DNA from: Candidatus Zixiibacteriota bacterium
GTDB taxonomy: Bacteria > Zixibacteria > MSB-5A5 > GN15 > FEB-12
DNA: 64,000 nucleotides
Assembly (NCBI GenBank): GCA_022571985.1
Contig: JACZWU010000006.1
Location: 124,001-188,000 of the forward strand
Direction of reading: 5' to 3'
The position numbers and the translations under genes were made by a program. The notes under the pieces were generated by a model, which did not search any database, had not been told where the DNA came from, and saw only the letters and a list, made by a program, of their open reading frames with translations. Of this stretch, positions 1 through 64,000 are shown piece by piece (the first letter of the stretch is position 1; each line of letters opens with the position of its first letter).

Positions 1-1133
1 GTGTCATCCAGCTGGTTTTCGACTTTCATCTGGCGCGTAATTCCTTTGACGCTGAAACCCCAGCCTTTAGCTTCGAAATCCTCGCCCTGCAAATCACCCA
101 GTGATTTAGTAACAACTCCAAAAGTATAGGTTTCGCTGCCTCTTAAAACTTCAAGATTGATTTTTTCTCCCGGCTTGAAGCGCGATATCAGGTAGTAAAA
201 TTTGGGGAGTTCTTCAACAAAACGCGCCGATACTTCCTGATCATTAACTTTTAAGATAATATCGCCGGCTTTGAGATAACTCTGGTCGGCCGGTGAGCCC
301 GGGTCTATTGACGAAATCAAAACCCCGGTGTTTCTCTGAGTACCAAAATAATCTTCTAACTCCATCAGAGCCTGACAATGCAAACCTATCCAGCTTCGCT
401 CTACTTTGCCGTTTCTGATAATCTCTTCGGTTACTTCGCGAACAACATTTATAGGTATGGCAAAACCGAGATTGTTGGCAAAAATTGTAGCCCGTGAGTT
501 TATACCTACAATGCGGCCGGACAAATCAACCAGCGGACCTCCCGAATTACCCGGGTTTATAGCTGCGTCAGTTTGAATCCATAAATTGTAGCGGCCGGTT
601 CTTTCTCCGGTGGGAAGCCGGACATCCGGACTAAAATATCTGTCTCTGGTAGATATAACTCCAGCTGAAACAGAGCGCGATAACGAAAGAGGTGAGCCCA
701 TAGCCAGAACGTACTGGCCTACCTGGATGCTGTCGGAGTTGCCAAAGTCTGCAACTACGATTGAACCTTTGTGTTCATCAAGATTAAGCTTTATGACGGC
801 TATATCTGTGGGCGGGTCGCCTCCGATAAATTCTGCCGAGACTATCTCTTTGTCGCCTAAAGTGCACAGAATTCTCTCGGCCTTGCCGGCAACATGATAG
901 TTGGTAACTACGTAGCCATCGATATGGAAAATCACTCCGGAACCGACTACTGCCTGTTTTTCAAGTTCACCGGTATTATAATTTTTTATAACCGGCTGAA
1001 TATGAACAACTGCCGGCATAACTTTGTCCCGCGCCTTAAATATTTGGTCTTGAATTGGCAGAGGCGCGGCTGCTGCGGCTGTTGCTGCTACAGCAACCGT
1101 TATTATCAAGAATATTTTTAAGCTCTTACTCAT
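1..1133 (-). CDS. HtrA/DegP-type periplasmic serine protease, C-terminus cut by window edge
   Basis: Trypsin-fold protease with at least one PDZ domain. It is expected to degrade or refold damaged envelope proteins in the periplasm. I translated it on the reverse strand: it starts at ATG 1133 with a hydrophobic Ala-rich signal peptide (residues about 5-24). The catalytic triad is visible as His79 in TNYHVAG, Asp109 in TDIAVIKL and Ser196 in NPGNSGGPL. A PDZ domain follows (GVLISSIDPGSPADQ and AGDIILKVNDQEV, roughly residues 270-360). The frame is still open at base 1, so a second PDZ may lie outside. It is the last gene of a minus-strand series headed by an ECF sigma factor, with a 199-bp gap from its upstream neighbour, so it may also have its own promoter. 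HtrA genes are classic targets of envelope-stress sigma factors; regulation here is inferred from position. Confidence 0.93.
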   Translation of the reverse strand, partial: MSKSLKIFLIITVAVAATAAAAAPLPIQDQIFKARDKVMPAVVHIQPVIKNYNTGELEKQAVVGSGVIFHIDGYVVTNYHVAGKAERILCTLGDKEIVSAEFIGGDPPTDIAVIKLNLDEHKGSIVVADFGNSDSIQVGQYVLAMGSPLSLSRSVSAGVISTRDRYFSPDVRLPTGERTGRYNLWIQTDAAINPGNSGGPLVDLSGRIVGINSRATIFANNLGFAIPINVVREVTEEIIRNGKVERSWIGLHCQALMELEDYFGTQRNTGVLISSIDPGSPADQSYLKAGDIILKVNDQEVSARFVEELPKFYYLISRFKPGEKINLEVLRGSETYTFGVVTKSLGDLQGEDFEAKGWGFSVKGITRQMKVENQLDD

Positions 1134-1332
1134 ATTCGTTCCAACCAGTATCTATTAGTTCCTACAACTAAAACAGATTTAAGTTTATGTCTGCTACGGA
1201 TATAATGCCTTTTTTAATGAATCGGCAAGAGTATTATATGTATGCACCTAAATCTTAAAAGATTTTGGCGATAGCTGTCAAATATTCAGGGAATACTTCG
1301 AGATTCGGAGCGATTTTATTGACTTAGTTAAA

Positions 1333-2193
1333 CTACCTCTTCCAGTAGATGTCAATTGAGCCAAGGCCGACCTCCAGGCGCAGGACAATTCTGGTCTTGG
1401 CATTTTCAAAATCTTCAGTCTCATAGATGTCATCATCAATTTCAACCAGATCATCATTGTGGAATTCTATAGATGAAAGCCAGTTGTTGCCTTCGGTCTC
1501 AACTCTAACCGGCACATTTCTGGGCAAAATGATTTCACTTGTGCCAAGCCCGATTTCAATATTGATAATCGATTCGCCGCTGTATTTCCCTCTAAAATCA
1601 AAGTCATACGAACCTATTCCACCGGAAAATTCAAAATACTCGAAATTGGCGTTGCCCAGATTATGCATTTCAAGTGATGAGGCACCGGCTTCTATATTAA
1701 TTTCTCTGAGTCTTGATTTGTTAGGCTCAGAAAAGTCTATGACGCCGGAGGCCGCGCCGACATCAATATCTAAGTTTGTCAGACGAATGCCGCCAAAATC
1801 GAAATCTGCTTCGCAGGCGCCGATGTCCAAATTGATGGACGTTTCAAATTTATCGGACAGAACAATGTCCCAGTTATTTTCAAGGTCATGGAAGTCGCTG
1901 AAGGATCTATTTTTTCTATGGTCAATATCTATAAACAGATAGCCCTTTTCGCCTCGCTCGCTATAATCAATCTTATATTCAATTATTCGCTTATCATATT
2001 CGATTTCTATTGCTGCTATTTCTTCGATAGCACCTGATTTGATGGTAAACTCTCCTGCCGCCAGGTCACATTCTATTTCGATTATTTTGGCATGTTCGGC
2101 AATTACAAATTCTTTGACTTTTTCCAGCCGGCCTGCAAATACGGATGAAACGGCAAGAACAGCTATTACTGTTAAAATTAGAAATCTTTGCAT
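1333..2193 (-). CDS. Exported DUF4097/toastrack-like beta-solenoid protein
   Basis: This 286-residue protein has a cleavable signal peptide (MQRFLILTVIAVLAVSSVFA) and then repeating short beta-strand segments of the form 'IDIGACEADFDFGG', 'NIEIGLGTSEIILP' and 'RLEVGLGSIDIYW'. This regular pattern is the hallmark of the DUF4097/LiaF-type 'toastrack' fold seen in envelope-stress-associated proteins. No catalytic motif is visible. It sits 22 bp downstream of the bactofilin-like membrane protein and is probably co-transcribed with it. A second protein of the same general type is encoded two genes upstream. Role inferred: a periplasmic or surface scaffold within the sigma/HtrA unit. The exact family assignment is by pattern only. 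Confidence 0.7.
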   Translation of the reverse strand: MQRFLILTVIAVLAVSSVFAGRLEKVKEFVIAEHAKIIEIECDLAAGEFTIKSGAIEEIAAIEIEYDKRIIEYKIDYSERGEKGYLFIDIDHRKNRSFSDFHDLENNWDIVLSDKFETSINLDIGACEADFDFGGIRLTNLDIDVGAASGVIDFSEPNKSRLREINIEAGASSLEMHNLGNANFEYFEFSGGIGSYDFDFRGKYSGESIINIEIGLGTSEIILPRNVPVRVETEGNNWLSSIEFHNDDLVEIDDDIYETEDFENAKTRIVLRLEVGLGSIDIYWKR

Positions 2194-2215
2194 ATCAGAT
2201 CCTCTCTATTGGGGA

Positions 2216-3472
2216 CTATGAGTTTTTGTCCTGGTCTGATATACGAGAGCTTTCTTCTGGAGTTTCGATATTTTCCGGTATCGGAGTATCAGGAATCGGC
2301 GGAGGTGCCGGCTGATGAGCTGCCGTCTCTGGCGTGAATTGTGGTTTTTTAGGTCCCGGTGGGTATTCTCTGAAGCCGAATCTTGTTAAAAAGGCAGCTC
2401 CAACCCCTGAAAAAACCGGATAAATTGAACCCAAAATTGAAATAACCAGTCCGAAAACGCTTAAGACTATGGCAACATTGTCTGTCTCAGGCCAAAGGGC
2501 GCCGGTTACCAGCCAGGGAATCATAACTATCAGAATACCGATAACTCCAATAAACAGACCGGCAGATTTGTTGAAAATAGTCTGCTTGTAAATATTGGAA
2601 AGCAGCAGTTTGCCGAATGTCATAAGTCCCAGGATAATTGCGGCCAGATAGAGCAGCGGCAAAAGCGGAATAAGGACAGCTCCGACAATAGTGATTCCTA
2701 AAAGTGTGGCAATCACCGGCATTGTTAAAATCAAAATAAGACCAAGTCCGACTGAGCGCCCTTGGTGTTTCAAAATACAGGACTGCATGGTTGCAACTTG
2801 TCCGGGCATTAGAGTGAATATCAAAAACCCTAAAAACAGAAAGACAGCAGTTATGATTGCCATTACTAAAAGGAATTTGTGACCAAAGCCCGGAGTAAAC
2901 GTTTCTATATCCAGCGGCAGAGTTGTTTCGGTAATTTCGCCGAGGACAACCGAACCATCTTTTGCTATTACTCGCGGCGCCTGAATATCCCCTTCAACAT
3001 AACCTGTTTCAGTTATCAGGACCCGCTCCTGAAGCGAGATGATGTTCCCTTTTACCCAGCCTTTTACTGTTACCCTGTCCAGAGCGATAATATTACCATC
3101 AACATACTCATCTTCCCGAACAGTCACAGAACCTAATTCAAATTGCTTAAGACGTTTGCGTATGGTGGCGCGCTCTTCAATCGGGATATTTCCATATTCA
3201 GAGCCGAGTACAAAATCCAAACCCTCATCATCGCCCAGCGGCTGTAGTCCAGCCACAAAACTTGAGTATTCAAAATCGTAGTACCACTCATAGCCGGCAG
3301 TATCGACAGCGATAACGCCTTCTTCGGTCAGCAAAATTTCATTAAAGACAGTATCAGAGGGTGCATAGGTCTGGTCGGCCGGATCTGACTGAGCTAAAGA
3401 GCCCGATGCCAGGACCAAAAGAAAAACGATGAGCAAAGCTGCTTTATTTACGAACTTGTTAAAAGCGATCAT
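2216..3472 (-). CDS. Bactofilin-like beta domain fused to a polytopic membrane domain
   Basis: The protein has 418 residues. After a signal or anchor segment (residues 10-27), residues about 114-182 carry hexapeptide-like strands (VDGNIIALDRVTVKGWVKG, VEGDIQAPRVIAKDG) typical of polymer-forming bactofilin/DUF583 domains. Residues about 200-370 form five or six hydrophobic helices. The tail (about 375-418) is Pro/Glu-rich and probably cytoplasmic. Similar bactofilin-plus-membrane proteins are annotated as polymer-forming cytoskeletal proteins. The fusion could tether a beta-helical polymer to the inner membrane. It lies between two DUF4097-like genes with 22-bp and 38-bp gaps, which supports an operon. 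The function is inferred from fold resemblance and context, not from any catalytic residue. Confidence 0.7.
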   Translation of the reverse strand: MIAFNKFVNKAALLIVFLLVLASGSLAQSDPADQTYAPSDTVFNEILLTEEGVIAVDTAGYEWYYDFEYSSFVAGLQPLGDDEGLDFVLGSEYGNIPIEERATIRKRLKQFELGSVTVREDEYVDGNIIALDRVTVKGWVKGNIISLQERVLITETGYVEGDIQAPRVIAKDGSVVLGEITETTLPLDIETFTPGFGHKFLLVMAIITAVFLFLGFLIFTLMPGQVATMQSCILKHQGRSVGLGLILILTMPVIATLLGITIVGAVLIPLLPLLYLAAIILGLMTFGKLLLSNIYKQTIFNKSAGLFIGVIGILIVMIPWLVTGALWPETDNVAIVLSVFGLVISILGSIYPVFSGVGAAFLTRFGFREYPPGPKKPQFTPETAAHQPAPPPIPDTPIPENIETPEESSRISDQDKNS

Positions 3473-3510
3473 GTCACATCCAATGTTAATCGCAGGCTGT
3501 CCGGCTTAAA

Positions 3511-4431
3511 TCAGAACTGCGCCAGAACAACCTTTCCGCTGGCAGAAATAATTTTCACTTTTGTACCTCCGCCGCCAAATATTCCTATCATTCTGTTTCG
3601 AGCCAGAGAAATAACTTCTACTGGTATTTCAGACGAGAATTCACCCGTTATGGTTTCAAGATGAAGCTCGCCGGCTGCAGAAATCGGCACGCTAAATATG
3701 ACGTTACCGCTTGAGGTTTCAACAATATAATCGTTACTGCTCTCGAATTCTGTCTGAATATCTACATTGCCATTGTAGGTCGATAGCTCGATTGCGCCGC
3801 GGGTCTGGCGGATGAATATCTTGCTCGATTTGGAATTTATCTTGATATCGCCTTCAATCCATTGCAAATCAATCTCACCGAGCGGCTGATGAATCTCCAG
3901 CGAGCCTAAGATAAATTCTGCTTTGGTCAGTCCGGTAGACTTTTCTATATATATATTGCTTTCTACATTGGTCAGCTCAATATCCGCATCAAGCGCTTTG
4001 ATGCGCAGGCCGCAGTTAAACGGCAGTGATATCTTGTAGAGAACTTCGCTGATAACTTTGTCACCGCCGCCGATTATCTTGTTCCAGAACGACGGAGAGC
4101 GGTTTATCAAATTGAGATAATTTGTCTGAATTCTGACTTTGTCTTTACTTTCTCTGATTTTAATCTCTATATGGGCAGCTATTTCTTCAGCTTCGCGGCG
4201 ACTGGAAGCCCGCACCATCTTGATGGCGTCGATAGTAATTAGATTGTCGTCTGTGCCGGTGACCATAATAGCGCCTCTGACCATCTCCAGATCTATCAGT
4301 ACCGGCTTTTGAATGTCAATCAGCTTTTGAAAGTTGAAAGTGAATTCTTCGGACTCAGCAGGCAGAGCTGTCACCATAAATAATACGAAGATACCAAGTA
4401 TAATTTTTCTCAAATTTTTCATTTCTATCAT
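3511..4431 (-). CDS. Exported DUF4097-family protein downstream of the sigma factor
   Basis: The protein has 306 residues with an N-terminal hydrophobic signal (KIILGIFVLFMVTALPA). The rest is beta-rich, with repeated segments such as GAIMVTGTDDNLITI, GEIDLQWIEGDIKI and GAIELSTYNGNVDI, the stacked-strand pattern of DUF4097. Genes of this type often follow ECF sigma/anti-sigma pairs and have been proposed to sense or buffer envelope stress. The gene lies 17 bp downstream of the sigma-factor stop, exactly where an anti-sigma factor is usually encoded. No zinc-finger anti-sigma motif (HxxxCxxC) or cytoplasmic N-terminal domain is visible, so it is not an ordinary anti-sigma. An alternative start is the ATG three codons downstream. 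Confidence 0.68.
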   Translation of the reverse strand: MIEMKNLRKIILGIFVLFMVTALPAESEEFTFNFQKLIDIQKPVLIDLEMVRGAIMVTGTDDNLITIDAIKMVRASSRREAEEIAAHIEIKIRESKDKVRIQTNYLNLINRSPSFWNKIIGGGDKVISEVLYKISLPFNCGLRIKALDADIELTNVESNIYIEKSTGLTKAEFILGSLEIHQPLGEIDLQWIEGDIKINSKSSKIFIRQTRGAIELSTYNGNVDIQTEFESSNDYIVETSSGNVIFSVPISAAGELHLETITGEFSSEIPVEVISLARNRMIGIFGGGGTKVKIISASGKVVLAQF

Positions 4432-4448
4432 TTCAGGCTAAGTTGCGC

Positions 4449-5012
4449 CTAAATTCCTCTGAGCTTTTTTTTCAGTAACTCTCTGGCTCTAAAAATTCGA
4501 GCCTTGACCGTACCTACCGGTATACCTAATAAATCGGCTATTTCCTCATATGATTTATCTTCCTGATGGCGATGAACGATAACTTCCCGATATTTATCCG
4601 GTAGCGAGTCAATCGCTTCATTGATAGTGAATCGCTGCTGTTTTCGGACATAATCCCGTTCCGGGTGGTAAGTATAGTCCGGAATCTCAATTTCTACCTT
4701 GCCATCACCGGTATCTATCTCTTTATCCAGTGATAGCGCCTTTATTCGCTTTTTGCGCAGAAAATCGATAGAGCTGTTGGCCGCAATTTTATAGAGCCAG
4801 GTCGAAAAGCGGTATTCTGAGCGGTAAGATGCCAATGCTGAAAAAGCTTTCATAAACGTCTCCTGGACCAGATCATGGGCGGTTTCTTTGTCCCTGACGA
4901 TTTTTAGAACAATATGAAAAATTGCTGTCTTGTACCTGCCTTCCAGTACGGCGTAAGCTTTTTGGCTGCCCTGGATGGCTTCGGCAATTAATTGGCTATC
5001 AGAATCTTGCAA
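4449..5012 (-). CDS. ECF-family RNA polymerase sigma factor (sigma-70 group 4)
   Basis: At 187 residues it has typical ECF length. Region 2 is visible as DLVQETFMKAFSAL followed by YRFSTWLYKIAANSSID, which binds core polymerase and the -10 element. Region 4 is visible as YREVIVHRHQEDKSYEEIAD and GIPVGTVKARIFRARELLKK, the helix-turn-helix for the -35 element. The linker is short and acidic. It is the first gene of the minus-strand set ending in HtrA. No anti-sigma factor is evident next to it, so its control is unclear. Its regulon probably includes this unit by autoregulation, as is common for the family, but I did not identify a matching promoter motif. Confidence 0.95.
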   Translation of the reverse strand: MQDSDSQLIAEAIQGSQKAYAVLEGRYKTAIFHIVLKIVRDKETAHDLVQETFMKAFSALASYRSEYRFSTWLYKIAANSSIDFLRKKRIKALSLDKEIDTGDGKVEIEIPDYTYHPERDYVRKQQRFTINEAIDSLPDKYREVIVHRHQEDKSYEEIADLLGIPVGTVKARIFRARELLKKKLRGI

Positions 5013-5307
5013 ATGGCACTTTCTACTGGCAGTTATGAGTCATAGTCCTGACCGCAAAAGCCAAGTTATGCTATAATAACAACCCTGATAATCAGTTACA
5101 AGAGGAATCTGACGGCTTCAATTTTGCTATTAATGAAGGTTCCGCTCAACCCGTATTTCACGACTTTGATTTATACGAGATTTGCTGGAAAGAGTTTGGG
5201 TTTAGGGCAGGTGGGGAGACACCTTGGCATCCGTCCCTCTATTGACTAAGAATTTTGAAGATTGTATCATGTTCTTACTCAATCTAAGTAATGTCGAAAG
5301 GTTTTGC

Positions 5308-6396
5308 TTGAAAAAGTCGCTTCCCTTTATCCTATTATTATTGCTTTTGACAAACTGTGGTACAACTACATCACTTGTGCATGTAGGTGATGAAAATTAT
5401 AAAGGGGTCGAGTACGTAACAATTGCAGTAAGCGCCCCCTACGAAGACCTAGAAATTCGAGCATACATTGAGAATCAATTCAAGATTGCTCTTACAAATG
5501 TTCATACCGATGTACATCGAGTAATGGATTTGCTACCACCGTTCAAGGTCTATACTAGGTCAGAAATTAAGGATACAATAATGAGGAATGACATTCAATG
5601 TGTATTGGTGGTTGGTGTTTCAGATTATTGGAAAACGTATTACTCTACACCGACACAGTCAATAACAAAGTCGGAATCATCTGTCATTACTAATTATGAA
5701 TCTGTCTCAACTGGCGGCTTATTCGGAATAATAACAACTGGATCTGCTTCATCTTCAGTTACTTCGAAAACGAAAACCACTCATGTTCCAGGAATTACTC
5801 TTTCTAAATTACATGTGAAGTTGGATACAAGGCTTTTTGCAATTAATTCAGAATACGAGGCTGTGCCTATATGGAGAGGGAATTCAACCACTTCTGGCGA
5901 CTTCTTTACCGAAGATTCAAAAGTGCTGTTAGAAGCTGCCTATCATATAGACAGTGTGCTAAGAGAGCATGGATTTTTGATCCCAGGTTTGAACCTTTCA
6001 ATTATTGGCGGTGACATAGAATATGAGGGCACTTTTAGGAGCGGAAAATCCGAAGAAAGAATTTTTATACTCGGTGGGCCCAACTATTTGAGCTTATTAG
6101 GTTGTGTAAATTGTAAACACTACCAACCAGAGTCTCCATTCAATAGACAAGGTTACTTTGGTGTTAATTCTGATCATTCATTATGGAACGCTTGTGGCAT
6201 ATATGCTTCTGACACTTCACAATACAGTGCCTGCAACATGATGGCAAAATATCCACCTGTTCTCGTCAATAGATTTGGAAAAGAAATAGGAAAGCTTACG
6301 ATTAGCAATGATCAATCTTCAAACTATGAAGATTCAAGGTTGAAAAAATGGCTATCGGACGAGATTTGTCTAAAATGTACAAGCGATTCGGGATAA
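5308..6396 (+). CDS. Lipoprotein with a C-terminal Cys/Trp/Asn-rich module
   Basis: The longest frame opens at 5224. I prefer TTG 5308, which is preceded by a Shine-Dalgarno-like GAAAGG (5296-5301) and puts a compact signal sequence directly before the lipobox LTNC. The middle has Ser/Thr-rich strands and resembles CsgG-like or assembly lipoproteins only loosely. The C-terminal ~75 residues contain LGCVNCKHY, HSLWNACGIY and YSACNMMAKYPPVLVN, then a repeat-like RFGKEIGKLTIS. From memory this is a recurrent bacterial module with repeated 'SxWN..G.YGS' units, in which the usual Ser/Asn residues are here partly Cys. Two more Cys (CLKC) sit at the very end. Base composition is more A+T-rich than the flanking genes. 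The function is unknown. Confidence 0.6.
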   Translation: MKKSLPFILLLLLLTNCGTTTSLVHVGDENYKGVEYVTIAVSAPYEDLEIRAYIENQFKIALTNVHTDVHRVMDLLPPFKVYTRSEIKDTIMRNDIQCVLVVGVSDYWKTYYSTPTQSITKSESSVITNYESVSTGGLFGIITTGSASSSVTSKTKTTHVPGITLSKLHVKLDTRLFAINSEYEAVPIWRGNSTTSGDFFTEDSKVLLEAAYHIDSVLREHGFLIPGLNLSIIGGDIEYEGTFRSGKSEERIFILGGPNYLSLLGCVNCKHYQPESPFNRQGYFGVNSDHSLWNACGIYASDTSQYSACNMMAKYPPVLVNRFGKEIGKLTISNDQSSNYEDSRLKKWLSDEICLKCTSDSG

Positions 6397-6447
6397 TAGA
6401 TTTCCTTGGGTGGCCAGCGCAAGACTGGTGCCTATCTGCCCCTTTTA

Positions 6448-7158
6448 TTACCCCGCCTTCCCGGCCTGATTTATCATAGTGATAAATGCTTCTATCATAA
6501 TCTTAGCGGTATAGTCCGGCCCGGTCAGTTTGAAAAAGACATTGCCGCCGGGAGCTTCAACAATTATCGCCACCATTCGATATTTCTCTCTGGCTACTTT
6601 CTCCTTTGACATCGGCCGCACAGATTCGTTATAGATTCCAAACATAGTCACTACATGAGCCGCATAACCTGCTACCTGCCGGTCGTAGCGGATTGCGGCA
6701 GTGGCCGGGTCGCGGCCGTCTGGTAGCGAGAATTGTTTTATCCAGCGATCCATATTGGCTTCGATTGTGCCACCCTGTCCTTTGCCAAAATGAAAAACGG
6801 CCATTGTGGCCGAGTCTTTGTCCGGTTCAAGTGGTCCATAGGAGTAGCTGGCTGCGCGCATCCCGGAGGAGCCAAAATCCTGCCATTCGGAAGCCGGCGT
6901 AAAGGTGATACCTGCTATAGACATCGGCTTGCCATCAAGCGTAAATTCAATCCCTGACATTTTGTAGTTATCAAAAGTTACTTCCATACCGCCGCTGCTT
7001 TTTTGCTCGCTGTCGCTATTGTAGGGGTCGGTTTTAGCGGTTTCTTGAGTCTGTTTTGAGCCGGAATCGGTTTTTGAGCTGTCATTATTATCTGACGAGC
7101 AGGAAACTGACACGAACATAAAAGCAGCCGTTATGACCAGATTTGAAAGGAATCTCAT
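6448..7158 (-). CDS. Putative lipoprotein, function unknown
   Basis: I chose ATG 7158 over the longer frame at 7188 because it has a good upstream GGAG in TTGGAGCAAAAT and places the signal peptide correctly. The signal is MRFLSNLVITAAFMF and the lipobox is VSVSC. It is followed by a long Ser/Asp/Lys/Gln-rich linker typical of lipoproteins that reach across the periplasm. The globular part (about residues 60-235) has mixed alpha/beta character and no motif I recognise. It converges with the lipoprotein gene at 5308-6396. It could be an outer-membrane-anchored accessory protein; no function is claimed. Confidence 0.72.
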   Translation of the reverse strand: MRFLSNLVITAAFMFVSVSCSSDNNDSSKTDSGSKQTQETAKTDPYNSDSEQKSSGGMEVTFDNYKMSGIEFTLDGKPMSIAGITFTPASEWQDFGSSGMRAASYSYGPLEPDKDSATMAVFHFGKGQGGTIEANMDRWIKQFSLPDGRDPATAAIRYDRQVAGYAAHVVTMFGIYNESVRPMSKEKVAREKYRMVAIIVEAPGGNVFFKLTGPDYTAKIMIEAFITMINQAGKAG

Positions 7159-7328
7159 ATTTTGCTCCAATTCTATAATATTTCTCAATAATACTCACAT
7201 TTTGACCCAAAATTGATAGCAGAAGAAGCCTTTGAGAGCAAGCGAAAGTTGGCAAACCGGCTTAAATTTGGGCTAATTGTGTTTGTCCCCCAATTCAGTT
7301 AATATGGACTGCTTCTACAGCTTAGCCC

Positions 7329-7357
7329 TTGCAATTTTGAGCAAAATAGCTTATAAT
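7329..7357 (+). promoter_or_regulatory. Sigma-70-type promoter upstream of rpsD
   Basis: A -35-like TTGCAA (7329-7334) and a perfect -10 TATAAT (7352-7357) are separated by exactly 17 bases, about 50 bases before the rpsD start. The good Shine-Dalgarno AAGGAG lies at 7396-7401. This is sequence-only evidence; no transcription start has been mapped. Confidence 0.62.
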
Positions 7358-7405
7358 GGCCAGCCTATGGTTATTGAATTATAGAATCGGATTTTAAGGA
7401 GATAT

Positions 7406-8038
7406 ATGTCCAAGACAACAATGGGAAACCGTTCCAAGTTTAAGATTCAGCGCCGGCTGAATGTAGAATTGCCCGGACTGGGCAAACCCGGTGCACTGGA
7501 TAAACGCAATTACGGTCCCGGTCAGCACGGCCAGAGAATGCGCCGCAAAGTTTCAGATTATGGCATCCGCCTGCGTGAAAAGCAAAAATTGATGTTTCAT
7601 TATGGTATTCGCGAAGGCCAGCTGCGTAAATGGATCAAAGAATCAAAGAAAAACCGTGAGCGCGAATGGGTAGACACCCTCTGCGGTATGCTTGAACGCA
7701 GACTCGACAACAATGTTTTCAGACTTGGTTTCGCCCCCAGCATGCCCTCGGCCAGACAACTGGTTTCTCACAAGCACGTTATGGTCAATGGAAAAAGAGT
7801 TAATATCCCCTCTTATATTTTGAAAAAAGGGGACAAAGTAAGCTTGACCAAAAAAGGCTACAGTTCCGGCAGTTTCCTGCAGGCCAGAAGCAACCCCCGT
7901 CTGGATATGCCGGATTATCTGGGGAAAGTTATTGAAGGCGGAAATCCGGTCGGACTCTTAAACGAAGAACCGGGCGTAGATAATGTCCCGTTTCCGTTTG
8001 AAAAACGCTTCTTTATTGAGTTTTACGGACGCTTATAA
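7406..8038 (+). CDS. rpsD: 30S ribosomal protein S4
   Basis: This is the primary 16S rRNA-binding protein that nucleates small-subunit assembly. The 210 residues match the family's usual length. Recognisable pieces are YGPGQHGQRMRRKVSDYG, LREKQKLMFHYG and the S4 RNA-binding domain starting LERRLDNNVFRLGFAPS with SARQLVSHKHVMVNGKRVN. The N-terminus lacks the zinc-binding cysteine cluster of C+ S4 proteins; the only Cys is in DTLCGML, so this is the zinc-independent form. It stands alone between its own promoter and terminator instead of in the alpha operon beside rpsK and rpoA, so it may be the sole copy relocated or a paralogue. Confidence 0.97.
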   Translation: MSKTTMGNRSKFKIQRRLNVELPGLGKPGALDKRNYGPGQHGQRMRRKVSDYGIRLREKQKLMFHYGIREGQLRKWIKESKKNREREWVDTLCGMLERRLDNNVFRLGFAPSMPSARQLVSHKHVMVNGKRVNIPSYILKKGDKVSLTKKGYSSGSFLQARSNPRLDMPDYLGKVIEGGNPVGLLNEEPGVDNVPFPFEKRFFIEFYGRL

Positions 8039-8060
8039 CAGCTTTTTGGTATAGTTTACC

Positions 8061-8094
8061 AAAGCCCGAATATCACAATATTCGGGCTTTATTT
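8061..8094 (+). terminator. Rho-independent terminator after rpsD
   Basis: There is a perfect 13-bp inverted repeat, AAAGCCCGAATAT / ATATTCGGGCTTT, with a 4-base loop, followed by ATTT. It starts 22 bases after the rpsD stop codon. Confidence 0.85.
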
Positions 8095-8220
8095 CTGCCA
8101 GGTATTAATCGCTTGCGAACATCAGCTTGATTCTGCTAAATTCATAAGTATTTTAGAAAATATATATCTATTTTTAACAACTCACGAATCTTTGAAAATA
8201 ACAATGGCAAGGAGAGTAAA

Positions 8221-8706
8221 ATGAAAGCACTTAGAATTGGCCTGCTTTTGGCAATGGTCGTAGCAGTTGCTGCCTTTGTGGTCGCCGAAGACAAACCCTG
8301 GTTAGACCTGGAAAATTGTACAATGTGCACAGGAATGATGGCGCAGGAAGGTCTGATGGATAACATGACCTGGGATCATTACCTGACTAAAAACGGCATG
8401 ATGACTGTGACTACTATTGCCGACGGCTACCAGGAGAAATATGAAGCCTCCCATAAAACTATGATGAAGACCATGGAAAAAATGAAAGCCGGCGAAGAAA
8501 TGTATCTCTGCGGCTTCTGCACCAGACATGGCGAACTTGCTCAGGCTGGAGTTAACAAGGAGCATTTTTCGACCAAGGCCGGTGAAGTTTCGCTAATGAC
8601 TTCAACCGATAAAAAGCAGGTTGAGGAAATTCATGCCTTTGCTCAAAAGACCATAGACGAACTGGCCAAATTTATGGCTGCCGAAAGCGAAGCTAAAACG
8701 GAATAA
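8221..8706 (+). CDS. Exported Met-rich protein with two CxxC motifs
   Basis: The protein has 161 residues and starts after a strong Shine-Dalgarno (AAGGAGAG) 4 bases upstream of ATG. A signal peptide (about residues 1-22, ending VVAED) precedes a mature region with CTMC (Cys33/Cys36) and CGFC (Cys97/Cys100). There are many methionines (MMAQEGLMDNM, TMMKTMEKMKAGEEM) and several His. The pattern suggests periplasmic metal binding, for instance Cu or Zn, or a redox function. I do not recognise the family. A helical C-terminal third ends in a charged tail. The gene is monocistronic, bounded by terminators at 8061-8094 and 8740-8768. Confidence 0.72.
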   Translation: MKALRIGLLLAMVVAVAAFVVAEDKPWLDLENCTMCTGMMAQEGLMDNMTWDHYLTKNGMMTVTTIADGYQEKYEASHKTMMKTMEKMKAGEEMYLCGFCTRHGELAQAGVNKEHFSTKAGEVSLMTSTDKKQVEEIHAFAQKTIDELAKFMAAESEAKTE

Positions 8707-8739
8707 AAATTCCAGTTAAGTCCTTCAAAGACTCACATA

Positions 8740-8768
8740 AACCCCGGTATCACAGCCGGGGTTTTTTT
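8740..8768 (+). terminator. Rho-independent terminator
   Basis: The stem AACCCCGG / CCGGGGTT with an 8-base loop is followed by a run of T (8762-8768). It lies 34 bases after the preceding stop. The same stem sequence is used again at 9858-9889. Confidence 0.88.
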
Positions 8769-8784
8769 GTGCACAAAAGCAAAC

Positions 8785-8816
8785 GGCACCTGCCTGAGAC
8801 AGGCCGCCCACTAAAA
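8785..8816 (-). repeat. REP-like palindromic element, copy 1
   Basis: Read on the minus strand this is TTTTAGTGGGCGGC followed by a small hairpin (GCCTG / CAGGC). The first 13 bases, TTTAGTGGGCGGC, recur at 26,727-26,739 in the other orientation, also in front of a hairpin. That suggests a dispersed intergenic repeat of this genome. Confidence 0.5.
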
Positions 8817-8923
8817 GTCCCGGTTTCCGCTTGAAAATCAGCTTTTAGGTAGCGAAAGAATCTCAAGGAATTGTCGATAAGAAATTTAGACGATTGTTCA
8901 TTTTATAAACAGGGGAACTAACA

Positions 8924-9835
8924 ATGAGTATAACATCAATTGACTCTACAGTAACAAGCAGTTTCACAGTTTCAAATACCTCAACAAAAGAGGTGGCTGT
9001 CACACCTGACGACGGCGAAACTACTTCTATCGAAACCGAAGAGACAGCCGAAGAACCCGAACTTACTTCTGCCACAGAAACTGTTATCGAAACTGACGAG
9101 GAAAATGATTTCACCGAAAAAGGTGTCATAAGAAATTTGCTTAGCGGTCATTTCAACGGCGTTGCAGATTTGCGCCATCGCATAAAATACTATGAAGAAC
9201 TAGCGGCTCTGGAAGCTGCTAATCTCGCCGAAGCAACCGCGGCCGGAGTTGCTGAGATTGCCGGTAACGTCGCCAATGATATCAAAACTTTTCTGGCCAC
9301 TGACGGACTTGACGAAGAAACAATTACAAGCATCACCGGCAGCTTAAGTGCCTTTGTTTCAGGTGAATCTACAATTATTACTTTCTCTGCGACCGAAGAA
9401 ATCGCTGCTACTGAAGATGCAATTTTGAAACTTCGCTCAGATTTTGACGCTCTTATTGAAGCCTTAAATAGTGCACTAATAGTCAGCGAAGAAACGACCA
9501 CTGAAGAAACAACCGAAGCCGAAGGCGTTATCGGCTTTACTGCTGTTACTCCCCCCGATGGCGAACTGACCACCACTGAATTTTCTGTGGACGAACCAGC
9601 GACTGAAGAAGAAGTGGTCATTGACGGTGAAGCGTTTATTGCCAGTCTAATAGAAAGTTTCGAGAGTGGAATGGAAGCTCTCATTGCTTCACTTGCGGAA
9701 ACTTCAATACTACCCGCGCTTTCTGAACCAAACGGTAATGGCACAGCCTATGATAAGTTTGTAGCAATGTACAATGAACTTCAGGAACCTGCTGCGGACA
9801 CTACCGAGACTACCAAAATCGACATAGAATCATAA
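8924..9835 (+). CDS. Acidic Thr/Glu-rich orphan protein
   Basis: This 303-residue protein has no signal peptide and no recognised domain. It is very acidic and is built from Thr/Glu/Ser-rich linkers (for example VSEETTTEETTEAE) alternating with helical, Ala-rich blocks (AALEAANLAEATAAGVAEIA around residues 95-115, and a second near 240-265). Two blocks share a similar helix-then-DFDALIEAL or ESFESGMEAL pattern. It could be a secreted or flagellar-type filament protein without a classical signal, or an intracellular scaffold. Nothing in the sequence decides this. It is a single-gene unit with a promoter-sized upstream gap and a strong terminator. Confidence 0.6.
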   Translation: MSITSIDSTVTSSFTVSNTSTKEVAVTPDDGETTSIETEETAEEPELTSATETVIETDEENDFTEKGVIRNLLSGHFNGVADLRHRIKYYEELAALEAANLAEATAAGVAEIAGNVANDIKTFLATDGLDEETITSITGSLSAFVSGESTIITFSATEEIAATEDAILKLRSDFDALIEALNSALIVSEETTTEETTEAEGVIGFTAVTPPDGELTTTEFSVDEPATEEEVVIDGEAFIASLIESFESGMEALIASLAETSILPALSEPNGNGTAYDKFVAMYNELQEPAADTTETTKIDIES

Positions 9836-9857
9836 TAATTATAAATATATGTCTTAG

Positions 9858-9889
9858 AAAAACCCCGGTGCAATGCCGGGGTTTTTTTT
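9858..9889. terminator. Bidirectional Rho-independent terminator between convergent genes
   Basis: The stem AACCCCGG / CCGGGGTT has an A-run on its left and an eight-T run on its right, so it can stop transcripts from both strands. It serves the plus-strand gene ending at 9835 and the minus-strand gene ending at 9915. The stem is the same as in the terminator at 8740-8768. Confidence 0.87.
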
Positions 9890-9914
9890 GTAATTGTTAT
9901 TTCGCTAATTGAAA

Positions 9915-12173
9915 TCAGGGACTACAGGTTGGCTGCGCACCGCCGCGGAAGATGAAATCAACCAGCGTCGTCAAATCCAGTATGTTCGGGTTGCCTCCGG
10001 AACCGTCAAGGTCAGCAGCGGCCGGTATATCTGGCGGTGGACCTCCCCGGAAGATGAAGTCTACTATAAAGGTCAAATCGAGAATGTTGGGGGTTTCCGA
10101 ACCATCATGGTTGGCGTCACCGCAAAAGTAAGCGACTCGAGTGAACGAAAATGTCTCAGATGTTGATTCGTTCTCGGCCAAATCCCGTGCCACCACCCGC
10201 CAGAATGTTACGGAATCTAATAGAACAGGGTCAGTTGGAACAAGTTCTGACTCTGTTAAGTCAGTGTAAACGGTAGTATTTGAGTCATTCGGAAAAGCAG
10301 AATCAGATGAAACTAACAAATCATAGACAACCGGAGTGCCTGTTTTGATGACATCACTCCAGTCGAAGGTTGGCATTGAGTCAAGTGTTTGGGCATTATC
10401 CGGCGGACTGATTAACATAACAGGCACCGGTGCGGTTTGGTCCACAATCAGCGTCCTAATTACTGAATACTCAGAACTATCGGCACCTGTAAACATCAAC
10501 GATTTTACTCGCCAGTAATATGTACCATCTGGCGAATCAATGACAGCCTGATAGTAGTTTGTATCAGACAAGTACCACAGTACACCTGTGGAGAAACTGG
10601 AGTCATTTGAAATCTCCACACGATATCTATCCTCATTGCTTTTCCAAGCAGTTGACCATGAAAACGTAGGGCCGCTATTGATAACTGCGCTGTCTTCCGG
10701 AGTTCGAAGTCGTGGTTCCAAAATGGGCAGATACCAATTGGCTGTATATACTTCGGAGTTGCCGTCTCGAGAATCTGTCCAGACGGCGTTTATTTTATCG
10801 TGGAAGGCGGTAACACCGATATACTCTCCGAGTACCCCAGCTCGTAAGTTCTCATCTGTGTTAGTCCAATGGCCTTCCTCGTCAAACTCAAAGTTCGAAT
10901 TGCTTTTAGATGAAGATTTCAAATTCGCAACATCAGATGAAACAGATGAAATGCGATGATTTGAGGTAATTGTCTGGCCGCCATCGAAGGAATAGGCCGC
11001 CATCAAATCAAACAGCAGATAGTTGGGCGGGTCATAGCGCGTGTCATAAAAGACAACTATAATAACGCCCTCATCGTTCACTACCAGCCAGGGATGATAT
11101 GATTCATTGTAGTACGAGTTTGCGTCATCGTTAACCTGAACGCGATCTGACCAGGTTTCTCCGTTATCAGTTGAACGAATTAAATCTACATCAGTTATAA
11201 ACTGGTCTTCCGGACCCCAGTTAGGAAATGCAACATATACGTGACCGTTAAATGGACCACTGGAAATATCTGCATCGGCCGCCGGTGATGCATAAATCTC
11301 AGTTCCGTTGGTAGCAAGATACCCTGCTGAAGCATTTAGCAATATGTTGTGATCGCTGAACGACTGCCCGCCATCGATCGAAACGACTTGCTTGATTCTA
11401 TTAAAGATCCGGCATGAAGGAATAGAGTCCCACACCGGCGCCAGCCAGAATATGTGCAGGCTGCCGTTTGCAGACACAACCGGATTGGCGAACAAACCGG
11501 CATTAAAGCCACCGGGTCGACAGATAGATACTTGAGGCGGTCCGAATACTATCGTGTCCTCAAACGAGGCGCCGCCATCAACTGAGCGCGCGAACACCAT
11601 AATTTGCTCATCGTCAAGGTTAATTCTTGTCCAGGCACAGTAGAGGTTGCCATCGTGGGCGCCACCCGTGCGATCAACTGTAATGAATTCTTTATCTTCC
11701 ACAACACCTGGAATCAGAGATGGAACTGTTGTTACCGGTCCGGTCCAAGTAACTCCCTTGTCGGTTGACTTGTAAAAAGCAATAAACCGTCCATCGGTAG
11801 AACCAAAATGGTCAATATCGACTACAGCGATATATAAATTTCCAATTCGATCAACTGTCAGGGTTGGGTCGGACTGCCACGAGCTATCGCCAAACATCTG
11901 CATACTCGGGGGAATGAGTGAATCTGTCCAGGTTTGACCTCCGTCAGTGGAACGCCCGATCGCTACCTGCCTATAGCCGAGACGAAAGTCTCTCCAGACA
12001 GCAATTACGATGTTGCTGTCGGTGGGGCAAATCCATACTTGTTCTTCATTATTTAGTTGCGGAATATTGGTCACTCTGATATTTGGTGGCGGCGCTAAAT
12101 TTGAAGTGGCGTAAATATCAAATACCATCAAGAGCACGATTAACAAGAAAACGGTTTTAAATGAACTCTTCAT
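9915..12173 (-). CDS. Secreted BNR/sialidase-like beta-propeller with dockerin tail (copy A)
   Basis: The protein has 752 residues and a signal peptide (about 1-23). Residues about 30-480 carry repeated Asp-box motifs of BNR/sialidase propellers: STDGGQTWTDS, STDKGVTWTG, SVDGGASFED, SIDGGQSFSD, STDNGETWSD. Two fibronectin-III-like modules follow (about 485-680; 'TFSWSTAWKSNEDRYRVEIS', 'PTFDWSDVIKTGTPVVYDLL'). The C-terminus is a dockerin-like pair, GDANHDGSETPNILDL and DLDGSGGNPNILDL, each followed by VDFIFRGG. Asp boxes are structural, so glycosidase activity cannot be assumed. Its nearest relative is the adjacent upstream gene, a tandem duplicate. No cohesin gene is visible in this window. 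Confidence 0.85.
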   Translation of the reverse strand: MKSSFKTVFLLIVLLMVFDIYATSNLAPPPNIRVTNIPQLNNEEQVWICPTDSNIVIAVWRDFRLGYRQVAIGRSTDGGQTWTDSLIPPSMQMFGDSSWQSDPTLTVDRIGNLYIAVVDIDHFGSTDGRFIAFYKSTDKGVTWTGPVTTVPSLIPGVVEDKEFITVDRTGGAHDGNLYCAWTRINLDDEQIMVFARSVDGGASFEDTIVFGPPQVSICRPGGFNAGLFANPVVSANGSLHIFWLAPVWDSIPSCRIFNRIKQVVSIDGGQSFSDHNILLNASAGYLATNGTEIYASPAADADISSGPFNGHVYVAFPNWGPEDQFITDVDLIRSTDNGETWSDRVQVNDDANSYYNESYHPWLVVNDEGVIIVVFYDTRYDPPNYLLFDLMAAYSFDGGQTITSNHRISSVSSDVANLKSSSKSNSNFEFDEEGHWTNTDENLRAGVLGEYIGVTAFHDKINAVWTDSRDGNSEVYTANWYLPILEPRLRTPEDSAVINSGPTFSWSTAWKSNEDRYRVEISNDSSFSTGVLWYLSDTNYYQAVIDSPDGTYYWRVKSLMFTGADSSEYSVIRTLIVDQTAPVPVMLISPPDNAQTLDSMPTFDWSDVIKTGTPVVYDLLVSSDSAFPNDSNTTVYTDLTESELVPTDPVLLDSVTFWRVVARDLAENESTSETFSFTRVAYFCGDANHDGSETPNILDLTFIVDFIFRGGPPPDIPAAADLDGSGGNPNILDLTTLVDFIFRGGAQPTCSP

Positions 12174-12227
12174 AATTTACTCCCCAATCTTGTGGCACAG
12201 ACCACTAAGATTATCCTGATAATAATA

Positions 12228-14492
12228 TCAGGGACTACAGGTCGGCTGCGCACCGCCGCGGAAGATGAAATCAACCAGCGTCGTCAAATCAATAATGTTC
12301 GGATTACCCCCTGATCCATCAAGGTCGGCAGCTGCCAGAATTTCCGGCAGCGGGCCGCCGCGGAATATATAATCCACCAAAAAAGTCAAATCGAGAATAT
12401 TCGGGGATTCCGAACCATCGTTATTGGCGTCACCGCAGAAAAAAGTAATATACCGCAGCGAGAAAGTTTCAGAAGTTGAGTAGTTACCCGCTAAATCCCG
12501 AGAGACCACTCTCCAGTAAGTTGTCGTATCCGCTTGTATCGGGTCAGGCGGTACAAATCGTGACTCGGTTAAGCCAGAATACAGTGTAGAGCCTGCTCCA
12601 CCCGGAAAGTTTGAGTCTGTTGAAAGATACAGGTCATACAAAACCGTCGTTTCTCTGGTAACATCGCTCCAGTCAAACTCCGGAAATGAATCGAGAATGA
12701 TTGAACTGTCGGCAGGAGCCAAAAGTGTTACTGCATCTGGCGCGGTTCTATCGATAGTCAAAGTTCTTGTTTCTGAATATTCGGAGCTATCTGAACTCGA
12801 AGACGTAAAAGATTTAACGCGCCAAAAGTAGTCGCCTTCGAGTAAGTCAATAACCGGCAGTACAAAATTAGTATCAGATATAAAAGTGCTGAGCATAGAT
12901 GTAAAGTTGGAATCATCAGCAATTTCAAGGCGATATCTGTCCTGATCACTTTTCCAGGCAGTTGCCCATTTGAAAGTTGGGTTGGTAATGAAATAAGCGC
13001 CATCATCAGGACTTATGAGCCTTGGTTCAAGAATAGGCAGATACCAGTTGGCCGTGTAAACCTCGGAGTTACCGTCGCGGGAGTCTGTCCAGACAGCGTT
13101 GATTTTATCATGAAAAGCAGTAACGCCTATATATTCACCGATTAGTCCGGCACGAGACGATGATAATACTGGTGTGCTACTTTCTGGCTTGTTTATTTCG
13201 ATTGGGTCATAGGCAGCAGATGTTTTTAAATTAGAAGTACTTGATGATACAGATGAAATACGATGATTGGTGGTAAACGTCTCACCGCCATCAAAAGAAT
13301 AGGCAGCTACCAGATCAAATAGGAAATAGTTTGGAGCGTCAAAGCGGGTGTCATAGAAAATTACAATAATCACTCCCTCTTCGTTGACAATCAGCCAGGG
13401 ATGATAAGATTCATTTAGATTTGAGTTGGCATCATCGTTGATCTTAATTCTCTCAGACCAGCTGGCGCCATTGTCTGTGGTGACTACGAAATCAACATCG
13501 CTTCGCGCATTATCTTCCGCACCGATATTGGTAAAGGCTGTATACATAGAGCCATCAAAAGGACCTCCTGTAATATCGGCATCGGTGGCAGGTTGCGGAT
13601 AAGTGTTGGTGCCATTGCTGGCTATCATCCAGCCGAATACGGGGCTGACAATATTTTCGGCAGAAAACGTTTGTCCCCCATCGGTCGAAATAACATGTTT
13701 GATAGCCTGAAATCCGGTGCAGGTTATGCCGGAGTCCAGTGACCAGCCTGCCCATAAAACATGCACATCACCATTTGAGGTAACTACCGGTATCGGAAAC
13801 TGTCCGGCGCTTATCCCGTTACCTCCGCAGCCGGTAGAAGTCTGCGGAGGAGCGACTATTATCGTATCTTCAAATGAGGCTCCGCCGTCTATTGAACGGA
13901 CAAAAGCCATGCGATTTGGACCGCTGCCAGTGGCGGCATTAAATCTGGCCCAGGCACAATACAGGTTGCCGTCGTAGGCGCCTGCTGTGCGATCAGTTGT
14001 TATGAACTGCTTGTCCTCAAAGACATCGGTGTTTATAACAGACAAGTGCACAACGGGCCCCGTCCACGAAACGCCTTTGTCTGTTGATTTGTAAAAGGCA
14101 ATATATGAACCACCGGACATTCCAAAGGCGTCCCAGTCAAGTACTGACATATAAAAATTTCCCAGACGGTCAACTGTCATGGTTGGGTCGGACTGTTTTG
14201 AATCACCAAAGAATACCTGATTAACAACGCTTATCAGAGAGTCAGTCCAGGTCAGGCCGCCATCGGTCGAACGTCCGATGCCGACTTGTCGTTTGCCAAG
14301 CCTGAAATCTCTCCAGTTGGCAATTATGATGTTGGAGTCAGTGGGGCAGATAAAAACCTGCTCTTCGTTATTGAGCTGGGGGATATTGGTGATTCTGATA
14401 TTTGGCGGAGGCGCCAGACTGGAAGTAGCAGATGTCTGAGCACCAAAAATAAGCACCAAAACGAAAACAATCATATAATAACGAATACCCAT
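12228..14492 (-). CDS. Secreted BNR/sialidase-like beta-propeller with dockerin tail (copy B)
   Basis: This 754-residue tandem paralogue of the preceding entry has the same order: signal peptide, Asp-box propeller (STDGGLTWTDS, STDKGVSWTG, SIDGGASFED, STDGGQTFSA, SFDGGETFTT), two FN3-like modules and a dockerin-like tail (GDANNDGSESPNILDL, DLDGSGGNPNIIDL). The two genes are 55 bp apart in the same orientation and their last ~60 coding bases are almost identical, so the pair is a recent or homogenised duplication. Probably an extracellular or surface protein; ligand unknown. Divergence is greatest in the middle of the propeller, which may reflect different ligands. Confidence 0.85.
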   Translation of the reverse strand: MGIRYYMIVFVLVLIFGAQTSATSSLAPPPNIRITNIPQLNNEEQVFICPTDSNIIIANWRDFRLGKRQVGIGRSTDGGLTWTDSLISVVNQVFFGDSKQSDPTMTVDRLGNFYMSVLDWDAFGMSGGSYIAFYKSTDKGVSWTGPVVHLSVINTDVFEDKQFITTDRTAGAYDGNLYCAWARFNAATGSGPNRMAFVRSIDGGASFEDTIIVAPPQTSTGCGGNGISAGQFPIPVVTSNGDVHVLWAGWSLDSGITCTGFQAIKHVISTDGGQTFSAENIVSPVFGWMIASNGTNTYPQPATDADITGGPFDGSMYTAFTNIGAEDNARSDVDFVVTTDNGASWSERIKINDDANSNLNESYHPWLIVNEEGVIIVIFYDTRFDAPNYFLFDLVAAYSFDGGETFTTNHRISSVSSSTSNLKTSAAYDPIEINKPESSTPVLSSSRAGLIGEYIGVTAFHDKINAVWTDSRDGNSEVYTANWYLPILEPRLISPDDGAYFITNPTFKWATAWKSDQDRYRLEIADDSNFTSMLSTFISDTNFVLPVIDLLEGDYFWRVKSFTSSSSDSSEYSETRTLTIDRTAPDAVTLLAPADSSIILDSFPEFDWSDVTRETTVLYDLYLSTDSNFPGGAGSTLYSGLTESRFVPPDPIQADTTTYWRVVSRDLAGNYSTSETFSLRYITFFCGDANNDGSESPNILDLTFLVDYIFRGGPLPEILAAADLDGSGGNPNIIDLTTLVDFIFRGGAQPTCSP

Positions 14493-14707
14493 GGTGTTAC
14501 TCCTTCTTGGGCGGCAGATCTATGTAGTAGATATTAAAACAATGTGAGCAACGAAATCAAGCCGCAAGATTCCGCCATATTTAGTTTCAACATAACACTT
14601 CTCTAAAATCCGTCAATTGATATATGCCTTAGTCACAGAGTCTGGCGCAAGAATTACGTTTTTTTCACTTGCTCAATTATTTGAGATATGTTATCTACGA
14701 CCCAATC

Positions 14708-16105
14708 ATGGCAGAACTTATCAATAGCTTTTTAACCGAAATCTCAGATTTTGTCTGGGGTCCGCCCATGGCTCTGATTCTGCTCTCGGCCGGGCTGATT
14801 CTTACGGTCAGAACAGTTTTGATTCAGGTTCGCGGCTTTGCTCACGGCATTGGCATAGCCACCGGAAAATATGACGACCCCTCGCACAAAGGCCAGCTTA
14901 CGCATTTTCAGGCCTTATCTGCAGCGCTTTCGGCTACCATCGGCATCGGAAATATAGCAGGTGTGGCCATTGCCATTTATTGGGGTGGTCCGGGAGCGAT
15001 TTTCTGGATGTGGGTTACGGCTTTCTTTGGCATGGCTCTCAAATATGCCGAGTGCACGCTGGCGGTCAAGTATCGCAAAATCGACCCGGACGGCAATGTC
15101 CGCGGCGGCCCGATGTATTTTATTGAACACGGCATGCCTAAATACTTTAAGCCTCTGGCCTGGATGTTTGGCATCTGTACTGCCATAGCAGCTTTTGGCG
15201 CCGGCAATATGGTGCAGTCAAATACGATGGCACACTCGATAATTGATGCTTTTGAAGTTTCTGCCGCAAACGAAGCCAGTGTACGCTGGATAATAGGTTT
15301 TGTAACGGCCGGACTGGTGGGTTTGGTTATTATCGGAGGCATAAAACGAATCGGCAAAGTTGCCTCCTATCTGGTACCGGTCATGTCTGTGGTCTATGTA
15401 GTCAGCGCTCTTATTATTCTGGTCATAAACTTTGAGCAGGTCATACCGGCCTTTAATCTGATATTCTATCACGCTTTTAATCCGACTGCGGTAGTAGGCG
15501 GCGCCGCCGGAGGCGCTACAGTCTGGATGACATTTACCTGGGGACTCAGGCGCGGTATGTTTTCTAACGAAGCCGGCCAGGGTTCGGCAGCCATGGCGCA
15601 TTCGGCTGCCAAAGTTGACGAACCGGTGCGCGAAGGTTTGGTGGCTATGCTGGGACCGTTCATTGATACAATCGTGATTTGTACTATGACTGCGCTGGTG
15701 ATTATTTCTACTGGTATCTGGTCAAGCGGAGAGACCGGCGCTGTATTGACAATGAACGCCTTCGATCAGGGCTTGCCGATTTACGGACGCTGGATGGTAT
15801 TAGTGGGTATTATGCTTTTTGCCTTTTCTACTGTCATTGCCTGGTCGTATTATGGAGAAAAAGGAATCGAATATATAGGCGGAACAGCCGCCAAACTTCC
15901 TTATAAGTGGGTCTATATTCTATTTACATTGTTAGGCGCCCGTTTTGATTTACAGGCAGTCTGGGCCTTTGCAGATACCGCCAACGGACTGATGGCCATA
16001 CCCAACCTGATCGGGCTGATTGCTCTGTCGGGAGTAGTTGTGCGCATGTCCAAAAAATATATGACGGAAAGAGAACAGGGACTTCATAAGCCGTTTAAAA
16101 AATAA
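14708..16105 (+). CDS. Sodium:alanine (AGCS-family) symporter
   Basis: Inner-membrane Na+-coupled amino-acid symporter, expected to import alanine or glycine. Family signatures are clear: LSATIGIGNIAGVAIAIYWG, GGPMYFIEHGM, GAGNMVQSNT, WGLRRGMFSNEAGQGSAAM and VREGLVAMLGPFIDTIVICT. About ten or eleven hydrophobic helices are visible. I use ATG 14708 (465 residues) because an in-frame TTG at 14669 would add 13 residues with no obvious ribosome-binding site. It is the first of several plus-strand genes, but the 41-bp gap to the next gene has no clear terminator, so co-transcription is possible. Confidence 0.95.
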   Translation: MAELINSFLTEISDFVWGPPMALILLSAGLILTVRTVLIQVRGFAHGIGIATGKYDDPSHKGQLTHFQALSAALSATIGIGNIAGVAIAIYWGGPGAIFWMWVTAFFGMALKYAECTLAVKYRKIDPDGNVRGGPMYFIEHGMPKYFKPLAWMFGICTAIAAFGAGNMVQSNTMAHSIIDAFEVSAANEASVRWIIGFVTAGLVGLVIIGGIKRIGKVASYLVPVMSVVYVVSALIILVINFEQVIPAFNLIFYHAFNPTAVVGGAAGGATVWMTFTWGLRRGMFSNEAGQGSAAMAHSAAKVDEPVREGLVAMLGPFIDTIVICTMTALVIISTGIWSSGETGAVLTMNAFDQGLPIYGRWMVLVGIMLFAFSTVIAWSYYGEKGIEYIGGTAAKLPYKWVYILFTLLGARFDLQAVWAFADTANGLMAIPNLIGLIALSGVVVRMSKKYMTEREQGLHKPFKK

Positions 16106-16146
16106 CCAGAAGCTGGTTTCAGATAACCGGCTGTTTTACTTTTAGC

Positions 16147-17562
16147 GTGTCTTCTCAAAAAACAACTTTCGCACTGATATTCTCAGCCACAGTTATAATT
16201 AGAATCGCTTTTTATCTGCTCTCTGGTTTTACTGCCGATGACGCTCTTATAACTTTCCGCTATGCTGAAAATATTATAGCCGGCCACGGCTTTGTCTATA
16301 ACATCGGTGAAAGAATTCTGGGCACGACCACACCGCTGTTCACTTTTCTGATTTCTTTACTTATGATTTTTAAGCTGACAGCCCACAGCGCCGCCTTGCT
16401 TATCTCGCTTATCTGTTCGGGGCTGACTTCGATAATTCTTTATCGCTTTGCACAAAGATTGAGATTCGGAAAATTTTCCCTGTTGCCCCTGCTCGTATAC
16501 ATTTTGTGGCCGCGCTCTATTGTTGCTGACACCAGCGGCATGGAAACTGCTCTTTTTTCACTGCTGATAATTGCTGCTTTCTATTGTCAATTTAGAAAAA
16601 TACGAATTTACAGCTTAGCCCTGGCCACGCTGGCCACACTTACCCGGCCGGAGGGCGCTTTATTGCTGGCTCTCTTATTTGCAGTCAACTGCTATGCAGA
16701 CAGGCGAAATATCTTTGCTTATTTTATTATACCTCTATCAATACTTATCCCCTGGCTGGCTTTTTCTTATTTTTATTTCGGGTCGATTGTCCCCGGCTCT
16801 ATCAGCGGCAAATTGGCTTTGTATTCATATATTGAGACGCGCTCTGCTTTAGAGAAACTGGTTTATCTGTTGGGCTGGCATAATCCGCTGGGCTGGCTGA
16901 TTACGCTGGCGGCTCTCTTTGGCTCCTGGTGGCTGCTGGCTAAGCAGAATTTTGGGAAACTCGAAATTATCTGGCTCTTTTTGATGATAGCCTTTTTTAC
17001 GTTCAGCAATACCGCTCTTTTTTTCTGGTATCCGGTGCCGATATATCCTGTCTATCTGTTGCTGGCTGCTGCTTCTCTGCCATTGTTGTGGGACAAACTC
17101 AAGATCGATGCCAGCTATAAGCGGCTGTTTTCAATCGGATTACCTTTATTAATTAGCATAACCCTGCTTTTTTATGGCTACCGTCAGCTTGGCTACTATC
17201 AAGAATATGAAAATTATTTAACGGGCGTCCACCGGGCAATCGGTTTGTATCTCAAAAGTAATGCTGAGGAGGAAGATGTAGTCGCCGCCCGCTATATTGG
17301 CAATACCGGTTATTATAGTAATCTCTATGTCTTAGACAGGGACGGGCTGGTAACTCCGTCTGCGGCAGCCTATAACAGGCGGGGGGATTATCTTGGCTTT
17401 ATTCTGGACAACAGACCGGACTGGGTAGTAGCCGCTCCCTCGAGAATAACCGGCCGATTTGCTCAAAACCCGACTTTTCTTGGCGAATATGAACTGGTTA
17501 AGAAATTTGGCGAAAATGAGAAAACTCGGCATAATTTATACCGCCTCAAGGACAGCGAATAA
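16147..17562 (+). CDS. Polytopic GT39/ArnT-like membrane glycosyltransferase
   Basis: This 471-residue protein starts at GTG 16147. Ten or so hydrophobic helices are visible. Just after the first helix the sequence ADDALITFRYAENIIAGHG matches the conserved DD motif loop of GT-C enzymes that use polyprenyl-phosphate sugars, and GERILGTTTPLFT follows. The soluble C-terminal part (about 360-471) faces the periplasm in relatives. The acceptor is unknown; glycolipid, polysaccharide or protein glycosylation are all possible. It precedes a UDP-sugar epimerase by 95 bp, consistent with a surface-glycan role. Confidence 0.72.
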   Translation: MSSQKTTFALIFSATVIIRIAFYLLSGFTADDALITFRYAENIIAGHGFVYNIGERILGTTTPLFTFLISLLMIFKLTAHSAALLISLICSGLTSIILYRFAQRLRFGKFSLLPLLVYILWPRSIVADTSGMETALFSLLIIAAFYCQFRKIRIYSLALATLATLTRPEGALLLALLFAVNCYADRRNIFAYFIIPLSILIPWLAFSYFYFGSIVPGSISGKLALYSYIETRSALEKLVYLLGWHNPLGWLITLAALFGSWWLLAKQNFGKLEIIWLFLMIAFFTFSNTALFFWYPVPIYPVYLLLAAASLPLLWDKLKIDASYKRLFSIGLPLLISITLLFYGYRQLGYYQEYENYLTGVHRAIGLYLKSNAEEEDVVAARYIGNTGYYSNLYVLDRDGLVTPSAAAYNRRGDYLGFILDNRPDWVVAAPSRITGRFAQNPTFLGEYELVKKFGENEKTRHNLYRLKDSE

Positions 17563-17657
17563 TAATTTAGAAAGCCTGTTTACGATTAACCAAAAATAAC
17601 CGATATTGAAATAGTAACAGAAGTAAAAAATTTAAGAGAATAAAGAGACACAATTAC

Positions 17658-18620
17658 ATGAAATACGTGATTACCGGCGGTGCCGGATTTATTGGCTCTA
17701 ACATAGCTGCCAGACTGGTCGCTGATGGTCATAAGGTCAGAATTCTGGACAATTTTTCTTCCGGACGCGAAGAAAACTTAGCTGCCATCGCAGATAAAAT
17801 AGAAATTCGCCGCGGCAACATCTGTGATTTTGAAACGGTTTCAGAGGCAGTCCAGAACGCTGACTGTGTCTTTCATCTGGCCGCCCTGCCATCGGTTCCC
17901 CGTTCGATAAAGGACCCGCTGGCCTCAAACGAAGTAAACGTAGTCGGTACTTTGTACGTGCTTGAAGCATCCCGCCGCGCCGGAGTCAAAAAAGTTGTCT
18001 GCTCATCATCATCCTCGGTTTATGGCGAATCCGAAGTGCTTCCTAAACATGAAAAATTAGAGCCTCATCCGCTTTCTCCGTATGCGGTAACTAAACTGAC
18101 CGGCGAGCACTACTGCCGCGTCTACTGGGAACTGTACAAATTCCCGACTGTGTCTCTCAGATATTTCAATATATTTGGTCCCAACCAGGATCCAAACAGC
18201 GAGTATTCAGCCGTAATCCCTAAATTCATAACAGCCATTATGAATGGTGAAAATCCGGTAGTGTTTGGTGACGGTAAACAGTCTCGCGATTTTACCTATA
18301 TTGATAACGCAGTAGAAGCTAATTTACTTGCCGCCGCCAATGATGATATAGTCGGCACTGAGTATAATGTAGCTGGCGGCGCCCAGTTCAGTCTCAACCA
18401 GCTTTTGGACAATCTCGGAGATGTTATGGGCAAAAAAGTAGAGCCCCAGTATGATCCCCCCAGACAGGGTGACATCCTGCATTCTTACGCAGATATTTCC
18501 AAATTAAGCGCTCACGGCTATAAACCGTCGGTAGGATTTCTTGACGGCCTTAAAAGAACCGTTGAATTTTATACTTCTACCACCGCAGAAACCGAAACTG
18601 TCTCCAAAGCCGCCGGTTAA
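17658..18620 (+). CDS. Extended-SDR NAD-dependent sugar-nucleotide epimerase (UDP-GlcNAc/UDP-Glc 4-epimerase type)
   Basis: The protein has 320 residues. The Rossmann NAD-binding motif is TGGAGFIGSN at the N-terminus. The catalytic pair is YAVTK (YxxxK) with SSSSSVYG before it supplying the Ser. Substrate-binding segments are RYFNIFGPNQDP and FGDGKQSRDFTYIDN. The segment AALPSVPRSIKDP resembles WbpP/Gne-type UDP-GlcNAc 4-epimerases more than GalE. It probably supplies activated sugars for surface glycans, together with the membrane glycosyltransferase upstream. A second extended-SDR enzyme lies at 63,300. Confidence 0.93.
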   Translation: MKYVITGGAGFIGSNIAARLVADGHKVRILDNFSSGREENLAAIADKIEIRRGNICDFETVSEAVQNADCVFHLAALPSVPRSIKDPLASNEVNVVGTLYVLEASRRAGVKKVVCSSSSSVYGESEVLPKHEKLEPHPLSPYAVTKLTGEHYCRVYWELYKFPTVSLRYFNIFGPNQDPNSEYSAVIPKFITAIMNGENPVVFGDGKQSRDFTYIDNAVEANLLAAANDDIVGTEYNVAGGAQFSLNQLLDNLGDVMGKKVEPQYDPPRQGDILHSYADISKLSAHGYKPSVGFLDGLKRTVEFYTSTTAETETVSKAAG

Positions 18621-18722
18621 GATAGCGCTGAATTGGCTGGCCAATACTGCTGATTGAACAAATCTGACAGCCGTACGTTTTAGTCGATAGTATAATGATA
18701 TACTAAAAATTATTCTTTTTAT

Positions 18723-21578
18723 ATGAAAACAACTTTGTTAATACTGACATTTGCTATTTCGATTATTTTGGCGCCACTTGTAACGGCCGGAAATTTGTCA
18801 CCTGAGCTGTCATCTGAAATATCAACTATGGATCGAGATTCGCTGGTTGCTGTCTGGATTCAGCTTCCAAAAGTCAAAACTCAGTCTGCTAATAATTCAA
18901 AATCAGCTGCTCCTGCGACCAGAGCAAAAAGATATAGCCAGAAATATAATTTCTTGAAGTCGGCGCACCAGGCCTCTCAACAGCAGCTGCTGGGCATCCT
19001 AAAGCGGTTAAGAGCCAGTGGAAAGTCTGCCGGGATTAAGCCCAGCTGGCTGGCCAATGTTGTCGAAGTAAAAATTGCTGCCGGTGAGTTAGAAAAACTA
19101 TCAAAAAGAAATGATATCAAAACTATATACTTAGTTCCGGAACTGACCTCAATTCAGCCAGACAATACTCAGGTTCAAAAATCACCATCTTTTTCGGCCG
19201 GCGCTCAATCAAATCTTATTTATATCAATGCCGACCAGGCCTGGCTGGCAGGCTTTACCGGTGCCGGACGGCTGATATGTTCATTTGATACAGGAATCGA
19301 TGGCGACCACCCGGCTCTTTATAACAGCTGGAAAGGTCACGATGGTGACTCGGCCGCCGCCTGGTTTGACCCGCGCTATGGTCAGTCCTTTCCTCATAAC
19401 ATGTTCACAGGTCAACACGGCACTCATACCATGGGAATAATGGTCGGGCATGATGATTCTTCTGGAGATACAGTCGGAGTTGCTTTAAATGCCAGATGGA
19501 TTTCTGCTGCGGTGGTTGATATAACCGGCGCCTCTTACATTGATGCTTTTGAGTGGGCGGCCAATCCCGATGGCGACCCGAATTCGATGGATGACGTGCC
19601 CGATGTAATTAATCACAGCTGGGGCATAATAGATATAGGATGTCAGGAAGTTTTTTACGAACTGATTGAAAATCTTGAAGCATTGGGGATTGTAAATATT
19701 TTCGCGGCTGGTAACGATGGCTCGGGGGCAGCTACTATTCGTAACCCGGCTAACCGTGCTCTGAATTCTATCGACTGCTTTGCGGTTGGCGCAGTTCAGT
19801 TAACTAACCCTGCCTCAATTTGGTCCGGATCTTCAAGAGGACCATCTGATTGCAACGGCGCTATAAAACCAAATGTCACAGCACCGGGTGCAAGCATTCG
19901 CTCTACTACGCCGAACGGCAATTATTCGTCACTTTCGGGAACTTCTATGGCGGCACCGCACGTTTCCGGTTTGGTAGCGCTGATTCGTCAGAAAAACCCG
20001 AATGCAACAGTTGCTGAAATCAAAACCGCCATATTGACTTCGACTCAACAGTTTGGCCTGTCCCTTCCCGATAATACATTCGGCTGGGGTATAATTGACT
20101 GTATGGCTGCACTCAATAAAATTTCTGCAGCCAACCCAGACCCTGACTTGCGGGTCTACGCCTACAATCATGAGGCTGTTTTTGCCGGCGGAACTTTCAG
20201 AGGAAGATTGATACTTCAGAATCTGGGAGCAGATGTTTCTCTTGTCTCGGCAAGTATCATTGGCAGTGATGTGAATTTATCGGTGACAAACGGCTCGGCA
20301 TTCTTCGGCATTATAAATGCCAATGATACTGTAAGTTCCAACGATAGTATCATTGTAGTCGTATCAGAAATTGCTGAAAATGGTTTAGTATTATCTCTTG
20401 ATTTGGAAATTACAAACGGCTCAAGCTACACCGACACTACCAAAATCTATTTTTCTGTCGGCGAACCGACCGAAAGATCGCTGGTGTCGCACAATGTTGG
20501 CAATATAGAATTCGGAGTCAGCAACTTCGGCACTTACGGACTCGGTCCAGCAGGTTCGGGTTCATTTTTCCCGGCTGGCGGGCCGGGGTTCAAGTATAAC
20601 AGCGGTCTTAATGATCTGTTTGAGGGCGGACTGTTGATTGCAACTGATGCGCAGCACGTATCAGACGGCATCCGCAATGCTATAGGTGAGCCCGATGGCG
20701 ATTTCCGGGTTCTTCCGGGCGGAAATATTCAGATTGATCTTCTTGGTGCAGAGTCAGCGCAGAAGACTAAGGCTGTCTTTGATGACAGCCGCGCCGAAAA
20801 CCCGATAGGCATTAGTGTCAAGCAGTTTACTTACAGCTTTCCTGAAACAGAAAATGACGATTTTATTATTCTCAGATATATTTTAACCAATGACAACCCG
20901 TTTTCGCTAAGCGGTGTATACGCTGGATTATATTTTGACTGGGATATTATCTCATTCTTTTCCAATGCCGGAGGCTATGAAAGCTCTACAGGAATCAGCT
21001 GGATAGCTTACAACGGATCTAATGGAATTGAAGATTACCGTGCAACTGTCGTCTTAGACGGCTTACAAGCCGGAACATTAACTGATTTAGGCTCGGCGGT
21101 TTATTATCCTGAAGGTTATACTGAGTCAGAAAAGTTTTTGGCTTTGACAGCCGGATATGGTTCGGCCACAATGTACTCTGCAGCTAAGTTTGACCTGTTT
21201 CAAGTGATATCTGTCGGACCTGTCAGCATACCTGTCGGTGAGAGTAGAATTGTTGCGTTTGCAATAATAGCCGGAAACACGATGACTGAAGTGGAAAACA
21301 GCGCAGCTGCGGCTCTGGCTGTTTACGATTCACTTATAAACGGCTGTTGCAATGAACTGTCCGGAGACATAAATAATGATCTGGCACCAAAGCCCAATAT
21401 TTTGGATTTGACCTATCTAGTAGATTTTATTTTCCGAGGTGGACCAGGCCCTGTTTGCCGGCAGGAAGCCAACCTGAATGGAAGCTCCACTCCGCATCCT
21501 AATATATTAGACCTAACCTATGTGATTGATGTAATCTTTAGAGGCGGCCCGGACCCAATTGCCTGTCCCGGCTATTAG
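18723..21578 (+). CDS. Secreted subtilisin-like (S8) protease with dockerin tail
   Basis: This 951-residue protein has a signal peptide (1-23) and a pro-region (about 30-160). The S8 catalytic domain is complete: Asp189 in CSFDTGIDGDHP, His232 in QHGTHTMG, oxyanion Asn331 in AAGND and Ser408 in LSGTSMAAPHVSG. About 350 residues of beta-rich, immunoglobulin-like sequence follow. The C-terminus has two dockerin-like halves, GDINNDLAPKPNILDLTYLV and PNILDLTYVIDVIFRGG, the first with a degenerate calcium loop. It probably acts outside the cell on proteins. The tail is of the same kind as in the two BNR proteins, suggesting a shared export or anchoring route. Confidence 0.93.
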   Translation: MKTTLLILTFAISIILAPLVTAGNLSPELSSEISTMDRDSLVAVWIQLPKVKTQSANNSKSAAPATRAKRYSQKYNFLKSAHQASQQQLLGILKRLRASGKSAGIKPSWLANVVEVKIAAGELEKLSKRNDIKTIYLVPELTSIQPDNTQVQKSPSFSAGAQSNLIYINADQAWLAGFTGAGRLICSFDTGIDGDHPALYNSWKGHDGDSAAAWFDPRYGQSFPHNMFTGQHGTHTMGIMVGHDDSSGDTVGVALNARWISAAVVDITGASYIDAFEWAANPDGDPNSMDDVPDVINHSWGIIDIGCQEVFYELIENLEALGIVNIFAAGNDGSGAATIRNPANRALNSIDCFAVGAVQLTNPASIWSGSSRGPSDCNGAIKPNVTAPGASIRSTTPNGNYSSLSGTSMAAPHVSGLVALIRQKNPNATVAEIKTAILTSTQQFGLSLPDNTFGWGIIDCMAALNKISAANPDPDLRVYAYNHEAVFAGGTFRGRLILQNLGADVSLVSASIIGSDVNLSVTNGSAFFGIINANDTVSSNDSIIVVVSEIAENGLVLSLDLEITNGSSYTDTTKIYFSVGEPTERSLVSHNVGNIEFGVSNFGTYGLGPAGSGSFFPAGGPGFKYNSGLNDLFEGGLLIATDAQHVSDGIRNAIGEPDGDFRVLPGGNIQIDLLGAESAQKTKAVFDDSRAENPIGISVKQFTYSFPETENDDFIILRYILTNDNPFSLSGVYAGLYFDWDIISFFSNAGGYESSTGISWIAYNGSNGIEDYRATVVLDGLQAGTLTDLGSAVYYPEGYTESEKFLALTAGYGSATMYSAAKFDLFQVISVGPVSIPVGESRIVAFAIIAGNTMTEVENSAAAALAVYDSLINGCCNELSGDINNDLAPKPNILDLTYLVDFIFRGGPGPVCRQEANLNGSSTPHPNILDLTYVIDVIFRGGPDPIACPGY

Positions 21579-21594
21579 CAGAACATTTTTGAGC

Positions 21595-22701
21595 TCAATT
21601 ATAGAACGACATTGCTCTTAAGCCGGTCTGTTTTTTTATAAAACTTGCCTGCCTTTTATGGTGGCAAAAGATAAGCCGTTTATCTTCCGGTACCGTTGAA
21701 AAGTCAAAATCACCTTTGTGCCTGAATTCTTTTTCATTCCTCCAGTCTGTTTTCTCTCCAGCCGACTGCCACCACCAATGATCCTGCCCGTCTATCGGCT
21801 TTTCTTGTGACGGCTGGTAATAGCGAACTTCTTTTATGCCGTGTGCCATTGCATAATTCCTTTCAATGCCAATTCCAAACGGCTCAAAAGACATCTGACA
21901 ATACCGGGCACGCCATTTCATCAGACGAATAGCCTCTTGAGGTACCAGACCTGAAAAACAAACTGTCTTGACATTAGAGGGCATGTTCTTTGACGATGCT
22001 ATGATAGCTTGACCACTCAGAATTTGGCGCAAGGTATCAAAGGCCGTTCGCCGGTATTTATCTGAGCCAAATATCATCCTGTAAAAATCGAGTTTGTTTT
22101 CATCAGGCCAGCGACGATTGGTCGCTCGGGTCCAGTGAATCAAATAAGACTCATCTAAGGACTTTATCTTATTCGAAAGAGCGCTGCTGTCGATTTGGTA
22201 AGCAAGTTTACTTTTCTTCTTTTCGTATGCAGTTTCAAACTCTCTGACAATAGTTTTTCCGTCTGCCTCTGATTTTGATAATAGCTTAGACATATTTCCG
22301 CCCGGCCTGACAGACACCGGTATGAGAATATCTGCCTGGTCGATTATAGATTCGTCCCGGATACCTGCCAGTTGCAGAGGTGTCAAGTCGTTTGAATTTT
22401 GGTAATTGATTTTATCAAACGTCACTCTGCCGGCGGACAAACAAAACTGCCTGGATATTTTTGACTTAAGCAGTTCGAAACTTGAAATTCCGCTGACCGG
22501 AATCAGCAGCCTTAGCGGCACAAAATTCAGCACGGCGCAGGCTGTTATTATCTCCCAGTTACGGCTGCCTGCAGATGAGATGAGAGTCAGCTTTTCTCTC
22601 TTTAGAGAACGAACTGCCTCACTTAGTTTTCTGACCCAGAACTTAGAAAGCGAAGGCCTCAGACACTGCCGGGATAGAATTATAGCTACACTTTTTGACA
22701 A
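21595..22701 (-). CDS. Unrecognised protein, possible SLOG-like N-terminal domain
   Basis: The protein has 368 residues and no signal peptide. The N-terminal third (VAIILSRQCLRPS, LTLISSAGSRNWEIITACA, DQADILIPVSVRPGGNMSKL) has the alternating strand-helix and small-residue turns of Rossmann-like SLOG/DprA folds, which bind nucleotides; this is a weak resemblance. The C-terminal half contains VCFSGLVPQEAIRLMKWR and FEPFGIGIERNYAMAHGIKE, loosely like DUF2971-type proteins, with several His and Trp. It converges with the protease gene (16 bp apart). A nucleotide-sensing or stress role is only a guess. Confidence 0.5.
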   Translation of the reverse strand: MSKSVAIILSRQCLRPSLSKFWVRKLSEAVRSLKREKLTLISSAGSRNWEIITACAVLNFVPLRLLIPVSGISSFELLKSKISRQFCLSAGRVTFDKINYQNSNDLTPLQLAGIRDESIIDQADILIPVSVRPGGNMSKLLSKSEADGKTIVREFETAYEKKKSKLAYQIDSSALSNKIKSLDESYLIHWTRATNRRWPDENKLDFYRMIFGSDKYRRTAFDTLRQILSGQAIIASSKNMPSNVKTVCFSGLVPQEAIRLMKWRARYCQMSFEPFGIGIERNYAMAHGIKEVRYYQPSQEKPIDGQDHWWWQSAGEKTDWRNEKEFRHKGDFDFSTVPEDKRLIFCHHKRQASFIKKQTGLRAMSFYN

Positions 22702-22830
22702 GAGCTGACTGTTACTTATAGATTAAAAATTTCAGTTATCAGGCGCTATCGCCTGCTTCTTGAAGAGAAACTGTGCTTAGAGCCTGGGTTTTGTCAATCA
22801 CATTTCTGATAGTCGGGGCATTCCCTCATT

Positions 22831-23961
22831 TTAGAAACTCCCCTGAAGGAATAAAACTACGCCATTTACATCAATCGATTCACCGAAGAAAGGCATTTGG
22901 TAGTCATCACGGAAGAATTCAGCCTTTATCGCCAATCCTTCGACGATATCCCTGCCAACGGCTGCTTGAAGTCTTGATACATTCTGATCTTTTGGGAAAA
23001 GGGAAACCACTTCCTGTCTGTTCGCAAATCCTGCTTGAGGAACCATATCTGAAATACCCGAATTTGATCCGTCATTATCTTCGGGATGCCAACCCGAAAC
23101 TCTGGCAGCAAAGTTCCACTTGCCAGTTTTGTACCCTACTTCTCCCATCCAGATTATAACATCGTCCAAAGTGGTACTTTTATCATCATCATATGTAAGC
23201 AGACCATAATATCCCTTACCAAACAACCCGTTGCGTGAATTCCAGTGGGCGTCTGCCAGCCAACCATACAATTTGAAAAACAAATGCTCCTGACTGTGAA
23301 TGAAAGATCCGGCCGCTTTGAACTCATCATTAAACTTTACAGTACCGCGGCTTGTGAACCCGAAGTACCCGTCCGCGTTTGAAGATGACTCGTTCAAATT
23401 ATTAAAGACCGATGCGGAAAATTCAAAAAAACCGTGCGTAGTTGTACCCATTAGACCGATTGCATTGAGCGTTCCCACATCACCGCCCAGGACGCTGTAT
23501 AACAAAGAATTCAGCAGAAATGCATTACGGGTGGCATCTGCATTGTTAGTTAAAGTTTCGGTAGTGATACCAAAAGGAGCGTCAAACGAACCGGCTACTA
23601 AAGTTGAATGGTAGTCTGGAAACGATACTGCTATACTTAAATCAGTAACTTCTACAGCCGGCCCAGGAAAACCAAAACTGCCATCTCCGGTACTGGTTTG
23701 CAGCTGGGCTAGACCAGTAATTCTCTCATTTAGAGACCACTCAAAATCGAGATTTACGGCGTAATCGAACTGTCGACGGTAGCCTTTTTCTGGATCATCC
23801 TTTTTCCACAAATAGTTCCACACTCCGAGATAATTGCCACTAACCGTTACTCTTTCGAAAATTTCGTCGGCTTTGGCCTTTGGAGAAGACATCACTAATA
23901 ACAAGGCAGTACTGATTGCAGTTATAAGTATTGTTACTGTAAAACAGTTTTTCTGAATCAT
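22831..23961 (-). CDS. Outer-membrane beta-barrel protein (porin-like)
   Basis: The 376 residues include a signal peptide (about 1-31, ending in PKAKA). Amphipathic strands with alternating aromatic residues run throughout (FDYAVNLDFEWSLNERITG, KLYGWLADAHWN, WNFAARVSGWH), and the protein ends in Phe (VVLFLQGSF), the classic barrel-assembly signal. It probably forms a substrate-specific porin. The start codon lies 5 bp after the stop of a truncated DtxR-type repressor, so it is probably transcribed and translated from the old repressor promoter and may respond to metals. The ligand is unknown. Confidence 0.82.
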   Translation of the reverse strand: MIQKNCFTVTILITAISTALLLVMSSPKAKADEIFERVTVSGNYLGVWNYLWKKDDPEKGYRRQFDYAVNLDFEWSLNERITGLAQLQTSTGDGSFGFPGPAVEVTDLSIAVSFPDYHSTLVAGSFDAPFGITTETLTNNADATRNAFLLNSLLYSVLGGDVGTLNAIGLMGTTTHGFFEFSASVFNNLNESSSNADGYFGFTSRGTVKFNDEFKAAGSFIHSQEHLFFKLYGWLADAHWNSRNGLFGKGYYGLLTYDDDKSTTLDDVIIWMGEVGYKTGKWNFAARVSGWHPEDNDGSNSGISDMVPQAGFANRQEVVSLFPKDQNVSRLQAAVGRDIVEGLAIKAEFFRDDYQMPFFGESIDVNGVVLFLQGSF

Positions 23962-23966
23962 CTTAA

Positions 23967-24152
23967 CTATCCTATATTTGAAGGCTTATTTGTTTCCAAT
24001 TTCATATCATGCAGTTTAAGAACCATACTGGTCACCGAGGCCGGCTTAACCTTAAGACGTTCAGCCGGTTGCGTGGTCACAACCTTGCCGGCCTCTTTTC
24101 CGAGGGCGTAAATTGCCTTCAGATAATCTTCTATAGACTCGCTCAGTATCAT
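23967..24152 (-). pseudogene. Truncated DtxR/MntR-type metal-dependent repressor (N-terminal HTH only)
   Basis: Only 61 residues remain. The N-terminal part (LSESIEDYLKAIYALGKEAG, then RLKVKPASVTSMVLKL) is the winged-helix DNA-binding domain of DtxR/MntR repressors. After LHDMKL the similarity stops and a short unrelated tail (ETNKPSNIG) leads to a stop. The dimerisation and metal-binding domains (about 80 further residues) are missing. The porin gene begins 5 bp later. It is either a deletion remnant or a short DNA-binding-only protein; I favour a remnant. Confidence 0.72.
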
Positions 24153-24168
24153 GTTAATTAAACCTAAT

Positions 24169-24196
24169 ATATTATTTAGTCTTGCCTAAATAATAT
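24169..24196. promoter_or_regulatory. 28-bp palindrome, probable DtxR/MntR-type operator
   Basis: Perfect 11-bp arms ATATTATTTAG / CTAAATAATAT enclose TCTTGC. The site is 17 bp upstream of the repressor-remnant start on the minus strand and 98 bp upstream of the plus-strand beta-helix gene. The core TTTAG-N6-CTAAA resembles the TTAGG..CCTAA half-sites bound by DtxR/IdeR. It probably controls the repressor-porin unit, perhaps through a repressor encoded elsewhere. Confidence 0.6.
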
Positions 24197-24293
24197 CGGT
24201 AAATATATGAGTTTTGATAAACAAGTCAACACAAATCTTAGCTGCTTGTTATGAGGCTGATAGCCTGTTAATTTATCTGATGGGTCTGATAAA

Positions 24294-25514
24294 ATGAAGA
24301 GATTACCTTTTCAAAGCAGCTTACTATTGCTGCTGCTGGTTGCGGCTTCGGCCAGCGGCGCTACTCTTACGGTCGAACGCGGCACCGACTTTCAAGCTGT
24401 AATTAATTTTGCCTCAAGCGGCGATACCATACTGCTTTCTGCTAAAGTTTATGAAGCCGCGCCAATTGCTTTCACAGATTCACTATGCGGTAACTGTCTT
24501 GACCCCAAAACTCTGGTAGCTGCCAGCTACGGTTTTATTGTCAAGAATAAGTCGCTGGTTATAATTGGTGCCGATAGAAACAAAACTATTCTTCTTACTA
24601 AAGGCGGCTATGGTCTTTATTTTAAGAATTCACTTAATTCTATAATTAGAAATCTGACCATTACCGGCGGCAGACGCGATGCTGACGGCAACGCCACCGA
24701 TGCCGCCATAGTCGTTCGCAACTCTCGCGTTCTAATTGAAGAAATTAACATTCGCGACAACGATAACAGGCACAAAGATTCCGCAGTAGTCGTAGGTATC
24801 GGCGGAGTTTTTGGACGTGAAGGCGCCGACATTACCATTAGAAATTGCAGCATTACTAACAACGGCTGGGATGGTGTGGCTCTTTATCGCGGTGCTACTG
24901 CACTGGTAACCGACTGCATTATCAAAGACGGACGCGGCGCCGGTATCGGTGTCACCTGGGATGCCTCCTGCAGCGCTTTTCGAAACGACATCAGCGGCTT
25001 CTGGAAAGGCATCGGCGCCTTCGGGACATCATGGGTGGTCGCGCGAAATAACAGTGTACATGATAATCTTGGCTGGGGAATTATTGCTACCGGTCAGTCG
25101 TATATGGATATTGCTAATAATATAGTCCATCACAATGGTAACTGCGGGGTGGCGCCCTGGTCTAACGAAAGCCGCGGAAGAATAGTCAATAACGTTATCA
25201 CCAAAAACGGCTGGCGTAAAGAGTGGGTCTGCCCTTGCGTAGGGGTTTGGAACAACGGCGACTGGGCCAAATGGCAGTTTGCTAATAATCTTGTCTGGAA
25301 CAATAAAGAAGGCGAATACGAAAATATCTTCGACCAGACTGACCTAAACGGTAATCTGAACGCCGACCCCAGGTTTCTCCCTGAAAAAAATTTCATATAT
25401 CTGCCCGATTCACCCCTCTGGAATTCAGGAGATACTGCTATTTACAATCCAGATGGAACTCGTTCGCATTTAGGCATTTACGGCGGTCCTCAGGCTGTCA
25501 GACAGCCCCGATAA
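24294..25514 (+). CDS. Secreted right-handed beta-helix repeat protein
   Basis: This 406-residue protein has a signal peptide (about 1-23). The body has the periodic pattern of parallel beta-helix proteins, with many short units such as ITIRNCSITNNGWDGVALYR, ATALVTDCIIKDGRG and MDIANNIVHHNGNCG, rich in Asn and Gly at turn positions. Related proteins are polysaccharide lyases or surface adhesins. I see no assured catalytic set, so substrate cleavage is not claimed. The final part (NADPRFLPEKNFIYLPDSP) is the usual end of this family. It is transcribed away from the palindrome at 24,169-24,196. Confidence 0.8.
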   Translation: MKRLPFQSSLLLLLLVAASASGATLTVERGTDFQAVINFASSGDTILLSAKVYEAAPIAFTDSLCGNCLDPKTLVAASYGFIVKNKSLVIIGADRNKTILLTKGGYGLYFKNSLNSIIRNLTITGGRRDADGNATDAAIVVRNSRVLIEEINIRDNDNRHKDSAVVVGIGGVFGREGADITIRNCSITNNGWDGVALYRGATALVTDCIIKDGRGAGIGVTWDASCSAFRNDISGFWKGIGAFGTSWVVARNNSVHDNLGWGIIATGQSYMDIANNIVHHNGNCGVAPWSNESRGRIVNNVITKNGWRKEWVCPCVGVWNNGDWAKWQFANNLVWNNKEGEYENIFDQTDLNGNLNADPRFLPEKNFIYLPDSPLWNSGDTAIYNPDGTRSHLGIYGGPQAVRQPR

Positions 25515-25631
25515 GCTTTTTTTTCTCAAACCAAAAACATTGAAAAAAAGTGAACAATATGGCTCAATAAAGAGCTCAGTCTTCCGATTATTTAAAGAGA
25601 TTATCTTTTTAAACAACTGGAGGATTCTAAC

Positions 25632-26567
25632 ATGAAGAGATTTACTCTTTTATTCACACTGCTGTCATTAGGAGCATTCATAACATTGCTTCCCGGCTGC
25701 AGCACAGATGACGCCATTACTAACCTGATTCAGGGTGACACCAATTCATCTGAATTTCAGGCAGTTGAAAACATTGTTGGCGCCGAAGGTTTCGAAGTCA
25801 TTGGCAATTCATTCTATTTATCGCTGGAAATACTTGATTCTATTCCAGGGTCCACTTTCTCGCCAAAAAAAGCTATCTCAAGACAGGCCTTGGGTGTCGG
25901 TGATGAAATTTTTGTTTTCTCATCACTTAGTTACGCTTATGACGGTGTCTGGCATGTATTCACATTTGCCGCTTCAGTAATTGACACTATTTACAATGAC
26001 ACAATAAACATTAGTGGTATTGATTCTGTTCAGATATTGTCCGAAGGTCAGACATTGCAGGTTCCTGACTCAACCTTGGATGAACTGCGAATCAGGTCTC
26101 ACATTAACATCGCTAAAGTAGGCGGAGATTTTTTGGCCAGTTTAGATCATGCAATAACGGTGACAGGAATCACTGTTGACATGATATCACCTGTTACAAT
26201 TAATGGTACGGCTACAGAATCCGCGACTGGGAGTGACGGTGATTCAACATTAGTTTGCGACTTTACCTATGGCAATACACTAACTGCAACTAATATAGTA
26301 TTTTCAGAAGGCGGAACTATCGGTTGCCCAACTTCAGGCTCAATCAGCTCGACAGCAACTATTAATATATCCTGTATTGGTGATCTTGGTGCTGGAGTTG
26401 ATACTATCTCAGTATCTGGTGTCTGGACAGCTACCGGCGTCTATGCTTCTGACGGCAGCGTAACGCTGACGATCTCTGATGGTACAACTGTCTGGAATAC
26501 TACCGAGCCTTGTGATGACGGTGTACAGGCGAGTGGTACCTCACGCTGGACCCGCGATTTTAATTAG
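25632..26567 (+). CDS. Lipoprotein of unknown function
   Basis: This 311-residue protein has a clear Shine-Dalgarno (TGGAGG), a type II signal sequence and the lipobox LPGC. The mature protein is Thr/Ser/Asp-rich and beta-stranded, ending in paired Cys-containing strands (FSEGGTIGCPTSGSISS, TEPCDDGVQASGTSRWTRDF). I do not recognise the family. Probably attached to the outer membrane. It is followed directly by a strong terminator and is the last backbone gene before tRNA-Ser. Confidence 0.72.
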   Translation: MKRFTLLFTLLSLGAFITLLPGCSTDDAITNLIQGDTNSSEFQAVENIVGAEGFEVIGNSFYLSLEILDSIPGSTFSPKKAISRQALGVGDEIFVFSSLSYAYDGVWHVFTFAASVIDTIYNDTINISGIDSVQILSEGQTLQVPDSTLDELRIRSHINIAKVGGDFLASLDHAITVTGITVDMISPVTINGTATESATGSDGDSTLVCDFTYGNTLTATNIVFSEGGTIGCPTSGSISSTATINISCIGDLGAGVDTISVSGVWTATGVYASDGSVTLTISDGTTVWNTTEPCDDGVQASGTSRWTRDFN

Positions 26568-26587
26568 AATTCCTTGGACATTAATGT

Positions 26588-26618
26588 AAAAGGCGCCTAA
26601 CGCAGGGCGCCTTTTTTT
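26588..26618 (+). terminator. Rho-independent terminator
   Basis: The stem AGGCGCC / GGCGCCT with an 8-base loop is followed by seven T. It lies 21 bases after the lipoprotein stop codon. Confidence 0.87.
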
Positions 26619-26726
26619 GTGTAACAAATTCAGTCTCACAGATCAGCCTGACACTCCTGCTATAGTCACCCTGAGCCTGCTTTAGTCCCAAGTCCGTTTT
26701 GTTGGACAGGGGTCGAAGGGTCAGTA

Positions 26727-26755
26727 TTTAGTGGGCGGCAGACGCCTCGTCTGCC
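26727..26755 (+). repeat. REP-like palindromic element, copy 2
   Basis: TTTAGTGGGCGGC runs into a perfect hairpin GGCAGACG-CCT-CGTCTGCC. The leading 13 bases match the element at 8785-8816 in opposite orientation, while the hairpin differs. The rest of the 26,619-26,847 gap contains no gene that I can support. Confidence 0.5.
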
Positions 26756-26847
26756 CCAAAGACACCGATTCTCCATGAGCGGATATATTAACTTGACCCT
26801 GAGGCAAATTCTCATAGTTTTGTGCTGTCCGAAAAGCACTCTTGTAG

Positions 26848-26879
26848 GTCAGGACACGCCTCTTTGGCGTGGTCCTGAC
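26848..26879. repeat. Second palindromic intergenic element just before tRNA-Ser
   Basis: GTCAGGACACGCC and GGCGTGGTCCTGAC pair over 13 bases with one bulge around a TCTTT loop. No T-run follows, so it is not an ordinary terminator. It resembles the dispersed hairpins of REP-type repeats and lies 17 bp upstream of the tRNA. Confidence 0.5.
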
Positions 26880-26895
26880 AAGTAAGAATAGGCGT

Positions 26896-26980
26896 GGAGG
26901 AGTGGCTGAGTGGTCGAAAGCGGCGGTCTTGAAAACCGTTGTGCCGCAAGGTACCGTGGGTTCGAATCCTACCTCCTCCG
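26896..26980 (+). tRNA. tRNA-Ser (anticodon TGA)
   Basis: The acceptor stem GGAGGAG pairs with CTCCTCC, with discriminator G at 26,980. The anticodon loop CTTGAAA contains TGA. A long variable arm (TTGTGCCGCAAGGTACC) marks the serine class. The T-arm is GTGGGTTCGAATCCTAC. The CCA end is not encoded; CTTAATAA follows. The adjacent tyrosine integrase makes its 3' end the likely integration site of the island. Confidence 0.95.
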
Positions 26981-27074
26981 CTTAATAATTTTCTAACAGT
27001 ATATTCCCTTATTTATCAATAAGTTATTGACATTTTCTTCTCCGTTTAGTATATTTTCTAACGAATTTCTAACA
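26981..27074. other. Candidate left attachment region of the island
   Basis: CTTAATAATTTTCTAACA (26,981-26,998) directly follows the tRNA. The nonamer TTTTCTAAC or near copies recur at 27,053-27,062 and 27,064-27,074, just before the integrase start. Matching copies occur at the far end (62,893-62,920). Repeats of this spacing are usual for core and arm-type integrase sites. The A+T-rich motif alone could arise by chance, so the assignment rests on position at both ends. Confidence 0.45.
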
Positions 27075-27081
27075 CTTTATT

Positions 27082-28209
27082 ATGGCAAGTATACAGTTCA
27101 AAAAAGGCAAAAATGGTAAGAAAACCTTCTATGTGGTTATTTCTCACCGCGCTGGGCATAAGTGGATCAAAGCCGGCTCTATCAGGGACGCTAAGATTTT
27201 GAAGAAAGAAATTGAAAGGTTAAGTGAATCTAAGCGTTTTGAGAGTCTTGGGCTTGTTTCTAGGCAAAAGAGAATTGATGATTTCTTTCAAGAGTATGCT
27301 GATTACATCAAGTTGAGAAATGCTCCTAGTACTGTAAAACGATACCTGTCTGTATTGAACACCTTTGTTACATTTTTAAAGCTCTTTCACCCGAACATTA
27401 AGGGACTTTCACAAATAACCCCTGACATCATTGAAGCTTATCAGAGCAAAAGGCTACAATCCCTTAATCTTAAGGTCGCTGCTGATGGCGACAAAACAGG
27501 TAACCACAAAAACAAGCGTCTGCCAAAACCCCAAACAGTAAACAACGAAGTTGTCATGCTAGCTTGTGCATTCAATTGGGGTGTAAAAAGAGGACTAATA
27601 AGCTCTTCCCCTACAAAGAACGTAAGCAAACTTCGAGAATTGGCTAGTAGGCAGCCACGGCTACTAACCATTGATGAGTGCAAATTGCTTGTCAAAACTG
27701 CCCAAACACTTTGCAAGAACCCTTCCCTAAAAGTCTATGCAAATATCTTTTCATTTCTCTTAAATACTGGACTGCGCTCAGGCGAGCTTTGCAATCTAAC
27801 CTGGAATGACGTAGATTTGAAAAATGGACTAATAAGAATACAACCAAAAGATGGTTGGACACCAAAAACCTTTACTAGAGAATTTTACCTCAATGAAACA
27901 TCACTCAAAATACTGATAGAGACAAAACAAGAAAATCAATGGATATTTACAAACTCTAATGGTAACAGACTGGATACAGACGACATAAGAAGAATACTAA
28001 TCAAGATCGCCCGAATTGCTGGCATTGACGGGTTGACGAGAGTTCATGATTTACGGCACACATTTAGCAGTCATCTGCAAATGAATGGTGTGGACGCAGC
28101 AACAGTCGCGGCCATTCTTGGTCATAAAGACCTCACGACAACCAGGATTTACACTCACCAAACCCAAGAGCATTTGAGAAGTAGTATTAACAGGGTGGGA
28201 ATTGAATGA
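27082..28209 (+). CDS. Tyrosine recombinase / integrase of the tRNA-Ser island
   Basis: This 375-residue site-specific recombinase is expected to integrate and excise the island at tRNA-Ser. It has an N-terminal arm-binding-like segment (1-60), a SAM-like core-binding domain (about 65-190) and a catalytic domain. Catalytic residues are Arg232 in GLRSGELCNL, His322 and Arg325 in HDLRHTFSSH, the following His in LGHKDLTTTR and nucleophile Tyr357 in RIYTH. All are intact, so the enzyme is probably active. It starts 102 bp after the tRNA and runs away from it, the standard arrangement. Confidence 0.95.
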   Translation: MASIQFKKGKNGKKTFYVVISHRAGHKWIKAGSIRDAKILKKEIERLSESKRFESLGLVSRQKRIDDFFQEYADYIKLRNAPSTVKRYLSVLNTFVTFLKLFHPNIKGLSQITPDIIEAYQSKRLQSLNLKVAADGDKTGNHKNKRLPKPQTVNNEVVMLACAFNWGVKRGLISSSPTKNVSKLRELASRQPRLLTIDECKLLVKTAQTLCKNPSLKVYANIFSFLLNTGLRSGELCNLTWNDVDLKNGLIRIQPKDGWTPKTFTREFYLNETSLKILIETKQENQWIFTNSNGNRLDTDDIRRILIKIARIAGIDGLTRVHDLRHTFSSHLQMNGVDAATVAAILGHKDLTTTRIYTHQTQEHLRSSINRVGIE

Positions 28210-28516
28210 AGTGGGTCATTTTTAATACTGGACTCAAATGAAAGCTGTTAATGCTTGAAAACGCCCCTATAGCGTTTGAACGGAGTGGATATCAATTTCT
28301 TATTGACTATAAAATCATAAACTGTATATGTTCATAGGGTTAGTTGAATTATAATAGGGAAAGATAAATTTAAGGCCATTGCCAACTATGACGACAAAGC
28401 TCATTAGGAGGATGTAAATTGTGTTCTTTAGCTCTAGTGGAAAATTGATACCAACCAAGTTTGTGAGTTTCCATGATGCATAAATGCTCTATCATTTTAA
28501 CTGCCAGATTTACCTT

Positions 28517-29737
28517 ATGAACCGGTGCAAATTCATAGATCTGTTTGCTGGTTGTGGTGGTCTTTCTTTGGGGCTAATGCAAGCTGGTTGGACTGGGGTT
28601 TTCGCAATCGAAAAATCGCCTGATGCTTTTAACACATTGGAACATAATTTGTGTCGGAAAGGTGCAAAATATAGATTTAGTTGGCCGAGATGGCTGCCCT
28701 GTACTGCAATGACAACTAGACAGCTATTGAACGGCTATTCGAAGGAACTTGCACAAATTCGTGGGAAAATAGATATTATTGCTGGTGGTCCACCATGCCA
28801 AGGTTTTTCGTTTATCGGTCGCAGAAACGTGAAAGATCGAAGAAACAGCCTCACCGGAGAATATATTCGAATAGTTGACATTGTCCGTCCAAGGTTCTTG
28901 ATACTGGAAAATGTCCGAGGATTTCAGGTCGCTTTTAAGAACAAGAAGAAACCTTATTCGCATCATGTTAAAAGAAAATTGGAAAGTTTATCTTGGGGCG
29001 GGTACAACGTCTATTCGCGTTTAATGGAGGCTTCAGAGTCTGGAGTTCCACAGCCCAGGCCCCGTTTCCTCATGTTGGCTGTCAGGCATGATTTGATTTC
29101 GCTTGCCAAGGATCCCTTCGATACACTAGAATCATTGCTTCCGAAATTTAGGCGGAAGCGAAAGCTGTACACTTCAACAACTGTGGTTGAGGCTATAGGC
29201 GACTTGGAATTAGATGGGAAACTCCTTGTAGATTCAAAAGAGAGCAATGGATTTAAACAATTGAAATATCGACAGCCTTCAGTATTGACACCGTATCAAA
29301 GATTGATGAGAAAGCACGTCTCCAAAAGCCACATCCCGAACAGTCTACGATTGCCTAACCATCGGGCAGAAACAATCAAGCGGTTTTCTAAGGTGCTCAA
29401 GATTTGTCCCAAAGGTCGCTCGGTCTCAAAAGACCAGAGGGAGTATTTCAAAATGAAGAAACGATGCTTCACTCCCCTACACCCGCACATGCTTGCCACC
29501 ACTGTTACCACTCTACCAGATGACACATTGCATTATAGCGAACCTCGGATTTTGACAGTAAGGGAAAATGCCAGGTTACAATCTTTTCCCGACTGGTTTT
29601 CTTTTCATGGGAAATATACAACTGGCAGTGTTTTGCGGAAAACAGATTGCCCACGTTATACCCAAGTCGGTAATGCCGTACCTCCATTGATGGCGGAAGC
29701 AATCGGGTTAGCAATGTTAAGGTTTGCCAAGAAGTGA
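28517..29737 (+). CDS. DNA cytosine-5 methyltransferase (Dcm/C5 type)
   Basis: The enzyme transfers a methyl group from SAM to C5 of cytosine in a specific site. Conserved motifs appear in order: I FIDLFAGCGGLSLG, IV GGPPCQGFS with catalytic Cys94, VI ENVRG, VIII QPRPRF and X TQVGNAVPPLMAEAIG, numbered from ATG 28,517 (406 residues). A longer frame from 28,484 adds 11 unconserved residues and neither start has a clear ribosome site. The target-recognition region (about 225-345) gives no hint of the site. Its stop overlaps the next start (GTGA), so it is translationally coupled to the GHKL kinase. With the Vsr gene nearby this is a modification-and-repair pair, and no standard restriction endonuclease is visible. 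Confidence 0.95.
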   Translation: MNRCKFIDLFAGCGGLSLGLMQAGWTGVFAIEKSPDAFNTLEHNLCRKGAKYRFSWPRWLPCTAMTTRQLLNGYSKELAQIRGKIDIIAGGPPCQGFSFIGRRNVKDRRNSLTGEYIRIVDIVRPRFLILENVRGFQVAFKNKKKPYSHHVKRKLESLSWGGYNVYSRLMEASESGVPQPRPRFLMLAVRHDLISLAKDPFDTLESLLPKFRRKRKLYTSTTVVEAIGDLELDGKLLVDSKESNGFKQLKYRQPSVLTPYQRLMRKHVSKSHIPNSLRLPNHRAETIKRFSKVLKICPKGRSVSKDQREYFKMKKRCFTPLHPHMLATTVTTLPDDTLHYSEPRILTVRENARLQSFPDWFSFHGKYTTGSVLRKTDCPRYTQVGNAVPPLMAEAIGLAMLRFAKK

Positions 29738-32055
29738 AAAAACTAGATAAAGTTCACTTTTCTACTCACGCCCGAATTAAGGACGTTCTTGGGCGTGACC
29801 TGATTAACAACGACAATGTTGCAATTATTGAGCTAATTAAGAACTCGCGGGATGCTGGTTCCAAAAGTGTCAGTATTAGTTTTTTTAATGCTGAAGCTGA
29901 AGAGAGTCCTTTTTCTCAACTGATCATCCAAGACTCCGGGTCAGGTATGAACATTGATGATATCAAATACAAATGGCTTAATATAGCATATTCTGATAAA
30001 AGGTTGGCTAATGTATATAGAAGTGTGCCCTACGCAGGCAATAAGGGGATCGGCAGGTTTTCATGTGACAGGTTGGGGGAAACACTCGAATTATTTACTA
30101 GAGTTAGGAATGGAGACCTCATTTATGTAGAAATTGATTGGGCAGATTTTGAGATAGACGACCGTGACAAGAAAGTAAGCGACATCCGACTCTCAGCATA
30201 TAGGCTTACTGACTCAGAATTCGCGAGTCAAACTGGAATAGAAAAGTTAAAGAATGGGACAATCCTCATCATTAAGTCACTCCGTAGTACTTGGGACATC
30301 AAAAAGCTTAGAGGATTACGGAAAGAGTTAGAACGTTTTGCAATTGATCGCGAGAGGCGGTTCAAGGTCTACCTCAATGCATTGGATTACAAGGATGAGA
30401 AAGACTTGAATGGATTAGTTGAAAACAAGATTTTTGACAAGCTAGATTTCAGGACTACTTCTATTCATTCAAGTATTGACAAATACGGAAAGAAAATTAA
30501 AATAACTCTCAAGCACAACGCCAACGAAGTTTTTACTCTCATTGAAAAGAACCCGTTTGGGCTTCTTTCGAACATTGATGTAGCGTTGTATTATTTGAAC
30601 CAACCGGCAAAGGCGTACTTCAAGCGTGAAACCGGTTATAGTGTTAAGGATTTCGGCTCGGTTTTCCTTTTTCTTAACGGCTTCAGGGTTACCCCGTACG
30701 GAGAGCCCGGTAATGACTGGCTTTCAATTGACTTTCGAAAGGCACAAGGATTTAAGAGATTACTTGGAACGAGGGATATTGTCGGATTTGTTGAGATCAC
30801 GGATAAGAAATATTTGTTCAAGGCAACTTCCAGCCGCGAGGGTCTTGTAAGCAACGATGCATACAATCAACTCGTTTCTAACCAACTGCAGGTTACTTCA
30901 AGTTTGGACAGCACAAGACTATATGGGTATGTGCAAAACCTTTTGCGAAAACATCAAAGGTTTGTTGTTGAGGGGCTGGATTGGGATAGGATAAAAAGGG
31001 TGCTCAGTCAAGAAGGCGAAGATCTGGAACTCACAAAGTATGAATTCCAGAACAGGGACAAGAACATTCTTGAGTCGCTAGCTTCAATTATTCATTTGAA
31101 TAGTATTAAAGAGAATATTTTTAAAGTAACATTCAATAAGAAGTACTTGATTCAATTGGCGGCTAAAGAGATTTCTTCCTATGATGTCCTTCTTAAAGAC
31201 CTAAAAGAAAAATTTAAAGGACTTCCCATTTCCCAGCTCAAGCCTTTAGACAAAAAGGACATTTATAAGTACATTGAAAGGCAAGCCAAAGCACTAAAAG
31301 CGAAAGAAGCAACTGCCATTCGTCTCCAAAAACGGATCGCGAAGGCAGAAAAAACTGCGGAACAACTAACAAGTGAAAACCTGTTTTTACGTGCACAATC
31401 GAACGAGGATTTAGATGATATAATAAATCTTCATCACCAAACGATTGATTATGCAAGTACTATAAATACAGAAATTCAAAATTTCAGACATGAGATTAGT
31501 GAAAAGATTGACACTAAGACTATCAAGGGGTTTTTGGACAAAATAGAGTATCTAAACAACAAAGTATTAAAAATCTCCCGCTTAGCAACACACGCTAATT
31601 TTAGAATGTCTTCAGCAAAAAAGAAAGGAGAACTATTTACGTTCATAAAAAAGTACTTGGTTACCCTGTCCGAGCATGGAATTACGCGTGACCTTGAGAT
31701 TACGGATAAGATTCCAGAGCACTTCCAGCTTGTCCGGCGGTTTAGGCCTTTGGAACTGACTATGGCAATTGACAACTTTCTCGCTAATGCAAAGAAAGCA
31801 GAAGCTTCGCGGATTCAATTTGGGGCGAAAAAAGAGGGGAGTTCTTTCCTGATTACAATTTCCGACAACGGTAATGGCTTGAGCAAGGACATTGAATATC
31901 CTGATTCAATTTTCGAAAAGGGAGTTACGACGACGAAAGGATCTGGATTGGGCCTTTATTTCTTGAAAGAAATTGTAACTCAGGATTTGGAGGGTGAAGT
32001 TTCGGTTGTAAACAGGGCAAAGGGAAGGTTTACTATAGGGATTAAGCTCAAATGA
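29734..32055 (+). CDS. Dual-GHKL protein: MORC-like ATPase fused to histidine-kinase module
   Basis: This 773-residue protein has two GHKL ATPase folds. The N-terminal one (about 1-190) has N-box ELIKNSRDAG (33-42), QDSGSGMN (66-73) and GNKGIGRFS (102-110), as in MORC/paraMORC, MutL and Hsp90 proteins. An S5-like segment follows (about 190-420, ending TSSREGLVSNDAY). Coiled coil occupies about 500-580. A possible phospho-acceptor His586 lies in NFRHEISEK. The C-terminal kinase ATPase has N-box DNFLANAKKA, SDNGNGLS and TKGSGLGLYFL (about 735-745). It overlaps both neighbours by 4 bp and is followed by a receiver protein, so a phosphorelay is likely. MORC-like ATPases associated with restriction-modification are described (Iyer, Abhiman and Aravind 2008). 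Signal sensed: unknown, perhaps DNA topology or methylation state. Confidence 0.85.
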   Translation: MKKLDKVHFSTHARIKDVLGRDLINNDNVAIIELIKNSRDAGSKSVSISFFNAEAEESPFSQLIIQDSGSGMNIDDIKYKWLNIAYSDKRLANVYRSVPYAGNKGIGRFSCDRLGETLELFTRVRNGDLIYVEIDWADFEIDDRDKKVSDIRLSAYRLTDSEFASQTGIEKLKNGTILIIKSLRSTWDIKKLRGLRKELERFAIDRERRFKVYLNALDYKDEKDLNGLVENKIFDKLDFRTTSIHSSIDKYGKKIKITLKHNANEVFTLIEKNPFGLLSNIDVALYYLNQPAKAYFKRETGYSVKDFGSVFLFLNGFRVTPYGEPGNDWLSIDFRKAQGFKRLLGTRDIVGFVEITDKKYLFKATSSREGLVSNDAYNQLVSNQLQVTSSLDSTRLYGYVQNLLRKHQRFVVEGLDWDRIKRVLSQEGEDLELTKYEFQNRDKNILESLASIIHLNSIKENIFKVTFNKKYLIQLAAKEISSYDVLLKDLKEKFKGLPISQLKPLDKKDIYKYIERQAKALKAKEATAIRLQKRIAKAEKTAEQLTSENLFLRAQSNEDLDDIINLHHQTIDYASTINTEIQNFRHEISEKIDTKTIKGFLDKIEYLNNKVLKISRLATHANFRMSSAKKKGELFTFIKKYLVTLSEHGITRDLEITDKIPEHFQLVRRFRPLELTMAIDNFLANAKKAEASRIQFGAKKEGSSFLITISDNGNGLSKDIEYPDSIFEKGVTTTKGSGLGLYFLKEIVTQDLEGEVSVVNRAKGRFTIGIKLK

Positions 32056-33002
32056 AACTGGATTACAATATCCTTTGGTGCGAAGATAGCATGGATTGGT
32101 TTGAGGCAAAGTCAAAACAGGTAGAACGCCATATAACCGAATTAGGTTTTCTTCCGAGCATTACGCTAATTGCCAATGCTAACACCACAAACTTTGATAA
32201 CGCAATAAAGAAATCCCAAACTTTTGATATTATTCTTGTCGACTATAAGATCGATGGTGAGTCCTTCGGCGATAAATTAATTAAACATATTAGAAATCAC
32301 AACGTGTTTGCAGAAGTCGTCTTTTATTCAGGCAAAACAAAAGCTGAGCTTTATAAGGCCGTGGCCGATAGCGAGCTTGACGGTGTCTATGTTGCGCTTA
32401 GGGAAATCGACTTTATTGATAAAGTTAAAAATGTAATAGATACCACTGTTAGAAAAGTGCTTGATGTGAATAACATGCGTGGCATTGTGATGGCTTTTAC
32501 CTCTGTCATAGACAAACAGATTTTTGAAATAATTAGGATCTTTCATGACAATCACATACCCGACGACGAAAGAATGGAACAATTCAGGAAAACTCTTCTA
32601 CAGAGAATTGAAAAAAGGATCAGTGAGCAGGAGAATACTTGTAAAGATGTAAATGTAGATGACCCCTGGGACTACCTTAGCTCAACGGTACATTTTGGAT
32701 CGCAATTGAGAGTTATCACTCTTCGTAAAGATATTCTCGAAAAGGCTTTTCAAGCAAAAAACCCTTCAAACAAATGGTATGCAGTCTATCAAAACGTATT
32801 AAAGTTCGAGCAGGAGACAAACCCAAATAGAAACCGTTTGGCACATGAAAGTGAAAAAGTGATAAGCAATGAAGATGGATCTATAGCGATCAAAATCGGT
32901 GCTGTCACTTTTGATCTTGAAACGGCAAAGCAATGGCGAGCCGATTTGATTAAACAGGCAAAGTCCATAAATGAATTCCACGAAGCGCTCAAGCCAAAGT
33001 AA
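32052..33002 (+). CDS. Response-regulator receiver fused to a HEPN-like C-terminal domain
   Basis: The protein has 316 residues and starts at ATG overlapping the kinase stop (ATGA). The receiver domain (about 1-135) has acidic residues Glu11-Asp12, phospho-acceptor Asp64 in IILVDYKID and Ser93 in FYSGKT with its Lys. The rest (about 140-316) is helical and not a known DNA-binding output. It carries RNRLAH (Arg260-X4-His265), which matches the R-X4-6-H active-site motif of HEPN ribonucleases. If that reading is right, phosphorylation may switch an RNA-cutting effector. Alternatively the motif is a chance match in a helical dimer domain. The gene ends 4 bp from the convergent Vsr gene. Confidence 0.78.
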   Translation: MKLDYNILWCEDSMDWFEAKSKQVERHITELGFLPSITLIANANTTNFDNAIKKSQTFDIILVDYKIDGESFGDKLIKHIRNHNVFAEVVFYSGKTKAELYKAVADSELDGVYVALREIDFIDKVKNVIDTTVRKVLDVNNMRGIVMAFTSVIDKQIFEIIRIFHDNHIPDDERMEQFRKTLLQRIEKRISEQENTCKDVNVDDPWDYLSSTVHFGSQLRVITLRKDILEKAFQAKNPSNKWYAVYQNVLKFEQETNPNRNRLAHESEKVISNEDGSIAIKIGAVTFDLETAKQWRADLIKQAKSINEFHEALKPK

Positions 33003-33006
33003 ATAT

Positions 33007-33426
33007 TTATTTTGAAAGTGCCATTGGTAATCGCCCACAGATGCTCTTTTTCAAATATGAATTGTCTTTTGTTTCACACTCCCAAATTACGATAACTTTC
33101 CAACCAAGCCTCCTTAGTGTTTTTTGATTTACTTTGTCGCGCTCGATGTTTTTCTTGAGCTTGTGTCTCCAGAAAGTCGCATTACTTTGTGGAAAGTGTC
33201 CTTCTTTGCACTTTGTGTGGTGGTGCCAAAAGCAACCATGTACGAATATTACAGTTCTATATTTTGGGAGGCAAATATCAGGTTTGCCGGGGAGTTCCTT
33301 CTTGTGAACCCTGAAACGGTAGCCCAACCGATGTAAAACACTTCTCACCGTGATTTCTGGCTTCGTATCCTTGCTGTGGATACTTCTCATAATTTTGCTT
33401 CGCTTTTCTTTTGAAACAAAGTCCAT
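33007..33426 (-). CDS. vsr: Very-short-patch mismatch endonuclease Vsr
   Basis: The enzyme nicks T:G mismatches made by deamination of 5-methylcytosine, starting repair to C:G. At 139 residues it has standard length. Motifs are KRSKIMRSIHSKDTKPE at the N-terminus, LPGKPDICLPKYRTVIFVHG with catalytic Asp50, CFWHHHTKC and LGWKVIVIWEC. It is oriented toward the methyltransferase-kinase-receiver operon and ends 4 bp from it. Vsr genes normally accompany Dcm-type methylases, which fits the 5mC enzyme at 28,517. Confidence 0.96.
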   Translation of the reverse strand: MDFVSKEKRSKIMRSIHSKDTKPEITVRSVLHRLGYRFRVHKKELPGKPDICLPKYRTVIFVHGCFWHHHTKCKEGHFPQSNATFWRHKLKKNIERDKVNQKTLRRLGWKVIVIWECETKDNSYLKKSICGRLPMALSK

Positions 33427-33515
33427 GATAAATTATAGAGTATCTTCCGAAAAAAGGCACCCTAAATACTAAATTTGAAAGTGGGAATTCGGTTATTTCC
33501 TTTCCGCATAAAGAA

Positions 33516-33734
33516 CTAGAATTTTCCTAATTGTTGCAATGCTGAAATGTATACCTCTCCGGATTTTGAATCAACCCACTTCTTAACTTTCTCAAAATTA
33601 AATCGTATATGCTTCCCCAGTTTGATATAGGGAATGTCAGTATTCCGTATCCAGTACTTGACAATACTCGGTTTCACACGGCAGAATTCGGCCACATCTT
33701 CAATAGTCCAGAGTTTTTCAGAAGATTGTTTCAT
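33516..33734 (-). CDS. Excisionase-family HTH protein
   Basis: This 72-residue protein has a MerR-like/HTH_17 winged helix: WTIEDVAEFCRVKPSIVKYW, then IPYIKLGKHIRFNFEKVKKW. Such small proteins act as recombination directionality factors or regulators. The start overlaps the stop of the HerA-like ATPase upstream (ATGA), so it is the last gene of a minus-strand unit. It probably assists one of the tyrosine recombinases of the island; which one is not determinable here. Confidence 0.8.
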   Translation of the reverse strand: MKQSSEKLWTIEDVAEFCRVKPSIVKYWIRNTDIPYIKLGKHIRFNFEKVKKWVDSKSGEVYISALQQLGKF

Positions 33735-35809
33735 TTTACAAGGAAATCTCCAGCCAAAACCACTTTTATTTTGTCCCGATATACACCCAGTCGCGAATCA
33801 ACGGAAATCAATTGTTCAAGTTCTCTTTTTGCCTTGCCGTCTTTTGTTGCAATTAACAACCGGCTAGGCTTCAACTCAGTGCTAAAATTCTTAACTATAT
33901 TGTTAATCTCTTTTTCTAAAGGTGGTGAGATAGCTATTTCAATGAATAGTAATTGAGGATGGTTCCGAAGGACTACGTCAACTGCTTTATTATTGGATAA
34001 GAAGAATTCAATATCGACAGTGAACCCGTGTTTCTTCGCCCACATCCGAATGTGATGAGCGACAAATTGGTGTAAGTAACCGCCTTTTGAATTGAGTCCT
34101 GGCTTAGTTACCCCTACAAACCTGAAAGCAGCCTCAGTAGGCTCAGGCACTATCAGAAAACTTTTACCAACTTGCAGACGATGCTCCACTATATAAGCTA
34201 ATCTGATCAACTCACTCTTTACCTTGGATTGAGTCGAGCCACTTGTAATACGAGTGATGCTCAGCAGTTGACGCCACGTAATCAAGCGATCTGGCAAGTT
34301 TAACCATATTTTTATCAAGGATTCTGCTAGTTCGCGTGCCTTAGTTTTCTGTAATCCTGATTTCTGCCTGGCTAACCTGACATTAGCTGAAGTGTGTGAA
34401 AATCTGTCCCCCGCCCTTTTCTCGGACACGACGGTCCTTAGATCTGTTCTATTAACACCGGACTGTCGATAGAGTCTTTCTTTCTGTTCTTTCTGATGCC
34501 GCCAAAATGCTATCCAATCAACACAAGTAGGTTCTTCAAACTTGTAGAATTTCACTGGCAGCGGTTCCATGTATCCGCCAGCCATTCTGATAATAGCCTC
34601 GCCCGTTTCAAGGCTATGCAAAGATTCGGATTGTTGTGATGTTAGTGCCATTGCTTGAGACATGGTGGTCACCTCGCCTCCGCTCGAAAGATGAAAACAA
34701 ACCTTCAAATATGAATTGTTTAGAACGCTTTTCAGAAGAGTAGAGGGCTCCTGTGAGAGCGAGCAGATAGCCATATTAAGAGCACGTGCTTCATCAACAA
34801 GTTTTGTTATCAAGGAAGCACTTCGTTTGTGTTCGCTATACTCTTTAGCTCTTGAGAAAAGCCTGTGTTGACATTCGTCCATAATGTCGATTGTTAAATG
34901 TCTAGCAGAAGGGTTATATGTTCGATAAAAAGAGTCCCACAATAGAAGAAATTCACTTAGAAAAGATTCGATTTCAGACATCAAGCCTGTGGTTGAAAGA
35001 ATGAGTTGTTTGTCAGAAAGCACCTGAAGCATCTCTGAGTTTGTAGTAATGACTTCTCCCAAAGTATATAAAAGCAATTCTAATCTTGAGGTTACAGTTG
35101 AGAGTATTATTGCGTCTTTGTGTTTAAATCTTTGGGGAGTTGATACAATTGCGTGGAGCAAATCGATAATTGTAGCATCTGGATTGCGTTTAAAAAGATT
35201 TGCCAGAGTTTTAAGGATTACAGATTCTGCGCCATGCCAGAAATTTAGAGTTTCAGACAGATGCCCCGTAACAACTTGATGCCAGACATCAATCGGGACG
35301 TTGGGTGGAGGCTTTAACGGATTAAATCTGAGGTCTTTCCAATTCAGGCACAACGTATCAGGATATTTTGCGGCTAATGGAATATATTCTTCTGCTTTAG
35401 GGTCATTTATTTTTACTGAGTGAATTCCTGCTTGATAAGCAGATTCTGCCAGTACAATTGCAGCATTTGTTTTGCCGGAGCCTGAAGTGCCTGCAAATAC
35501 TAAATGCCTTGGCGTTTTCTCTAATGGTAATCTTAATTCAATCGCACTCTTGCCCAGGATTTTGCCTAATTTAAGTTCCCCAACTATAGAGTCCTGATTA
35601 GCAGGCAGATCAAAGTCATCATTTACATAGTAGTTTCCGTCCAGCTTCGCTAATAAGTAGCTATAAAGGCTGTGGGCAAGCGTTGGATTCCAATAAACTG
35701 ACAATGAGTCAAGGCCACTTTCAAACCAATCCTCAGTTACTCGGGCCTTATTCTTCAATTCTTCTAGTATTGCTAGGTCTATATTCTGGAAATCTATCAT
35801 AACTATCAT
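33731..35809 (-). CDS. HerA/VirD4-like ATPase with possible C-terminal nuclease-like domain
   Basis: This 692-residue protein has a RecA-like ATPase domain at about 85-420 with Walker A FAGTSGSGKTN, Walker B HLTIDIMDECQHR and a sensor region AICSLSQEPSTLL, as in HerA/DUF87 and conjugative coupling proteins. There is no N-terminal membrane segment. Residues about 580-685 have a helix-strand pattern NNKAVDVVL and LLFIEIAISPP that loosely resembles PD-(D/E)xK nucleases (Asp...Glu-x-Ala, Lys missing). It probably pumps DNA for transfer or replication of the element. It overlaps the Cys-rich gene upstream by 62 bp; ATG 35,800 is an alternative start. Confidence 0.82.
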   Translation of the reverse strand: MIVMIDFQNIDLAILEELKNKARVTEDWFESGLDSLSVYWNPTLAHSLYSYLLAKLDGNYYVNDDFDLPANQDSIVGELKLGKILGKSAIELRLPLEKTPRHLVFAGTSGSGKTNAAIVLAESAYQAGIHSVKINDPKAEEYIPLAAKYPDTLCLNWKDLRFNPLKPPPNVPIDVWHQVVTGHLSETLNFWHGAESVILKTLANLFKRNPDATIIDLLHAIVSTPQRFKHKDAIILSTVTSRLELLLYTLGEVITTNSEMLQVLSDKQLILSTTGLMSEIESFLSEFLLLWDSFYRTYNPSARHLTIDIMDECQHRLFSRAKEYSEHKRSASLITKLVDEARALNMAICSLSQEPSTLLKSVLNNSYLKVCFHLSSGGEVTTMSQAMALTSQQSESLHSLETGEAIIRMAGGYMEPLPVKFYKFEEPTCVDWIAFWRHQKEQKERLYRQSGVNRTDLRTVVSEKRAGDRFSHTSANVRLARQKSGLQKTKARELAESLIKIWLNLPDRLITWRQLLSITRITSGSTQSKVKSELIRLAYIVEHRLQVGKSFLIVPEPTEAAFRFVGVTKPGLNSKGGYLHQFVAHHIRMWAKKHGFTVDIEFFLSNNKAVDVVLRNHPQLLFIEIAISPPLEKEINNIVKNFSTELKPSRLLIATKDGKAKRELEQLISVDSRLGVYRDKIKVVLAGDFLVK

Positions 35810-36287
35810 ATCCTATTAGAGTACCAAAGAAATTTATTAGCATTCCCAATAATCCTTCTGAAATTTGCTCTTTTAGAATTTCTTTCGCATGGCAAGGACA
35901 AACAGGATTGTCTTGAAACCACTCCACGTCGTAGTCGCAAAGTTTAGTACCGCACAGAACGCAAGTGTATAACTCACAGCATTTACAAACTGTATGGTTA
36001 TAACCGCATATGCCTTTCAGATCATTTATGGAAGCAACAGTGTGAGAACAATCCAAAGTAGTACTAATGAAACCGCTCTCTACTTTCGGTATCTGGTGTT
36101 GGTCTATCACTATGCCTTTGAATTTTCCTCCAATAAGGATTTTCTTTCCAAAATGGTCTACTACGTAATCAAAATGTTGCTCTGATCCAACAATTCCAAA
36201 ATTCCCTTGTTGTGCAAATCTTTTCATTCTTTCCTCGCTTGAGGACCTATCTTCTCTTCTAAAAGGCATGACATTTAATCCTTTCAA
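35748..36287 (-). CDS. Cys-rich zinc-ribbon-like protein of the mobile element
   Basis: The 179 residues include a clustered set of cysteines: CGYNHTVCKCCELYTCVLCG then LCDYDVEW and VCPCHAKEIL (about residues 93-137), enough for two zinc sites. A hydrophobic C-terminal segment (LLGMLINFFGTLIGY) follows. No family recognised. It is encoded between a small membrane protein (4-bp overlap) and the HerA-like ATPase (62-bp overlap), so it is probably part of the same DNA-processing or transfer unit. Start choice uncertain; a second Met lies at residue 7. Confidence 0.62.
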   Translation of the reverse strand: MKGLNVMPFRREDRSSSEERMKRFAQQGNFGIVGSEQHFDYVVDHFGKKILIGGKFKGIVIDQHQIPKVESGFISTTLDCSHTVASINDLKGICGYNHTVCKCCELYTCVLCGTKLCDYDVEWFQDNPVCPCHAKEILKEQISEGLLGMLINFFGTLIGYDSYDRFPEYRPSNTRRIEE

Positions 36288-36649
36288 AAAAAATAGTTGG
36301 CAATAAAATAGCCGATTGCTGCGCCAACAGGTAATCCGTACATTCTATTTTCAAAAGTTGACATATAGTAGAGATCTTTAATAGTGTAAGAGATGCGATT
36401 CAGTAGGACGAATAAGCTAAGTGCCAGGGCTATTACAATGACAACGGTAAATCCAAAACTTGAAACCGCGAGATCAAATTGTTTATTAAGTGGATCGTAT
36501 AGGAATCTGTTTAATACCAAAGGCACTCTTATAAACAACCACATCATTACCATAATCAACACAAACACTAATTGACCTTTCATGCCCACCGAAGCACCGA
36601 TGAAACCACCGATTAAACAAAGTAGAATATGCCAAAAACCAAACTCCAT
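36284..36649 (-). CDS. Small polytopic membrane protein
   Basis: This 121-residue protein has four hydrophobic segments: HILLCLIGGFIGASVG, LVFVLIMVMMWLFI, SFGFTVVIVIALALSLFVLL and the C-terminal GLPVGAAIGYFIANYFF. No motif. It is the first gene of the minus-strand set that continues with the zinc protein, the HerA-like ATPase and the HTH protein, and could be a membrane partner of that ATPase (inference from synteny only). Confidence 0.6.
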   Translation of the reverse strand: MEFGFWHILLCLIGGFIGASVGMKGQLVFVLIMVMMWLFIRVPLVLNRFLYDPLNKQFDLAVSSFGFTVVIVIALALSLFVLLNRISYTIKDLYYMSTFENRMYGLPVGAAIGYFIANYFF

Positions 36650-36978
36650 TTAGACCTCACGCAATTTGACAAATAGGACATTTAGACCACACTGGAACCA
36701 CAGTTGAGATTTCCGGTAGATTTCCGGAAAGTGAAATGCGATGGTAGTTCCAAGTATGTGGTCTTTTTGGTTAGTAGGTATCATCCATGCCATCCACTTT
36801 AAAAGTCAGTTGCAAGTTTCTTCTACTCTAATATACAGTGCCCACTTTCCCAGAATTGTCATAATTGTAAAAATTGATACCTGCTAATTGTCCTTATTTT
36901 GTCACAATTTCGCACATCCTTGCGCTAGTAAAATAGAAAAATTTATAAAGGCAAAGGCGCAATAGAAGACACCTTAAA
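36650..36978. other. Divergent intergenic region with a long interrupted inverted repeat
   Basis: AGACCACA-c-TGGAAC (36,684-36,698) pairs with GTTCCA-agta-TGTGGTCT (36,747-36,764), which is followed by TTTTT. Between the arms are TTTCCGG (36,710-36,716) and the self-complementary TTTCCGGAAA (36,721-36,730). It separates two divergently read genes, so it probably holds both promoters. A replication origin, transfer origin or antisense RNA is possible; none is proven. No further gene is seen here. Confidence 0.45.
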
Positions 36979-37569
36979 ATGGCAATATATTTTGCTCGTA
37001 ACGACCAAGCCGTTCCCGTTGCTTTGGTAGACGGCTATCTGCCGGACAAGAGACGAATTCAGGATTCTCTAATGCTGGCACAAAGCTTTAATTACCCAGG
37101 CATTGACAATCGGCCGGAAGATTCGAGATATACATTTGTCGGTATATCACAGATGATTAATGACAATCTAAAGGACCTGCAGGGGTCAGGCATCGAGCAC
37201 TGGGTTATCTATCCGCCGACGGGGTTTGAAGACATCACTAACGAGATTAAGCACCAGTCTCCTCTGGAGGCACTGTTAGTCTCGAAGGAGATACGACCTA
37301 AAAAGGAAACCTCTTCCCCGTACTGCATAAATGTAATGGCAGATACAAAGACAGAAAGCCGAGAGCGTCTCAAACGCTATATGGCTGTATGGCTATCTGC
37401 CACAGGATTCCAACTGAAGCCAGAAAACACGTACATTGATTTTTCGAGTTTTCGCTCAGTGTGCCAAGATGCGCTTGAATATTTTCAGAATCTGCATACC
37501 ATGCCGATTACGATGTCGATTCAAACGGCCGCAAAAGCTACTCAGTCCGGCGCTCAGAAAGTTTCGTAA
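36979..37569 (+). CDS. Hypothetical island protein
   Basis: This 196-residue protein has mixed alpha/beta composition, no signal peptide and no motif I recognise. Segments such as RYTFVGISQMINDNLKDL and HWVIYPPTGFEDITNEIKH look like a folded cytosolic protein. The 3' end overlaps the convergent gene at 37,554-38,654 by 16 bp. Codon use looks less A+T-rich than that of the ATPase genes to its left. No function proposed. Confidence 0.5.
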   Translation: MAIYFARNDQAVPVALVDGYLPDKRRIQDSLMLAQSFNYPGIDNRPEDSRYTFVGISQMINDNLKDLQGSGIEHWVIYPPTGFEDITNEIKHQSPLEALLVSKEIRPKKETSSPYCINVMADTKTESRERLKRYMAVWLSATGFQLKPENTYIDFSSFRSVCQDALEYFQNLHTMPITMSIQTAAKATQSGAQKVS

Positions 37570-38654
37570 GACAGAGGGGAAGTCAGCGGCTCTATGAAAC
37601 AGTATGTGAAGGAGTTTTTCTTGAGAAACATTCTTGAAAATGGGTCGTCATAATTCCACGTACACTCTAGGCAATTTGGGAAGTAGCTACGGCATTCCGA
37701 TAAAGCATTAGCAATTTGCTTCTTATTACTTCTTACGAGCGTCTCACTAACGCTTTTTTCGTATGGCCGGAGGCTCTTGAACAGATCTATGAGCGGGATA
37801 CACTCCTCATGTGCACGCATTAGAATCGCCTTCAGTACTCGAATCAATCGAGGATCAGGAGACTTTCTACGTGAATCGAATTTTGCGCCGCGATAACATA
37901 TCTCAGCCCGAGGCTCTCGTATCCAAATGTCATATTGACTTCGTTTATTCAGGTACTCTTCAAGGTCATTCTTTTCGAGAGGAGACCCCGGTGTCTTCCA
38001 TGCTGTATAAACGGTAAATAGTTTTGGCATAATTTTGTGTTCGCGCACTTCAGAATCTGCATCAACGCGTGAGGGTTCCGTTACCTTGATATTCCTAGCC
38101 TTGGTTACCTCATCCCTATAATATGCTGCAATACATTGACTACCGGTTTCTACCACACATCTAGTATAACGTTCACCACCAGTAGATGGTACGGTTGCTT
38201 CATTATCAAGAGGAGCAAAGTCGAACTGTACCATTTGACGGTGAAGCACCATTGACACAATATCCTCTATCCATTCTTTGTCTGTTCTCTTTAGTATTTC
38301 AATCGTACGTTCTATTGCTGTAAAAGCTCTTAATGTATTAATGGAGCCAATAAGATAAAAGGGGCGATGATCCTCTGAAACCTTCATCACAAATGGCGGT
38401 AGATCATGCTCCAGTTTACTGTAGGCATCGTCCAGGCTCATTGACGTCAGAAACCATCCATCCGTCTCGTAGAGATTCCATAAATCATCTATATACTTGG
38501 AAGAGCCATTAGATATGCTGTCCATGACTTTGGCGCAAATTGACTTCACAACTTGTCTTGGAATTTCAAACATATCTCTTCCTCCAGGATTGTCCTCGCT
38601 ATGGAAACGGGCATCTGAATAAACATTATCACCTACTCGGAACGGGTATGTCAA
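37554..38654 (-). CDS. Hypothetical island protein
   Basis: This 366-residue cytosolic protein has no recognised domain. It is rich in charged residues and contains five Cys late in the chain, including YFPNCLECTWNYDDP, a possible metal site near the C-terminus. The middle (KLFTVYTAWKTPGSPLEKND, YDIWIREPRAEICYRGAKFD) is unusual and has no family match that I know. Convergent with, and overlapping by 16 bp, the 36,979-37,569 gene; perhaps the two form a cargo pair. Function unknown. Confidence 0.5.
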   Translation of the reverse strand: MTYPFRVGDNVYSDARFHSEDNPGGRDMFEIPRQVVKSICAKVMDSISNGSSKYIDDLWNLYETDGWFLTSMSLDDAYSKLEHDLPPFVMKVSEDHRPFYLIGSINTLRAFTAIERTIEILKRTDKEWIEDIVSMVLHRQMVQFDFAPLDNEATVPSTGGERYTRCVVETGSQCIAAYYRDEVTKARNIKVTEPSRVDADSEVREHKIMPKLFTVYTAWKTPGSPLEKNDLEEYLNKRSQYDIWIREPRAEICYRGAKFDSRRKSPDPRLIRVLKAILMRAHEECIPLIDLFKSLRPYEKSVSETLVRSNKKQIANALSECRSYFPNCLECTWNYDDPFSRMFLKKNSFTYCFIEPLTSPLSYETF

Positions 38655-38706
38655 GAGTTATATGCAATCCTAATAAAAGAATTCTGTATATATCAGTCTT
38701 CACTTA

Positions 38707-39031
38707 TCATGTTGTACTCTTGTCTTCGTTCGAGGCAGGATATTTTTTATGAGTCCGAATCGGTTTGAATTCATTGACCAATCCCCAATACACTTTCTTG
38801 AACGGCAACCGATACCTGTTGAAGTGCGGCAGGCTGACTTCCTTCATCCAAAACAACCACAATTTTTTCATCTGGTTTTAGGCTGTATTTCTTTACCAAA
38901 ATATCTGGGATATTTGGGTATAAGTGCTTGAAAGTTGTCGCGTAAACTGCCTTTCTCAAATTCAGATATCGTTTTGGAACGTTGTCTTTTTTGCTGTAAA
39001 TTGGAATAAGTAATTTTACAATTATCGCCAA
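38707..39031 (-). pseudogene. Frameshifted copy of the small protein encoded at 39,704-40,018
   Basis: The first part reads AIIVKLLIPIYSKKDNVPKR and LRKAVYATTFKHLYPNIPDI, closely matching the intact copy. After KPDEKIVV the frame shifts by one base (about 38,845-38,872, in a run of A/C). In the shifted frame the match resumes with KEVSLPHFNRYRLPFKKVYW and continues to a stop at 38,707. I place the start at TTG 39,031 by alignment with the intact copy. Probably non-functional unless recoded. Confidence 0.68.
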
Positions 39032-39071
39032 ATTGAGTCTTTCAATAGATAGACCTGAAAGGGAATACTTT

Positions 39072-39398
39072 TTAGTTAATATGGTTGGTGCTCTCTTGCG
39101 GCAAATTATTGCCTTCAAGATACTTCAATTTTTTTTCGAAGGCTCGCGACATATATACAGTAAATGGGTTTATTATTTTCTGATTAACATAACCGCCAAA
39201 ACCAAACACCAATGAAGTAAGAGACGTATTTACGGTCGTGATTGCCAGAATTTGCTCTAGCGATAGTTGTTCTACTTCAGGAACTAGTGACATCATTCCT
39301 GAACTGACTAGCCCCAATGCAGAACCTACCATTGCACCATTTTTGGTATTCCATTTATGAAGCGGCGAAAGGTAGTAGTTTCCCTTTTTTCTTACCAT
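39072..39398 (-). CDS. Small membrane-associated hypothetical protein
   Basis: This 108-residue protein has two hydrophobic stretches (GAMVGSALGLVSSGMMSLV and TTVNTSLTSLVFGFGGYV) separated by an acidic loop, with a basic C-terminal tail. No family recognised. It lies between the frameshifted and intact copies of a small paralogous gene, so it may belong to a duplicated cassette of that gene. Confidence 0.45.
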   Translation of the reverse strand: MVRKKGNYYLSPLHKWNTKNGAMVGSALGLVSSGMMSLVPEVEQLSLEQILAITTVNTSLTSLVFGFGGYVNQKIINPFTVYMSRAFEKKLKYLEGNNLPQESTNHIN

Positions 39399-39703
39399 CT
39401 GATTGAGTCAGTAGGGTTTTTATTTATACTTATCTTACTACTCAACAGCGGTGAAGTTCTGGTTTTCAATGCCTACGTCTGCTCTGCTCCAAACTTCTAA
39501 ACAATGACAGTATACCAATCCATGAACCATTTGAATCTTTTCAAAAAGAGGCACTTTTCCTTGAATTGAAGTAGCATTTTCTCTCTCAGCCTAGTTGAAA
39601 ATAATAACGGTTACGAGAGCGTAAAGATTATGCAGCTACCGGAATATCCCTTTCAATTGAGAGGTCAGAATTGAAGTTGTATAGTGCATTTCTAGTACCT
39701 TCT
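39399..39703. other. Intergenic gap without supported features
   Basis: I see no convincing gene, hairpin or repeat in this 305-bp A+T-rich stretch. It precedes the membrane-protein gene on the minus strand and may hold its promoter. Confidence 0.4.
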
Positions 39704-40018
39704 TCAGTCCTTTCCAAATTTACGCCCTCGTCGGAATTGCTTTACTTGCCCTTCAAATCTATTCAACGTCCCGCTATAAACCTTCCTAAACTTCACGCGG
39801 TATCTATTAAAATGTGGAAGTCTGATTTCCTTTGTCCAAAAAACTACAATCTTCTCATCAGGATGCAAGCCATATTGCTCAACCAAAATCTTTGGAATAT
39901 TTGGATAAAGATACTTGAAAGTTGTCACGTAAACTGCTTTTCTCAAGTTGTGATATTGCTTTGGCACTTTATCCCATTGCCGGTAGACTGGAACGAGTTT
40001 CTTTACAATGATTACCAT
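39704..40018 (-). CDS. Small basic protein, intact paralogue of the frameshifted copy
   Basis: About 104 residues from ATG 40,018; an upstream ATG at 40,045 adds nine residues. It is basic and starts with MVIIVKKLVPVYRQWDKVPK. It contains NLRKAVYVTTFKYLYPNIPK and HPDEKIVVFWTKEIRLPHFN and ends in an Arg/Lys-rich tail (GQVKQFRRGRKFGKD). Small size and basic tail suggest nucleic-acid binding, but no fold is recognised. The conserved paralogue 0.7 kb away shows the family is real and selected at least once. Confidence 0.58.
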   Translation of the reverse strand: MVIIVKKLVPVYRQWDKVPKQYHNLRKAVYVTTFKYLYPNIPKILVEQYGLHPDEKIVVFWTKEIRLPHFNRYRVKFRKVYSGTLNRFEGQVKQFRRGRKFGKD

Positions 40019-40064
40019 TTTGGAACTTTTTGAAAGGGCAGTCAAAATGACTGAGATTCTTACC

Positions 40065-41396
40065 CTAAGGGGAACCTACAGGGATATTTTTTTTATTTAC
40101 TGCAACAAGCGGAACCCTTACATGAACCGGTTCTGTAAATCTATCTTTCAATTTGACTATTGCCTCACCTACTTTTAGTTTGTCTATGTAGCGCAGTTCT
40201 TCAGTTGTTAAGTTCATAGATTCAGCCATACTCTTAATGTCTTTTCCATGACCTAGATTAAAGCAGATTTTGCAATTTGTATTGGCCATTATTGAATTAG
40301 AAAGTTTACTTGGTTCCTGGTCTATAACAATTACTGATTCTCCAAATTCTCTGATCATTCTTATAATAGTCTCAATAATGGTTTCTTCACCGAGCTGAAA
40401 TTCTTTTTTTCCACTTAGGATATGATGAGCTTCTTCAATTACAATGGCGTGTTTGAATAGCTCACGTTGTGGTTGGTTTTTCCTGTAGTGATATATCCAG
40501 AGAAGTAGTGATTCAATTAAGAAGATCTTTTCTATTGTTGCCAGATTGTCCATTTCCAGTACAATTTGTTGGTTTAGTAGCTCATCAAGATTTGGTTGTT
40601 GTCTAACGTTTAGAGTTTCTCCGAGTAGACCAGAAAACGTTAGGCTAGCTAATACTCTCTTGGCTGAACTCATCCATAACATTTCTCTTCCTCTGACGAA
40701 TTCCTTTTGTAGCAGCTTTTCAAGGTCAATGAAAGTTGGATATTCCTGCTTGCCTTCGTAAATTCCAAATTGTTTGTAAAGGTGGTCAATACCTTTTCTG
40801 AAGAAATACTCTACTCCGTGTGCAACGAAAAAAGCATGTTTTATGACGTCTACTAACATCGTCATCCAGTGTTTGGCATGTATTCCTTCTGGTGGAATAA
40901 GCGGATTGAAAATCAGATTGTCTTTTTTACTGCCAACTCTAATGATTTTTAGATTTCGAAACTCTGGAAACTGCTTCAAGGCTCGATAATTCTGCTTCCA
41001 GTCAAAAATGAGAAATGGCTTTTCATGATGAGCTAGCTGTCGAAGTAAGTGGAACATCAAATTGGTTTTGCCTGCGCCGGTCATACCTACAATCAGGATA
41101 TGTTTGATGAACTCAGGACCGCGAAGACCGAATTCTGCGTAAGGAATGTCTGGATAAAGAACACTTCCTATATGATATTTACCTTCAAGGTCGATTGCTG
41201 GAGGTGGGGGTAATCTGATAGTTTCTTGGTAATCTACTTTGCTGGTTCGGTCTGCGATTAACTTTAAGAAATCTTTGTTTCTTTGGGCGGTGACTGAATC
41301 TTTTGCTAACAGATTATAGTACCAAAGACCCTTAGTCTTGCTGCCCAAAAGCGGCTTAAGTTTTCTGAGGAGGTCGTCTGTTTCTGATGTTTTCAT
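40065..41396 (-). CDS. HerA-like DNA-translocating ATPase
   Basis: This 443-residue protein has Walker A IVGMTGAGKTNLMF at about 103-116, Walker B FKHAIVIEEAHHIL at about 320 and a conserved VIVIDQEPSKLSNSI after it, as in HerA/DUF87 and conjugative ATPases. It has no transmembrane segment. An N-terminal beta-rich region (HIGSVLYPDIPYAEFGLRG) resembles the HAS-barrel area. It is distinct from the longer ATPase at 33,731. Likely a motor for transfer or replication of the element. The 5' end overlaps the coiled-coil gene by 41 bp, so the two are probably expressed together. Confidence 0.86.
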   Translation of the reverse strand: MKTSETDDLLRKLKPLLGSKTKGLWYYNLLAKDSVTAQRNKDFLKLIADRTSKVDYQETIRLPPPPAIDLEGKYHIGSVLYPDIPYAEFGLRGPEFIKHILIVGMTGAGKTNLMFHLLRQLAHHEKPFLIFDWKQNYRALKQFPEFRNLKIIRVGSKKDNLIFNPLIPPEGIHAKHWMTMLVDVIKHAFFVAHGVEYFFRKGIDHLYKQFGIYEGKQEYPTFIDLEKLLQKEFVRGREMLWMSSAKRVLASLTFSGLLGETLNVRQQPNLDELLNQQIVLEMDNLATIEKIFLIESLLLWIYHYRKNQPQRELFKHAIVIEEAHHILSGKKEFQLGEETIIETIIRMIREFGESVIVIDQEPSKLSNSIMANTNCKICFNLGHGKDIKSMAESMNLTTEELRYIDKLKVGEAIVKLKDRFTEPVHVRVPLVAVNKKNIPVGSP

Positions 41397-41796
41397 TTGA
41401 ATCAGTTATCATGGCCAGTTTTTGCCTTTCCATTTCTAGTTCTTCCCGGGCTTCCTGAATCCGCCCTTTAAGCCCTGAAATGTCTCTAAAACAGTCTTTT
41501 AATTCTCCGGCTATACTGGTTTCTATTTTCAGTAAATCACTGGCAATACTCTGCAACTCAGCAGATTGGCCTATAAGTGATATATACTTGAGGCGCTTTT
41601 TGTTGTCTTTTAACCTAATTCCCTGAGTTTCTAGCCTTGAAAGGATATGATTTCTCATTTTCTGACGCTCTTGGATTTCCTGTTCCAGTTCTTTAATTCT
41701 GTTATCAAGATTCTTGGAAGGCAGACGTAGTAAAGCACTAACTATCTCATCGCTTTCTCTGAAATCATTCTGCTTCTTTTTGGAATAGTCTGCCAT
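41356..41796 (-). CDS. Coiled-coil protein coupled to the HerA-like ATPase
   Basis: This 146-residue, highly charged protein has two long heptad-type helices (NRIKELEQEIQERQKMRNHI at about 30-50 and GLKGRIQEAREELEMERQKL near 105-125) separated by a short break. No catalytic motif. It overlaps the ATPase gene by 41 bp. Probably an adaptor or oligomerisation partner; the function is inferred only from coupling. Confidence 0.6.
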   Translation of the reverse strand: MADYSKKKQNDFRESDEIVSALLRLPSKNLDNRIKELEQEIQERQKMRNHILSRLETQGIRLKDNKKRLKYISLIGQSAELQSIASDLLKIETSIAGELKDCFRDISGLKGRIQEAREELEMERQKLAMITDSNENIRNRRPPQKT

Positions 41797-41817
41797 TGCT
41801 TAGATTTATAGACAGGT

Positions 41818-42096
41818 TCATTCATTTTGATTGATATTGTTTAACTCATACCTGATTTCTTGAAGTGACGCTGCGACTCGTCTGCCTCTGTCTGTCAACA
41901 CTAATAGTTTGATTCTGTGCTTTGGTCGGACTTCTATTAGCTTGTAAGCGACCAGTTGCTTTATTATCTCTCGGATGTGGGTCAAGGAAGCTTTCAGGCG
42001 TCGGTTCAGCTTCTGGCAGTAACTTGGTTTGTTTTGAGACTTGTAAATCTCGAGCAATACATGATTCCATCTGGGCAGTCTTAAAAAATTTTCCAT
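41818..42096 (-). CDS. Winged-helix (MarR-like) regulator
   Basis: This 92-residue protein has a helix-turn-helix followed by a wing: LLEIYKSQNKPSYCQKLNRR, SLTHIREIIKQLVAYKLIEV and RIKLLVLTDRGRRVAASL, the standard wHTH pattern of MarR/PadR-type or archaeal-plasmid regulators. It has no effector domain. It lies in the minus-strand cluster upstream of the HerA-like ATPase, a place suited to a regulator of transfer functions. Confidence 0.72.
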   Translation of the reverse strand: MENFLRLPRWNHVLLEIYKSQNKPSYCQKLNRRLKASLTHIREIIKQLVAYKLIEVRPKHRIKLLVLTDRGRRVAASLQEIRYELNNINQNE

Positions 42097-42119
42097 TTAG
42101 GTTCGGTGCAGTTGAAAGT

Positions 42120-42794
42120 TTACTTTTGGTGGAGGGGTGAAAACTTTTTTGAATAATTTTTTGAATTGAGTCTGAATTGATTTGTTTCAGGGTTCCAGGT
42201 GTTGGCGAAATGCCAGTTGTATTTGCCATTTGGAAGAGAAATGTCAGTTTCATACTTACCCAAATCCACATTGAGAATAAGTGCCGGAATATCATGAATC
42301 GCCAGATTTGTGAGAGCAATTCTATAAAGATCCAAGTTCCGTTCTACACCGAAAAAATATGCCTTAGGAGCCTTCTTGTAGGCCGCCATAAGCAATCTTC
42401 CAGTGCCTGCTTCTATGTCAAGAAACCTGAAGCGCTTATTTGATTCTGGAAAAACAGTATCTGCTAAAACATCAATTGCCGACTGATGTTTTACATACGA
42501 TCTTGTTTTCAACACTTTTGATTTGGGTACAAAGTGATCCAAATATATATTACCTAAATGGTCATAGTAATTTGCTCGCAACAGCTTGTCGTCATAAATC
42601 GCACGAGTCTTTTTTACTAAGTCCAAGTCACCAAATAACCATTCGAACTTATGGTCGATTTCAAATATGTGGGAGACATCACTGTCGATAAGCAGGAATT
42701 CTAGCAAATAATTCCAGGCTTTTCTTTTGTCCTGCGTTTTCTTGTAGAACAAGTCATACAGGTTTTCAAGCATAGCTCTGGCTTCGGGTTGCAT
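42120..42794 (-). CDS. SAM-methyltransferase-fold protein lacking a clear catalytic motif
   Basis: The protein has 224 residues. RFLDIEAGTGRLLMAAYKKA (about 118-137) is a motif-I SAM loop of N6-adenine or HsdM-like methylases, and GVERNLDLYRIALTNLAIHD fits motif II. The downstream NPP(Y/F) catalytic motif is not present; YNWHFANTWNPE appears near where it might be expected. It may be a divergent DNA-binding or non-catalytic relative carried by this type of element. I do not claim methylation activity. Confidence 0.6.
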   Translation of the reverse strand: MQPEARAMLENLYDLFYKKTQDKRKAWNYLLEFLLIDSDVSHIFEIDHKFEWLFGDLDLVKKTRAIYDDKLLRANYYDHLGNIYLDHFVPKSKVLKTRSYVKHQSAIDVLADTVFPESNKRFRFLDIEAGTGRLLMAAYKKAPKAYFFGVERNLDLYRIALTNLAIHDIPALILNVDLGKYETDISLPNGKYNWHFANTWNPETNQFRLNSKNYSKKFSPLHQK

Positions 42795-42845
42795 TTTTTT
42801 AGGGTTTTTGGGGGGAAGTAGGGGTGAGTGAGAATGATAAATAGA

Positions 42846-43172
42846 TTAGACAACTTTGATTGTATAATCTTCTACATCGTTGTGTCTCAAATACAGAGTA
42901 GTATTGATTTGACCTTCTTCACGAAGAGTTGCTGAAATAGTCTTCCACAATATCCAGGAATTCACTTTAAGTAGCTTCCCATCTGTAGTTTCTATAAGGT
43001 ATTTATAATCCACTCCAGGGAGATTATCCTGTTTTCTATTATTTGTAACTTTCTTTATTCTTTTGATTTCCAATCTTGAAATCTCTTCACCTATACGTAA
43101 GGTCAGAAAGTCTGAAACAAGATCTTCTATTCCCAGTATTTCTGATTTGGTTAAAGGTAATTCGTCTATCAT
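42846..43172 (-). CDS. Hypothetical protein
   Basis: This 108-residue protein has a helical N-terminus (LTKSEILGIEDLVSDFLTLR) and a beta-rich C-terminus (KLLKVNSWILWKTISATLRE). No family recognised. It is part of the same minus-strand gene cluster as the coiled-coil genes, and is followed by a 51-bp gap and then the methyltransferase-like gene. Confidence 0.5.
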   Translation of the reverse strand: MIDELPLTKSEILGIEDLVSDFLTLRIGEEISRLEIKRIKKVTNNRKQDNLPGVDYKYLIETTDGKLLKVNSWILWKTISATLREEGQINTTLYLRHNDVEDYTIKVV

Positions 43173-43177
43173 TTTTC

Positions 43178-43387
43178 TTATTTTCTATATTTACTTAGGG
43201 TAGAACGTGATTCCAGTGTGTGTAGCCGTTGAGATGTTAAAGTAATTAGTCTTCTTAGCCTGATTAACTCTGCTTCGTGGTCTGCCAGGCTTTCCAACAT
43301 CAGACTCAGTTTATCTTCAACTTTCCACAGCGACTCCTGCAGGAGCATAAAGTTTATTCTCCTTTTGCCATTGGCCTCATGTGACAT
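43178..43387 (-). CDS. Small coiled-coil protein
   Basis: This 69-residue, mostly helical protein has heptads around DKLSLMLESLADHEAELIRL and then LITLTSQRLHTLESR. It is the first gene of the minus-strand series, 5 bp before the next gene. No function can be assigned. Confidence 0.45.
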   Translation of the reverse strand: MSHEANGKRRINFMLLQESLWKVEDKLSLMLESLADHEAELIRLRRLITLTSQRLHTLESRSTLSKYRK

Positions 43388-43522
43388 ATATATATCAATA
43401 CAGATGGAGAATTTAAACTTTGCGTCATTTTTTAGTTACGACGTTTTTTAGTCATATTGCTGGCTTGACTATAGTTCATGGCTATACTTCGTGACAATTA
43501 TGGTACGAACTAGCTCGAATTT

Positions 43523-44293
43523 CTATTTTAAGAACTTCTCCACGTATTGCGTGGCAAGAAAGTAAATACACTCAAGAAGGCTATCGTCTTCCAATTTACT
43601 CATTTTCTTGTACTCTTCTTTGGATACGATACTTTCAAGGGGACTCCCTATGTCATACAGGATGCTTCCAAAGACGAATTTGTATTTGTTATCTAAGGCC
43701 TTATATTTCTTATGGTCAATTTCCATGTAAAGCTTATTGAATTTGTCATTCCATTCTATATATGGCTCTACCTTAGAGGTTCTTAGCCAGTCCTCAATAG
43801 TGTGCTCTTTACCGCAGCCAGATTGACAACACCCGTCTGTATTGGTCAAAAAGAAATAGGAGTTCATTTTCGAGTCTGTAACCCTGCCAACAGGATACAT
43901 ACGGCAGACCTGAGGCCGATTGTCATATACACTACATTCATTACCTTTCAGGAAAACGCAATGGCTCCGGTCTTCACCTTTCTCAATCCAAATATTTCTC
44001 AATATCATAAGGGGTATATCGCTTTGACCACCCAGAATTGTTTGACCGTACTTTTCGGCGAAACCTCTGCTGGATACTCCTAAATGTTGGCGTAGCTTGA
44101 AAACGTCATAAACTGACAGTAGAATGGGATTTTCATCCCGATTCCTACAACAGTTTCCTCTTTTATCGCATGTGAACTTGAAGGTGTCTCCAAGGCTGAA
44201 AAAACGGTCGATCTTGCCGATTTTCGATTGGATAGCTTCATAATCTTCCTTATTGAAACTGCTTAGAAATTGTTCGGGATTTGAAATTTTCAT
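43523..44293 (-). CDS. YkgJ-family cysteine-cluster protein
   Basis: About 256 residues from ATG 44,293 (the frame runs to 44,365 with an unconserved extension). Cys residues of the PF03692/YkgJ family are seen in FTCDKRGNCCRNR (Cys42, 48, 49), CVFLKGNECSVYDNRPQVCR and TDGCCQSGCGK. This family probably binds zinc or an Fe-S cluster and its function is poorly known. It is separated from the element cluster by 136 bp and divergent from the DUF932 gene. Confidence 0.8.
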   Translation of the reverse strand: MKISNPEQFLSSFNKEDYEAIQSKIGKIDRFFSLGDTFKFTCDKRGNCCRNRDENPILLSVYDVFKLRQHLGVSSRGFAEKYGQTILGGQSDIPLMILRNIWIEKGEDRSHCVFLKGNECSVYDNRPQVCRMYPVGRVTDSKMNSYFFLTNTDGCCQSGCGKEHTIEDWLRTSKVEPYIEWNDKFNKLYMEIDHKKYKALDNKYKFVFGSILYDIGSPLESIVSKEEYKKMSKLEDDSLLECIYFLATQYVEKFLK

Positions 44294-44472
44294 TTTAGAC
44301 AAGACTGGCTGGCAGACAAGAGGGTTGCCGGCCAATTGTTGACCGGCAGATATGGGAAGTTGCATCTATATTTATGGATTGTCCTGAAATTCAGTCATGT
44401 TTTTACCAGGTGCAGTGAAATAGAATCAAAAACAGGCGCAAAGAAGATAAACCGGATTAATCTTTCAATTCT

Positions 44473-45549
44473 ATGCCACAAAACCTCTATGATGCTCATA
44501 GGCAGTGGGCTACTCGTCCCGCTGATGAAAGATTTACCAGCCTTCAAAATCTCTTAGATTATACCCAGAAGAATAAAGCCACTTCATCACAAGTACTTCG
44601 TCGAATGGATGATTTGAAACTGGAAGTAACTTCAGATGGCGGTATCACATTGAACGGCAATCTTTCTCATGCATATTTGACAAACTGGGCATTCGGCCAA
44701 CTTTGTAGAACCATTAGCGCCCCGGCTGCCTACTTAAGATCACTGTCACCAGACCTTGCTTGTAATTGTCTGCGATTCGGATTACAAGAGTCAGATACTG
44801 ATTGCAAGATTCTAGTTAGTGACAGGTCAAGAAACGGAATTCTTGATAGGTATGCTTCAGCTTTTACAAGTCCATCATATGGAAGAATCTGGGATGCTGA
44901 TGTAGTTGCAAGCTTAATGGAAGCTATTGAAAACACTTCCTGGCATGTACCTCAATCCCGTTCAAGTCAAAGATCTCGAAATAGCGGTCTCTATGCATCT
45001 GACCACGATATGTTTGCTTTTTTCGTAAATGATGAAAACCCCGTCGAAGTTGGAAACGCGAAGCTGGGTAGAGGTTTTTTCTGTTGGAATTCAGAAACAG
45101 GAGCAGCTACTTTTGGATTGACTACCTTCCTATATAATTATGTCTGCGGCAACCACATTGTCTGGGGAGCACAAAATATCCGGGAGCTCAAGATAATTCA
45201 CAGGGGTCATGCTCCTCAACGTTTCTATTCCGCTGCCATTCCATTGCTCAATCGATTTGTCGAGAATCGCGCCTTAGATGAAGGCATTAAGTCAACTGCA
45301 AAAAAGGCTATGTCTGTTTACATTGGCAACAGATTGGAGAAAGCACTCGACTGGTTCAAGAACAAGCCGTTTACCAAGAAGGAAATTGTTAGTGCTTGGG
45401 AGACAGGGATTGCTGAAGGAGAAGAAGTCTCCAACCTTTGGGGTATCGTTCAAGGGCTTACTGCCTATGCTCGTGATCTGGATTTCGTTGATAACAGAGT
45501 CAATTTGGAAAGAAGGGCTGGGGCGTTATTGGTTTCGAAATTGGGTTGA
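44473..45549 (+). CDS. DUF932 phage/plasmid-type protein
   Basis: This 358-residue protein has the order of conserved pieces of the DUF932 family (TIGR03299-like): an N-terminal helical segment, LTNWAFGQLCRTISAPAAYL, ILDRYASAFTSPSYGRIWDA, GRGFFCWNSETGAATFGLTT and the conserved CGNHIVWG. Members are typical of plasmids, ICEs and phages; their biochemical role is unknown. Divergent from the YkgJ-type gene, with about 180 bp shared promoter space. Confidence 0.85.
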   Translation: MPQNLYDAHRQWATRPADERFTSLQNLLDYTQKNKATSSQVLRRMDDLKLEVTSDGGITLNGNLSHAYLTNWAFGQLCRTISAPAAYLRSLSPDLACNCLRFGLQESDTDCKILVSDRSRNGILDRYASAFTSPSYGRIWDADVVASLMEAIENTSWHVPQSRSSQRSRNSGLYASDHDMFAFFVNDENPVEVGNAKLGRGFFCWNSETGAATFGLTTFLYNYVCGNHIVWGAQNIRELKIIHRGHAPQRFYSAAIPLLNRFVENRALDEGIKSTAKKAMSVYIGNRLEKALDWFKNKPFTKKEIVSAWETGIAEGEEVSNLWGIVQGLTAYARDLDFVDNRVNLERRAGALLVSKLG

Positions 45550-45877
45550 GTAAGTTAGTTTATGAACGTCCTGGGAAAATTTTCAGCAAGATCCTTTATC
45601 TTATCTTCAGTTTTCCAGACAATTCACATAACCACAGCAAATTTAACCATTTCTTATTGTTGTTAATTTCAACCATAAGAAAATAAACAAGTTGGCTATT
45701 ATAAGTCTAATTCTACTTTCTAGGTGGAGCCATTGATGAGGTCCGTCATATCTATGACTCAAGAAGACTTCAATTATTGGTTATTTTGAACGCTTTTGAG
45801 GTACAACACACGCTGATTCGGGAACCTTCCGCTTGAGAAATCGAAAATTATTTAAGTGGCAAAATCCTCAATGGGAT
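45550..45877. other. Intergenic gap, no supported gene
   Basis: A 328-bp A+T-rich stretch between the DUF932 gene and the small antitoxin-like gene. Only very short frames occur and I see no clear hairpin or repeat. Confidence 0.4.
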
Positions 45878-46012
45878 ATGGAAACTGTCACGATTAGCAA
45901 GAAAGAGTATGAACGTCTAAGGGAACTTGCAGAGATTGATTTTGATCTTGTTAGACAATTCCTTAGTAGCCAGAAAGACTTAGAAGAGGGCAGGTTTAAG
46001 CAGCTGGCCTAG
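45878..46012 (+). CDS. Antitoxin-like small protein
   Basis: This 44-residue protein starts METVTISKKEYERLRELAEI and ends EEGRFKQLA, the length and helical, charged pattern of antitoxins that partner RelE-type toxins. It is too short to classify firmly. It is converging with the RelE-like remnant on the opposite strand and their 3' ends overlap by 17 bases, an uncommon arrangement, since partners normally lie in one operon. Confidence 0.5.
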   Translation: METVTISKKEYERLRELAEIDFDLVRQFLSSQKDLEEGRFKQLA

Positions 46013-46313
46013 GGATTTTCTCAGCTATGCTTTTAAACTCATCCAAATGTGCTTTTATGTGATTGATTGTTCTTTGCTGACTTTTCTTTCCACCTGCAGC
46101 TACAATCAATACCAGCTTTAAGTCCTCATAAACCAAATAATAGATTCGTTTTTCTCAAACTTTCTTTTCTCGAAGAATACTATAACCTAAGGGACCACCT
46201 ACAAATGGATTTTCTGCTAATTTCCCAGGTATTTTCTCCGCTGACTCTCTGTCGGCTTTCGTCCATCTGTCTATTTCCCTTGAATAGGTCTCAGTGCCAA
46301 GGACTTTGTACAA
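45996..46313 (-). pseudogene. RelE/ParE-like toxin interrupted by an in-frame TGA
   Basis: Reading from TTG 46,313, codons 1-52 give an N-terminal RelE pattern (DRWTKADRESAEKIPGKLAE, NPFVGGPLGYSILREKK). Codon 53 is TGA (bases 46,155-46,157). In the same frame KRIYYLVYEDLKLVLIVAAG and SQQRTINHIKAHLDEFKS follow, the core strands and C-terminal helix of the toxin. Relatives have Gly at this position, which one base change would explain. Probably inactivated. Selenocysteine is unlikely, as no suitable hairpin is evident. Confidence 0.72.
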
Positions 46314-46365
46314 CTAATATCAAATACTTGTAAGTTCTTAAAATATCGCACCAATCGCTACCTTC

Positions 46366-49110
46366 TTATTCTTGTATAGTGAAATAACCTTGGCTCGTCG
46401 CGTAGCAGTCAGCATTACTCAAGCTGTAAATCACAATCCAATAGTTAGAGCCTGTACCGGCACCACAATCAGTTACTACCATTGCGATTTCTCCATCGTT
46501 TATGGCCTCGTCTATCAGCGTACACACGTAGTTATTACCCTTCCAAAGATCTATTTTCACTGACTCACCCGTGGGAGCACAACCTTTCAGCCACCTGATA
46601 TATCTTACCTCCCCTATATGCCAGATATCTCCTGGTCTAGGCTCGGTGGCAGTCAGGCAAGGTTCAATCGTAAAATAATCGCTGTAATCACCTGTAGAAG
46701 GATCAACTAAACTTGCAATTCTGATCCTATAATCAGAAGCTGTTCCACGAAAGTCATCATTGAAGACTCGCCAGCCATATAATCCGTCATTGTCAGTAGA
46801 GTTGGAGATTACAAGCAAGTGCTCGGTCCCTTTATAGAGGTCAATTCTTACTTTTGAACCAATAGGTAAGCAGTCAGACACCCACCTAATGGCTGTAGCC
46901 TCAGTACCACACCATGTCTCTCCTGACGAAGGGCTGGTGACTGCCAATCGCCGTGCAGTTATCTGAAACCGGTCACTAAAATCAAGGCAACTCGTTACAG
47001 AAAGGCTCTTCACTTTGATGCGGTAGTCTGCCATTGTTCCATGACCACAATCATCCACTGTCCAACTAAATGAGCCGTCATTGGCAGTTAAATCACTGAT
47101 GGTGCAAAGATAATTTAAGGCCCCATCCTCATAAAAAAGGTCAATCCTGACATTGCCGCCTAATGTGCCCGGGTCCCATTCAATCGCTACCTGGGTCTTT
47201 TCACACCAGTTAATGCCACTAAATGGCCGGGTGACTATTAAGCAGGGGGCGGAGATTGTGAATAAATCACTAAAATCGCTGCAGCTGATGTCATTCACAT
47301 CGCTGACCTCGATCTGATAGGAAGATGATGTGCCCTCATTGCAATCATCCACTAACCAGCTATAGACACCGTCATTGGCTGTCAAGGGATCAATATTGCA
47401 GATAAAGCTGTCCTGATTGTACAAATCAAGTTTCACATGCGACCCGGCAAAGCCAGGCTGCCAAAGTATGGTATAAGCCTTACCCTTATTCCAAATTGCT
47501 CCGGACGAAGGACGGGAAACCGCTATTCCGCAAGGGACTGACATTGAGACAAAGACAGTATCACTGCCGCCATTTGATGAGACTTTCACCATTCCGGTAT
47601 AGTTTCCTGGTGAGAGGCCGCTTCTCGAGACACTCACACTTATGTCATCGCGCTCAGATCCTGTCAGACCGCCCGTAGGATTTACTGTGAGCCATGACTC
47701 ACTAGTTGTCAGTTGCCAGCTGAGATTGCCACATGTGTATTGAGGATTAGTGATTGATACTGTCTTATTCCAGTCGTTCAAGCCAAAATCCAGGATAGTT
47801 GGTGAAATCGCCAGTTTCGGATTGCCACTGACTTGCATAACCACTGATATAGGAATCGTTTGCCCGCAGGAAGAGTTGAAGTTGATTATGCAGGTATAAA
47901 AGCCGCAGGGGAGTCCGCTTCGGCTAACGTCCACGCATACTTCATCTATTTCACATCCTGTATTCCCTGACGAAGGAGTCAGAGTAAGCCACGAGCAACT
48001 TTCGGCTGCAGTCCAATCACAGCCACCGCAATCGCAATTTGAATTAGTCAATGTCAGACATAGTCTTGAAGTGCTTGAATCGAAATCAAGCGAGCTTGGC
48101 GAAATAACCAGTTTTCCCGATTCGGTCACTTTCATATCTACATCTACGATGCTCTCTCCGCCGTTAGAGGTGACCAATATTGTTCCTGAGTAGTTGCCAC
48201 AATCAAGGTTTGTTCTGTTGACTGTCACAGACACCTGATCTGCCTCGGTCTGGGTTGTTCCGCTGGTAGGATTCACCTCTAGCCAGGACATACCCTCGCT
48301 AATATTCCAAGTTAGCGTGCCTGTACCAGTGTTACGTATTATGAAGGAAAGAGTCGTTTCTGCGCTGTCAAAGTTGAGGAACGTAGGAGATACTGCAAGT
48401 GTAGGATTCTCAGGACTTGTGATAATTAATGGGTGTGACTGAGACCAGGTCGAAGTTTTGTCGTTATGTGTCTCGCACCTGGCCTGGGCTTGCACTGAAT
48501 AACTCCCTGAATCGGCCCATGCATGAGAAGCTGTCGAAGAAAGAGCCCAGTCCGAGAAGCTACCATCGCCCCAATTAAAGCGATATTCGAGACTGTGACT
48601 CAGGTTGCTGGAAGAGCCTCCGCTGTTAAAAGCCAGAATTTCGCTAACTTTACCACTGTCAGGCCCTGAAGGCTTAAAAGGTAAGGTGATAGTTTCAACA
48701 GCTTCGGATTTTGTTGTAAATTCCCAGGTGTCTGAACTTGTTAAAGCATTATGCTCATCTCTAGCAACGATTCTCCAATAGTACTTAGTGTTGTTTTGCA
48801 AGGTATCCGGAGTATAGCTTGTCGCTGTTTGATTCGCAGATACTAACGCCGGGCTGTTGGTTTTCCCTAGGTGAACGTCATAAGTTAGTTTATCGCCATC
48901 AGGGTCAGAGCAAATCCAGCGTAATACAGGAGTTATTGGTTGCCCGGTGGAACTATCTGGAGGCGTTCCTGGTAAAGCATTAATAACTGGTTTAGAAGGG
49001 GGATTGTTTTCATCAGTTACTACTTTGTCATCTCCGCAGCTTGAGACCATGATAAATGACATCACTATACCAATGAAAATTAGAGCTAAATATTTTCTTA
49101 GAGTTTTCAT
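46366..49110 (-). CDS. Multidomain surface lipoprotein (FN3-like, PKD-like, BACON and Kre9/KNH-like repeats)
   Basis: The protein has 914 residues. A type II signal (lipobox VSSC, Cys25) leads to an FN3-like module (PVLRWICSDPDGDKLTYDVH), a PKD-like module (FNWGDGSFSDWALSS) and three BACON-like repeats of ~95 residues, each with SPTFLNFDSA or similar and MSWLEVNPTSG or similar. Four Kre9/KNH-like repeats follow (ISRPSSGAIWNKGKA-type; each has PSSGxxW, IxW, VRIDLY and NDGxYxW). Such chains bind carbohydrate or extend ligands from the cell surface. Cys-rich content in the repeats is unusual. A conserved ligand is not evident. It ends 56 bp from the next gene and is an evident cargo of the island. 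Confidence 0.82.
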   Translation of the reverse strand: MKTLRKYLALIFIGIVMSFIMVSSCGDDKVVTDENNPPSKPVINALPGTPPDSSTGQPITPVLRWICSDPDGDKLTYDVHLGKTNSPALVSANQTATSYTPDTLQNNTKYYWRIVARDEHNALTSSDTWEFTTKSEAVETITLPFKPSGPDSGKVSEILAFNSGGSSSNLSHSLEYRFNWGDGSFSDWALSSTASHAWADSGSYSVQAQARCETHNDKTSTWSQSHPLIITSPENPTLAVSPTFLNFDSAETTLSFIIRNTGTGTLTWNISEGMSWLEVNPTSGTTQTEADQVSVTVNRTNLDCGNYSGTILVTSNGGESIVDVDMKVTESGKLVISPSSLDFDSSTSRLCLTLTNSNCDCGGCDWTAAESCSWLTLTPSSGNTGCEIDEVCVDVSRSGLPCGFYTCIINFNSSCGQTIPISVVMQVSGNPKLAISPTILDFGLNDWNKTVSITNPQYTCGNLSWQLTTSESWLTVNPTGGLTGSERDDISVSVSRSGLSPGNYTGMVKVSSNGGSDTVFVSMSVPCGIAVSRPSSGAIWNKGKAYTILWQPGFAGSHVKLDLYNQDSFICNIDPLTANDGVYSWLVDDCNEGTSSSYQIEVSDVNDISCSDFSDLFTISAPCLIVTRPFSGINWCEKTQVAIEWDPGTLGGNVRIDLFYEDGALNYLCTISDLTANDGSFSWTVDDCGHGTMADYRIKVKSLSVTSCLDFSDRFQITARRLAVTSPSSGETWCGTEATAIRWVSDCLPIGSKVRIDLYKGTEHLLVISNSTDNDGLYGWRVFNDDFRGTASDYRIRIASLVDPSTGDYSDYFTIEPCLTATEPRPGDIWHIGEVRYIRWLKGCAPTGESVKIDLWKGNNYVCTLIDEAINDGEIAMVVTDCGAGTGSNYWIVIYSLSNADCYATSQGYFTIQE

Positions 49111-49165
49111 GACCTTCTCCTTTAATGCTTATTCAGAAAAAATTCTTTCTTATTTCATTGAAGGC

Positions 49166-49846
49166 TCATTTATAGAGCCTCTCTATCGCTTCTCTGCCAT
49201 CTGATTCAAGCACACTGGCATAAACTTGGGTTGTTCGTATTGAAGAGTGACCTAATTGTTGCTGGACAAATCTGTAGTTGTAATTGCTGGCCTTAAGTAA
49301 AAAGGTGGTGTAAGTATGTCTGAGGCAGTGGACGTAATAGTGATTAGGCAGCCCTGCCAGTTGAAGCATTGCTTTGAATGATTTCTGCAATTCTCGTCGG
49401 GAAATCTGCTCACCTTTTCGATTGTTAAGTAGAAAGGAATCGCTGCCGTTTTCAAAACCAAACTTACTTTTGTATGCCATATAAGTGAGGCAGGCCTGTT
49501 TTAGATGTGAGCTAATCCAGACAGCTCTTTTCTTGCTGCCTTTTCCAAGGACAACTATTGATGACCTGAAACCATCAATGAGAAGGTCTCCATGCTTCAG
49601 CGAAGCCATTTCACCAACTCTTAAACCCGCATGCAGGCCTAGTTGAATCAGTAACCAGGTCCTTACTTTACTATACCTTTTATCTCTTAGTCCTTCGGAT
49701 TTAGCACGTTGGCTGGTTTTCCGGAGAATCTCAACTTCAGGCATACTCATACATTTACTCTGGTCAATTATCCAGTGGATTTTTTGCTTCTTCTTCTGTG
49801 TAAATACGGCTTTCATCAGTTTTGTGAATTTTGCGAACTTTCCCAT
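49166..49846 (-). CDS. Short tyrosine recombinase (catalytic domain, reduced N-terminus)
   Basis: This 226-residue protein has all catalytic motifs: Arg in HAGLRVGEMASL, His/Arg in HCLRHTYTTFLL, His in LGHSSIRTTQ and Tyr in QVYASVLES. The N-terminal ~30 residues are basic and too short for the usual SAM-like core-binding domain, so it resembles the minimal XerC/D-type recombinases of small elements. An inverted repeat with 9-bp arms lies 35 bp beyond its start (49,882-49,933). Confidence 0.9.
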   Translation of the reverse strand: MGKFAKFTKLMKAVFTQKKKQKIHWIIDQSKCMSMPEVEILRKTSQRAKSEGLRDKRYSKVRTWLLIQLGLHAGLRVGEMASLKHGDLLIDGFRSSIVVLGKGSKKRAVWISSHLKQACLTYMAYKSKFGFENGSDSFLLNNRKGEQISRRELQKSFKAMLQLAGLPNHYYVHCLRHTYTTFLLKASNYNYRFVQQQLGHSSIRTTQVYASVLESDGREAIERLYK

Positions 49847-50468
49847 AAGCTTAAATGAAGCCAGTAGAGTATATAATTGTTCCGCTTGCCGTCGGTGTAA
49901 GCCATTAAAGGGCAGTGGGTTAGGGGCAAGCGGGAGATCTTAGAAAAGGAAGTGTAAAAAAAGAAGTCGGACTTTTAGGTCAGGCCTGATTATTTGATGA
50001 GGGCGGGATATTTGGCTTATTAGCCTCGCTGGAAGTTCTTGGAGTAAAATATGTTAACTGAAGAAATGGACAAATAAAAAAGGTTCGCCTTTCTGATGAA
50101 ATGCGAACTTCAATAGCTAGGTAATCATTTTATCTCACTCTGTCAAGACAATTTAAGAAGCAGAAACGTAGGATCCTTAGTCTTTAACACAATAAAAATT
50201 CAAGATTTTCTAACCGTCCGATCTGAGTGTGGCTGTTAAGATCACTTCTTCTGTTTTCTGTGAGATTAAATAGATGTCGTGGTGACGGATATCTGCAAAG
50301 TTGAGTTCCCGTACACATAGAGTTCTTCCTCCTCCACACCTGGACAATCTTCTACACTATAAACGTATTTGCAGATCTCTGGGATGAAAGTAGGGTCTCT
50401 CCCGACGATTATATATCCAATTTGCGTTAGAGAGGAGCAGGTCAAGCTCGTACTCCGCTATGGTAACT
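49847..50468. other. Intergenic region with hairpins, no supported gene
   Basis: It holds the recombinase-adjacent inverted repeat (49,882-49,933) and a small hairpin GTTCGC/GCGAAC (50,093-50,108) in front of A-rich sequence. No frame of credible length or composition is present. Short frames near 50,400 look like decayed sequence. Confidence 0.45.
49882..49933. repeat. Inverted repeat CCGCTTGCC / GGCAAGCGG next to the recombinase
   Basis: Two perfect 9-bp arms (49,882-49,890 and 49,925-49,933) are separated by 34 bp and lie 35 bp upstream of the recombinase start on the minus strand. Position and symmetry fit a recombinase-binding site. Only one copy was noticed in the window. Confidence 0.45.
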
Positions 50469-50969
50469 TCATTCTAGGATTTGCGATTTGAGATTCCCAA
50501 AGTCGAAGTAGATTTTCGAATCTATTATTTTACCTCCCCGAACTGTGTATACACCACATGCCTGGATTCTAATGGATTTATTCGTGGCAGGAATCAATTT
50601 GTCACCACGATTGTCTGGAAGCACCCCTCTGTGGGTTCCCGTAAATGTAAACTCTGCGCAGACGTGTTCGCGGTGGCCAAAGATTCGGTCGAGTTTCCAG
50701 TGCAAATCTGGAAATGCGGTCGCCAGTGTTTCAAGTCGTTTACGAACCGCGGTTGACCCTTTGATCGGAGCAGGCAATCCTGACTCATTCCAGACAATCG
50801 AATCCGCGTAAAATCTCTGAAAACGATCCCAGTCGTGCTCGTTGATTGCATCGTACCGGGACTCAATCAACTTCAGATTCTCCTTTTCGGCTTCAATATC
50901 GACTTTCTGAGTGCAAGCACTAATTACCAAAAAGGTCGCTCCAATGAACAATACTGATAAGTTTTTCAT
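50469..50969 (-). CDS. SnoaL/NTF2-like lipoprotein
   Basis: This 166-residue protein has a lipobox (VISAC) after a standard signal. The mature part has the cone-shaped alpha+beta pattern of SnoaL-like or ester-cyclase-type proteins: RYDAINEHDWDRFQRFYADS, TAVRKRLETLATAFPDLHWK and the end strands CGVYTVRGGKIIDSKIYFDF. These proteins bind small hydrophobic ligands or act as isomerases; substrate unknown. A Shine-Dalgarno-like AGAGGAGG is seen upstream. Possibly a passenger gene. Confidence 0.82.
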   Translation of the reverse strand: MKNLSVLFIGATFLVISACTQKVDIEAEKENLKLIESRYDAINEHDWDRFQRFYADSIVWNESGLPAPIKGSTAVRKRLETLATAFPDLHWKLDRIFGHREHVCAEFTFTGTHRGVLPDNRGDKLIPATNKSIRIQACGVYTVRGGKIIDSKIYFDFGNLKSQILE

Positions 50970-51316
50970 ACTTACCTCCTCTAATGATTAATATTTACTA
51001 CCAAAGTGGCTAACGGATCTGCGCATAAGCTGCGGTGTAATCACTCTCCAGCTATAAGATGCCGACCGTACAGCAAACGTTACCAAGCTCACAACTCAAT
51101 GGCCTTCCTTCTCAAAGTGGAGCGCCGCACAAACGGCAGAGCTAACTTGACAAGAACCACAACAGCTGAGGGCGGGTCAATTGACAACTGTTATCCCAAA
51201 GAGACAAGCCGTCCGCCTATTTAAATGAGGCAACCACGTTCGGTTAATTCCAATCATTCACTTCACTAAATTACTTTCGAATGTATTCTCTCTAAATTAT
51301 CTTTTCAGATACAAAT
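50970..51316. other. Intergenic gap upstream of the SnoaL-like gene
   Basis: The 347-bp stretch contains G+C-richer sequence (about 51,005-51,230) with no convincing gene. Its tail forms the left copy of a 34-bp direct repeat (51,303-51,336). No other feature is supported. Confidence 0.4.
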
Positions 51317-51336
51317 CTATCTAGGACAACCCTTAT
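51303..51336. repeat. 34-bp direct repeat, copy 1
   Basis: TTTCAGATACAA-ATC-TATCTAGGACAACCCTTAT matches 56,093-56,126 with two mismatches in the central triplet. On the minus strand it encodes the last residues (HKGCPR and stop) of the PHP-domain protein. The interval between the copies is about 4.8 kb. Confidence 0.75.
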
Positions 51337-52666
51337 GTAATCTTTTCCCTTCTGGAGGATCTTGGTGATACTCTAAGTTTTTCGAGCTAATAGATTGAAC
51401 ATAGCCGCAATTTGCAAGGTGATACACTTTGCTTTTCCTTGAACTTGCGTAGGGAGCCGAGTCACTCGGCCAATCATCCCCGATCTGACCTTCCACCCAT
51501 ATAGGCGCAAGATATGCATCGTCGCGACTACAACCACTCACTGGATCACTTGATTCTTGCTTGATGTGAATCACGTAATATAGAGATACATCCGTTTCAG
51601 TCGGAAGCATGAGAGACACATCACCATTGCCAGTACGTACTCTTCTCAAGTCTTCAACTCGGATAGCAACATTTTCGCTACCCATCACTCCACTGTATAC
51701 GTTCACAATATATCTTGCGGCACGCTCATCTGAATCAGTAATTGAGAGGTTAATTGCTATTGAGTCGCCGGCTACTTCCTCAATTATATCTCCTGGCAAG
51801 TTTCCATCACCAACTCGTGCTATAATTGTTAGATTCATATCTTCAGTGGAATAACAGTGTCTCGAGCTAAGTGCTTCTAAAAGCCGAGCTTTGTTAAAAG
51901 TACCATCAATCCATACTGCAGTTCTAGTTGCAACTCTAAATCCATATGTTGGTGAATGTGAATCGTGATCAACTTTTGGGGCAAGATGCATTCCATGTGA
52001 CAGATATTGAAACCATCGACCTTTAGTTATGTCACGATGCTCGAATCTCTCGTTTTGCGTCGGTACAAATGACTTGTTGTTTACATCAGCTGGCCCGTTT
52101 CCTATAGCTATGAGCTGAACAAACGGATCAAGATCTCTGATAAATCCAGTCCAATCTCCATTGTAATCCGATTTAAGTCCATAATCTGTGGCAAACTCAT
52201 GAGGATGATTAAACCCTGCAAGAATCGTCGTACCTAAATTATTCAAAGCGAAGTCTGCCAATACTTGACTAAATACTCTTTGGTACTGTCCGTTTAACCA
52301 ATCTGGTATTGCTTCAGGATAGTTGTGAATATTTGTGTGATTAAAGCCTGAATTGATCGTAGAATATTCCTGACCATAAAGTGCAACAAAATTACTACTT
52401 GTGGCTTGGTCAGCAGCCTGAATCAATGATGCCATCTCATCACCAGTTAACATATGATTGTGTTCCGAGAGACTCAAGAAATCCAAGTTACCTTCCACTC
52501 TTGCGATACGATAGGCCTCGCCAGGATCAATAGTCGAGTTACCATCACTCAATTTACTATGGGCATGCAAATTCCCGAAGTATACACGATGTTCAGTATG
52601 TCCTACTTCTGCAATGCCCAGAAATGCTATGCAAAAAAAGGGCGTAATTACTTTTGAAAGTTTCAT
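51317..52666 (-). CDS. Exported PHP-domain metal-dependent phosphoesterase-like protein
   Basis: This 449-residue protein has a signal peptide (about 1-24). The PHP-type metal motifs are HAHSKLSDG (His34, His36) and LSEHNHMLTG (Glu68, His69, His71), then FNHPHEF and KVDHDSH (later metal ligands). This predicts hydrolysis of a phosphoester, or a related metal-dependent activity in the periplasm. Residues about 290-400 form a beta-rich domain. The end (KVYHLANCGYVQSISSKNLE) looks like an Ada-type Cys-containing zinc module, but it stops at GCPR before the expected last Cys, exactly within the 34-bp repeat. Confidence 0.8.
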   Translation of the reverse strand: MKLSKVITPFFCIAFLGIAEVGHTEHRVYFGNLHAHSKLSDGNSTIDPGEAYRIARVEGNLDFLSLSEHNHMLTGDEMASLIQAADQATSSNFVALYGQEYSTINSGFNHTNIHNYPEAIPDWLNGQYQRVFSQVLADFALNNLGTTILAGFNHPHEFATDYGLKSDYNGDWTGFIRDLDPFVQLIAIGNGPADVNNKSFVPTQNERFEHRDITKGRWFQYLSHGMHLAPKVDHDSHSPTYGFRVATRTAVWIDGTFNKARLLEALSSRHCYSTEDMNLTIIARVGDGNLPGDIIEEVAGDSIAINLSITDSDERAARYIVNVYSGVMGSENVAIRVEDLRRVRTGNGDVSLMLPTETDVSLYYVIHIKQESSDPVSGCSRDDAYLAPIWVEGQIGDDWPSDSAPYASSRKSKVYHLANCGYVQSISSKNLEYHQDPPEGKRLHKGCPR

Positions 52667-52695
52667 GACGTTTTTCCATTCATTTATTATTTGTC

Positions 52696-52965
52696 TTATA
52701 ATCGTTTTACACTAATTGGTTTGCTTCCGAAGCCGCCAGGGTGACTGACACCTGATCGGTCCCCAATTCTTTGACTGGAGAAACCTTTGAAAATGTCTTG
52801 GGTAGTCAAGCTACCAGTTCGGGTAGTGATGACGCGGTGGTCCCATGCAGGGTTAGTCATTGATCTGTGCCACACTTCAAGCCCAGCCGCATTCACCATC
52901 GCGGCTACAATCGTCACAACGATAGTTGGCTGAAGATTTGCGGTGAGAGTTAAACTCTCTCGCAT
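52696..52965 (-). CDS. Small hypothetical protein upstream of the PHP gene
   Basis: This 89-residue protein has a strong Shine-Dalgarno (AGGAGA) five bases before ATG 52,965. The N-terminus (TLTANLQPTIVVTIVAAMVN) is hydrophobic but not a clear signal peptide, and the rest is polar with SGVSHPGGFGSKP. No family recognised. It precedes the PHP gene by 29 bp. It may be a short partner or a spurious gene with a good ribosome site. Confidence 0.4.
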   Translation of the reverse strand: MRESLTLTANLQPTIVVTIVAAMVNAAGLEVWHRSMTNPAWDHRVITTRTGSLTTQDIFKGFSSQRIGDRSGVSHPGGFGSKPISVKRL

Positions 52966-53394
52966 TAAGATCTCCTCTCCGTATCAATGCCCATACGTAG
53001 TCAGAATAACCCATCTACTGCACATGGCACACTGTGTAAACAGCATCTAACTCGCACAGTAAAAGGATCTAGCGAGAACTCCTATTCTTGAGTTGCCTGG
53101 AACGAGAGTCGTGATAATATGTTTTTAACCTCGATGAAACGCCCTGACAAAGTCCTCTTACTCCTAAATATAAATTACTCTTCGGGACAAGCTTGTCAAG
53201 AACTGATAGTGGGTCAGTTTGCAATTTATGGTAGCTCTTCGAATTCAAGATTTCTAACGATATCTTCCATTCTCCAATGCCTGTCAGTTACGCCTGCCTC
53301 CATTGCCGGAGTCACCCACAAGGTCCTGTGAATCATTACAAAGTTGTAGTACATAAAATGTCGCCCACCTGCCAATCCTAATACAACGCGGACT
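52966..53394. other. Intergenic gap, 429 bp
   Basis: I see no supported gene. It contains short inverted stretches (for example CACACTGTGT at about 53,030) that do not form a convincing terminator. It must hold the promoter for the 89-residue gene. Confidence 0.4.
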
Positions 53395-53691
53395 TCATTT
53401 TTTCACTGACTTCTGTGGTTTTCGAACCACGAGCTTCCTTTCTTTGGGGTCGACTTTGAAGTCCTTTAACTCAAGCCCTTCTTCGAGTAGAACCTCCAAG
53501 ATTTCAAAATTACCCAAACTCAGTTCTGGGGATGCACCAGCTACTACTTCTATCACCTCATCGGGGTCACATCCCACATACTCCCCTTTTTCTGCATCAT
53601 ACTTGGCGTAATTTCCAAGAATACGTCCACTATCCGGATCATAGAGAGTATAGGTCAGTCTCCCCGCATTGTGTTGTGAAGTTTTTGACAT
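53395..53691 (-). CDS. Small hypothetical protein downstream of the S8-like gene
   Basis: This 98-residue, acidic-then-basic protein starts after a good GGAGG ribosome site. It contains LTYTLYDPDSGRILGNYAKY, ASPELSLGNFEILEVLLEEG and a Lys-rich tail. No family recognised. It lies 33 bp after the protease-like gene on the same strand, so it is probably co-expressed and might be a substrate, chaperone or immunity partner (inference). Confidence 0.55.
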   Translation of the reverse strand: MSKTSQHNAGRLTYTLYDPDSGRILGNYAKYDAEKGEYVGCDPDEVIEVVAGASPELSLGNFEILEVLLEEGLELKDFKVDPKERKLVVRKPQKSVKK

Positions 53692-53724
53692 AATAATCCT
53701 CCGTATTTTCTGACAATTTAGAGT

Positions 53725-56073
53725 TTATGGTTCGCTTACAACGACGCACACAGCCCAGACTGAAGCGTCCTGAAAAGACCTTATGCGAAACTGAATGCTT
53801 GATGCTGTGCCAATAAAGAAAGGACGTAACAAATTTGAATTGCTGCCGGTTGGGCCAAGATGATCTCCTCCGAACCACCAATTTCCTGGAGTACGAGCCC
53901 CATCGATGCGGAAAATATCAGCTGCAAACATGTCTCCCCTATCATGATCGTGCCTGGGGTCGCTACTACTCATTGCAATGAAGGCAACGACTTTACGAGG
54001 AGAGCCAAAAAATACCGTTTCCAAAGTAGTACCGTTGTCTGCCTTAATCCAGCGCACAACGGTGGGCTGGGTTAGCCGTCTGAGTTGATCAGCACTCAGA
54101 CTAGCCCCTGAGAGTGCAGCCAGCTGAATTGCCGCTGATCCGGTCCCAGAGATATCTCTGATTCTGAATACCTCTCGATCACTGTCATCAGGTTCAATGA
54201 AGATAAGGTGTTCCCCGCTAGTCTTAATTGCCCACTCAGGAAGGCCACTGCTGGCTTTGCGAATCTTTAACCCACCTGTTGTTCCGGCATTGTCCAATTG
54301 TAAGGGACCTGTCATGGTATCGCCAGCTAAACGCACATACATTTGTTGATCGACGAATGCATAGGCTGGATCGCACGACTCACCATATTCATCCACAGCG
54401 GTAATGGGGATGAGGTTACCACCCGGGTCCAAGTTAACGGTTGCCGTCCAGGCCTCCGAATCATCAAGGGAAACGACCTCGACACCTCGAATGTGGATAG
54501 CCGTGCGTTGTTCTTTGGTCCCAGTAAGGGTGACTGTTCCGGCTGTTGTCGGCGAGGCTACCGGATTCACCGTCGGTGCTTTGGGGCATCGATATATATA
54601 AGATTCGACAGCAAATTGAACATATTCTACTACCTCAGAGTAGCGGCCTACTGTGTCCTTGCCTAATACGGCAAAATACCAATCTCCACTGACCGGTGGA
54701 ACGATATAAGCCAAATTGGTACCAGCTGCTACATCTCTTTCTATTTCATTGCCGGTACCGGTTGTCGGCGGCGTATTCCGGCGTCCTACAATCCGAAGCC
54801 CAGCATAGTTCGTGATAGGGCGATCAGTCCAGGCCACTTCGATTACCCTGCTAGCGTGAATCGTCATCTCAACATCCACAGGTGGCAAGGGTAATAAATC
54901 CGCAAGGCTGAGCTTTAACGCGTCATTGATCCGGAGTAATCCCCAGCCATGGGTTCGAGTAAATACATTGGCATCCATCTGGGGCGGTTTAGATGCGCTC
55001 TGAATTAGCGCCCGATGCACATCATAGGGATTCCAGCCAGGATTCTGCGCTAGCAGTAGTGCTGCAGCGCCGGCTACGGTTGGTGTCGCATAAGACTCAT
55101 AAGTCGTTCCATAAGTGGAAGTGGCCAAGAGAGTTAAACCAATGCCCCAGGAACGAGCCGTTGAGTAGTCACTTTGACGATACCCTCCTACATTAATCGC
55201 CTCGTAAGGTTTGGGGAACTCAGTTTCTGCATTGGTATTGTTCGCGTGCGCATCCACCACCACTACACCTTCAGAAACGGCATACAGTGTGGCAAACCGT
55301 CTCCCCCATGAGCCCGTGTATGAAATCGAAATGACATGCACACCCAAATCGCTCAGGCGTATAATCGCGCCGGAAATGTTGTTCTGATAGGCAAACCTGA
55401 CCATTGCTTGCGGTGCCGTACCCAAGTAGTCAATGTTGTTATCTGCGATTGCTACGCAACGCGGTACTGTGCGATCCCCGTGACCAGTACCGAAAGGGTC
55501 AATAGGATTACCTCCGGTATCAGTATAAAGAACAAATTTGGTATGAGTACCTGCCTGAATTGCAGCCCAATCAGCTGCCTGGTCGCCAGTCCCTCCCAAC
55601 TCGGGACGTGTGTAATCGGCTCCCGTATTCCAATAGGGCATTTCTATAAGGCCGATGATAATCCCAGCGCCCATAATTGCATCCAGGGCCGACAGATCGG
55701 TAGCGTGAGTCAGTTGTTGGTCTGTCAACGCGAAGTCAAGTCCATCTGGATCATTAGAATTATACAGCGGCCGTGGAAACTCTTCGATATACACAGAACG
55801 GACTTCTGGTCGAGCGAGTAGCCAGCGATAGATCTCATCAACATCGATGTCCGGATCTTCTACATTGATGACCATATATCGTAAGAGATCGACCTTTTTA
55901 CCAGTACCACGTCGCTTCGCTCGTTGAAGTGCGAGCTCAGATGGTTCAGATTTTGGGAAAGCATTTGTTAGCTTTAGACCTCTGCCCAACTCTCTAACCA
56001 CTGAAGCTAAGGTCCTTGCCTTACTAACGTCCTCTAGTTCTACGAATATGCGAGTGAGAGATTGTTTATCCAT
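53725..56073 (-). CDS. Divergent intracellular S8-like protein with a phage tail-fibre motif
   Basis: The protein has 782 residues, a strong AAGGAGG ribosome site and no signal peptide. Residues about 1-100 resemble an inhibitor-I9-like pro-region. The S8-like fold covers about 110-395: the Asp position is Glu144 in GLIEMPYWNTG, His198 lies in GTGHGDRT, an Asn pair in AHANNTN and Ser327 in TYESYATPTVAG. Thus His and Ser are kept but the Asp is Glu. FN3-like modules follow (about 395-580), then AGDTMTGPLQLDN (583-595), the motif of phage tail fibres, and a beta-rich C-terminus. Low or altered protease activity is possible. It is coupled with the small gene 53,395-53,691. Confidence 0.78.
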   Translation of the reverse strand: MDKQSLTRIFVELEDVSKARTLASVVRELGRGLKLTNAFPKSEPSELALQRAKRRGTGKKVDLLRYMVINVEDPDIDVDEIYRWLLARPEVRSVYIEEFPRPLYNSNDPDGLDFALTDQQLTHATDLSALDAIMGAGIIIGLIEMPYWNTGADYTRPELGGTGDQAADWAAIQAGTHTKFVLYTDTGGNPIDPFGTGHGDRTVPRCVAIADNNIDYLGTAPQAMVRFAYQNNISGAIIRLSDLGVHVISISYTGSWGRRFATLYAVSEGVVVVDAHANNTNAETEFPKPYEAINVGGYRQSDYSTARSWGIGLTLLATSTYGTTYESYATPTVAGAAALLLAQNPGWNPYDVHRALIQSASKPPQMDANVFTRTHGWGLLRINDALKLSLADLLPLPPVDVEMTIHASRVIEVAWTDRPITNYAGLRIVGRRNTPPTTGTGNEIERDVAAGTNLAYIVPPVSGDWYFAVLGKDTVGRYSEVVEYVQFAVESYIYRCPKAPTVNPVASPTTAGTVTLTGTKEQRTAIHIRGVEVVSLDDSEAWTATVNLDPGGNLIPITAVDEYGESCDPAYAFVDQQMYVRLAGDTMTGPLQLDNAGTTGGLKIRKASSGLPEWAIKTSGEHLIFIEPDDSDREVFRIRDISGTGSAAIQLAALSGASLSADQLRRLTQPTVVRWIKADNGTTLETVFFGSPRKVVAFIAMSSSDPRHDHDRGDMFAADIFRIDGARTPGNWWFGGDHLGPTGSNSNLLRPFFIGTASSIQFRIRSFQDASVWAVCVVVSEP

Positions 56074-56498
56074 TTTGACCTCCTTACAATCATTTCAGAT
56101 ACAATTTTATCTAGGACAACCCTTATTTTCTTCTCAGCTGAATCAATTCTATGCACTTTTCGAACAGCAAATATCAGACAATGAATATATGGTTCACCAA
56201 ATAGTTCTGTCTTTTTCTCTTCCCGCTGAATGAATTTTACTTGAGATGTGCTTTGGCTTGTATCAAAGAAAAATACAAGGTCCGGCAAATTAATATTACT
56301 GGCCTCTTCATAAATGCTATCTGGCAACCACGTCAAATCTCCAGGATTGTACCTCAACAAGTTTACTAAGATATAGGCATTAGGGTGTGAACCTACGCTA
56401 AAAAAACCAGAAACTGTTTGGGCAGATAAGTTTGTTGCCAATAGACTCTGACCAAATACTATTATAGCTAAAGTGGAAGCAATTCGTAATACCCTCAT
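56040..56498 (-). CDS. Small exported protein upstream of the S8-like gene
   Basis: 152 residues from ATG 56,498, chosen because GGAGGGG lies upstream; a longer frame starts at 56,558. A signal peptide is visible (MRVLRIASTLAIIVF and cleavage after SAQ). The mature part is small and has no recognised domain. The last ~35 residues are read through the 34-bp repeat and into the leader of the S8-like gene, overlapping its start by 34 bases. The C-terminus may therefore be an acquired read-through tail. Function unknown. Confidence 0.5.
   Translation of the reverse strand: MRVLRIASTLAIIVFGQSLLATNLSAQTVSGFFSVGSHPNAYILVNLLRYNPGDLTWLPDSIYEEASNINLPDLVFFFDTSQSTSQVKFIQREEKKTELFGEPYIHCLIFAVRKVHRIDSAEKKIRVVLDKIVSEMIVRRSKWINNLSLAYS
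56093..56126. repeat. 34-bp direct repeat, copy 2
   Basis: Second copy of the repeat at 51,303-51,336, in the same orientation. Here the sequence is read in a different frame by the small exported protein and lies just upstream of the S8-like ribosome site. Two mismatches only. Confidence 0.75.
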
Positions 56499-57310
56499 AT
56501 TAGCCCCTCCAATAAATTTACATACAAATTCTGTTAGGCTTGTAGCAAGTTTCGCCACAGGAGTATAGGCGAGTCGCTAGTCATACAATATTGGTATAAT
56601 CCCTGCGTACTCCGGTAAATTGCTATACACACTGTAAGTTGTCAAGCTCTTTTTTTCGAATTAAACATAGCAGTGACCACTCTTTAGAATAGCCAAAGCC
56701 TTGTTAATAAACGAAGTTTACTGTCAAGGTACTTTTAGTAACAAGAATTGCTGTAATTAGGGCTCATTTGATCCGTATTAGTTTTGACCTGCCCCCCATA
56801 TATAGGACCAATTTAAGAGTTACTATATTGTGCTTAATCAAGGAAAGATAATCAAATAGGCAGGACTATAAAAATAATCCTGCCCAACGCAGGGCTGTCT
56901 CTGAGTGAGACAGAGGGGGGCTTTTGAGAATTACTATAGTTTAGGAAATTGTCCAAAAATGTCAACATCTAATTTTCTGCTCAGGTGATTTTTTTGAATT
57001 CAGGAACCTAAATTTACTGGATTTTCAATTCTTATGGCAGTTTTATAGTTCTTACCCCTGCTACAAGTTTCACATTTATCCTATTCCACATAACTTCATG
57101 ATACTCATTTCTTTACTCCCTTACACTCATTTCAATTTTTCACTTAACGCTATTTCTCTGGCTCAGTAAGCTTTTCCATTTCCACTGGAAATGCCACTCT
57201 GATCTCTGGAGGTTCCGCTCTCATAGATCCTCCTTAAAAGCATATCTATCCAGAGAAATCAGAGACGCTATGAAAAATCATCAATACAGTTGTAAGGAGG
57301 TGGCAGAATA
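56499..57310. other. Intergenic region with several hairpins
   Basis: No credible gene is seen in this 812-bp stretch. Hairpins: CCTGC/GCAGG (56,879-56,893), CTGTCTC/GAGACAG (56,895-56,913), and a larger imperfect one CTCTGATCTCTGG (57,197-57,209) pairing with CCAGAGAAATCAGAG (57,250-57,264), enclosing GGAGG/CCTCC. It separates two divergent gene groups, so promoters and possibly an RNA element lie here. Confidence 0.45.
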
Positions 57311-57478
57311 ATGACAACATCAAATGGAAAAGGCGATAAGCCTGATTTCAAAGGTTCACTTGACGTAGCTGCATGGTTTAATACTGACAGCGACGGCAAC
57401 ACCTATTTGTCTGTAGTGCTTGGAAACCGTATCAAGCTCGTCAAGAATGAGCAAAAGCTGGAAGACCAGTTCATGTGA
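57311..57478 (+). CDS. Small conserved-looking protein (55 residues)
   Basis: A strong AAGGAGG lies 11 bases upstream of ATG 57,311. The product (FKGSLDVAAWFNTDSDGNTY then LSVVLGNRIKLVKNEQK) has the compact strand pattern of small single-strand-binding-like or DUF736-like element proteins; this is a guess. It precedes the large integrase by 372 bp. Too short for long-frame lists but with good initiation signals. Confidence 0.6.
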   Translation: MTTSNGKGDKPDFKGSLDVAAWFNTDSDGNTYLSVVLGNRIKLVKNEQKLEDQFM

Positions 57479-57850
57479 GCTGGTTTGGTTTTCACTAAAG
57501 TTTTATTTATTTTTTTTTGCTTTTTTAACTCAAGATATAAGAACTCTCTATGGCAATTCTACAAATATCAACTTGTAATACAAAAACACGAACAAGCAAA
57601 TCTCGTGTACGACAGTATTTTCACATTGCAAAAAATTCAGTTATGCATGCTACTTAGCCACGACGGAAACCGAAAATCTTAAATACTCCAGTGTCTTTAC
57701 TAATTCAAATTAACTGATCACAAGACTATAAATTGTCTGTGTAGCTCCTGAGATTAACAGATTAGTTCTTCGCCTGGTGCGGGCGTAGGCTATTTCTGTT
57801 ACAAAATAGGGGCAAAGTATAAGTGCTCCAACTGCATTACAAATGAAACA
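57479..57850. other. Intergenic gap before the large integrase
   Basis: A 372-bp A+T-rich stretch. I see no gene, repeat or hairpin I can support. It probably holds the integrase promoter and possibly its binding sites. Confidence 0.4.
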
Positions 57851-59104
57851 ATGAATCAGTCAGAAATTCAGTTGCATCCTGAAGGCAAAATCGACGTTCA
57901 CCAGCGGCAGCAACGTTATAATGCGGCATTCCTAAAGTTCACACACAAGAATACAGTCATAGCCGAAAACAAGAAGTTGATACTAGAATTCCTCAGGGAC
58001 TGTGCGCTCGGAAAAACAGTGATTGGCAGGAGTAAAAAACGTATTGGTCCGGCCCGTTGCCACAAGTATCTCAGCATCCTTGGTCAAGTTTCCAATTGGT
58101 TGGGTAAGTCATTTCTGGCTGTTATGCAGCACGACATGGAAAATCTGATTGAACGTCTTGAAGGAGACCGACTTATCTCAGCCAAAGGCAAACCATTTGC
58201 CGAGGCAACTAAAGCAGACATAAAGAAAACCATTAAAAAGTTCTGGAAGTGGAAAGATGGAAAAAATAAGACCTATCCTGAGCTTGTAGAGTGGATTGAG
58301 TCATACGACCCTGTGAAGGACGTACAGGCTTTGCGAAAAGAGGAAGTAGAAAAGATGGTTGAGCACTGTGCCAATCCAAGGGACAAGGCACTTCTGATGG
58401 TGCTGTTGGACTCCGGAGCGCGGGCAGAAGAGCTTCTTAATGTACGGCTGAAGTCGGAACATCTAGTATGGAAAGAAGATCTGGGCTGTTACAAGATGAG
58501 AATTGAATTTAGTAAGACCAAGCCTAGGACTATATCGCTGCCGCTATGTACCAATCACTTGCGAGCATGGCTTGATGTACATCCTGCTAAGGGCAATGAC
58601 CAAGCCCAGTTATTTCCAATGTCTTATGGCAATTTGAGGATGCAAGTTCGTAGAATTGGGCAGAGGGTGCTCGGAAAGAAGGTTTCTCCTCATATGCTGA
58701 GGCACAGCTCTGCCACATTTTATGCGAACAAACTAAGCAGATACCAGCTATGCTACAGGTATGGTTGGACAATGTCCAGCAGGGTAGTGGATAGGTATCT
58801 TGATCGCGAGGGGATTCTCGAGGAAGGAATAGCTGATGTTGTGAAGGCGGATGAGATGCTAACCGCACACAAGCAGAATCAGACTTTGAGAGAAGAGCTT
58901 TCCTTGGTTAAGGAATCTAATGCTGAATTGGCATCAAGATTCCAAGAGCTGCAAGAAGAGCTTCAAGCCATTAGGGACGGTAAAGGATGGCTGAGCATGC
59001 TGATGGATTTGAAGAGGCGCCAGGACTGCCTGGCTGAGATGGTTAAGGGAAAGAAAAGGGATGGATTTGATTTTGTATTCGAGAATGGAGATCGCGTTAC
59101 GTGA
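57851..59104 (+). CDS. Tyrosine recombinase with archaeal-type features
   Basis: This 417-residue protein has an N-terminal helical DNA-binding region (about 20-160). Catalytic motifs: Arg in LLDSGARAEELLNV, HxxR in SPHMLRHSSATFY, and Tyr in VVDRYLDREG after YRYGWTMSS. The 'GWTMSS...YLDREG' ending resembles recombinases of archaeal viruses and integrative elements rather than XerC/D (from memory). A C-terminal coiled coil (ELSLVKESNAELASRFQELQ, about 345-385) is an unusual addition. Likely acts on an internal or second element. Confidence 0.87.
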   Translation: MNQSEIQLHPEGKIDVHQRQQRYNAAFLKFTHKNTVIAENKKLILEFLRDCALGKTVIGRSKKRIGPARCHKYLSILGQVSNWLGKSFLAVMQHDMENLIERLEGDRLISAKGKPFAEATKADIKKTIKKFWKWKDGKNKTYPELVEWIESYDPVKDVQALRKEEVEKMVEHCANPRDKALLMVLLDSGARAEELLNVRLKSEHLVWKEDLGCYKMRIEFSKTKPRTISLPLCTNHLRAWLDVHPAKGNDQAQLFPMSYGNLRMQVRRIGQRVLGKKVSPHMLRHSSATFYANKLSRYQLCYRYGWTMSSRVVDRYLDREGILEEGIADVVKADEMLTAHKQNQTLREELSLVKESNAELASRFQELQEELQAIRDGKGWLSMLMDLKRRQDCLAEMVKGKKRDGFDFVFENGDRVT

Positions 59105-59682
59105 CATGTGTATCAGGAAGAAGATTGAATGAGCGGAGGATTTGTCCATCCTTCGGATGGGGATGGGTGTTACCCGGCGCTTCGCGCCGGGCTGGTGTTA
59201 TGTGAGTCTCTAAAGAGGGGTGATTGTGGATAACCTACGGTTTCCATGGATATTGACGGTTTCTGGGGTTAAGTTGTTGGGAATTAACGGGGTATATGGA
59301 AGAGGAGTAATAATAGGGCTAGGAATTGGAAACCGTTGCTTAAATATCGCACTAACTGAGAAAAGCTATAAAAGGATTAATTGCTGAAATCACGTAGTTC
59401 CAATACTCATACATCACTGTGCCAGTATGTCAACCCAATAAAGGCAGTTAGTTGTCTTTCGAACTTAAAGGCCTAATGTACTTTCTGTCACGCTGAGTTG
59501 CTTTACCACAAGGTCTTGAAATATTATAGTGATTAGCATATATTTATTTTGTTCTCTGTGAGAATTTGAGGGCGAAAATTAATAGATCATAAGTAATAAG
59601 CATGGATTAAAATCAATTCTCCTTTAATGAATAGCCCGATTAATAGGACTGAAACGAAAGTACTGACGAGCACCATGACAAT
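59105..59682. other. Intergenic region with two TTC-loop hairpins
   Basis: CCATCC-TTC-GGATGG (59,146-59,160) and CCCGGCGC-TTC-GCGCCGGG (59,173-59,191) follow the integrase stop closely, but neither has a T-run, so they are not simple terminators. They could be extragenic palindromes or recombination folds. No gene seen in the rest. Confidence 0.5.
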
Positions 59683-60735
59683 ATGAAAATAGCCATAACA
59701 GCGGACCTGCACCTCAGGAATAGTGGCGAACACCCCGAACGATATAATGCTTTGCAGAACATCTTCGAACAGACAACCGCCGAAAGTATCGAACACCTAA
59801 TCATCGCTGGAGATCTGTTTGACAAGGACTTCCACGACTACTCTGAATTTGAGGCCCTCTGCAAGAAATATAGCAAGCTCCAACTGCATATAATCCCGGG
59901 CAACCACGATCCGAATATTAGCGGTAAAAGAATAGTTGGGAACAACATTCAAATTTACACAGCCCCCACTGTCATTGAGATAGATTCCACGACTCTTCTT
60001 TTCATACCGTATGAAGAGAAAGTATCATTGGGCGAGAAAATCGCCGAAAAGGAAGTGCAAATAGTCGGAAAAAATTGGATCCTTGTTGCTCATGGTGACT
60101 TCTACGAAGGAGTAAAAGAACAAAACCCCCAAGAACCTGGAGTTTATATGCCGATTTCAAGGAAGGATCTAGATAGATTCAATCCTAGAATCGTTCTCCT
60201 CGGCCACAGTCACCAGCCATTGAGCCAAGGTAAGGTCCATTTCCCAGGCTCTCCTTGTGGCTTGGGCATCAACGATAAAGGAAAAAGAAGTTTTCTGGTT
60301 TATGATACGTCCGATGAAAACATCTTTCCTAGAGTTGTCAACACAGATATTCTATTTTTCGACGAATCCTTTATAATCGTACCAGCTGACAACGAACTTG
60401 ATTTTCTCCAACAAGAGATTAAGAAAAGGATAGAGTTCTGGAACATTGACCCTTCCGATTACGCCAAGGTTCGGGTTAGAGTTAAGGCCGTGGGTTACGC
60501 GACAGATAGGGGTACAATACAAGCAGCGCTTAAACAGGGATTTGAGAAATTTAAGTATTTTAATGACGAAGGTCCGATGATTGACGAGCTGTCAGTAAGT
60601 TTGGATCACCAATTAGCAGCGATAGCCGAACAAACTACGAAGCTCATTGATGAGCTTGACTGGGCCTTTGGAGGGGATGAACCGACCAAAGACCAAGTGA
60701 AAATCGCGGCATTATCTATTATCTACAAAGATTGA
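59683..60735 (+). CDS. Mre11/SbcD-like metallophosphoesterase
   Basis: This 350-residue protein belongs to the DNA-repair exonuclease family. Metal-binding motifs: ADLHL (Asp8, His10), GDLFD (Asp44), GNHD (Asn74-Asp76), VAHGDF (His137) and LGHSHQP (His175, His177), as in SbcD/YhaO/Mre11. The C-terminal ~130 residues are a capping-like region. The stop codon sits 8 bp before the TTG start of the Rad50-like partner. The pair probably processes DNA ends, as an island defence or repair module. Confidence 0.92.
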   Translation: MKIAITADLHLRNSGEHPERYNALQNIFEQTTAESIEHLIIAGDLFDKDFHDYSEFEALCKKYSKLQLHIIPGNHDPNISGKRIVGNNIQIYTAPTVIEIDSTTLLFIPYEEKVSLGEKIAEKEVQIVGKNWILVAHGDFYEGVKEQNPQEPGVYMPISRKDLDRFNPRIVLLGHSHQPLSQGKVHFPGSPCGLGINDKGKRSFLVYDTSDENIFPRVVNTDILFFDESFIIVPADNELDFLQQEIKKRIEFWNIDPSDYAKVRVRVKAVGYATDRGTIQAALKQGFEKFKYFNDEGPMIDELSVSLDHQLAAIAEQTTKLIDELDWAFGGDEPTKDQVKIAALSIIYKD

Positions 60736-60743
60736 GGTCAACG

Positions 60744-62855
60744 TTGGCTATTAGGATTGACAGAATAAAGGTGAACCGGGGTGGCCCGCTGCGAAGCGAT
60801 TTCGAGCTCAAGGCAGGTGATTTGAACCTTATTTATGGGCAGAACGAGACAGGAAAAACATACATAGTGGAGACGATGATAAATTTCCTTTTCAGGACTG
60901 GTAGCAAGTCCCCCGCCAAATGGGAGCTTAGGGATTGGGACGCGAATGGAAGAATTATTGTCTCTGGGTTAAAGGACAAGCTACTGTCGTTTACGAAAAC
61001 TGGAAAGAAGCTTGAGTATTTCTGGGAAGAAGTTTCGGGACTGCCCAGTGACCTATCTCGCTTACTCGTTGTAAAAGCAGGCGATACTCTGTTAACAGAG
61101 GATGACATAGATGGTGTTGGCAGGCGCATACTCAAAGATTGCCTTTCCGGTAAAGGGTTTCTCGACAGCATAGCGAAGAGAATTCCTGTTACGCTACAAA
61201 AAGCGACAATACTGAATCGCCAGATCGTCGGTGAACAAAGAGGTGAACTAATCAATAGGGTCGATTGCGAGGCACGACTCCAAAAATTGAACACTCTTCG
61301 AAAGGATTTCGAAGATGACTACGCCACCGGAGAGGTATATTCCCTCCGACAGAAAAAGGAAATGACAGAAGCCGAGCTCAACAACCTTGAGAAGGCAAAG
61401 CGCTATTTTGCTGGGCAGCTGCACGAACAGATACAGACATTACTCAAGAAAAAGGGAGAGCTCCCCGCCGAAGAAAGCCTCACAAAGCTCGAAAAAGATA
61501 TTGGCATTTACAACATGAAACAAGCAGAAGCTAAGACTAAACTAGATAAGCTCAGCGAATTGGAGGGTAGCAGCGACAACTATAGGTGGGCAAGGGCTGC
61601 ACGTGAAGACTACTCGGAGATTGTTAGCAAACAATCCGAGTCAGGGCCAAAGCCAATCTTGATAGTCCTCGCATTTCTTTTTTTTCTGGTCGCCGTCATA
61701 ACAGGCTTATTTGGCTTGAATATTCCCCTTATTGCCTGTAGCATCGCTGCGATAGTTTTCTTCTTTTTGTACTATATGAAAACTAAGAATGCGCTTGCCA
61801 TACAGGGCAAAAGCGAGGAGTTGGATAAACTCAAGCTAGATTATAGCAAAAGGTTCGGTTCCGAGCTCACCAACAAGGCGGCCCTCAATGCGCAACTCGA
61901 GAAACTCAATGAAAACTACATCCGCGCCAATACTCTGAGGGAAGCGTCGAGCGAGCTTACACTTGAAGTCAATACCTACAAGATCAGAATTACCAAAACC
62001 CTAAAAGACTTCACAGGTGCAGAAAAGCAGCCGCAGCAATGGGAAGAGTCAGTCAGGTCCCTCAAGAAAGAAAAAAAGGAACTTGAAGAAGAAATTCTCT
62101 CAAGAGAAAGAAAACTTATCTCATTGGGTGTGAAAGAAGGAGAGTTCCTTGACAAACATCCAGGAGTGGAGTGGGACACCAACCGATACGATATCGTCAG
62201 TGAAGAGCTATCAGACATAGATGAAAATTTAAATGAAAAGTTGACAAAACTAGACGATCTGATAGTTCGGATTAACCAAGAAACTGGCTCACGAAGTAGT
62301 GAGTGGGAAATCTTGTTCACTGAGCTCAGTTACTTGTGTAATCAAGTTTCAGAAGAATACAAGAATATTACTTCTGGCATTCTTGCAAAAGTGATGGTCA
62401 GCTCCGTTATTGAGGAATTCCGTAAAAAAGAAGATTCTAGAATAGAAAACGGTTTGAAGCGGGACGAGGTTTTGAAGCCCCTCCAAGCTCTAACGGTAGG
62501 GAGGTATAACAAAATAACGCTCGATGAAGAAAAGGGACTGATCCTAGCTACAGCCGAGGACGAGGAATTTCCACTTGTAGACATTAGCACTGGCGCCCGG
62601 GAACAAATTCTCATCGCACTCAGAATCGGTTTTGCGTCGATAGTAATGGAAGGGCAAGCTGCATTTCTAATCCTCGATGATGCCTTTCAGCATTCCGACT
62701 GGGATCGCCGGAAGAATATGGTTGACTACACCATAAACCTTGTAAAGAATGGATGGCAAATTTTCTACTTCGCCATGGATGACCACATAAGGGATTTGTT
62801 TCTGAACAATGGGAAGAAGTTGGGAGTTAGGTTTCAAAGCTTGGAACTGCATTGA
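60744..62855 (+). CDS. Rad50/SbcC-like ATPase with an internal membrane hairpin
   Basis: I chose TTG 60,744 because GAGG at 60,734-60,737 gives good spacing; the longest frame starts at TTG 60,732. About 703 residues. Walker A LIYGQNETGKT lies near residue 30-40, the ABC signature VDISTGAREQILIALR near 610 and Walker B AAFLILDDAFQH near 640. Charged coiled-coil regions lie at about 180-300 and 360-560. In the middle (about 302-350) are two hydrophobic helices (ILIVLAFLFFLVAVITGLF and IACSIAAIVFFFLYYM). This resembles YhaN-type rather than typical SbcC proteins (from memory). Probably complexes with the Mre11-like protein at the membrane. Confidence 0.88.
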   Translation: MAIRIDRIKVNRGGPLRSDFELKAGDLNLIYGQNETGKTYIVETMINFLFRTGSKSPAKWELRDWDANGRIIVSGLKDKLLSFTKTGKKLEYFWEEVSGLPSDLSRLLVVKAGDTLLTEDDIDGVGRRILKDCLSGKGFLDSIAKRIPVTLQKATILNRQIVGEQRGELINRVDCEARLQKLNTLRKDFEDDYATGEVYSLRQKKEMTEAELNNLEKAKRYFAGQLHEQIQTLLKKKGELPAEESLTKLEKDIGIYNMKQAEAKTKLDKLSELEGSSDNYRWARAAREDYSEIVSKQSESGPKPILIVLAFLFFLVAVITGLFGLNIPLIACSIAAIVFFFLYYMKTKNALAIQGKSEELDKLKLDYSKRFGSELTNKAALNAQLEKLNENYIRANTLREASSELTLEVNTYKIRITKTLKDFTGAEKQPQQWEESVRSLKKEKKELEEEILSRERKLISLGVKEGEFLDKHPGVEWDTNRYDIVSEELSDIDENLNEKLTKLDDLIVRINQETGSRSSEWEILFTELSYLCNQVSEEYKNITSGILAKVMVSSVIEEFRKKEDSRIENGLKRDEVLKPLQALTVGRYNKITLDEEKGLILATAEDEEFPLVDISTGAREQILIALRIGFASIVMEGQAAFLILDDAFQHSDWDRRKNMVDYTINLVKNGWQIFYFAMDDHIRDLFLNNGKKLGVRFQSLELH

Positions 62856-63231
62856 TTGTGCTTAACATGACAAAACAATCGTTTATGGCTGACTTAAACT
62901 TTTCTAACAATTTTCTAACAACGAACTTCACTTTGCTTCAACCAACTTAACCCAACTTCAACTAACTTCACTCAACTTAACCTTGACAGGTTAACGATTT
63001 ATGCTTAAGTTTCACTATTGTGTGGAGCTAGCAAAATACCTTGCGGAGAATTGGATCATTTTGCTGCCAGCCTAATCGTTTTTATCAACCGGTTTAGAAG
63101 TATTATTGAATGTTCACGAGTACAATTGAAATCAGGTAAAACCATAAGGGTCAATCAGGAGAAAACTGAACGGAATACATTAATGACCTATAGAAAATTT
63201 TCAATAAAGAATTTGATACCATAAAGTTTCC
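62856..63231. other. Candidate right end of the island with att-like and short tandem repeats
   Basis: CTTAAACTTTTCTAACA (62,893-62,909) and a second TTTTCTAAC copy (62,909-62,920) mirror the motif after tRNA-Ser (26,981-26,998). They are followed by degenerate repeats of AACTTAACC and AACTTCA (about 62,924-62,985) and a TTAACC...GGTTAA palindrome. No tRNA fragment of useful length is seen. A short frame at 63,018-63,224 is not supported as a gene. Confidence 0.45.
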
Positions 63232-63260
63232 TTGACACTTGCTCAAAAATTACATATTCA
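63232..63260 (+). promoter_or_regulatory. Sigma-70-type promoter of the distal epimerase gene
   Basis: A -35 TTGACA (63,232-63,237), 17-base spacer and -10-like TATTCA (63,255-63,260) lie 40 bases before ATG 63,300. A good GGAG ribosome site lies at 63,290-63,293. Sequence evidence only. Confidence 0.6.
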
Positions 63261-63299
63261 AGCGATTCGGTGGAATTGTCAGTATAGTAGGAGCTAGGG

Positions 63300-64000
63300 A
63301 TGAGAAAAATACTTGTTACCGGAGGTGCTGGATTCATCGGTTCTCACCTTGTTAAGTCATTGGTGAAAAGCGATTGTCAAGTGCGAGTGATTGACAATTT
63401 TTACACTGGCCGAGAAGAGAACCTAGAGGGTTGTTTAAACCAGATTGAGCTGTTTCGATATGATGTGCGAGACTTGAAAGCACTTAAAGAAGTCGCAAAG
63501 AATGTTTCTCAAGTATATCATCTTGCAGCCGTTTCTTCTGTGCCCCAATCCGTTGACGATCCGCAGACTACATTTGAAATTAATTTGACTGGAACATGGA
63601 ACGTGCTCGAGGCATCCCGTATTAATAAAGTTGACCGAGTAGTTTTCGCCTCATCGGCGTCAGTTTACAATTCACGTACAAATATTCCATTCAAAGAATC
63701 CATGTCACTACTTCCTAGTTCTCCGTATGCGACCAGCAAACTTATTGGTGAACAATTATGCGATTTGTATCTCTCGCTTTACAATTTAAAAACAGTATGT
63801 CTCCGATTGTTCAGCGTTTACGGGCCCCGTCAGAATCTTCATCCACAATATCCGCACGTCATTCCGAGTTTTGCCACGCGATTACTTAAGAAGGAAACTC
63901 CAGTTATTTACGGAAATGGTCGACAGACAAGAGATTTCATATTTGTAGATGATGTTGTTCAGGCATTGCTACGGGCGGGCAGCAGTAGTGAAGTTATTGG
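63300..64000 (+). CDS. Extended-SDR sugar-nucleotide epimerase/dehydratase, cut by the right edge
   Basis: Translated from ATG 63,300; the frame is open at the window end (233 residues seen). It has an NAD-binding TGGAGFIGSH, a YATSK active-site motif preceded by ASSASVYN, and the substrate loop RLFSVYGPRQNLHP and GNGRQTRDFIFVDD. It is typical of UDP-sugar or dTDP-sugar epimerases. Expected to serve surface polysaccharide synthesis. As it lies beyond the att-like repeats, it may be host backbone next to the tRNA-Ser island, or cargo just outside it. Confidence 0.92.
   Translation, partial: MRKILVTGGAGFIGSHLVKSLVKSDCQVRVIDNFYTGREENLEGCLNQIELFRYDVRDLKALKEVAKNVSQVYHLAAVSSVPQSVDDPQTTFEINLTGTWNVLEASRINKVDRVVFASSASVYNSRTNIPFKESMSLLPSSPYATSKLIGEQLCDLYLSLYNLKTVCLRLFSVYGPRQNLHPQYPHVIPSFATRLLKKETPVIYGNGRQTRDFIFVDDVVQALLRAGSSSEVI

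Follow-up and report, generated by a model that had tools for sequence, protein, structure and literature searches.

A Mre11-Rad50-like gene pair with a probable membrane hairpin at the zinc-hook position in a variable locus of a Zixibacteria genome

The window analysed in this work, a stretch of 64,000 nucleotides, belongs to a Candidatus Zixiibacteriota genome of 2.93 Mb. A first-pass annotation of the sequence had placed a Mre11-Rad50 pair at 59683-62855, and open reading frames were indeed found at these positions, with homologs and structure matches that support the identity of both products (Table 1). The genes were said to lie 8 bp apart, which is the distance between the stop codon of the Mre11-like gene (TGA, 60733-60735) and the TTG at 60744 with which the ATPase gene opens. 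An AGG-type ribosome site for the ATPase lies at approximately 60734-60738 and overlaps that stop codon, and homologs open with 'M(A)IRIDRI' at the same start residue as the 703-aa protein. The gene after the ATPase encodes a sugar epimerase. Between the two lies an intergenic stretch (62896-63051) that carries short AACTTCA-type repeats. It has counterparts at G000:C5:207331-207488 (77%) and, within the sister species, at G002:C16:273723-273875 (69%), and is possibly a mobile or regulatory element. No structured RNA was found in 56500-64000.

Table 1. Features of the gene pair and of the upstream recombinase gene, in window coordinates.
Feature	Coordinates	Strand	Basis
Tyrosine recombinase upstream of the pair	57851..59104	+	Pfam Phage_integrase 1.3e-10; orthologs in the sister species and other relatives
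Mre11/SbcD-like nuclease subunit, 350 aa	59683..60735	+	Pfam, profile match, residue check, AlphaFold
Rad50-like coiled-coil ABC ATPase, 703 aa, TTG start	60744..62855	+	Rad50 matches; homologs share the start residue
Walker A, GQNETGKT, residues 32-39	60837..60860	+	Homolog comparison
First coiled-coil arm, approximately residues 168-297	61245..61634	+	AlphaFold helices 168-194, 197-238, 243-274 and 277-297
Hydrophobic helical hairpin, residues 305-342, zinc-hook position	61656..61769	+	Predicted transmembrane
Second coiled-coil arm, approximately residues 378-571	61875..62456	+	AlphaFold
ABC signature STGAREQ, residues 615-621	62586..62606	+	Homolog comparison
Walker B and D-loop FLILDDAFQHSDWDRR, residues 641-656	62664..62711	+	Subfamily hallmark

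The product of the first gene matched the Pfam family Metallophos (calcineurin-like phosphoesterase) at 4e-15, and the best matches of its subfamily profile were E. coli SbcD and the archaeal and Thermotoga Mre11 structures. All eight Mre11 metal ligands are present (D8, H10, D44, N74, H75, H137, H175, and H177), and in the 14 homologs checked these active-site residues are retained wherever the sequence spans them. The AlphaFold model of the protein is confident, with a pLDDT of 90.5. Class-mates have the same pair layout, and in two of them the nuclease partner is without key metal ligands (L035 4130-5239 and L039 8229-9359). In these proteins GNGD or GARD takes the place of GNHD and there is no GHxH, a sequence pattern that suggests nuclease-dead versions of such pairs.

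The second product retains an intact Walker A motif, signature, and Walker B/D-loop, the last with the hallmark DDAFQHSDWxRR. The catalytic Glu of Walker B is replaced by Asp in all relatives compared, including those of the YhaN type. The C-terminal lobe matched solved Rad50 structures in sequence (2e-6), and the first fold match of the AlphaFold model was Rad50 in the Mre11-Rad50-Nbs1 complex (7zr1, 2e-11), followed by SMC-family proteins that included the Lamassu protein LmuB (9hqx). The usual joint between Rad50 proteins is a zinc hook at the apex, which is thought to link DNA ends. The first-pass annotation had seen no CxxC of such a hook, and none was found anywhere in the 703-aa ATPase or in 13 relatives.

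At the position of the hook, at mid-length of the ATPase, the same annotation had described a two-helix hydrophobic hairpin, and the charge pattern, the conservation pattern, and the structure model all bear this out. Residues 305-323 and 324-342 form two adjacent, charge-free segments of 19 residues with KD values of 3.09 and 2.29, respectively. AlphaFold places apical helices at 305-321 and 326-355, with a low local pLDDT of approximately 54-64 and an overall pTM of 0.50. Both helices are predicted to be transmembrane. Their flanks are basic, with approximately 3 K+R vs 0.8 D+E per 10 aa, the loop of the hairpin is short and nearly uncharged, and the coiled-coil background is net negative.

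Segments were scored across homologs with the Hessa scale in a position-weighted form, and both segments were required to score negative. By this strict rule, both were present in 69 of 93 homologs vs 3 of 257 controls, which were ORFs of at least 400 aa. The centre of the hairpin in these 69 proteins was at 0.49 ± 0.03 of the protein length, and most of the remaining homologs kept one such segment. Among 14 subfamily members, pairwise identity was lowest in the hairpin (0.20) of the seven regions compared, yet its hydropathy was constant (KD 1.71 ± 0.26). A hairpin that is the least conserved region in sequence and is always hydrophobic resembles lipid-facing helices in this respect. Chance or mis-scoring as the source of the hydrophobicity was rejected by the homolog and control counts, the hydropathy, and the hydrophobic moment given below. 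As a further control, a Spirochaetales genome with a relative of the hairpin pair also holds a canonical SbcCD, and its SbcC, which is truncated by the contig end, carries a CxxC at 533 but lacks a hydrophobic segment.

The hairpin might also work outside the membrane, if those of two Rad50 subunits packed together and the resulting hydrophobic bundle of four helices took the place of the zinc hook as a soluble dimer joint. The hairpin occupies precisely the position of the dimerising hook of SbcC/Rad50, and the helical hairpin given by AlphaFold fits a membrane segment and a bundle alike. However, the helices are hydrophobic on all faces and non-amphipathic (mean Eisenberg H 0.78, moment 0.16), whereas the coiled-coil stretches of the same proteins gave −0.23 and 0.25. 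Besides, the helices are charge-free in most members and basic-flanked, and the hairpin sequence is free to drift, unlike a packed interface. Such a soluble joint is improbable, and the sequence evidence gives good support to a hairpin that probably inserts in the membrane. In the open literature, we found no paper describing a membrane hairpin in YhaN, although an earlier description may exist in the original SbcE paper.

Relatives were searched with a three-sequence profile in one genome per species, covering 84,980 species. Thirteen relatives from about 10 phyla covered the ATPase at full length or nearly so, with identities of 27-62%. They came from a deltaproteobacterium, Gemmatimonadota, Spirochaetota, two Aegiribacteria, Fermentibacteria, Hydrogenedentota, Nitrospinota, a Euryarchaeota MAG, Verrucomicrobiota, Elusimicrobiota, Planctomycetota, and Chloroflexota. 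All 13 keep the Mre11 gene directly upstream of the ATPase and keep the hairpin, and in the 23 closest loci Mre11 adjoins the ATPase without exception, with no recurring third gene. The Mre11 tree and the ATPase tree recover the same main groupings (the window with L045, L048 with L050 and L052, and L053 with L055), and most phyla occur once in them. Since the trees are concordant and the adjacency is constant, the pair looks inherited and transferred as a unit, and it appears to move between phyla in this form. The pair layout is also found in most of the more distant matches, which include YhaN types of Bacillus, Facklamia, Enterococcus, and Clostridia. A central hydrophobic segment was found in 56 of 57 distant loci, and the single exception is a broken ORF. 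The presence of the hairpin across distant YhaN types makes it a trait of a broad branch and not of this genome alone. Mre11-Rad50 complexes that carry a hairpin where the hook would be form a broad branch that has been little studied. Viral contigs, phage records, and IMG/VR contained no relative of the pair, which says nothing for or against defence, and the plasmid search returned distant haloarchaeal SMC-family ATPases only.

The sister species (G002) is collinear with this genome on both sides of the locus, at 84% for window 56855-57525 and at 88% for the equivalent of 76889-82521, which lies beyond the window. The 18-19 kb between these flanks differ between the two species, except for orthologous tyrosine recombinases that are 56% identical. 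By synteny, the variable segment extends from approximately 57.5 kb to approximately 76.9 kb in window coordinates. The view that the pair is carried on an island agrees with this difference from a collinear relative, and its placement near the island end holds for the recombinase end but not for the far end. On this synteny, the pair is a non-native insert beside the recombinase, apparently acquired horizontally, and the recombinase is probably linked to the variable locus.

The rest of the variable region in the window holds a tRNA-Ser with an adjacent integrase. A duplicated 3' end of this tRNA-Ser was considered as an attachment site near the pair and was rejected, as the window contains no copy; elsewhere in the genome it matched only one stretch, with 74% identity and on another contig. 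After the tRNA-Ser and integrase comes a tight row of genes at 28484-33002, a possible restriction or defence operon. It encodes a C5-cytosine methylase, a 773-aa protein in which the GHKL ATPase domain occurs twice, and a response-regulator-like protein. HerA-like helicase genes lie at 33731-35809 and 40065-41396, and the second scores to the mads_8 and HerA defence profiles.

In both species a Mre11-Rad50 pair directly follows the recombinase, but the two pairs are unrelated. That of the sister species (L037 4010-7791; G002:C16:250009-253790) encodes proteins of 383 and 877 aa, and its ATPase has no hairpin and no CxxC. Genes for an OLD/GajA-like nuclease and an 838-aa phosphoesterase protein follow this pair. 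A two-TM ORF of 101 aa behind the sister pair was considered as a membrane anchor in trans and rejected, because it overlaps an ORF on the opposite strand, which we take by eye to be KTSR-like, a plausible identity. The idea that the sister pair is the native SbcCD of the family, replaced here by the window pair, was unsupported, as the sister ATPase is absent from all other genomes of the family. In a third relative (G058; L155 7237-14240), a Lamassu-type operon (LmuA 4e-120) comes directly after the recombinase ortholog, and its LmuB-like ATPase seems to be divided between two ORFs. Nothing recognised as defence lies beside the recombinase in five other genomes. Defence-like or Mre11-Rad50 genes accompany the recombinase in three of the eight genomes that have it. 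The recombinase as a general carrier of Mre11-Rad50 pairs was rejected, since this pairing is found in this genus only.

The nuclease gene of the pair is the only SbcD-like gene of this genome, while within the family an SbcD-like gene occurs in 42 of 54 genomes. In the genomes of 5 of 10 relatives, the pair likewise provides the only SbcD-like gene, as found by comparing match coordinates with the loci, although most comparison genomes are incomplete MAGs and this count may partly reflect gaps. The genes around the relatives' pairs are mostly housekeeping genes, with RecBC in one case.

These observations bear on the function of the pair. A membrane-rooted nuclease at the envelope could be a defence module that cuts the ends of phage or plasmid DNA on entry. 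The patchy spread over about 10 phyla, the transfer as a unit, and the variable locus beside a recombinase would suit such a role, as would the other Mre11-Rad50 pair and OLD/GajA-like nuclease at the same spot in the sister species and the Lamassu genes directly after the orthologous recombinase in another relative. However, the pair matches no complete known defence system, and PADLOC, in which no family covers it, gave only weak matches to LmuB/AriA heads. The mostly housekeeping neighbours in relatives, the defence-like or Mre11-Rad50 genes in only three of eight recombinase genomes, and the position of the pair as the sole SbcD-like system of this genome and of several others also speak against defence, which we regard as unlikely. 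The wider proposal, that inner-membrane Mre11-Rad50 complexes form a widely exchanged class of sentinels that catch foreign DNA where it enters the cell and cut its ends, is more doubtful still.

We favor, with a probability of roughly 0.55, a horizontally acquired, SbcEF-like Mre11-Rad50 complex that would act as a membrane-tethered stand-in for SbcCD. In such a complex, the hydrophobic helical hairpin would replace the zinc hook and insert into the inner membrane. A membrane-rooted coiled coil would then carry the ATPase heads and the Mre11 nuclease at its cytosolic end. This coil would be about 19-20 nm long, at approximately 130 residues per arm and 0.15 nm per residue. The complex may bind DNA ends close to the membrane and trim them there, gated by ATP, and blocked or broken DNA ends would then be processed by it in place of SbcCD. 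A role in repair would be in line with SbcEF, which is reported to be involved in double-strand break repair, its precise role being poorly characterised (PMC6452273).

A helper in DNA uptake, trimming or handling DNA at the membrane in natural transformation or conjugation, is a further candidate. SbcE/YhaN is linked to repair and competence in a title cited in PMC4205851, and the hairpin and the pair architecture are common to the Bacillus loci. However, no competence or transfer genes were found beside the pair, here or among the relatives' neighbours examined, and the window ATPase, which in profile comparison aligns with YhaN in the C-terminal head region alone, is apparently not its ortholog; we consider this role very improbable. 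For the branch that includes the B. subtilis-type SbcEF, which appears to have a membrane-type hairpin at the Rad50 apex, insertion of the hairpin would hold the complex at the membrane, change the picture of DNA-end processing in these cells, and could explain the link of SbcE to competence.

Compared with known systems, the window ATPase resembles Lamassu LmuB in being Rad50-like, in its similar size (LmuB, approximately 650-700 aa), in the fold match to 9hqx, and in a weak profile match. Lamassu contains an LmuA effector and LmuC, whereas the sole partner here is Mre11, and neither the pair nor the adjacent recombinase matched LmuA or LmuC; many LmuB proteins have a zinc hook (PMC10586767). 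With SbcCD and Mre11-Rad50 the pair shares a nuclease and a coiled-coil ABC ATPase, all Mre11 metal ligands, the Walker A and signature motifs, and the Rad50 fold as the top structural match. It differs in that the ATPase has no CxxC hook, a hydrophobic hairpin in its place, and a short coiled coil, and in that the nuclease scores 28-33 bits with the NCBIfam SbcD model, far below the cut-off of 77.65. Of the known systems, the nearest to the pair is SbcEF (YhaN/YhaO), which occurs in Bacillus and other Firmicutes and consists of a COG4717-type ATPase with a Mre11-like nuclease, and the comparison with YhaN/YhaO proposed at the outset found the layout and the hairpin in common. As in SbcEF, a Mre11-like gene precedes an adjacent Rad50-like ATPase gene, the hydrophobic hairpin lies at mid-length without a zinc hook, and Walker B has Asp in place of Glu. 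Unlike SbcEF, the ATPase has 703 aa instead of approximately 910-1010 aa, its subfamily has the strong private motif noted above, and the gene downstream is the epimerase instead of one of yhaM type or YhaM size. Pfam AAA_27 gave 20.6 bits on the ATPase protein (cut-off 22) and 23.4 bits in the genome search. With hhalign, the match to Bacillus YhaN had a probability of 99.7% but was significant over residues 487-688 only, the C-terminal head region, so that the window pair probably forms a separate subfamily, apart from the YhaN orthologs.
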